Source: Bacilli bacterium
GTDB lineage: Bacteria; Bacillota_I; Bacilli_A; RFN20; CAG-288
Length of the DNA stretch: 33,569 bases
Direction: 5' to 3'
Assembly (NCBI GenBank): GCA_022780765.1
Contig: JALEUS010000052.1
Span: forward strand, 1 to 33,569
The translations under genes and the position numbers were made by a program. The notes under the pieces were generated by a model. That model was not told the DNA's origin. It was given only the letters and a program-made list of their open reading frames with translations, and searched no databases. Shown in pieces: positions 1 through 33,569 of the stretch. Each line of letters starts with the position of its first letter. The stretch's first letter is position 1.

Positions 1-112
1 TCTTTTTGATAATATTGAAATTTTCATCTGTTTTCACATAGCCAAAGGAGCATAACTTTCCTATTCCGTTCTGGCAGTTTGAACACTCTGTATCAAAAAA
101 CACATAATTCAT
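1..112 (-). CDS. Partial CDS (N-terminus only, runs off left edge); DEDD/DnaQ-like exonuclease domain candidate
   Basis: Reverse complement of 1-112 reads MNYVFFDTECSNCQNGIGKLCSFGYVKTDENFNIIKK, open to the window edge. 'FFDTECSN....LCSFGYV' resembles exonuclease motif I (hDxEt). Missed by the ORF track because truncated. Confidence 0.5.
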   Translation of the reverse strand, partial: MNYVFFDTECSNCQNGIGKLCSFGYVKTDENFNIIKK

Positions 113-485
113 ATCAATATATTGTAAATTATTTTGCTTTCATTCTTCTTTATTTTTCATCTGATTCTGTTGTTTTTGTATCAGCTGAAGATGAGGAAAA
201 AAGAATCATCTTTTTCATCTAAAACCATTTTATTGTTATTTATCTAAGTTAATTATCTGTTAGATATCAATATAAGTATGATATATCAGATAGATTAATA
301 TCAGTAATATAAATCAACATTTTTAATTATCTAGTTTTAAAAAGGAAAAAAATAAACGGTTTTCAAATGAAAAGCTTCAGAATTTTGATGTTCTTAACTG
401 TTCAGAATATTTTCCATAGTAAAAAACCAATAAATATATTTCAAACTTTGATATTCAAAAATATCTCTAACCTAATATAAAATAA

Positions 486-514
486 TTGGTTTCTTTTATC
501 TTTCATATTAAAAT
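486..514 (+). promoter_or_regulatory. Candidate sigma-A type promoter for the riboswitch/P-ATPase transcript
   Basis: TTGGTT (486-491), 17-nt spacer, TAAAAT (509-514). The predicted start is about 7-8 nt downstream, right at the 5' strand of the aptamer P1 helix (522). Confidence 0.45.
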
Positions 515-521
515 ATGTTAA

Positions 522-611
522 GTAGGGGAGTAATTTGCTTAGCTTTTCTCGTCACCACGTTATTTGATAACCGGGAGAGCCACAATAATGAATTGTGTAA
601 TGAGACCTACA
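522..611 (+). ncRNA. yybP-ykoY family (Mn2+-sensing) riboswitch
   Basis: Conserved blocks GGGGAGTA (525-532), CTCGTCA (548-554), CCGGGAGAGCC (571-581) and TGAGACC (601-607). P1 GTAGG (522-526)/CCTAC (606-610). Internal hairpins GTTAT-TTG-ATAAC (559-571) and CACAAT-AATGA-ATTGTG (581-597). Sits directly before the SD (AAGGA, 617-621) of a cation ATPase gene. Confidence 0.88.
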
Positions 612-630
612 TCAGAAAGGATGTTGCTTT

Positions 631-3552
631 ATGGAGAAAAAAGAGGAAATTATCAAAGAGGACCCGACTATCTATCCCGCATACAGCCATAGCAAAGAAG
701 ATGTGGTTGAAGAGCTTAAAACGGATAGTAAAAATGGTCTGTCTGTAAAAGAAGCAGAAGAGAGATTAAAAAAATACGGTCTAAACAAATTAGAAGAAGG
801 AAAGAAGACTTCGTTTTTGATGAAGTTTTTGAAGCAGTTTATCGAGCCTATGGTCATCGTTTTGCTTCTAGCTGCTTTAATTTCCTTTGTTATTTTTATA
901 ATCAATCTTTCTTTAGGAAAGAAATCAGATGAGTATATAGACTGCTGTGTCATATTAGCAATCGTTATCATCAATGCGCTGATAGGTGCTATTCAAGAGC
1001 AGAAAGCAGAGCAGTCGCTTGAAGCTTTAAAGAATCTTTCAACTCCTATGTGCACTGTCAAAAGAGAAGGAAAGCTTGTCAATATTAAAAGTGAAGAAGT
1101 AGTCATTGGAGATCTGGTCATACTTGAAGAAGGAAACATCGTTCCTGCTGATATCAGATTGATGACATCAGTAGATATGAAGTCTGATGAATCATCTTTG
1201 ACAGGTGAATCAGTTCCTGTTGAAAAGAATGATTCCATCATTTTAAAAGAAGACTCTTTGATAGGTGACAGAACAAATGTGGTCTACTCTTCCTGTCCTA
1301 TATCCTATGGAAGAGGAACTGGTATCGTCTTTGCGACTGGTAAAAACACTGAAGTAGGAAAGATAGCAGATATGCTATCCAACAGTGAGGATGATGAAAC
1401 TCCTCTGCAGAAGAAATTGAAAGTTCTCTCTAAACAGCTCGGTCTTATCTGTCTCATCATAGTCATCTTAACTTTCTTAGCAGGAATGGTCTGGTCGATT
1501 ATCACTGTCTTAACCTCTGCTAATAAAGATTGGGCATCTTTAGGTGGAGCTACTTTAAATCTGTTTGAGGAATCTATCGCTTTATCTGTAGCTGCTATTC
1601 CAGAAGGTTTATCTGCTATCGTCACCATCGCTTTAGCTTTAGGCGTATCTAAGATGGTCAAGGTCAACACGATAGTAAGGAAACTTCCTTCTGTTGAGAC
1701 CTTGGGAAGTGTGACTGTCGTCTGTTCAGATAAAACAGGAACTTTGACTCAGAACAAGATGACTATCAAAAAGGTCTATCTCAATGAGAAGTATTTAGAA
1801 CTTGAAGATTCACTTAAAGATGATGAGAGCAAGTTTTTAGCTAAAGGTTTGATGCTCTGTTCAAATGCCTCTATCAATGGAGATAGATATGGTGATCCAA
1901 CTGAATTAGCTCTTCTTGATTATGCAAAACTGTTCTCTTATAACAAAGAAGAGATCGAAGAGAAAGAGGAAAGCAGAATCGATGAGCTTCCTTTTGATTC
2001 GGTAAGAAAAATGATGTCAGTAGAGACTACTTGTCATGGAAAGAGAATCATCTATACCAAAGGTGCTCTGGATTCTATCTTAAGATGCACGACAAGGATA
2101 TATAAAAATGGTCAGGTAGATAATATCACTGATGAAGATATTAAAAAGATTGAAGATGCTAGTTACAGCATGTCCAAAGAAGCTTACAGAGTCTTAGCTT
2201 TCGCTTACAGGGAAAACGATGGAAAGAAGATGAGTGAAGATGATCTTATCTTCTATGGTTTGGTTGGAATGATCGATCCTGAAAGAAAAGAAGCTAAACC
2301 TGCTGTCTTAAAACTTAAAGAAGCTGGTATCAGAACCATCATGATAACAGGTGACCATAAGGATACCGCTTTTGCAATAGCTTCAAATCTTGGTATAGCC
2401 GATAATATTTCTCAGTGCTGTTCAGGAGATGAACTGAACAGATTAAATGAGGAAGAACTCATTGAAAAGGTCAAAGATACAAATGTCTTTGCAAGAGTTT
2501 CTCCTACCAATAAAGTGCAGATTGTCAAAGCTTTAAAAGCAAGTAACAACATCGTTGCTATGACTGGAGATGGAGTCAATGATGCGCCATCTTTGAAAGC
2601 AGCTGATATCGGTATTGCAATGGGAATAACCGGAACAGATGTTGCAAAGGATGCAGCTGACATGGTTTTGACAGACGATAACTTCGCTTCAATTGAAAAA
2701 GCGGTGGAGGAAGGAAGAGGAATCTTCTCCAATGTCAAAAAATCTATTCTCTATCTGCTTTCATCTAACTTCGGTGAAGTTTTCGCGATGTTTATCACCC
2801 TTCTTTTAGGTTTTCCTTCTCCTTTAGCTACTTTGCAGATTCTGTGGATAAATCTGATCACAGATTCCTTACCAGCTATTGCTCTATCCATGGATAAGAA
2901 AAAGAAAGATATCATGAAAGAGAAACCCAAAGATCCTAAAGATGGTATCTTTGCAGGCGGTGGCTTAAGGTTGACTCTAGGTTACGGAGCAGTCATTTTT
3001 GTCATCACTTTCATTGCCTTTTTAATACCTGCTTTCATGATGATAAACAGCGATGCAGGAAGGAATTTAGGATGGAACAATGGTTGGGAAGGATTTGTCA
3101 ACTGTCTTAACTCAAGAGTGAGTGTAGATGGTGTATACAAGTACGTTGGAATCTCTTCTTCAGGAGTCATCTCTCCTTTCTACAATACAGAGGCCGAGTT
3201 AAATGCAGTTCAGTACTCTTTAGGATATCTCTCTGTGTATGAGAAATGTCAGACTTACGCTTTCACAGTCTTAGCTTTAGCACAGCTTTTCCACATGATA
3301 GGAATGACAGATGTGGATCGCTCATTTGTTCATGTCTTCAAAGATAAAAACTATATGCTTCTCATCTCCTTTATCTTCGGTCTATCCATGCAGGTATTGG
3401 TGACAGAGGTCAGCGGAATATCTTTGATCTTCTCAACTACCAGATTAGGTATCATCGATTGGCTGATACTTCTTGCTATGTCAACTACTCCTTTGATCGT
3501 CCACGAAGTTCTTGTTTTGTACAAGCATTTAAAAAAGAAGAGAGCAGTTTAA
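631..3552 (+). CDS. P2-type cation-transporting ATPase (Ca2+/Mn2+ type)
   Basis: 973 aa; TGES, SDKTGTLT phosphorylation motif, MTGDGVNDAPSLKAADIGIAMG hinge, N-terminal cation ATPase domain, multiple TM segments. Confidence 0.93.
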   Translation: MEKKEEIIKEDPTIYPAYSHSKEDVVEELKTDSKNGLSVKEAEERLKKYGLNKLEEGKKTSFLMKFLKQFIEPMVIVLLLAALISFVIFIINLSLGKKSDEYIDCCVILAIVIINALIGAIQEQKAEQSLEALKNLSTPMCTVKREGKLVNIKSEEVVIGDLVILEEGNIVPADIRLMTSVDMKSDESSLTGESVPVEKNDSIILKEDSLIGDRTNVVYSSCPISYGRGTGIVFATGKNTEVGKIADMLSNSEDDETPLQKKLKVLSKQLGLICLIIVILTFLAGMVWSIITVLTSANKDWASLGGATLNLFEESIALSVAAIPEGLSAIVTIALALGVSKMVKVNTIVRKLPSVETLGSVTVVCSDKTGTLTQNKMTIKKVYLNEKYLELEDSLKDDESKFLAKGLMLCSNASINGDRYGDPTELALLDYAKLFSYNKEEIEEKEESRIDELPFDSVRKMMSVETTCHGKRIIYTKGALDSILRCTTRIYKNGQVDNITDEDIKKIEDASYSMSKEAYRVLAFAYRENDGKKMSEDDLIFYGLVGMIDPERKEAKPAVLKLKEAGIRTIMITGDHKDTAFAIASNLGIADNISQCCSGDELNRLNEEELIEKVKDTNVFARVSPTNKVQIVKALKASNNIVAMTGDGVNDAPSLKAADIGIAMGITGTDVAKDAADMVLTDDNFASIEKAVEEGRGIFSNVKKSILYLLSSNFGEVFAMFITLLLGFPSPLATLQILWINLITDSLPAIALSMDKKKKDIMKEKPKDPKDGIFAGGGLRLTLGYGAVIFVITFIAFLIPAFMMINSDAGRNLGWNNGWEGFVNCLNSRVSVDGVYKYVGISSSGVISPFYNTEAELNAVQYSLGYLSVYEKCQTYAFTVLALAQLFHMIGMTDVDRSFVHVFKDKNYMLLISFIFGLSMQVLVTEVSGISLIFSTTRLGIIDWLILLAMSTTPLIVHEVLVLYKHLKKKRAV

Positions 3553-3648
3553 CTGTCATATCTTTTCTCCTTTAAGCAAGCTGATAATAACACATTAATT
3601 AATAATTTCTTTCTATCATGTTATATAATTAATTAAAGGAGATTTTCT

Positions 3649-4713
3649 ATGGTTACTGCAGTAGATTTAATCAATCATTTCGGTCTGAGGTTAGCTTTTG
3701 GTAATGCAGAGATGCTCAGGCACGTTATCACCATCACTGAACTTGATAGACCAGGAGTAGAACTGCTAGGTAATTTTCAGTTCCATAGAAGCGATCGTAT
3801 CCTCATCTTGGGAAACAAAGAGTTGGATATTATCAGAAACTCCCCTTATGACGAGATATATAAGAATTCGTTAAGACTCTGCGATCCTGCCTGCCCTGCT
3901 ATCATTATCGCTCAGGGAGCAGAGTGCCCAACTCCTCTTCTGCAGGCAGCAAAAGAGAGGAAGACACCTATCCTTCTTTCTGATGCTGATACTAATCAGC
4001 TCATCTCGAAGCTCTACATCTATCTGTCAGAAGCTTTAGCTCCAACTGTTGCCATGCACGCATGTCTCCTTGAAGTCTTTGGAATCGGTGTCATGATCTT
4101 CGGTGAATCAGGAATAGGTAAATCTGAGATCTCTTTGGGATTGATAAAGAAGGGACATCGTCTTGTCGCAGATGACAGAGTCAATATCTCAGCTGTCAGA
4201 GGTGAGCTCATCGGCTCATGTCCTGAGAGCATCTACGGAATGATGGAAGTGAGAGGTATCGGTATCATCGATGTCGCTAGAATGTTCGGTATCAATTCCC
4301 TTGGAAAGAAAGCCCAGATACAGTTTATAGTTGAGCTAGTTCCTTTCGATAAGACTGAACCTCTTGAGAGAGTCGGGATGAAGACAAACAGGTACGAGAT
4401 ACTAGGAGAGACTGTTCCTATCGTCAGGCTTCCTGTCTCCGCTGCCAGAAATATGACAGAGATAATTGAAGCAGCTGTCACCAACTTCAAATTGAAGGAT
4501 TACGGATACGACACAGGATACGAGTTTGAAAAGAGGCTCTCTGAGATTCAGAACAGAAAGAATGCAGAAGCTAAACTCATCGAAAGATTTGTCACTCTCA
4601 CACAGGATCCAACTGTGAGACCTTTAAAGATCACCTTAGCTGATGAGAAGAACGCTCAGAGGAAGGTGAAAAACTCTTCAGGTATCGTTCCAGATGAAAA
4701 GGAAAAGAAATGA
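3649..4713 (+). CDS. hprK: HPr kinase/phosphorylase
   Basis: Walker A GESGIGKSE, HRLVADDRV, EVRGIGIIDV signature; followed by lgt in a 4-nt ATGA overlap, as in the common Bacillota arrangement. Confidence 0.95.
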   Translation: MVTAVDLINHFGLRLAFGNAEMLRHVITITELDRPGVELLGNFQFHRSDRILILGNKELDIIRNSPYDEIYKNSLRLCDPACPAIIIAQGAECPTPLLQAAKERKTPILLSDADTNQLISKLYIYLSEALAPTVAMHACLLEVFGIGVMIFGESGIGKSEISLGLIKKGHRLVADDRVNISAVRGELIGSCPESIYGMMEVRGIGIIDVARMFGINSLGKKAQIQFIVELVPFDKTEPLERVGMKTNRYEILGETVPIVRLPVSAARNMTEIIEAAVTNFKLKDYGYDTGYEFEKRLSEIQNRKNAEAKLIERFVTLTQDPTVRPLKITLADEKNAQRKVKNSSGIVPDEKEKK

Positions 4714-5741
4714 TAACTTTAGCATACCCTAGTGGAATCCCGTTTGATCAGAGCAATCCACCACTACGCTTCTACGCTCTTTTTATTCTCTTTGGAGGTT
4801 TTGTCGCTCTTTTCTTATCCAATTATCACGCCAAGCAAGATAAAAAGGATTTCAATTATTTTTACACCATTTTCTTTATCGCATTCCCAGCTGGTATCAT
4901 CGGTGCCAGAATCTGGTATTACATAGCAAATTTCAATACTGAGTTTGCTTCTCAGCCTTTTTATAAATTCTTCTTTTTCTGGGAGGGTGGTCTAGCTATA
5001 CAAGGAGGTGCTATCGGTGGGGTTCTGATTGGAATCATCGTAGCTCTGATTGTAAAGAAAGAAACTCCGATACTGAGGATTACAGATTACTGTGTCCCTA
5101 CAATCCTAGTAGCGCAAGCTATAGGAAGATGGGGAAACTTCTTCAATCAGGAGGTCTTCGGTCATTCAGTCACCTATGAAGCATGGAATTTTCTTCCATC
5201 ATTCATCTTAGATAACATGCAAAACGGTTCTTCTTCTATGCTGTCAGGAGTCAAATTACCAGCAGGCGCAATAGCTGCTCCTCTGTTTTTGGTAGAAGGT
5301 GTTTTGAATGTGATGTTCTATATGATCATCACTTTAGGATACAGAGCTGTTTTTAAGAAAAAGCATTATCTTGACGGAGATCAGACTATCCTTTATTTTG
5401 TCGCTTACGGCTTTATCAGATTGTGTTTGGAACCTCTGAGAAATCCTGCGTTCATCATGGGAATAAAAAATCAAAACGACCTGGAAAGAAGCAATTACAA
5501 GTCTTTGATAATGGCGATTGTCTTTATCGCTATCGGATGTTTCTTATTTGTGATGAATCATCTTATCATCTATCTGTTAAAAAAGAAGAATATTCAATCT
5601 AAACTTCACTCGAATTATCTTTTAAACGTCAAGCAAGAAGAGATTTTAACTTCTACTAAAGAGAAGATTGAATTGGAGAGCTTTGCTAGCAACGATTCAT
5701 TTTTAAATAAACTGAAGGAGCAGGAAAAGAAGAATGAGTAG
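4710..5741 (+). CDS. lgt: Prolipoprotein diacylglyceryl transferase
   Basis: RFYALFILFGG, GARIWYY, WEGGLAIQGGAIGG, AIGRWGNFFNQEVFG motifs; multi-pass membrane protein. Confidence 0.93.
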   Translation: MITLAYPSGIPFDQSNPPLRFYALFILFGGFVALFLSNYHAKQDKKDFNYFYTIFFIAFPAGIIGARIWYYIANFNTEFASQPFYKFFFFWEGGLAIQGGAIGGVLIGIIVALIVKKETPILRITDYCVPTILVAQAIGRWGNFFNQEVFGHSVTYEAWNFLPSFILDNMQNGSSSMLSGVKLPAGAIAAPLFLVEGVLNVMFYMIITLGYRAVFKKKHYLDGDQTILYFVAYGFIRLCLEPLRNPAFIMGIKNQNDLERSNYKSLIMAIVFIAIGCFLFVMNHLIIYLLKKKNIQSKLHSNYLLNVKQEEILTSTKEKIELESFASNDSFLNKLKEQEKKNE

Positions 5742-6345
5742 ATATAATCTTCTCTTCTTTCGTTTTCCTCAGACCATCATCGACAACAAAAATCTCTACA
5801 TGAAATGTTTTCTTTCGATGTATGAGAATCTGGATAGGAGACCTGTTGAGTTTGAAAAACTGAAAAGAGATATCCTCTCTCCTCTCCTTGCTATTAAAAA
5901 GAGGTTTCCTGATTTAGAGTATGAGGGAACAGTCGATGACTTTAAAAAACTTATCTATGACAACTTTTCTTTTTACTCGACTCTGTTTAGAGGAGAAGAG
6001 AAGGTACTAAAGGAACTAAAAGAGAAGTACATTCTTTATCTATATGTAAAAAAAGAGGATGCGGATCTATTAGGACTCAATTACAAAGGAGAGATAAGAG
6101 AGTATCTTAAGAGGTTCTCAATAGATTATCTTTTTGAGAACATCGTCTTCTTTGATAACGATGAGGATATAGATCCTGTGTTGAAGAGATTTATTGATAA
6201 TGAAGGGTACTTTTATAAAGATGCACTTCTCATATCAAATCAAGATGAACTAAAGACAGAGATAGATTCTCTTGGCAGCGATTTCACTTCCGAGAGCAAG
6301 ATCTATTCTTATCAGAAACTTAAGGAGACAATATATGGTAAATAA
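5734..6345 (+). CDS. Degenerate HAD-superfamily protein at the ppaX position (likely catalytically dead)
   Basis: N-terminus NLLFFRFPQTIIDN aligns to HAD motif I (F-D-x-D-G-T-x-x-D), but both catalytic Asp are replaced. Lies between lgt and trxB and overlaps both. Confidence 0.6.
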   Translation: MSRYNLLFFRFPQTIIDNKNLYMKCFLSMYENLDRRPVEFEKLKRDILSPLLAIKKRFPDLEYEGTVDDFKKLIYDNFSFYSTLFRGEEKVLKELKEKYILYLYVKKEDADLLGLNYKGEIREYLKRFSIDYLFENIVFFDNDEDIDPVLKRFIDNEGYFYKDALLISNQDELKTEIDSLGSDFTSESKIYSYQKLKETIYGK

Positions 6346-7258
6346 TAAAGAGGTAGCAATCATCGGTTTAGGACCAGCTGGCGTTTCAGCTAGCATATAC
6401 TTGAAAAGGTATGGTATGGAACCTGTCTGCTATGAAAAAGATCTTGTTGGTGGAAAGACTAACTACACCGATAAGATAGTCAACTATCCTGGTTATGTAA
6501 AAGAGAAAGGTCCTCTTCTTGCTGAAGATTTTTTAAAACAGTTGGAATCTTTTTCAATAAAACCTATCTACAGAGCTGTAAGCAGCGTTGAACTCACCGA
6601 ATCAGGTACCTTTCTTCTCTCTATCAATCAGGAGAAAAGAGAATTCAAATATGTCATTTTAGCGATGGGTCTATCGATGAAAAAATCATCGATAAAGAAC
6701 ATCGATAAGTTTTTAGGAAGAGGAGTATCTTCCTGTGCTGTGTGCGATGGTAATTTTTATAAAGGAAAGAACGTCTCTGTCTTCGGTAATGGAAACGCAG
6801 CTTTAGAGGAGACGTATTATCTCTCTACTCTTGCAAAAAAGATTGATCTCATCGTTCCTGATGAAAAACTTTTAGGTATGGAGATGGAGATAGAGAGAAT
6901 TAAAAAAACTGAGAACATCAATATCTATTACTCCTCTTTCATCAAGGAGATCATCGGCGATAACAAAGTTGAAAAGCTCGTTTTAAAAAGCAGAGGAGAA
7001 GAGAAAGAGATAGAAGCAGATGGATTGTTTATATACGGAAACATGCTTCCTTCATCTTCTATTCTTGCCTTTGAAGTAAAAAACGATAATTCATACATCC
7101 TTGTGGATGAAAAGATGGAGACATCTGTGAAGAATCTATATGCTATAGGGGACTATCGAAAGACATATTTGAGGCAAGTAGCAACAGCGATAAGCGATGG
7201 AGCTGTAGCTAGCTACTTTATACATAACTCGTATCTAGCAGATAAGAACAATGGATAA
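6335..7258 (+). CDS. trxB: Thioredoxin reductase-like FAD/NAD(P)-disulfide oxidoreductase
   Basis: IIGLGPAGVSASIYLKR FAD-binding motif, CAVCDG redox motif, IGDYR near the C-terminus. ATG chosen at 6335 (MVNNKEVAIIGLGPAG), as the longer ORF start is inside the preceding gene. Confidence 0.85.
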   Translation: MVNNKEVAIIGLGPAGVSASIYLKRYGMEPVCYEKDLVGGKTNYTDKIVNYPGYVKEKGPLLAEDFLKQLESFSIKPIYRAVSSVELTESGTFLLSINQEKREFKYVILAMGLSMKKSSIKNIDKFLGRGVSSCAVCDGNFYKGKNVSVFGNGNAALEETYYLSTLAKKIDLIVPDEKLLGMEMEIERIKKTENINIYYSSFIKEIIGDNKVEKLVLKSRGEEKEIEADGLFIYGNMLPSSSILAFEVKNDNSYILVDEKMETSVKNLYAIGDYRKTYLRQVATAISDGAVASYFIHNSYLADKNNG

Positions 7259-8222
7259 AACTGTAGCTTTTGCAAGAAATGTCAAAGAGGAACTTTTAAA
7301 AAAAGAGTACACTGGGGAAGAGAAAAGAATGATACTCTCTGGTTTTCTTTTAAATTGTGCAAAGATATCATCCTCTTCTCCTTATCTGACAATAAAAAGT
7401 GAGATAGCAAACTGTATTCAGTTTTTCTATAAAGTTCTCAAAGATGAGTACGGTATAGAAGGATACATTCACTTCAAGAAGAACAGCAATCTCAAAAAGA
7501 GCATGTATTATTATCTTTCAATAAAAGAAGAGAAGATATTTGATATCCTTTCAAAAGAAGATATCTTTTCTCAAGGAGAGATGAAAGTGTCTTCTTCTTT
7601 AAAAGGTAAGAGATTCAAGTTCTATCTGATAGGTCTTTTTCTTTCATCGGGTTCTGTCAACAATCCTTACTCTAATAAGACATCATATTTTTTAGAGATC
7701 TCCTTTGTCAAGAAGGATGATGTATCTGTGATACTGAAGAAACTAAATTCTTTTAAAAACGAGAAGACGATGAATTTCAAGATGATTCAGAGGAGAGGAA
7801 GATATATCATCTATCTAAAAAAGAGCGATCAGATTTCTGTTTTTCTCTCTTACATCGGAGCCACAACATGCATGTTTGAATTTGAAAATGCCAGAATAGA
7901 GAGAGATGATATAAACACCATAAACAGATTGACTATCTGCGATCTTTCAAACATGAAAAAATCTCTCAAGGTGGCAAAGGAAGATATAAAACTCATCGAT
8001 ACTCTGCTATCGATAAAACCTATGTCATTGTTCGATGACAAGACTCAGTATGTTATCAAGACAAGAAAAGATAATCCTGAGATGAACTTCAGAGAGATAG
8101 CTTCTTATATCTGTGAAAACTATAATGTGCAGATAACTAAATCCGGTGTAGTTCACATTCTGACCTCTTTAAGGAAGCAAGCTTCTGATTATATAAAAAA
8201 ATTGCAGGATGATAATTCTTGA
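7251..8222 (+). CDS. whiA: WhiA-family DNA-binding/sporulation-division regulator
   Basis: LAGLIDADG-like N-terminal region (LIGLFLSSGSVNNP), ICDLSNMKKSLKVAKED, C-terminal HTH (ITKSGVVHILTSLRKQA); conserved position after trxB. Confidence 0.85.
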   Translation: MDKTVAFARNVKEELLKKEYTGEEKRMILSGFLLNCAKISSSSPYLTIKSEIANCIQFFYKVLKDEYGIEGYIHFKKNSNLKKSMYYYLSIKEEKIFDILSKEDIFSQGEMKVSSSLKGKRFKFYLIGLFLSSGSVNNPYSNKTSYFLEISFVKKDDVSVILKKLNSFKNEKTMNFKMIQRRGRYIIYLKKSDQISVFLSYIGATTCMFEFENARIERDDINTINRLTICDLSNMKKSLKVAKEDIKLIDTLLSIKPMSLFDDKTQYVIKTRKDNPEMNFREIASYICENYNVQITKSGVVHILTSLRKQASDYIKKLQDDNS

Positions 8223-8540
8223 TATAGAAATATATTTATAAAATAGTTCTTTTGTTTTACTTTTTTGTTTGGTTGATGTAGTAGATTTAAGATGAATTAT
8301 CAATGTATCTATATTAGGTTATTATTCATTATAAAATAATATTTATATCTGTGTTAAACATAATATCAAAGTTTTTCTTCCAAATATTCAAAGGAGTTTA
8401 TAACTGATAACAACCAAATTTGTATCACATTCTCTTTTAAGAAAGAACACTTTTTCCTTTGTAAAATTATTGTAAAAATCTTTATATTGATATTGGAAGA
8501 GAGTATAATTATTAAGAGTATAGGAGGTTCTCAAAGAACT

Positions 8541-9587
8541 ATGGTTAAAATTGCAATAAATGGTTTCGGACGTATCGGTCGTCTTGCATTCCGTCGTATG
8601 TGGGGAGACAAAGATTTTGAGATTGTCGCAATCAACGATCTTTCTTCAACAGCTAATTTAGCTTATCTTCTCAAGTACGATTCAGCTCATGGTGTCTTCC
8701 CTCACGAAGTATCTTCTGATGAGGAAAATATCATTGTCGATGGAAAGAAGATCCATGTTTACAAGATCAAGGATCCAAAGAAGGAAGGTGGATTCCCTTG
8801 GAAGAGCGTCGGTGCTGAAGTCATTTTAGAGTGCACTGGTCATTATTTAACAAAAGAAGCCAGTCAATCCCATATCGATGGTGGAGCAAAGGGTGTTGTC
8901 TTATCTGCTCCTGCAAAGGATGATACACTCACTTACGTCTACGGTGTCAACACCGGTAAGCTTGAAGCAGATGTCAAAGCTGGTGTCAAAGTCATCTCTG
9001 GTGCAAGCTGCACAACCAACTGCTTAGCTCCAGTATTAAAGGTCATCGAAGATAATTATGGTGTCGACGGTGGTTACATGACAACTGTTCACGCATATAC
9101 AAACGATCAGACAAACCTCGATTTGATCAAAGAGAAAGATTTCAGAAGAGGTAGAGCTGCTGCTCAGAACATCGTTCCTACTTCAACAGGCGCTGCAAAG
9201 GCAATCGATTTAGTCATTCCTTCACTCCATGGAAGACTCCAGGGTGGTGCAATCCGTGTTCCTGTTTTAGATGGTTCTTTAGTCGATGTCACCTTAAATC
9301 TCAAGAAGGAAGTTGTCGGTGGTGCTGCTGAGATCAACAAGCTCATGAAAGAAGCCAGCGAAGGCGAGTTAAAAGACGTTTTAGGTTATTCTGATGATGC
9401 TTTAGTCAGCAGAGACATCTTAGGAAGAACAGAAGGTTCTATCTTCAATTCTGATCAGACAAAGGTCTTCAAAACTCCAGACGGAACACAGCTTGTCAAA
9501 GTCTTCTCATGGTATGATAACGAGTATTCTTATACTTGCCAGTATGTCAGACTTGCTAAGCTTTTCGGCGAATTACTTTCTAAATAA
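8541..9587 (+). CDS. gap: Glyceraldehyde-3-phosphate dehydrogenase, type I
   Basis: MVKIAINGFGRIGRLAFR, SGASCTTNCLAPV active site, WYDNEYSYTCQ. Start moved to 8541 after the SD AGGAGG (8522-8527). Confidence 0.97.
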   Translation: MVKIAINGFGRIGRLAFRRMWGDKDFEIVAINDLSSTANLAYLLKYDSAHGVFPHEVSSDEENIIVDGKKIHVYKIKDPKKEGGFPWKSVGAEVILECTGHYLTKEASQSHIDGGAKGVVLSAPAKDDTLTYVYGVNTGKLEADVKAGVKVISGASCTTNCLAPVLKVIEDNYGVDGGYMTTVHAYTNDQTNLDLIKEKDFRRGRAAAQNIVPTSTGAAKAIDLVIPSLHGRLQGGAIRVPVLDGSLVDVTLNLKKEVVGGAAEINKLMKEASEGELKDVLGYSDDALVSRDILGRTEGSIFNSDQTKVFKTPDGTQLVKVFSWYDNEYSYTCQYVRLAKLFGELLSK

Positions 9588-9606
9588 TTACTGATTGAAC
9601 AACATG

Positions 9607-9638
9607 ATAGCTGCAAGCCTTTCTTGCAGCTATTTTTT
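9607..9638 (+). terminator. Intrinsic terminator/attenuator between gap and pgk
   Basis: Perfect 11-bp stem ATAGCTGCAAG (9607-9617)/CTTGCAGCTAT (9623-9633), CCTTT loop, followed by a T run. Confidence 0.85.
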
Positions 9639-9657
9639 AAATAAGAGGTGTATACAA

Positions 9658-10917
9658 ATGAAAAAACAGGTTTCGCAATTGAATGTTGCAGGTAAAAAAG
9701 TTTTGGTCAGAGTCGACTTTAATGTCCCTCACAAAGGAGAGGTTATCTCTGATGACAACAGAATAGCAGCTGCTGTTCCTACTATCGTTGAGCTTTTAAA
9801 CAAAGGCGCAAAGGTCGTTTTGATGTCTCACTTAGGAAAGATCAAATGGGGCAAAGTCGATGATGCTGAGATTGAAAAAGAGAAGAGAGCAAACGATTTA
9901 AAGATCGCTATTGAGCCTTTGAAAAAACATCTGAAGAATGCTTTAGGCAAAGATGTATCTGTCTCTTTCTCTGAGGAGACAAGAGGAGAATCTTTAAAAG
10001 CAAAGGTAGATGCTTTAAAAGATGGTGAAGTTTTGCTTGTTCAAAACACAAGATATGAGAAAGGTGAGACAAAAAACAATCCTGAATTGTCTGCTGAATG
10101 GGCTTCCTTAGTCGATGCCTATGTCATGGATGCTTTCGGTTCTGCTCACAGAGCTCACGCTTCCACTGTCGGTGTTCCAACTCTTTTAAAGGAGCAAGGA
10201 AAGGAGACTGCAGTCGGTTTCTTAGTTGAAAAAGAGATCAAAGCTTTATCAAACTGCGTTGACTGCAAAGAAGAAAACAGACCTTATATCGCTATCTTAG
10301 GTGGTGCTAAGGTATCTGATAAGATTCAGGTCATCGATTCTTTACTGAAGAAATGCGATAAGATCTTGATAGGTGGAGGTATGTCTTACACCTTCAAATA
10401 CGCCTTAGGTAACAAGGTAGGAAAATCTATCTGTGAGAAAGATCAGGCAGAGTATGCAAAGAAATGCTACGAGACAGGAAAGATAGTTTTACCTGTCGAT
10501 ACTGTCATCGCTGATGGAACATTTGATGATCCAACAAATATTCATCAGATCGAGACTCCTATAGGTGGCAATCAAGGTATTCCTGATGATTTTGAAGGAC
10601 TCGATATAGGAGAGAAGACAGCTGAGCTTTACTGTAAAGAGATTGAGAATGCAAAGACAATCTTCTGGAATGGACCGATGGGTGTCTTTGAAAAAGAACA
10701 GTTCCAAGCAGGAACTATCGCTGTTTGCAAAGCTTGTGTAGAAGCGACTAAAAAAGGAGCTTTCTCTGTCATAGGTGGAGGAGACTCAGCAGCAGCAGCT
10801 AAGCAGTTTGGTTACTCGAAAGAATTCTCACATGTATCAACAGGTGGTGGAGCTTCATTAGAGCTCATTCAATTCGATGGTCATCTCCCTGGAATAGATG
10901 ACATTGAAGACTGCTGA
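9658..10917 (+). CDS. pgk: Phosphoglycerate kinase
   Basis: VLVRVDFNVPHKGEV, MSHLGK, NTRYEKGETKNN, ILGGAKVSDK, STGGGASLE. Start ATG at 9658; the 5' extension in the ORF track runs through the terminator hairpin. Confidence 0.97.
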   Translation: MKKQVSQLNVAGKKVLVRVDFNVPHKGEVISDDNRIAAAVPTIVELLNKGAKVVLMSHLGKIKWGKVDDAEIEKEKRANDLKIAIEPLKKHLKNALGKDVSVSFSEETRGESLKAKVDALKDGEVLLVQNTRYEKGETKNNPELSAEWASLVDAYVMDAFGSAHRAHASTVGVPTLLKEQGKETAVGFLVEKEIKALSNCVDCKEENRPYIAILGGAKVSDKIQVIDSLLKKCDKILIGGGMSYTFKYALGNKVGKSICEKDQAEYAKKCYETGKIVLPVDTVIADGTFDDPTNIHQIETPIGGNQGIPDDFEGLDIGEKTAELYCKEIENAKTIFWNGPMGVFEKEQFQAGTIAVCKACVEATKKGAFSVIGGGDSAAAAKQFGYSKEFSHVSTGGGASLELIQFDGHLPGIDDIEDC

Positions 10918-10933
10918 TAGTCAGGAGCAAAAG

Positions 10934-11695
10934 ATGTCTAGAAAAAAATTATTGATGGGAAACTGGAAGATGAACAACACTGTAGAGGAGACTTTACAGT
11001 TCGCTTCAAAAGTCAATGAGTCTTCCCTTGTCAAAGATGCAGAGAGCAAAGGTGTTATCTTAGCAATAGCACCTACATACCTCTCTTTACAAGCATTAAA
11101 GCAGAATATCAAAGGAGTCTATGTCTCCGCTCAGGATTGCCATTATGCAAAAAGTGGAGCTTACACTTCTTCTGTTTCAGTCGACATGTTAAAAGAGATC
11201 GGTGTCAACTGGTCTATCATCGGTCACTCTGAAAAAAGACAGTATGAAGCAGAGAGCGATTTCTCTTGCAACAGAAAGATAAGAGCTCTTCTTAAAGCTT
11301 CATGCAAAGCAGTCTACTGTGTCGGTGAGAGTTTAAAAGAGTACGAAGAAGGAATAACTAAGGATATCATTCTCTCTCAGGTCACTGTCGGTTTACAGAA
11401 CATATCCTGTGAAGATGCTAAAAACATCATCATCGCTTATGAGCCAGTCTGGTCTATAGGAACAGGAAAGAACGCTTCTTCTGAGATAGCACAGGATATA
11501 TGTTGCTACATAAGAAGTATCGTTGAGAAGATCTTCAATAAAGAGGTGGCTTCAGAGATGCTCATCCTCTACGGTGGATCTGTCAAACCTGAGAATATTC
11601 ACAACTATCTGACCTGCCCTGATGTCGATGGTGCTTTGGTCGGTGGAGCTTCTTTGAAAGTTGAATCATTCAAAGCTCTGGTTGAAAATATCTGA
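10934..11695 (+). CDS. tpiA: Triosephosphate isomerase
   Basis: LLMGNWKMN, IIGHSEKR, AYEPVWSIGTGK, LYGGSVKPEN; start at 10934 after SD AGGAG. Confidence 0.96.
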   Translation: MSRKKLLMGNWKMNNTVEETLQFASKVNESSLVKDAESKGVILAIAPTYLSLQALKQNIKGVYVSAQDCHYAKSGAYTSSVSVDMLKEIGVNWSIIGHSEKRQYEAESDFSCNRKIRALLKASCKAVYCVGESLKEYEEGITKDIILSQVTVGLQNISCEDAKNIIIAYEPVWSIGTGKNASSEIAQDICCYIRSIVEKIFNKEVASEMLILYGGSVKPENIHNYLTCPDVDGALVGGASLKVESFKALVENI

Positions 11696-11706
11696 TCTAA
11701 TTTATT

Positions 11707-11746
11707 AAGGATCATCAATTGAAACAAGGATTGATGATCCTTTTTT
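11707..11746 (+). terminator. Intrinsic terminator after the pgk-tpiA unit
   Basis: GGATCATCAA (11709-11718)/TTGATGATCC (11731-11740), followed by TTTTTT. Confidence 0.9.
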
Positions 11747-11822
11747 GATACGTGAGTTTTAAAGATATTTTCTTTTCTTAATAGTTTTATTTGATAAAGA
11801 AAGTTGCTTTTTATTTTCATGC

Positions 11823-12700
11823 ATGTATTACAAACAAAAATACTTTAATATGCAGGAGTTTTTTACGTTTAAGAAGTTTATCTATACAAAAAGTAAGCTA
11901 TTAAAGATGCTCACAAGAAAAGTGATGCAGTTTGCACCCATTTTTCTTTGTACTACTGTTCTTGTGAGTGAAGAGAATAAGACATGCAAGGTCAGTCAAT
12001 ATCAAGAGTTTTATTCTGATATTGATCTTTTTTTATCACAGTTATTTAGACCTATAATGGATATACTGTAGTAGAGATAGGTAACTCTACATTTGAAGAC
12101 AATACTAACTTAACATCTATTTCCTTACCTCAGACTATCATTTCAATAGGAGAGAATGCGTTTCATAACTGTACATCATTTTATCAGTCTCTTTACCATT
12201 CGGAGTGAAAACAATCGGATCTAGTGCTTTTTAAACCTGCACCAATATATCTAAGATAGTTTTATCTGATTCGGTCATATCTATAGGTGAAAGTGTCTTT
12301 GATGTTTGTAAAAATGCAACTAAATTGGTATTATCTAATCAGATTACAAAAGTTCCTTTTAAACCTTCTTTAATTGTAAATCAGTTACTGAAATTAATAT
12401 TCCTGAAAGTGTTACTTCTTTATGTGATTCGGTATTTAGTTATTGAAATAATCTCTTAACTTTACATTTATCAGATAACATAACCAGCATATGATGGCAT
12501 ATACTTTATAATTGTATTAGTTTACAAAATGTAAATATTCCTTCATCTTTAACTGTAATTCCATCTGAGATGTTTTTGGTTGTTCTTCCTTGAAAGACGT
12601 AACAATAAAAGAAGGTGCTATAAAGATCAGTGAGCATGCTTTTAATTAGAATGTAATTGAAGAGATCTATATACCTTCACTTTAAACAGCATCCATTAAT
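11823..12700 (+). pseudogene. Decayed BspA-type leucine-rich-repeat (LRR_5) surface protein
   Basis: Translation fragments on the + strand: YNGYTVVEIGNSTFEDNTNLTSISLPQTIISIGENAFHNCTSF / ISVSLPFGVKTIGSSAF*TCTNISKIVLSDSVISIGESVFDVCKNATKLVLSNQITKVPF / FNCKSVTEINIPESVTSLCDSVFSY*NNLLTLHLSDNIT / CSSLKDVTIKEGAIKISEHAFN*NVIEEIYIPSL*. Several in-frame stops and frameshifts. The first part may hold a remnant signal peptide (MLTRKVMQFAPIFLCTTVLV, from 11907). Confidence 0.8.
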
Positions 12701-12775
12701 AGAAAGATTCATTTATTATTGTGTGAAACTGCATCCATTGTGATTATAATATTATTGTTTAAAAAGGAGGTTAAA

Positions 12776-13624
12776 ATGAAAAATTATTCTAATGAATCTC
12801 AAGATAACGAGACAATCGATCTTGATAAGGGTAGTTACCATTCTTTAAACAGCAAAGTAAATCAATCAGATACTATTGTTACAGAGGATAAGAAAGGTGT
12901 TTCCTTCTCTAAGAAAACAGTAAATTTAGCTAAGGTATTCTTGTGGTTTGGATTAGGACTTCTCATTTCAGGTGCAATAGCATTTTCTTTACCAAATATT
13001 CTTCTTCTAGCAAATAACAATAACGCAGCAGCTTTAGGAAATACTTACATCGTTCTTCTTGCTGTTTCAGGTATTGGAATATTGGTTTTGTCATTGGTGA
13101 TGTCTTTTGCTTCATTGTTCAAGAGAAACAGTGTTGCAATGATTGTCAGTTACGTTTTGTACACTGTCTTTATGGGTATACTTCTTTCAGGAGTGATGCT
13201 TCTTTACTTAGCTATCGCTGAAGTGATCAACGTCAATTTTATGAATACATTTGCTTATGCATTTTTAATCACAGCAGGTGTGTTTGTACTGATGGGTCTT
13301 CTGTCGATGGTCATGAAGAAGACAAGCACACTATTCTTGATTGGAACAACTCTGTTTTTAGGTATAGGAATTCTCTGTCTTGTGAATTTCTTTTTGCGTC
13401 TTGAAACAATATACTGGATTGTTGATATCGCATTGTTCATGTATATCCTTATTATTACTGCTATCGATATTCACAATGCTAACATGATAGCACAGAGGGC
13501 AGATTTCTCAACAGATAACAACTTAGCTATCTACTGTGCAATGAATCTGTACACTGACTTTGTCATCATCTTGATAAGAGTTATGTATTATCTTTTGATT
13601 ATATTTGCATCTAAAAAAGATTAA
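12776..13624 (+). CDS. Bax inhibitor-1 (BI-1/YccA) family-like membrane protein
   Basis: About 7 TM segments, with a C-terminal 'AIDIHNANMIAQ...NLAIYCAMNLYTDFVIILIRVMYYLL' pattern typical of BI-1. Strong SD AAAAAGGAGG at 12761 places the start at 12776. Confidence 0.68.
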   Translation: MKNYSNESQDNETIDLDKGSYHSLNSKVNQSDTIVTEDKKGVSFSKKTVNLAKVFLWFGLGLLISGAIAFSLPNILLLANNNNAAALGNTYIVLLAVSGIGILVLSLVMSFASLFKRNSVAMIVSYVLYTVFMGILLSGVMLLYLAIAEVINVNFMNTFAYAFLITAGVFVLMGLLSMVMKKTSTLFLIGTTLFLGIGILCLVNFFLRLETIYWIVDIALFMYILIITAIDIHNANMIAQRADFSTDNNLAIYCAMNLYTDFVIILIRVMYYLLIIFASKKD

Positions 13625-13647
13625 TTAACTAAGAACAATCAAAAAAT

Positions 13648-13700
13648 AAGATTGTCTATCAATTAGATTTATTATCTTTAATTGAAGGCAATCTTTTTTT
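13648..13700 (+). terminator. Intrinsic terminator downstream of the BI-1-like gene
   Basis: AAGATTG...TCAATTA / TAATTGA..GCAATCTT imperfect stem followed by a T run. Confidence 0.65.
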
Positions 13701-13723
13701 ATTTGTTTAAAAAGAAAGATGAA

Positions 13724-14347
13724 TCAGTCTATTTCAAACCAAGTGAAATATGTTGTGAAAGTAGCATCGATAACATTTCCGTTACTTTGATCTTCTTGGA
13801 AACGAAGTGTTATCTGCTCGTATAGACCTATAGGATTTATAAGATATTCGATTTCAAAACCGCATGTTTTTTCACCGATAGCAGATTGCAAATCGTTTGT
13901 GATGGTATTTACGTAATCCATCTTTACAATCTTCTGTATCTCGTCAAACCCTTTTAAAGTGATCCTCATCGACCTGTCATCATTTATATAATAATTGGTA
14001 GTTGCTTTCACTCTGTTTTCACTTTCTTTGTATTCGTTCATCTGAAAGTAATCAATGACAACCACTTCATCTATTCTTCTTTTCACTTTTTCGATGTGTC
14101 CTTCAACAAAGATAGGTTCATCTTTGCTGTTTTTCATCGATGGATAGATACCAGAACTCTTATATACATCGCTGATAACTTTGTATTCTCCGCTTTTATA
14201 GATGTAGTTTGCTCTGTTGTTAGTATATGTCTGGATGATATTTTCTTTTGCTTCTTGATAGGTTATACTTCTTTCTTTTCCACCATTATTACAGGAGACC
14301 AATAGAGGAAGGAGAAAGAATACTTTCAGTTTTCTTAATATTTTCAT
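13724..14347 (-). CDS. Putative lipoprotein of unknown function
   Basis: MKILRKLKVFFLLPLLVSCNNGG: signal peptide with lipobox LLVSC; start set at 14347 rather than the upstream ATG. Confidence 0.65.
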   Translation of the reverse strand: MKILRKLKVFFLLPLLVSCNNGGKERSITYQEAKENIIQTYTNNRANYIYKSGEYKVISDVYKSSGIYPSMKNSKDEPIFVEGHIEKVKRRIDEVVVIDYFQMNEYKESENRVKATTNYYINDDRSMRITLKGFDEIQKIVKMDYVNTITNDLQSAIGEKTCGFEIEYLINPIGLYEQITLRFQEDQSNGNVIDATFTTYFTWFEID

Positions 14348-14675
14348 ACATAGAAATATATCACAAAACAATCGATTTTTGAAGATGATAGCAAATCACT
14401 TTTAATTGAATCATCTTATTATATTTTCTTTTCATCTCTTATTTTTAAATTTTATATTTAACAATTTTTACTAAAAATATATGATTGGTTTTATATATAA
14501 CAAAAAATAAAAGAAGAATTTTATATAATATTAAAAAATTACATCCAACATATATTTACATATAAAAATTTATAAATTCATTATTCTTTTTAAGTGGTGA
14601 TATCTAAAATGCTCATGTAGGGATATTATCTTTGCATGCACGATACATATAGCTTAGTAAGTGTTAAATAAATAT

Positions 14676-14701
14676 ATTAATTATATAAATTAATTATATA
14701 A
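14676..14701. repeat. 13-bp tandem duplication ATTAATTATATAA x2 in the AT-rich secA upstream region
   Basis: Two perfect adjacent copies of attaattatataa. Confidence 0.8.
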
Positions 14702-14811
14702 ATAAAAATATCTTCAAAATCAGGTTTATTAATGTTAAAATTATTTCTTGAGATTGATATCTCGTTTTTTGCTTACGAAAAAATTACAAAAAATATGCAG
14801 AGGAGAGTCAT

Positions 14812-17253
14812 ATGGGTCTATTAGATAAACTGTTCATGATCGATAAAAGAGCCTTTAAAAAGATTGAGAAGAAAGCTAACAGAGTATTCCTCTTTGAAGA
14901 TGAGTACTCTAAATTATCTGATACCGATTTGAAAGGTAAAACAGAGATATTCAAAAAGAGATTGATGGCTGGTGAGACTGTTGATGATATTCTCCCTGAA
15001 GCTTTCGCCGCTTCAAGAGAAGCTGCAAGAAGAGTCTTAGGACAGTTTCCATATCCTGTTCAGGTCTTCGGTGCGACAGTTTTAAATGAAGGCGATGTAG
15101 CAGAGATGAGAACCGGAGAAGGTAAGACTTTGACTGCTACTATGGCTGTCTATCTTAATGCTTTGGAAGGTAAAGGTGTCCATGTTGTTACTGTCAACGA
15201 GTACTTGGCAAGCAGAGACGCTGATTGGATGGGAAATGTCTATCGTTTCATGGGGCTGACAGTCGGTTGCAATATGAGAGAGAAGAACACCGAGGAGAAG
15301 AAAAAGGCTTTCAACTGCGATATTACATATACCACAAACTTTGAAGTAGGCTTTGATTACCTCCGTGACAATATGGCAAAGACCGTTGATAATCGTGTTT
15401 TAAGAGGCCTTCACTTTGCTATCGTCGATGAAGCTGATTCTATTCTCATCGATGAATCTAGAACTCCTCTTATTATCTCTGGAGGAAGCGGAACCACTGC
15501 TAACACTTATGTCACAGCAGACAGAGCTTGTAAAAGACTTAGAAAAGACAGAGATTTCACAATCGATATTGAGAAGAAGACTTGTTCTTTGACAGATGAA
15601 GGAGTCAAGAAGATTCAGCAGATGTTCGCTGTTGACAATCTTTACGATGCTCAGTGGGCAGAGCTCACACATCGTATTCAGCAAGCTTTAAAAGCTAACT
15701 ATATCATGAAAAAAGATGTTGAGTATATGGTAGCTGAAGGAGAGATTCAACTCATCGATTCATTCACGGGACGTGTGATGAAAGGAAGAGAGTACTCAGA
15801 TGGTCTTCAGCAAGCTATTCAAGCTAAAGAGCATGTCAATATCAAACCTGAAACAGTCACTTTAGCAACCATCACTTATCAGAATTTCTTCAGATTATAT
15901 GACAAGTTATCAGGAATGACAGGTACTGCAAAAACTGAAGAAGAAGAGTTTAGAAAGGTATACAACATGAGAGTTGTTCCTATTCCTACTAACAGACCTA
16001 TTCAGAGAATCGATGATGTCGACTCGATCTTTGGAAATGAGAAAGCTAAATATCAAGCTATCGCTGCTGATATCAAAGAGAGACATGCAAAAGGACAACC
16101 TATCTTGATAGGTACCCCTTCTGTTGAGAAATCAGAGATAGTTGATAAACTCCTCAATGAGATGAATATTCCCCATGAGGTTCTCAATGCAAAGAACCAT
16201 GCTAAAGAAGCTAATATCATCGCTTTAGCAGGTCAGAAGGGAGCTGTCACTATCGCAACTAACATGGCTGGTAGAGGAACGGATATCAAATTGGGTGAAG
16301 GAGTTAAAGAGCTAGGTGGTTTAGCTGTTTTAGCTACTGAGAGAAATGAATCCAGACGTATCGATAATCAGCTTAAAGGAAGAAGTGGACGTCAAGGTGA
16401 CCCAGGTTATTCAAAATTCTATGTCTCATTTGAAGATGAGATATTTGTCAGATATGCTCCCTCATCTTACAAATCTCTTTATGAGAGATTAGGAGATGAC
16501 GCTTTCCAGAGCCGCATGATGTCAGGAGCAATCACTCAGACTCAGAAGAAGGTTGAAGGATTGAATTTTGACACCAGAAAACAGCTTCTTAATTACGATG
16601 ATGTCTTATCTAGACAAAGAAAAATAATGTATGAAAAAAGAGATGTGATCCTCTACTCTAAGTCAATTTCAAAAACCATCCCTTCCTACTTTGATTTAGC
16701 TTGCAGCTCATTTGCAAAAGAGTGCGTCACCATCGTAGATCAGGAGAAAGTTATCGATGGAAAGAAGCTCTCTGCTTTAGCTTGTGAGAAGATGGCAATC
16801 GATCCTAAGTCTGTTCCTGGAGATTTCTTCGATGGACTTACAGTTGAAGATGCTGGTAATCTTCTCTCCGCTCAGCTTCAAAAGATCTATCAATCTCACC
16901 AGGAAGAAGGAAAGTGGACTGATGACATGAAGAACTTTGCAGAGAAGACGATCACTTTGGATTGTGTGGACAGAAGATGGACAAGACATATCGATCAGAT
17001 GGCAAAATTAAGAGAAGCGATTTGGCTTCGTTCTTACGCACAGACAGATCCTTTGCAAGCTTACACAAACGAGGGATTTGACATGTTCAATAAGATGAAT
17101 TTGAACATCGCTTTAGACGTCTCAAAAACTCTTTTACATGTTGCTTTCAGACCGAATCCTGACGCTGAAAAAGCAAGTGAAGAGAACATGTCTAATGTCA
17201 CTCCTGATAAAGAGGAGATAGACAGATCAAATCCCCAAGCAAAGATCAGTTAA
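14812..17253 (+). CDS. secA: Preprotein translocase ATPase SecA
   Basis: MRTGEGKTLTATMAVYLNAL, VDEADSILIDESRTPLIISG, ATNMAGRGTDIKLG, LKGRSGRQGDPGYSKFYVSFED. The C-terminus has no CxCx8CH zinc finger. Confidence 0.97.
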   Translation: MGLLDKLFMIDKRAFKKIEKKANRVFLFEDEYSKLSDTDLKGKTEIFKKRLMAGETVDDILPEAFAASREAARRVLGQFPYPVQVFGATVLNEGDVAEMRTGEGKTLTATMAVYLNALEGKGVHVVTVNEYLASRDADWMGNVYRFMGLTVGCNMREKNTEEKKKAFNCDITYTTNFEVGFDYLRDNMAKTVDNRVLRGLHFAIVDEADSILIDESRTPLIISGGSGTTANTYVTADRACKRLRKDRDFTIDIEKKTCSLTDEGVKKIQQMFAVDNLYDAQWAELTHRIQQALKANYIMKKDVEYMVAEGEIQLIDSFTGRVMKGREYSDGLQQAIQAKEHVNIKPETVTLATITYQNFFRLYDKLSGMTGTAKTEEEEFRKVYNMRVVPIPTNRPIQRIDDVDSIFGNEKAKYQAIAADIKERHAKGQPILIGTPSVEKSEIVDKLLNEMNIPHEVLNAKNHAKEANIIALAGQKGAVTIATNMAGRGTDIKLGEGVKELGGLAVLATERNESRRIDNQLKGRSGRQGDPGYSKFYVSFEDEIFVRYAPSSYKSLYERLGDDAFQSRMMSGAITQTQKKVEGLNFDTRKQLLNYDDVLSRQRKIMYEKRDVILYSKSISKTIPSYFDLACSSFAKECVTIVDQEKVIDGKKLSALACEKMAIDPKSVPGDFFDGLTVEDAGNLLSAQLQKIYQSHQEEGKWTDDMKNFAEKTITLDCVDRRWTRHIDQMAKLREAIWLRSYAQTDPLQAYTNEGFDMFNKMNLNIALDVSKTLLHVAFRPNPDAEKASEENMSNVTPDKEEIDRSNPQAKIS

Positions 17254-17308
17254 AAAAGTTATTGTTTATTTTATAAGAGATAAGAATATAAGGAGGAGTA
17301 TCGCTTAG

Positions 17309-18437
17309 ATGATAGAGTTATCTAATATCAAGAGCTCTTTTGAGAGCCTAAATAAAAGATACCTCGATCTGATAGGCTGCCTTTGACATTGATTCTTTAA
17401 AAGAAGAGAATGAATCACTTTCAAAGCAAGCCAGTTCAGAGGGGTTTTGGAACGATTTAAACAGAGCTAAGGAAGTGAATAAAAAACTAGCTGAAAACAC
17501 TGCCAAGCTTGAAAAAGCAGACTACTTTTTAAATGTGATAAATCAGGTCAAAGATTCTCTTGAATATCTTCAAGAGATCGATGATAACGATGTTTTAGTA
17601 TCAACAAATCAGCTGATTCAGTCTGCTACTAAAGAGTTTTTAGAGTTTGAGAAATCAATTTATTATTTCAGACAGTACGATTCACTGAACGCTATTTTAG
17701 AGTTTCATCCAGGTGCTGGAGGAACAGAAGCTCACGATTGGACCAGCATGCTACTAAGAATGTATCTCAGATATGCTGAAAGCAAGAAGTACAGTGTGAA
17801 GATTTTAGATATGATAGAAGGTGATGAAGCTGGTATTTCCTCATGCACAATCCTGGTGTCAGGTAAAAACGCCTACGGTAATTTAAGGAGTGAAAACGGA
17901 GTTCATCGACTTGTAAGAATATCGCCTTTCGATGCTTCTGGAAGCAGGCACACTTCTTTTGCTAGCGTTTCAGTCATCCCTGAGATGAACGATTCAATAG
18001 AGATCAACATCAATCCTGCGGATTTGAAGATAGATACTTATCATTCATCAGGAGCAGGTGGACAGAATGTCAACAAGACAGAGAGTGCTGTAAGAATAAC
18101 TCATCTTCCTACTGGAATTGTTGTCTCCTGTCAGGTTGAAAGAGATCAGCTTGCTAACAAAGAGACCTGTATGGACATGTTGAAGTCAAAACTCTTCCAA
18201 ATAGAAGAGAAGAAGAGACAGGAGACTATCTCTTCTATCGGTGGTGAGAAAAAAGAGATATCGTTCTCTTCTCAGATACGCTCCTATGTCTTCTGCCCGT
18301 ACACCCTTGTTAAAGATCACAGAACTGACTATTCAGAAGTGAATGTGCAGTCTGTTATGGATGGAAACATCCAAGGGTTCATAGACAGTTATCTGAGATT
18401 TGATTTTGTAAATAGCAGAGAGATAAAGAATGGATAG
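17309..18437 (+). CDS. prfB: Peptide chain release factor 2, expressed by a +1 programmed ribosomal frameshift
   Basis: ATG at 17309 (SD AAGGAGGAG) opens a 25-codon frame ending CTT TGA C (17381-17387). A +1 shift gives DIDSLKEENESLSKQASSEGFWNDLNRAKEVNKK..., in frame with ORF 17475-18437. GGQ motif present (SSGAGGQNVNKTESAVR). Confidence 0.95.
17371..17387 (+). promoter_or_regulatory. prfB +1 frameshift element (CUU UGA C slip/stop)
   Basis: GATAGGCTGCCTTTGAC; UGA is codon 26 of the leader frame, and the downstream +1 frame is continuous through prfB. Confidence 0.93.
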
Positions 18438-19518
18438 ATTGAAGAGTTTTTTTTATAAGCAGTGGCTCATAATCAAAAAAGAGTTTACTTCAGAAACTCC
18501 TCAAGCGTTGATAATCAATTCTCTGATTGTCATCTTAGGGTCATTTATCTATGCTTTTGGATCAGCTTTCTTCATCATACCGATGAACCTGATCACTGGA
18601 GGTATATCTTCTATTGCACTTGTTGTCACCAAGTATGTAAACTTAGATATAGACATGCTTATCTTGATAATAACTTGGATCTTCTTTGTGATGGGCCTTT
18701 TTACTCTGGGAGTAAAGTATTCAATAAGAACACTTCTTTTTACCATCACCAATCCTCTTTTTATCATGATGTTTCAGCAGATAATAAAATCGGTGACAAT
18801 AGGAGGAGTAAACGTCTTAGATGTGACCAAAGTAACTGAGATTGTAATCGGTGACTTTAAAATTCAACAGGAAGGAGTCAGAGTTCTCTCCTATATAGCA
18901 TCCTCATTAATCGGTGGTTCAATTTTAGGTATTGGTGTTGGAGTTGCTCTTGCAGGAGGAGGTTCTTCTGGAGGAACTGACGTCATCAATCTACTTGTTA
19001 GAAAATATTTTCATATCAAAGTAGGAGTCACCTCTTTTACTCAGGATATCATCATTATCATCATCGGTTTTTTCACATTTGATATGAACTTTATAGCATC
19101 GTGTTTCGGTATAATATCAGCACTTTTGTGCTCTATCTTGATAGATAAGGTATCCTTTGGAAACAGTCAGTCTTATGTCGCTTTGATCTGCACTGACAAG
19201 TGGTACATCATCAATGAGAGGATAATGAACGAGACGACCAGGGGAACAACTCTGGTCTCAATAAAAGGCGGATACTTAAAGAAGGATACCAATCTGATTG
19301 AAGTGTGCTTTGATAAGAGAGACTACGCATCGATAAAAGGTATCATTTTAAAAATCGATCCAAACGCTTTCATCACTGTCATGAAAGCCAGTGAAATAAT
19401 AGGATACGGTTTTACAAGGAAGACGCCGAAGGTTGAAGATATCTCTTCTCTTGATCTGAGCGAGAAAGAGAAGAAGTATTATCTGAAGAGAGCAGATAAA
19501 AAAAGGAAAAGTAATTAG
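18430..19518 (+). CDS. YitT/DUF2179 family membrane protein
   Basis: FIIPMNLITGGISSIALV, ALAGGGSSGGTDVIN, and a C-terminal DUF2179-like domain (MKASEIIGYGF). Start overlaps the prfB stop. Confidence 0.85.
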   Translation: MDRLKSFFYKQWLIIKKEFTSETPQALIINSLIVILGSFIYAFGSAFFIIPMNLITGGISSIALVVTKYVNLDIDMLILIITWIFFVMGLFTLGVKYSIRTLLFTITNPLFIMMFQQIIKSVTIGGVNVLDVTKVTEIVIGDFKIQQEGVRVLSYIASSLIGGSILGIGVGVALAGGGSSGGTDVINLLVRKYFHIKVGVTSFTQDIIIIIIGFFTFDMNFIASCFGIISALLCSILIDKVSFGNSQSYVALICTDKWYIINERIMNETTRGTTLVSIKGGYLKKDTNLIEVCFDKRDYASIKGIILKIDPNAFITVMKASEIIGYGFTRKTPKVEDISSLDLSEKEKKYYLKRADKKRKSN

Positions 19519-19527
19519 GAAAGAATT

Positions 19528-21501
19528 ATGATTGATGAGACTCACAGATTTAAGATAGAGAGCAAGTTTTCTCCAACTGGTGATCAACCGCAGGCTATCT
19601 CTTCTCTCGTCGATGGAATAAGAGAAGGGAAAAGATGGCAGGTTTTAAAGGGAGCTACCGGAACTGGTAAGACTTTTACTATGGCTAATATCATAGAGAG
19701 AGTTCAAAGGACAACGATGGTTTTGGTTCACAATAAGACCTTAGCAGCTCAGCTTTTCGGTGAGTTAAAAGAGCTCTTTCCTAATAACAGAGTCGAGTAC
19801 TTCATCTCAAATTTCGATTTCTATCAGCCAGAGGCTTACATTCCTAAAACTGATACCTACATAGATAAACAGGTTGTCATGAACGATGAGATAGAGATGA
19901 TGCGCTCAAGCGCAGTCAATTCTCTTCTGGAAAGAAAAGATACCATCGTCGTCTGCTCAGTTGCTTCAATCTATGGTTTAAGCGATCCTGATGAGTATAG
20001 AAATCTCTCCTTCACTCTCCATGTGGGAGAACCTTTCAATTCTTTTGAGATAGCAAAGAAGCTTGTGATCTCTCAGTATAAGAGAAATGATGTATCTCTT
20101 GAGAAAGGAACATTCAGAATAAAAGGAGAGTGCATGGATATCTGCCCTCCATCAAACGATGACTATTACATAAGAGTTTACAGTGATTTTGACACCATCT
20201 CTGAGATATACAAGATGAAGATGACTACCGATGAAGTCATCTACAGCATGGAGTATTATCCTATCTTTCCTGCTCATGAGCACGCATCAGGTCTGGAGAG
20301 ATTATCAAGAGCATTGGGTACAATAAAAGAAGAATTAACTGAGAGATTAGCTTTCTTTGAAAAAGAAGGTAAGCTGCTTGAATGTGAGAGATTAAAGATG
20401 AGAACTGAGCACGACTTAGACTCTTTGAGAGAATTTGGAATGTGTGCAGGAGTTGAAAACTACTCTCGTCACTTCGATGGAAGAAAAGAAGGAGAGACTC
20501 CTTATACTCTTTTAGATTACTTTCCTAAAGACTTCCTTCTTTTTATCGATGAGTCTCATGTTTCAATTCCTCAGATATCAGGAATGTATAACGGAGACAG
20601 AGCCAGGAAGAAGACTTTAGTAGATTATGGTTTTAGATTGCCTAGTGCTTTAGATAACAGACCTTTGAGGTACGATGAGTTTGAAAAGAAAATAAACAAC
20701 GTCATATGTCTATCGGCTACTCCTGGTGATTACGAGTTAGAAAAATGTGATAACAGACCGGTAGAACAGCTTATCAGACCTACAGGTCTTTTAGATCCTA
20801 TAATAGAAGTCAGATACAATTCTAATAATCCGATATACGATCTGCTTGAAGAGATAAAGAAGAGGATTGAGAAAAATGAGAGAGTTTTAGTGATATCTTT
20901 GACCATCAAAGACGCTGAGAATCTCACTCAGTTTTTAAAAGAGAGAAAGATAAAGGTCACTTATATTCAGCATGAGATCTTGACTCTTGAAAGAACTGAG
21001 ATCATCTACAAACTGAGAAAAGGAATCTATGATGTTGTCGTTGGAATCAATCTCTTAAGAGAAGGCCTAGATATTCCAGAGGTCTCTTTGATAGCGATAT
21101 TAGATAGCGATAGGCAAGGCTTTTTAAGAAGCGAGAGATCTCTGACTCAGATAGTCGGAAGAGCTGCCAGAAATGAAAATGGAAGAGTCATCATGTACTG
21201 TGATAACATCTCTGAAGCTATGAGAAGAACTATCGATGAGACAAAGAGAAGAAGGATGATTCAAAACAGGTACAATGAGGAACACAACATCACTCCAAAG
21301 ACAATAAAGAAAGCGATCATTGAACCTGTGAGGATGATAGAGAGCAAGATAAAAGTTGAAAACGAAGCTAAACTATCTAAAAAGGAACTTGATAACATCA
21401 TTAAGAAGCTGACAGCTGAGATGATGAAAGCCAGCAAAGAATTAGATTTTGAAAAAGCAGCTCTTTTGAGAGACAAAATATTTGAACTTAAATCGAGGTG
21501 A
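19528..21501 (+). CDS. uvrB: Excinuclease ABC subunit B
   Basis: FSPTGDQPQAI, LKGATGTGKTFTMAN, YFISNFDFYQPEAYIPKTDTYIDK, VGINLLREGLDIPEVSLIAILDSDRQGFLRS, C-terminal UVR domain. Confidence 0.97.
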   Translation: MIDETHRFKIESKFSPTGDQPQAISSLVDGIREGKRWQVLKGATGTGKTFTMANIIERVQRTTMVLVHNKTLAAQLFGELKELFPNNRVEYFISNFDFYQPEAYIPKTDTYIDKQVVMNDEIEMMRSSAVNSLLERKDTIVVCSVASIYGLSDPDEYRNLSFTLHVGEPFNSFEIAKKLVISQYKRNDVSLEKGTFRIKGECMDICPPSNDDYYIRVYSDFDTISEIYKMKMTTDEVIYSMEYYPIFPAHEHASGLERLSRALGTIKEELTERLAFFEKEGKLLECERLKMRTEHDLDSLREFGMCAGVENYSRHFDGRKEGETPYTLLDYFPKDFLLFIDESHVSIPQISGMYNGDRARKKTLVDYGFRLPSALDNRPLRYDEFEKKINNVICLSATPGDYELEKCDNRPVEQLIRPTGLLDPIIEVRYNSNNPIYDLLEEIKKRIEKNERVLVISLTIKDAENLTQFLKERKIKVTYIQHEILTLERTEIIYKLRKGIYDVVVGINLLREGLDIPEVSLIAILDSDRQGFLRSERSLTQIVGRAARNENGRVIMYCDNISEAMRRTIDETKRRRMIQNRYNEEHNITPKTIKKAIIEPVRMIESKIKVENEAKLSKKELDNIIKKLTAEMMKASKELDFEKAALLRDKIFELKSR

Positions 21502-21504
21502 TAA

Positions 21505-22752
21505 ATGGCTACTGTTCTTCTGATAATTATTTACATGATCTTCATATCATTAGGTTTACCAGATTCGATGTTAGGATCTTCTTTTCCTGCGATAGCTGAC
21601 AATATAAAGGCACCTATTCAGTTCACTTCTTACATTTCACCTATCACATCAATATGCACTATTCTCTCTTCTCTCTGCGCTCCTTTTTTGATAAAAAGAT
21701 TTAAAGAGCAGTACGTCATCTCTTTTTCAATCATGCTGACTGCTATAGGACTTTTGATCTTCTCCTTCGCAAGAGAAAACACGCTATATCTTCTTTTTAT
21801 TTCAGCTGTTCCTTTAGGATTAGGAGCAGGTGCAATCGATGCATCTATAAACAATTATGTTGCTTTACATTATAAAGCAATTCATATGAATTGGCTCCAC
21901 TGCTGCTGGGGAGTAGGAGCTTCGATTTCACCTATGATAATAGGGGCGTTCATAGATCCAAACAACAATTCCAAGGGATGGAATATCGGTATTTTAACAG
22001 TATCTATAATCCAGTTTGTAATCATGTTCATCTCTTTTATCTCTGTACCTCTGTGGAACAGAATGAAAGTCAAAGAAGATAAGAAGGAAGAGAAAAAGGA
22101 AGATTATAAATATGTAATACTTTTTAAAAATCCTGTTTTCTATCTCACTGTATTAGCTTTTTTCTGCTACTGCGGTCTTGAGACGACAATGGGACTGTGG
22201 ACTGGATCATATCTCAATTATGGAAAAGGATTTGATACTGCTCAAGCAGCTTCTTTATCTTCTTTCTTCTTCATCGGAATCACTGTCGGAAGATTCATTT
22301 CTGGTCCCTTATCATTGAAGATAAAAGAGAACAATATGATCAGGATAGGAGAGATAATCATCTCTATCTCAATGGTCTTTATGATCATCTCCTCCGTGTA
22401 TCAAGAGGAGTATACAAAGAGCCTTGCCTTAGCTTCTATTGTCATCTGCGGTTTAGGATGCGCTCCTATCTATCCAGCTATCATAAGATTGACTCCTTAC
22501 AGATTCTCCAAAGCAGGAAGTCAGAAAGCTATGTCATTAGAGGTTGCGATAGCCTACATTGGAAATCTGATATCTCCATTTATCTTTGGAGAGATTGCAA
22601 AAGCAATAAACAATTATCTTATTCTTCCTTACATTATTATCACTTTTCTATCTGTGATGATTCTCTGCCATGAGATAATCAATATCAGACTAAAGAAGAG
22701 AGATAGCATTTTAAATGATGAAGATAAGAAGAAGTATCTAGCAGAGGTGTGA
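21505..22752 (+). CDS. Major facilitator superfamily transporter (FucP/sugar-type-like)
   Basis: About 12 TM segments; GLPDSMLGSSFPAIA start typical of MFS; central loop rich in K/E. Confidence 0.8.
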   Translation: MATVLLIIIYMIFISLGLPDSMLGSSFPAIADNIKAPIQFTSYISPITSICTILSSLCAPFLIKRFKEQYVISFSIMLTAIGLLIFSFARENTLYLLFISAVPLGLGAGAIDASINNYVALHYKAIHMNWLHCCWGVGASISPMIIGAFIDPNNNSKGWNIGILTVSIIQFVIMFISFISVPLWNRMKVKEDKKEEKKEDYKYVILFKNPVFYLTVLAFFCYCGLETTMGLWTGSYLNYGKGFDTAQAASLSSFFFIGITVGRFISGPLSLKIKENNMIRIGEIIISISMVFMIISSVYQEEYTKSLALASIVICGLGCAPIYPAIIRLTPYRFSKAGSQKAMSLEVAIAYIGNLISPFIFGEIAKAINNYLILPYIIITFLSVMILCHEIINIRLKKRDSILNDEDKKKYLAEV

Positions 22753-22754
22753 TC

Positions 22755-23588
22755 ATGAAAGAGATAGACAAGTATACGCTGTTTTTATCAAAAACATATA
22801 GAAGGAAACTTTTTTCTAAGTTTCTAGCTGCCATAACTGATTTTAAACTCGTTCAACCTGGAGATAGAATCTGTGTCTGTATCTCAGGGGGAAAAGACTC
22901 TATGCTGATGGCAAAATTGTGGATGATGTATAATGAGTATATCAACAGCGATTTAAAGATCTTTTATCTGGTGATGAATCCAGGATACAACAAAGTCAAT
23001 CTGGATATGATCAAAGATAATTTAAAGAGATTGAATATAGAAGCGAAGATTGTTGATACTGATATATTCAAAGTCGCTTACGCTCAAGAGAAATCTCCTT
23101 GTTACCTGTGCGCAAAGATGAGAAGAGGAGCTTTATACAGGATTGCAAAAGAGGAAGGATGCAACAAGATATCTTTAGGACATCACTATGATGATGTTAT
23201 TGAGACCACTTTGATGAACATGTTAAATGCAGGTTCTTTTCAGACGATGCTACCTAAAGTCCACTCTGATAATTACAAGGGAATGGAACTCATCCGTCCT
23301 ATGTATTACATAAGAGAGAAAGATATTCTTCTCTTCTGTGAGAAGATGAATCTGTCTTTTATAAGGTGTGCTTGCAAGTTCACAGAAAAGACCACAACAG
23401 GTGAGATCAAAAGTCAGAGAAAAGAGACAAAACTGTTGATAGCAAAACTGAAAAAAGAGATGAATGAGCACGTTGAAGAGAATATCTTCTCAGCTGCAAA
23501 CAACGTCGTATTTGAAAAGATTTTAGGATACAAAGATGATCAAGGCCATCACTCTTTTTTAGAGATATATGATAAGGAAGGTAAGTAA
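22755..23588 (+). CDS. TtcA/TtuA-family PP-loop ATPase (tRNA thiolation-like)
   Basis: CISGGKDSMLMAKL PP-loop, CYLCAKMRRGALYRIAKEEGCNKISLGHHYDDVIETTLMNML. Confidence 0.83.
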   Translation: MKEIDKYTLFLSKTYRRKLFSKFLAAITDFKLVQPGDRICVCISGGKDSMLMAKLWMMYNEYINSDLKIFYLVMNPGYNKVNLDMIKDNLKRLNIEAKIVDTDIFKVAYAQEKSPCYLCAKMRRGALYRIAKEEGCNKISLGHHYDDVIETTLMNMLNAGSFQTMLPKVHSDNYKGMELIRPMYYIREKDILLFCEKMNLSFIRCACKFTEKTTTGEIKSQRKETKLLIAKLKKEMNEHVEENIFSAANNVVFEKILGYKDDQGHHSFLEIYDKEGK

Positions 23589-25184
23589 ATGTTGATTTTA
23601 GAGAATATTTCAAAACAGTATGGAGGAAGAACTCTTTTTAAAGATGTCAACCTGTCTTTTAAAAAAGGAGAATGCTACGGAATAATTGGAGCAAACGGAG
23701 CAGGTAAATCCACTCTTTTAAAAATTATTTCAGGTGAGATAGAATCCACAGATGGACACATCTATCTTGATGAGAAAGAGAGAATGTCAGTTTTAAAACA
23801 GGATCATGATGCTTTCGATGAAGAAGAGGTTTTAAGAACTGTTTTATTAGGTCATAAAAGACTTGTTGATATCATGGATCAGAAAGAGAAACTCTACAGC
23901 AAGAAAGACTTCTCAGAGGATGATGGTCTTCTGGTTGCGGATTTAGAAAATGAGTTTTTAGAGATGAACGGATGGGAAGCAGAAAGCAATGCTGAAAATC
24001 TTTTAAACAGCATAGGTGTCCCTTCTTTATTTCATCATCTGAAGATGAAAGAATTAGATCCGAAGATGAAAGTCAAAGTGCTTCTAGCTCAAGCTCTTTT
24101 TGATAATCCTGATATACTGATCTTAGATGAGCCTACAAACGGACTTGATTCTCACACATGCACCTGGCTTGAAGATTATCTTATCGATTTTGAAAATACC
24201 ATTCTTATAGTCTCACATGACAGATACTTTTTAAATAGGGTATGCACAAGGATCTTGGATGTCGATTATTCTGCTATCAATGAGTTTGTCGGTAATTATG
24301 ATTTCTGGGTAGAATCATCGATGCTCATTCAAAGTCAGATGAAGCAGCAGAACAAGAAGAAAGAAGAGAAAATCAAAGAGCTTGAAGAGTTCATCAGAAG
24401 ATTTGGAGCTAACTTATCAAAATCAAAACAGGCAACATCGAGAAAAAAATCTTTAGAAAAGATCAAATTAGATGAGATAAAACCATCATCTAGAAAGTAT
24501 CCTTTCATCTCTTTTAAAAGTGAGTACAATTTGGGGAATGACATACTCGAAGTGAAAAATCTCTCCTCAGCTTCTTTCTTTGAAAAGATGAACTTCATCT
24601 TAAAAAAGAGCGATAAAGTAGCTTTCTTAGCTGATAATTCTTTAGCTGTCACTAGGTTATTTAATATCTTGACTTCTAATGAAGAAGCGGATTCTGGTAC
24701 CTTTAAATTCGGAATCACAATCCATCCTAGTTATCTTCCTTCATCTCTGCAGGAGTTTGAAAACATCGAAGACAATCTGATAGATTATCTTAGACCGTAT
24801 GGGAAAGAAGATAGCGATCTTTACATAAGAGGATATTTAGGAAGGATGCTTTTTTCAGGAGATGAAGCAAAGAAAAAAGTTGAAGTTTTATCTGGTGGAG
24901 AGAAGGTCCGTTTAAGATTCTGTAGAGTGATGCTTGATCCTGGTAATCTTATAATCCTTGATGATCCTACCAACCATTTGGATTTAGAATCTATCGAGTC
25001 TTTAAATAAAGCGATGAGCGAGTGCAAAGGGGTTCTTCTTTTTTACTCTCATGACAGACAGCTTATGAAGTCTATTGCAAACAGATTCATCTACATAAAG
25101 AATGATCTTTCTATAATCGATAGAGAGATGAACTACGATGAATTTGAACAGTTCATGTATCAGAAAGAAGGTATCACCATATAA
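23589..25184 (+). CDS. ABC-F family ATPase (two fused NBDs)
   Basis: GANGAGKSTLLKI; LDEPTNGLD; second NBD LSGGEKVRLRFCRVMLDPGNLIILDDPTNHLD; inter-domain K/E-rich linker. Confidence 0.9.
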   Translation: MLILENISKQYGGRTLFKDVNLSFKKGECYGIIGANGAGKSTLLKIISGEIESTDGHIYLDEKERMSVLKQDHDAFDEEEVLRTVLLGHKRLVDIMDQKEKLYSKKDFSEDDGLLVADLENEFLEMNGWEAESNAENLLNSIGVPSLFHHLKMKELDPKMKVKVLLAQALFDNPDILILDEPTNGLDSHTCTWLEDYLIDFENTILIVSHDRYFLNRVCTRILDVDYSAINEFVGNYDFWVESSMLIQSQMKQQNKKKEEKIKELEEFIRRFGANLSKSKQATSRKKSLEKIKLDEIKPSSRKYPFISFKSEYNLGNDILEVKNLSSASFFEKMNFILKKSDKVAFLADNSLAVTRLFNILTSNEEADSGTFKFGITIHPSYLPSSLQEFENIEDNLIDYLRPYGKEDSDLYIRGYLGRMLFSGDEAKKKVEVLSGGEKVRLRFCRVMLDPGNLIILDDPTNHLDLESIESLNKAMSECKGVLLFYSHDRQLMKSIANRFIYIKNDLSIIDREMNYDEFEQFMYQKEGITI

Positions 25185-25186
25185 AG

Positions 25187-25726
25187 ATGATAGAGGAAGA
25201 AAAAGAATCTGTCAGAAGAGAGATGAAAGAGTATAGAAGATCTTTTACTTTATCAGAGAAAAGAAGAAAAGATGAAATCATCTTTAAGAAGGTGACAAAA
25301 AATAAGAGAGTTCTCGCTGGAAAAAAGATAGGAATATATCTTTCAAAAGAAGAAGAGATAGATACAAAGAAGATAATAACTCAACTTTTATCTATGGATA
25401 AGAAGGTGTATATTCCTAAAGTTATAGGTGATGATCTTATATTCACTCATTTTGATGGAAACTATAGTCTTCTTGTGAAAAACAGATTTAACATTTTAGA
25501 AGTTGATGACAAGTTTGCTAAAGATGTTGACATTGATGTTTTAATTCTCCCAGCTCTATCAGTAGATAAAAAAGGATATCGTTTAGGATATGGGAAAGGT
25601 TTCTTTGACAGATATCTTTTAAACAAGAAAGTGTACTCGATTGCTCTTGTCTATAAAAGACAGATTGTAAATTCTCTACCTTCCTTGTGTACAGATTATA
25701 AGGTAGATGAGTATATCTCAGATTAA
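25187..25726 (+). CDS. 5-formyltetrahydrofolate cyclo-ligase family protein
   Basis: KKIGIYLSKEEEIDT, KKVYIPKV, RLGYGKGFFDRYL motif near the C-terminus. Confidence 0.87.
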   Translation: MIEEEKESVRREMKEYRRSFTLSEKRRKDEIIFKKVTKNKRVLAGKKIGIYLSKEEEIDTKKIITQLLSMDKKVYIPKVIGDDLIFTHFDGNYSLLVKNRFNILEVDDKFAKDVDIDVLILPALSVDKKGYRLGYGKGFFDRYLLNKKVYSIALVYKRQIVNSLPSLCTDYKVDEYISD

Positions 25727-25815
25727 TGAGTGAAAATATCACAAATCATTTTTGTATCCATTTTTATTGAATTTATTATCAGACCACAATTTATACTTTA
25801 ATAGGGAATTTTGAA

Positions 25816-26305
25816 ATGAAGATTCATCCAAAATGTAATTATAAAACCGAAGAAAGTATGAATTATTGTCCTCGATGTTGAAGTATGATAAACGAGACTT
25901 TTCAATAAGATTTTATATGAGGAATACAATACTGAATCAAATACGGCTAGGTATCTTATTCCTAGACGAGATCTGGTCATGTTTTTTTGTTAAAATTTTT
26001 CACTGTTTGTCTGTACTCTTTTTATGGGTTTTCCTTCTCTCAGCAAGGAATTTAATATTCTTTATGCTGATGAGCACAGAATCAGTCCTTATCTATCGCT
26101 TTTATAAAACATACTCACCTTTGGAATATACTGGTCATTCATTAAGGAAAGAAGAGTTGAAAATTTTTCACCTATAAAAATGTAAACAACAGTTTTACAA
26201 CTATTATCTACATCTTCTATTATGTTCTCTCCGGTCTGTTTTTTGATGTTACAACCTTGTTTTTATTTAGATACGAACTCAATAAGCACAGCAAGATTTA
26301 AAGAG
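25816..26305 (+). pseudogene. Decayed zinc-ribbon plus transmembrane protein
   Basis: From ATG 25816: MKIHPKCNYKTEESMNYCPRC*SMINE. Other frames give hydrophobic stretches, then NVNNSFTTIIYIFYYVLSGLFFDVTTLFLFRYELNKHSKI*. Interrupted by many stops. Confidence 0.6.
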
Positions 26306-26885
26306 AAAGCAGCTGTTTAAAATAAGGAAGTTCATCACAGAATTCACAGAATGTATGCCACTCTTTTAATCTGTGATTCTTTCTCTGCTGATACATGGTT
26401 TTTAATTGCTGATAATTGGTAGTCATCGTTGCTCCAAGGCAGAATCCACAAGGTAAAGAAGCGATGAGTTCTCGCCATTTATCTTTTTTCTTCTCATCTT
26501 GATCATCCATCTCATTGTACTGTTTTATGAGCTTTTCCATTATTGCTAAGATCTCTTTATTTGTCTCTTTTACACACTGAGATGAAATATCGAATTTTAA
26601 AAGGCAGTGCATGGTGGATTGAGAGGAGACAAAATCAAACCAGTGGTATCTCTGCGCCTGTTTCCAAAAGTATAAAGGAGCAGTTAAATCCATCTGAACT
26701 ATGATTCCTTTTAGATAGTTGTCATGTCCGGTTCCTGTAGGTACACTTCCCAGTTTTATTCCTCGTGAGAGATCTTTTTCAGTGATAGTCTGATGATTCA
26801 AAAATTTCGTTCTCATCGGATTTCCGCTTGCTATTATTGCTCTATCAACTCCGTAAACCTGAACGTTCTCAATTTTAAATTCCAT
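26298..26885 (-). CDS. Divergent ThyX-like (flavin-dependent thymidylate synthase superfamily) protein
   Basis: APLYFWKQAQRYH aligns with the ThyX block aPiFvaRQWvRHR. C-terminal LPCGFCLGATMTTNYQQLKTMYQQRKNHRLKEW resembles ThyX LP...T.NaRsL.nFl.lR...HAQ.EI. Overlaps folD and lies near dCMP deaminase. Confidence 0.65.
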   Translation of the reverse strand: MEFKIENVQVYGVDRAIIASGNPMRTKFLNHQTITEKDLSRGIKLGSVPTGTGHDNYLKGIIVQMDLTAPLYFWKQAQRYHWFDFVSSQSTMHCLLKFDISSQCVKETNKEILAIMEKLIKQYNEMDDQDEKKKDKWRELIASLPCGFCLGATMTTNYQQLKTMYQQRKNHRLKEWHTFCEFCDELPYFKQLLSL

Positions 26886-27666
26886 TTCTCTTTCCCTCCA
26901 ATATGTTTTCTAAAAGAGCAACTCTTGTAAGCAAACCTACTCCTTTAGGTACAGGTGACTGATACTTGACTTTTAAGTTAGGAATAACATCTCCTTTGAG
27001 TTTGCCATTTTCTCTGTTTATCCCAACATCAATGATGTATGCATCATCTTTAAATAAGAAAGTGTCATCTAAAAAATAGGTTTTCCCTACTGCTACGATG
27101 ATGAGATCTGCATTTTTCACATATGAGAAGAGATCATCTCTTCTAGTGTGTGAATGAGTTATAGTGACATTGCAATTTTTATTTAACAGCAGAGAAGCAA
27201 TCGGTTTACCTACGATGTTGCTTCTTCCTATAATAAGTGCATTTTTAGATTCGTAATCATAGTTTAAAGAATCTAAGTACATGATTATTCCTTTTGGAGT
27301 GCAGGGAGTAAAAAGACTTAACGGATGAAATCCATCGATGTCTTTTTTATATGAGATAGATAAAGCGATCTTCTTTTCATCGATGTGCGAAGGTAAAGGA
27401 AGCTGTACTATGATTCCACAGATCGATTCATCTTTATTAGCTTCATCTATAATTGAGAGAATATCTTCTTCTTTGATGTTTTCATCAAGTTTTTTTAAAA
27501 CAGGTTTTATTCCGACTTCTAAAGCATCTTTTATCTTACCTTTGACATAAGCGTTGCTGGCTTCATTGTCACCTACTTGAATAATTAAAAAAGATACTTC
27601 ATCAAAGAGAGAAACTTCCTTTTTTATCTCTTCTTTTTTGAATTTGACAAAATCAACAATTTCCAT
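26875..27666 (-). CDS. folD: Bifunctional methylene-THF dehydrogenase/methenyl-THF cyclohydrolase
   Basis: YVKGKIKDALEVGI, GIIVQLPLPSHIDEKK, KDIDGFHP, ALIIGRSNIVGKPIASLLL, PVPKGVGLLTRVALLEN. Confidence 0.95.
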   Translation of the reverse strand: MEIVDFVKFKKEEIKKEVSLFDEVSFLIIQVGDNEASNAYVKGKIKDALEVGIKPVLKKLDENIKEEDILSIIDEANKDESICGIIVQLPLPSHIDEKKIALSISYKKDIDGFHPLSLFTPCTPKGIIMYLDSLNYDYESKNALIIGRSNIVGKPIASLLLNKNCNVTITHSHTRRDDLFSYVKNADLIIVAVGKTYFLDDTFLFKDDAYIIDVGINRENGKLKGDVIPNLKVKYQSPVPKGVGLLTRVALLENILEGKRNGI

Positions 27667-27669
27667 AAT

Positions 27670-28140
27670 CTAGTATTTGATAGAAGGAATTCTTCCTTCG
27701 TATTTTCTTATCTTTATGCCAGCTAAGGTCAACAGTTTTAAAGATGCTTGTGTACTGAGTTCGTTCTCATATTTATTTTCAGCGTACACCAGTTCTTTTA
27801 TTCCAGATTGGGTTATTGCTTTTGAACACTCATTGCACGGGAAAAGAGTTACATACAGAGTGCAATCTTTTAAAGCAGAACCGTTTCTAGTGTTCAATAT
27901 AGCATTGAATTCCGCGTGACAGACATACAGATATTTATTGTCTAGACCATCATTTTTATTCCATGAGAGCTTCTCTTCATCTAATCCTCTAGGCATGCCG
28001 TTATATCCGATAGACACCACTTTGTGGTCGCTATCAACAATGCATGCTCCAACTTTGGTATTAGGGTCTTTGCTTCTTAAAGAAGAAAGATACGCTATTC
28101 CCATAAAATATTCATCCCAACTGATATCAGCTTTTATCAT
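27670..28140 (-). CDS. dCMP deaminase
   Basis: CHAEFNAILN and TLFPCNECSKAITQSGIKELVY zinc motifs; SIGYNGMPRG substrate motif. Confidence 0.93.
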   Translation of the reverse strand: MIKADISWDEYFMGIAYLSSLRSKDPNTKVGACIVDSDHKVVSIGYNGMPRGLDEEKLSWNKNDGLDNKYLYVCHAEFNAILNTRNGSALKDCTLYVTLFPCNECSKAITQSGIKELVYAENKYENELSTQASLKLLTLAGIKIRKYEGRIPSIKY

Positions 28141-28145
28141 CTTTT

Positions 28146-28856
28146 TTATTTAACCTCTTCGCTATCATCTATTTCTTTATCTTGAAGGTTTACAACACCT
28201 GTACTATTCTCTTCACTGTTTTTGTTTTCTAAAGAACTGTTTTTAATCATATCATCATCTTCTTTTAATGCCTGCGCTATTTCTTTTTCTTTTTGTAAGG
28301 CAGCTTTCTTCTGATTTTCAATTTTTCTTTTCCTGACTAATACCATGTATACACCTATCGTTATCATAACAAGTAAAAACACGACTATTGTGATGATGAT
28401 AGTCTTCGTATCAGCTACGTTCTCTACTTTGATTTTGATGCCTTCATCAGCTACGTAGAGGTATCCGTTTTTCTTCACTGCAACAAATAACTGATATTCG
28501 TTGATGGTGTTTTTAAAAGTAAAACCTTGATTAGTAAAGGATGTATTGTTGTTGATACTGCTGTTGATAGGATCTTCTTTATTTGAAGAGACGAAGAAGA
28601 AGGTCTCTTTTATATCAGGAGAGTAATCTTTGTATGTGATGTATGTGTTAGGATCATCGCTCAAGGTAACTTTTATAGAATCGAAAACGAGTTTTCCATC
28701 TGTCGCCTTGTAATCAGTTTTAAAATCGCCTAAATTGTAAGAAACTTTGAGATCGGATTTAATCTCAAAAACTTCTCTAGTAGTGTGAACGCAGGAAAAT
28801 AGAGCAAAAACAGAAATAAAAAAGAAGATAATAGAAGCAAAATGTAGTTTTTTCAT
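28146..28856 (-). CDS. Putative lipoprotein with C-terminal TM segment and acidic/Ser-rich tail
   Basis: MKKLHFASIIFFFISVFALFSC lipobox; TM IIITIVVFLLVMITIGVYMVLV followed by a charged tail. Separated by only 5 nt from the dCMP deaminase gene. Confidence 0.65.
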   Translation of the reverse strand: MKKLHFASIIFFFISVFALFSCVHTTREVFEIKSDLKVSYNLGDFKTDYKATDGKLVFDSIKVTLSDDPNTYITYKDYSPDIKETFFFVSSNKEDPINSSINNNTSFTNQGFTFKNTINEYQLFVAVKKNGYLYVADEGIKIKVENVADTKTIIITIVVFLLVMITIGVYMVLVRKRKIENQKKAALQKEKEIAQALKEDDDMIKNSSLENKNSEENSTGVVNLQDKEIDDSEEVK

Positions 28857-29030
28857 AATAATAATTATAAGGCATTATTCATTTAAAGTGTGCAAAAGAA
28901 GATGTGTGCCAGATGAAAATCAAAATGTCAATCATTTATACTTAGTTATCGTATGTAAAATATCTCAAATTTCAAATTCATTATATTATTAAAAAATTAT
29001 ATTGTAAATAATGAATTGGTTTATTTTTAA

Positions 29031-29897
29031 TCAACTTATATTGACAATTACTATGTCGTAATGATAGTAGAATTTTTCTTTTTTATAATTATTAGCTTCA
29101 AAAATGACATAACCAGATGTGTAGTCTATGATTTTGACAGTGACATTCTCTTTTATAAGTGGATCAACAGAGATTATGTGATCAAGTATTCCAACTCCTT
29201 TAAAATCGATATAAGAGAACGAGTGAATGTTTGTGTAGTTGACATTTTTATAAGATTTGATTAAAAGGGAAAGAGATACTTTACTTTCAACAAAAGTCTG
29301 ATTAGTCAAAGATAAGAGCAAATAAGATAAATTGTATGCGTTGTTCTTCTTGCTGTAAGTAAATGATAAAAGGTCTTTTTGATACTCTTCATTATCTTTT
29401 AAATTTACAAGCTTTAAATCATCGATATCAGCATTAACTAATTTATTTACGTAGTTTATTGAAATATCATCTATCACAAAGTTTGCTATATAGTTTGATG
29501 ATAAATCGACGTAGACAGAAGTTGAATCTATATTCTTTTGAATATTTAAGATTCTTCCATTTATATCTTCTTTCTCAATTGAAGAAGAGATATCTTCTGT
29601 GCTTATTATTATGTCGCCGATATTACACTTAACCTCTTCATAAGAAGATAAGATAAATTCTCTGATCTCATCCCTTATTCTAGTTATTTTTCCTTCAGTA
29701 TAAAAAGTTTTATCTATGTCTCCTTTGTAACCGTAATTATATCTGACTCTATTTGGATCGTCAGGAAGAACATATCTTTCTGTGTAGATTTTTTCTGTGC
29801 TTTTTTTAGGAAATATCGCAGCATCTAATAATATGAATAATAAAGAAACAACAACGATAGAGAAACACTGGGATATCTTTAACATATTTCGTTTCAT
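29031..29897 (-). CDS. Membrane-anchored extracellular protein, possible second adaptor-like subunit of the ABC operon
   Basis: N-terminal TM anchor (FSIVVVSLLFILLDAAIF) then a beta-rich region; 4 nt downstream of the FtsX-type permease on the same strand. Confidence 0.5.
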   Translation of the reverse strand: MKRNMLKISQCFSIVVVSLLFILLDAAIFPKKSTEKIYTERYVLPDDPNRVRYNYGYKGDIDKTFYTEGKITRIRDEIREFILSSYEEVKCNIGDIIISTEDISSSIEKEDINGRILNIQKNIDSTSVYVDLSSNYIANFVIDDISINYVNKLVNADIDDLKLVNLKDNEEYQKDLLSFTYSKKNNAYNLSYLLLSLTNQTFVESKVSLSLLIKSYKNVNYTNIHSFSYIDFKGVGILDHIISVDPLIKENVTVKIIDYTSGYVIFEANNYKKEKFYYHYDIVIVNIS

Positions 29898-29901
29898 TTT
29901 T

Positions 29902-31128
29902 TTACTCCTTTAGACAGTCCGATATTTTTTTATTTGAGAAGTATAAAGAGAAAATAAAAGAAGAGATAAGGATCAGAGAACTTATTAAAAATACAGGTAA
30001 AAGAATCATCTTGTAATCAAGTGGGAAAAGCAACACTGATGAATTTTTTAAAACCGTCACCGACAGGTAGATGTATATAAAGATAGATATAGGTGTAGCA
30101 TAAAAGATGGAACATAAAAGTGAAACAAGATTCTCTTTTAAAAACATGCATGTTATATCGCTGTTATTAGCACCAAAAGATTTTCTTATACCTATTTCCA
30201 CAACTCTTTTTTTCAATAGTAAAAACAGAATTATGATAGATATAAGACAGAGGATGATAGATGATGCTGTGAGTGATATTGATTCTATTCTTCTGCTTGT
30301 TTCGTAGGCTTTTGTGTGCTCAAAAATCATCTGTGATAAAGCTGATAGTTCTACTCCAGCATATCTGCTTTCTTGAATATCTTTTTTTAAATTTCCTAGA
30401 AGTTCTGTACTTATATCGTGCGAAAAGAAAATCAACGAAGTATCTACTCTGCTCATTTTTTTATTAGAATACAAAACAGGTAAGGAGATGTAATCTTTAT
30501 TTGTTAGATTCTGCTCATCTAAATACTTTTTTAAATCAAGTGAATCTGAAAATACACCTTTGACTATGTATATCTTACTTCCTGTAGATGTATTTGTCTT
30601 TATCTGTTCATTCAGACATGTTTTGACATCGTTGAAGATTATTTTTGCAACGGATTCATAAAGATAGATGCTTTTAAAAGAGTCGCTTTCGTCATAATTT
30701 GAAATATCCCCGTAGATAAGTTCTGTTCGCTCAGTAGCACCTCTGATTGTAAAAGATGGGAGAAGCATTTTTTTTGACAATTTACTGACACCTTTTCCTT
30801 CTAAAGAGTATGACTTATCATTTATAGAGAAAAGACCTAGGTTATCAGTTGAAAAGCAGTTGTAATCAGTGTCTTTCCACATCTGAAACAGCTGTTTATC
30901 TTGATAAGTGATCTTTTGAAAATAAGATCCTTTATCTACTGTCAACGTCTTATAGTCTGTGTTCATAAAGGAAATGAGATTAATTTTTTGTGTCAGAACT
31001 GATGAGTAATTGTTTATCATCAGACATATTAATGAGAGAGTAATAGTTACTGTGAAAAGGAAGTATTCAAAAAAATTAGCATTCATTCTCTTAAGTACAT
31101 TCGGTTTTAAAATTCTTTCTTCTCTCAT
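29902..31128 (-). CDS. FtsX/MacB-type ABC transporter permease
   Basis: N-terminal TM, large extracellular domain, three C-terminal TMs with motif EIGIRKSFGANNSDI; overlaps the ATPase gene. Confidence 0.82.
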   Translation of the reverse strand: MREERILKPNVLKRMNANFFEYFLFTVTITLSLICLMINNYSSVLTQKINLISFMNTDYKTLTVDKGSYFQKITYQDKQLFQMWKDTDYNCFSTDNLGLFSINDKSYSLEGKGVSKLSKKMLLPSFTIRGATERTELIYGDISNYDESDSFKSIYLYESVAKIIFNDVKTCLNEQIKTNTSTGSKIYIVKGVFSDSLDLKKYLDEQNLTNKDYISLPVLYSNKKMSRVDTSLIFFSHDISTELLGNLKKDIQESRYAGVELSALSQMIFEHTKAYETSRRIESISLTASSIILCLISIIILFLLLKKRVVEIGIRKSFGANNSDITCMFLKENLVSLLCSIFYATPISIFIYIYLSVTVLKNSSVLLFPLDYKMILLPVFLISSLILISSFIFSLYFSNKKISDCLKE

Positions 31129-31796
31129 AGCAATGCAACCTTTTTATCAGTTATTTTATACTGCTTGGCAGCTATAGATGAGCACTGTTGATCGTGTGAT
31201 ACAAGAACTATAGCTATACCTTCTTCTCTGTTTATCTTTTTAAATAGATTCAAGACAATATCTCTGTTTTCAGTGTCGAGGTTTCCTGTAGGTTCATCAG
31301 CGAAGATGATCTTTGGATTCAATACTAGTGATCTGATTATAGCTACCCTCTGTTTTTCTCCTCCAGATAAGGTCTCCATCTTTTGTTGTTCAACATGTTC
31401 TAAATTGAATGTTTTAAATAGATCGTGTATCTTTTTTAATTGTTCTTCGTTAGAGAAAGATTTCAAGTAGTGGAAAGGAATTGAAACATTCTCTATAGAA
31501 GATAGTCCAGGAATTAAATTATAGTTTTGAAAGACAAAACCAAAATTATTTAATCTAATATCGCTCAATTTCTTTGAAGATTCATTGTTTATCAATTCAT
31601 TTTTAAAGTAATAATTTCCTTTATCAGGTCTGTCAAATAAAGAGAGAAGATGTAAGAGAGTTGTTTTTCCATCTCCGGACGAACCTGATATTGAGATAAA
31701 CTCTCCTTCCTCAATAATTAAATTCATACTGTCAAAAATACATTTGTCTTTAAAATATTTTGAACAGTTTTCTAATCTGATCAGCTCATTTGACAT
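31125..31796 (-). CDS. MacB/LolD-type ABC transporter ATPase
   Basis: SGSSGDGKTTLLHLLSL Walker A, TLSGGEKQRVAIIRSL signature, IIFADEPTGNLD Walker B. Start at 31796 (MSNELIRLENCSKYFK). Confidence 0.93.
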   Translation of the reverse strand: MSNELIRLENCSKYFKDKCIFDSMNLIIEEGEFISISGSSGDGKTTLLHLLSLFDRPDKGNYYFKNELINNESSKKLSDIRLNNFGFVFQNYNLIPGLSSIENVSIPFHYLKSFSNEEQLKKIHDLFKTFNLEHVEQQKMETLSGGEKQRVAIIRSLVLNPKIIFADEPTGNLDTENRDIVLNLFKKINREEGIAIVLVSHDQQCSSIAAKQYKITDKKVALL

Positions 31797-32646
31797 ATAT
31801 TTGACCACCATTTATATCTGTGACAAGACCATTGTACAGAACTTGTGAAATCTCATAGTAGTCTCCAAAACAAATTCCTATTCTCATCGTTACATCTTTA
31901 ATATGAGAATCTTTAAACAAAACAGCTGAATATACTTTATCCATGTGTTGATACTTGTCGACGCTTGAATAAAGATAAGCACCTGATGTACAGATACTAT
32001 CTTTCAAACTGTATCCTTTTTTTAAAAATTCCAAGCTGATCTTCGTCTGTATTTTAAGATTGTCGTTATTGATTTTTATAGTCGCTTTAGCTGAATTGTT
32101 CTGAATATTTATGTAATCTATATTAATTATCTCACCATCAGTTATGTAATCGCCTTTAAGATAAAAATCAAATTGGTCACCTACAACATATTTTTCATAG
32201 TAGATGTTAAAGTAAAAATCAATGAAGACATCTGTAAGTTTTTTGATAGTTATCTTGTTTGTTTCAATCATTACAACTATTCCATTACATGTCGATATCA
32301 CATCTGCACCATTCTTTTTACCAATGGTGGATCCATTTTCAATTTTATCACCTATCTGTAAAATTGTCTCGTCTATTTCATAATCGACAAACGATATTTC
32401 TTCATCGAAATAAGTTTCTGAGATATATGTATTATCAACATCAGGAAACGAATGATTTTTGATCGGCAAAAGCCTGTATGTCGCTAGTGATTTATCATCT
32501 ATGTACGATTCAGAAAAAGAGTTTTTTTCTGGATAATAATCTCTATTATCATAGGTTTTTAAGTTTAAAGAAAGAATGATTAGTGCTGACACCATTCCTA
32601 AGACTAATGTGGAAATTAGACATATCTGAAAGACTGATTTTTTCAT
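31786..32646 (-). CDS. HlyD/MacA-like membrane fusion (adaptor) protein
   Basis: N-terminal TM; lipoyl-like ILQIGDKIENGSTIG...ISTCNGIVV; C-terminal MFP-like 'GAYLYSSVDKYQHMDKVYSAVLFKDSHIKDVTMRIGICFGDYYEISQVLYNGLVTDINGGQIYV'. Overlaps the ATPase gene. Confidence 0.65.
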   Translation of the reverse strand: MKKSVFQICLISTLVLGMVSALIILSLNLKTYDNRDYYPEKNSFSESYIDDKSLATYRLLPIKNHSFPDVDNTYISETYFDEEISFVDYEIDETILQIGDKIENGSTIGKKNGADVISTCNGIVVMIETNKITIKKLTDVFIDFYFNIYYEKYVVGDQFDFYLKGDYITDGEIINIDYINIQNNSAKATIKINNDNLKIQTKISLEFLKKGYSLKDSICTSGAYLYSSVDKYQHMDKVYSAVLFKDSHIKDVTMRIGICFGDYYEISQVLYNGLVTDINGGQIYVK

Positions 32647-33431
32647 AATAGTCCTCCATTTATAAATAAGGTTACTATCAGAAACAGTACTGGAAACACA
32701 ATAATATTTCCTATGTAAAAATAAATAGAATAACGTCCTAAATAATTAATTGGAGCGAATATTTTACAACCGAGAAAAGAAATTTTTGAATTCTTCTCTC
32801 TATAGATTGTTTTCCCTAGAAGATACCCAATTGAATAAGTGAAAATATATGGGAAGATGACCCACTGATCATAATTGCTCATATTATGTGTCTGTGAAAA
32901 ATTGAACCATCTAAAAGGACTCAAAGAAAAGTTTAGATCATAGAAATACAAAATAATCGATGCAGTTAAAAAAGCAATAGAAAAAATTATGTTAACAAAG
33001 ATAGGAAATCTATCTAGGATAAGAAATATAAGTATGCAAAATGCATATCCGATGAATATTCCAAAATTAAAAATTACAGGGTATTTTGTGTAATTTAATA
33101 TGAAGAAGGAAACTAGATAATAAATAAGAAAAAAAGTGACAAGGAGTAAAAATCTTCTTAAGTTATGTTTTGATAGAGTGAATGATATTCCAGCTAAAAT
33201 AAAAAATATCAACCAAATTAAAAACACAAAATATCCAATGTACTGGTTTCCAAAAAGAACATCATTACAGAATTCTCCAATTTTTATTGATACTTGGCTC
33301 TGATTTTCAAATTTCCAAATACCTGTATAAGAGAATAGATAATACATAAAAGCAAAGTGCTGCAAAAGCATCAACAAAATTAATATTCCTCTGAAAAAGT
33401 CAAGTTCAACAATTCTTTTTTTCGTTTTCAT
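32643..33431 (-). CDS. HGSNAT-like (DUF1624) multi-pass membrane acetyltransferase-like protein
   Basis: N-terminal RIVELDFFRGILILLMLLQHF motif and C-terminal LGRYSIYFYIGNIIVFPVLF; about 7-8 TM segments. Confidence 0.58.
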   Translation of the reverse strand: MKTKKRIVELDFFRGILILLMLLQHFAFMYYLFSYTGIWKFENQSQVSIKIGEFCNDVLFGNQYIGYFVFLIWLIFFILAGISFTLSKHNLRRFLLLVTFFLIYYLVSFFILNYTKYPVIFNFGIFIGYAFCILIFLILDRFPIFVNIIFSIAFLTASIILYFYDLNFSLSPFRWFNFSQTHNMSNYDQWVIFPYIFTYSIGYLLGKTIYREKNSKISFLGCKIFAPINYLGRYSIYFYIGNIIVFPVLFLIVTLFINGGLL

Positions 33432-33435
33432 ATTT

Positions 33436-33569
33436 TTAGCCTTCAGTGCACATTATCATTAACTTTGCAATTATTGCTTTCTTTACAGGTGATGAACCCA
33501 TCTGGTATTTCATAACAAAATAATCTGCTACAAATTTTTTAGAAACATCTGCAATAGAGAACGAATAGT
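33436..33569 (-). CDS. Partial CDS, C-terminal end only (upstream gene of the operon)
   Basis: Minus-strand translation to the window edge: ...YSFSIADVSKKFVADYFVMKYQMGSSPVKKAIIAKLMIMCTEG*. The stop (33436-33438) almost abuts the next ATG. Not in the ORF track because of truncation. Confidence 0.55.
   Translation of the reverse strand, partial: YSFSIADVSKKFVADYFVMKYQMGSSPVKKAIIAKLMIMCTEG

Follow-up and report, generated by a model that had tools for sequence, protein, structure and literature searches.

The window, the whole 33,569-nucleotide stretch of DNA analysed here, carries at positions 522–610 what its sequence identifies as a yybP-ykoY (manganese) riboswitch aptamer, a real element in compact form that lies just upstream of a P-type cation ATPase gene. 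The assignment to this class is based on structure, conservation, sequence and covariation, and Mn2+ is the presumed ligand. The element adds a member to an established class, its target gene is of a familiar kind, and streptococci already offer an example of this pairing. The features of the region are as follows.

486–514, + strand: probable promoter, TTGGTT (486–491), 17-nt spacer and TAAAAT (509–514), with a predicted start near 521
522–610, + strand: aptamer, a P2-less three-way junction (covariance model match, fold, covariation)
522–526, + strand: 5' strand of P1.1, GTAGG, partner 606–610 (sequence; covaries, with 90.9% of cells paired over 79 sequences)
525–532, + strand: 5' strand of L1, GGGGAGTA, its first two G shared with P1.1 (sequence)
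529, + strand: A529, where the class has its A-minor adenosine (528, 529, 531 and 532 invariant in 79/79)
533–535, + strand: 5' strand of P1.2, ATT, partner 599–601 (covaries AU/GC)
536–541, + strand: P1.2–P3.1 junction, 6 nt, too short for a P2 hairpin
542–548 and 550–551 with 572–580, + strand: P3.1, U549 bulged (fold, covariation)
552–558, + strand: L3 bulge, UCACCAC (fold)
554, + strand: A554, position of the invariant Mn2+-coordinating adenosine (A in 78/78 aligned sequences)
559–563 with 567–571, + strand: P3.2 (fold, covariation)
581–597, + strand: P4 hairpin, CACAAT/ATTGTG, pairs 581–586/592–597 (fold; covariation at model pairs)
599–610, + strand: 3' strands of P1.2 (AAT), L1 (GAGA, 602–605) and P1.1 (CCTAC, 606–610), with AGA 603–605 invariant in 79/79
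611–624, + strand: linker and Shine-Dalgarno sequence (SD), AAAGGA at 616–621 (AGAAAGGA at 614–621), with the ATG at 631
609–613 with 620–624, + strand: candidate OFF hairpin around the SD, ACATC/GATGT, seen in the free fold of 510–640
631–3552, + strand: P-type IIA cation ATPase, 973 aa (Pfam E1-E2_ATPase, Cation_ATPase_N, Cation_ATPase_C)

To search for related elements, we used a covariance model, R1, built from 14 leaders of ATPase orthologues in the window's own family, with Escherichia coli alx and mntP absent from the training set. The 14 training leaders fold alike when folded individually. Within the 33.6 kb window R1 matches a single site, 515–616, at 73.1 bits (E 2e-16), a score that belongs to a training row, the window being one of the 14. 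The model finds one site only in the whole genome of the window, and it matches 105 of the 245 genomes of the order at one site each, including families outside the training set. It also retrieves two proven Mn2+ riboswitches of E. coli, alx at 44.9 bits (E 3.6e-10) and mntP at 24.9 bits (E 3.4e-5); every other match in those stretches has an E-value of 1.5 or worse. The leader of a Streptococcus mgtA-type ATPase (locus L057) is retrieved at 22.5 bits (E 0.0096). The yybP-ykoY assignment made in an initial annotation of this DNA is thus borne out without Rfam, and the core blocks and perfect P1 helix it described are all in place, with five of five P1 pairs formed.

Most of the features that define the class can be read directly from the element. 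The L1 loop, GGGGAGUA at 525–532, faces AGA at 603–605, and L3, with its Mn2+-coordinating adenosine (CGUCA ... CCGG), occupies 550–558 and 571–574. The legs P1 and P3, the internal L1 and L3 and the switch helix P1.1 are seen in both fold and covariation, and 20 nt (611–630) separate P1.1 from the ATG of the cation ATPase. The class-conserved bases GGGGAGUA, CGUCANNAC, CCGG and AGACC are all present within 522–610; as motifs, CGTCA lies at 550–554, CCGG at 571–574 and GAGACC at 602–607. The counterparts of A554 are the sensing adenosines A41 in Lactococcus lactis and A48 in Xanthomonas oryzae (PMC6754395). The four-way junction of P1–P4 is absent, there being no P2 and only the 6-nt junction at 536–541.

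The minimum-energy fold of the RNA from the predicted start (521–650) contains P1.1, P3.1, P3.2 and P4. Its single-sequence folding energy is not unusual (z −0.66) and is uninformative. RNAalifold on a MAFFT alignment (A1) recovered P3.2 only, so the structure was written from individual folds. When 79 sequences were aligned, 25 of 26 pairs had changed on both sides, and the covariation score was 0.698, versus 0.198 for shuffled and at most 0.139 for slid controls; this alignment was fitted to the model and so favours the structure, and the majority of its sequences lie outside the seed.

Control of a P-type ATPase, as originally proposed, is supported by synteny across the order. The element lies directly upstream of an orthologue of this ATPase in 65 of the 74 element-bearing loci examined there. 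The nine exceptions, in which it precedes other genes, are seven loci of family f3 together with L183 (genome G009) and L184 (G010). Within the window's family, the upstream sequence is intact for 18 orthologues, and 17 of these are preceded by the element; the exception is the orthologue in G002 (L093). Beyond the order, Erysipelothrix, Eubacterium, Traorella, Streptococcus and others also carry the element upstream of a homologous ATPase.

The general Rfam model tells a different story. The initial annotation had named a covariance search with RF00080 as its check and the lack of a significant hit as grounds for rejection. When this search was run, RF00080 gave no match to the window at its gathering score, none to 440–680 at E ≤ 10 and none across the window's genome; the element does not reach the cut-off of at least 45 bits, which is an operational threshold and not a property of the RNA. 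All Rfam models searched against the window returned only two sub-threshold chance matches. Among 117 genomes of the order, 0 contain a site at which RF00080 attains its cut-off, and it finds no match, even at E ≤ 1, in the Streptococcus mgtA-type ATPase leader. Because of these last two results, we regard the negative as uninformative and the refuting test as badly chosen. Even a clear Erysipelothrix member scores only 25.4 bits, in an alignment where helix P1 is not modelled. Set against the 105 of 245 genomes matched by the family-trained model, the 0 of 117 indicates that this order of uncultivated Bacilli with small genomes is rich in manganese riboswitches although RF00080 finds none above cut-off there, and therefore that RF00080-based surveys undercount the class. 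In the Streptococcus leader, Rfam instead names the stretch SSRC10 (RF02617, 'Streptococcus sRNA 10') at 79.2 bits; this annotation (L057:2878–2985) spans the Mn/Ca riboswitch and the terminator upstream of the mgtA-type ATPase. SSRC10 looks like a cis-element of the yybP-ykoY class that has been given the wrong name.

How does the junction compare with those of known systems? P2 is absent in 72 of the 79 sequences, where the P1.2–P3.1 junction is at most 9 nt and holds no hairpin; the relatives L098 and L096 have P2 and lack P4, like Streptococcus. Two crystal structures of the class, L. lactis yoaB and X. oryzae yybP-ykoY, show a four-way junction (PMC6754395). The window's element shares with them L1, L3, the sensing adenosine and P1.1, and its GAGACC recurs unchanged as the L1/P1.1 3' strand of X. 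oryzae; unlike the window's element, both have four helices, including P2 as well as P4. Passages of PMC9495176 and PMC11434433 that cite Martin et al. 2019 (NAR) describe the Streptococcus pneumoniae mgtA leader as a Mn/Ca-sensing yybP-ykoY riboswitch controlling a Mn2+/Ca2+ ATPase, and PMC9495176 calls it canonical, with a three-way junction. The Streptococcus mgtA (caxP) leader resembles the window's element in its L1/L3 core, its three-way junction and its position before a homologous ATPase (about 42% identity), but it has P2 and an intrinsic terminator and lacks P4, the opposite of the window's element on all three counts. E. coli alx and mntP share the core and the switch helix, whereas their targets are other Mn2+ exporters and their leaders are longer, with larger P4 and expression regions. 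On inspection, P1.2 of alx runs straight into P3, apparently without P2. Since alx appears P2-less and S. pneumoniae mgtA has a three-way junction, we view the P2-less form as variation within the class and not as a new class. The comparison indicates that P2 or P4 is dispensable while the L1/L3 sensing core is fixed, and the P2-less element offers a small natural construct for probing the effect of the junction on ion selectivity.

The ATPase itself has its best NCBIfam match to a PMR1-type Ca2+ model (660 bits, below the equivalog cut-off), and the nearest solved structures are the Listeria lmo0841 Ca2+-ATPase and human SPCA1. It belongs to type IIA and has the same ion-site residues as MgtA of Streptococcus: PEG in M4, N..E in M5, N..TD in M6 and Q in M8 are common to it and the Streptococcus pump, and an Oceanobacillus lmo0841-like pump differs at these M4, M5, M6 and M8 motifs. 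The residues are no proof of Mn2+ transport, because Bacteroidales homologues carry them too. Searches of the window's genome, which is about 91.5% complete, found one CDF transporter and one protein with an MntR/DtxR-type C-terminal domain, and no MntP or Nramp. Export of Mn2+ by the 973-aa ATPase, as first suggested, is plausible.

Transcription was originally proposed to start at P1 from TTGGTT-17-TAAAAT. This sequence is present, but its −35 hexamer matches at only 3 of 6 positions, below the scan threshold, and the pair fails the cut of at least 9 of 12. The −10 is backed by relatives, as TAAAAT sits at the conserved distance (10 nt). Of the 79 leaders, 47 have a promoter match of at least 9/12 whose −10 lies no more than 25 nt from GGGG (shuffles: mean 9.9, maximum 17), and with sigma-70-like sites in that many leaders it is likely that transcription generally starts at P1.

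P1.1 and the ATG are only 20 nt apart. A scan of 380–720 found no terminator-like site, in agreement with the earlier remark that none lies between P1 and the SD. Access to the SD had been suggested as the mode of control, and this proposal draws on the lack of a terminator and on a general tendency over leaders; for the window itself the prediction is not clear-cut. We compared the forced aptamer with the free ensemble in the 63 leaders whose start codon lies within 50 nt. With the aptamer imposed, the stretch between the SD and +9 became more accessible in 57 of the 63 (mean 0.49 free, 0.62 forced), and the gain for the native ribosome-binding site (RBS), 0.127, exceeded that of all 60 leader-swapped sets (0.099, sd 0.011). 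For the SD alone the change was from 0.42 to 0.61 (up in 48/63), a rise equalled by 1 of the 60 swaps. These results are suggestive only, because energy models omit metal-dependent docking and the leaders are related, not independent. Locking the aptamer in the window produced a modest change in the RBS region, from 0.37 to 0.61 for RNA starting at 515 and from 0.54 to 0.63 for 521–650. No opening is seen at the SD proper (0.66 to 0.44), and accessibility of the AUG drops in some constructs. Coupling of the aptamer to RBS exposure is thus plausible in these models, favoured over the 63 leaders and weakly for the window. For genus g25, the models predict nearly complete pairing between the SD and the P1.1 3' strand when the aptamer is unformed. 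The conserved GACCU of L1/P1.1 was considered as a general anti-SD and rejected: its pairing with the SD is about 1.0 in most g25 leaders, but the mean over the 63 is 0.23, and for the window the value is about 0. An OFF state computed with P1 pairs forbidden was also discarded; the constraint removed other pairs, and its cost was large even at a P1 probability of zero.

We propose that a rise in cytosolic Mn2+ would dock L1 (525–532/602–605) onto L3 (552–558), the metal sitting between the two loops and A554 serving as the sensing adenosine. Docking would stabilise the weak switch helix P1.1 (522–526/606–610), and the locked aptamer would keep leader strands off the ribosome-binding site. The pump would then be made at high Mn2+ and export the excess. 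The switch therefore probably turns the pump on at high manganese, and a translational read-out is most likely because there is no terminator in the 20 nt from P1.1 to the ATG. Taken as a whole, this account of a P2-less Mn2+ aptamer in the leader of an MgtA/YoaB-like ATPase, with a docking-stabilised P1.1 acting as a translational ON switch for Mn2+ export, is in our judgement very probably correct.

The alternatives differ in how much of this account they would overturn. The most radical, in which short motifs came together by chance in an AT-rich leader and there is no structured RNA, could appeal to the lack of an Rfam match, to the folding energy and to a second GGGGAGTA at 21908–21915, inside an MFS gene, which we take to be chance because the covariance model has no match there. 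It is refuted by recurrence across genomes, with single matches in the same place before the same gene, by the strong covariation and by the retrieval of alx and mntP, and we give it almost no credence. A second possibility keeps a yybP-ykoY-type aptamer and changes the physiological ligand to Ca2+, or Ca2+ plus Mn2+, with a Ca2+ efflux pump as the target. The solved structures nearest the ATPase are Ca2+ pumps, the enzyme has SERCA-like N/E/T/D residues, and in S. pneumoniae the mgtA aptamer, which likewise forms a three-way junction, reportedly binds Ca2+ more tightly than Mn2+ (PMC9495176). However, Mn2+ is the stronger activator of mgtA transcription in vitro (PMC9495176), and the window's element retains every class-specific base of the Mn2+ site, A554 included, so that a calcium sensor seems improbable here.

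The alternative we take most seriously, although we still consider it unlikely, is a Mn2+ aptamer read out by transcription, through a Rho-dependent or downstream terminator, or by mRNA stability, and not by SD access. Intrinsic terminators accompany the element in relatives outside the order and in family f3 (L069, L073, L078, L080, L164–L170), E. coli mntP couples its riboswitch with Rho (PMC11647493), and the calculations on the window give SD access weak backing. Against this, 380–720 holds no terminator-like site, P1.1 is close to the ATG, and the g25 prediction has the P1.1 3' strand almost completely paired with the SD. A bolder reading would make the P2-less form a distinct, order-wide subclass in which the altered junction shifts metal selectivity or affinity (e.g. 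towards Ca2+ or Ca2+/Mn2+ sensing) and which also controls an HflK-like SPFH protein in the sister family; this is speculative and doubtful. If true, a P2-less subclass before such a protein would link metal sensing to membrane-protease control.

Several loci place the element before other genes. At five loci of family f3, in five genomes (L164, L165, L167, L169 and L170), the RNA and an intrinsic terminator precede an SPFH/Band 7 membrane protein. This protein is HflK-like, below the equivalog cut-off, and is an unexpected target in a sister family; a literature search combining the class with SPFH terms gave no relevant report among the best matches. At L183 and L184, both in the window's genus, a yybP-ykoY-like leader with a terminator lies before a Na_Ca_ex family transporter, and in G009 this leader is additional to the P2-bearing element before the ATPase (L096). 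At L171 (369–469), the element is followed by a 64-aa ORF and then a Gly_transporter (UPF0126-type) gene, with a terminator-like stem between. At L162 (3072–3165, minus strand), it lies a few nt before a gene for a 570-aa membrane protein, with an ABC transporter adjoining; this protein has no Pfam match (first 400 aa searched) or NCBIfam match. The window itself continues downstream of the ATPase with an ordinary housekeeping cluster (3649–25181) that includes HprK, Lgt, WhiA, PGK, TIM, Bax1-I, SecA and a peptide release factor, as well as YitT, UvrB, MFS, PP-loop and ABC transporter ATPase genes.
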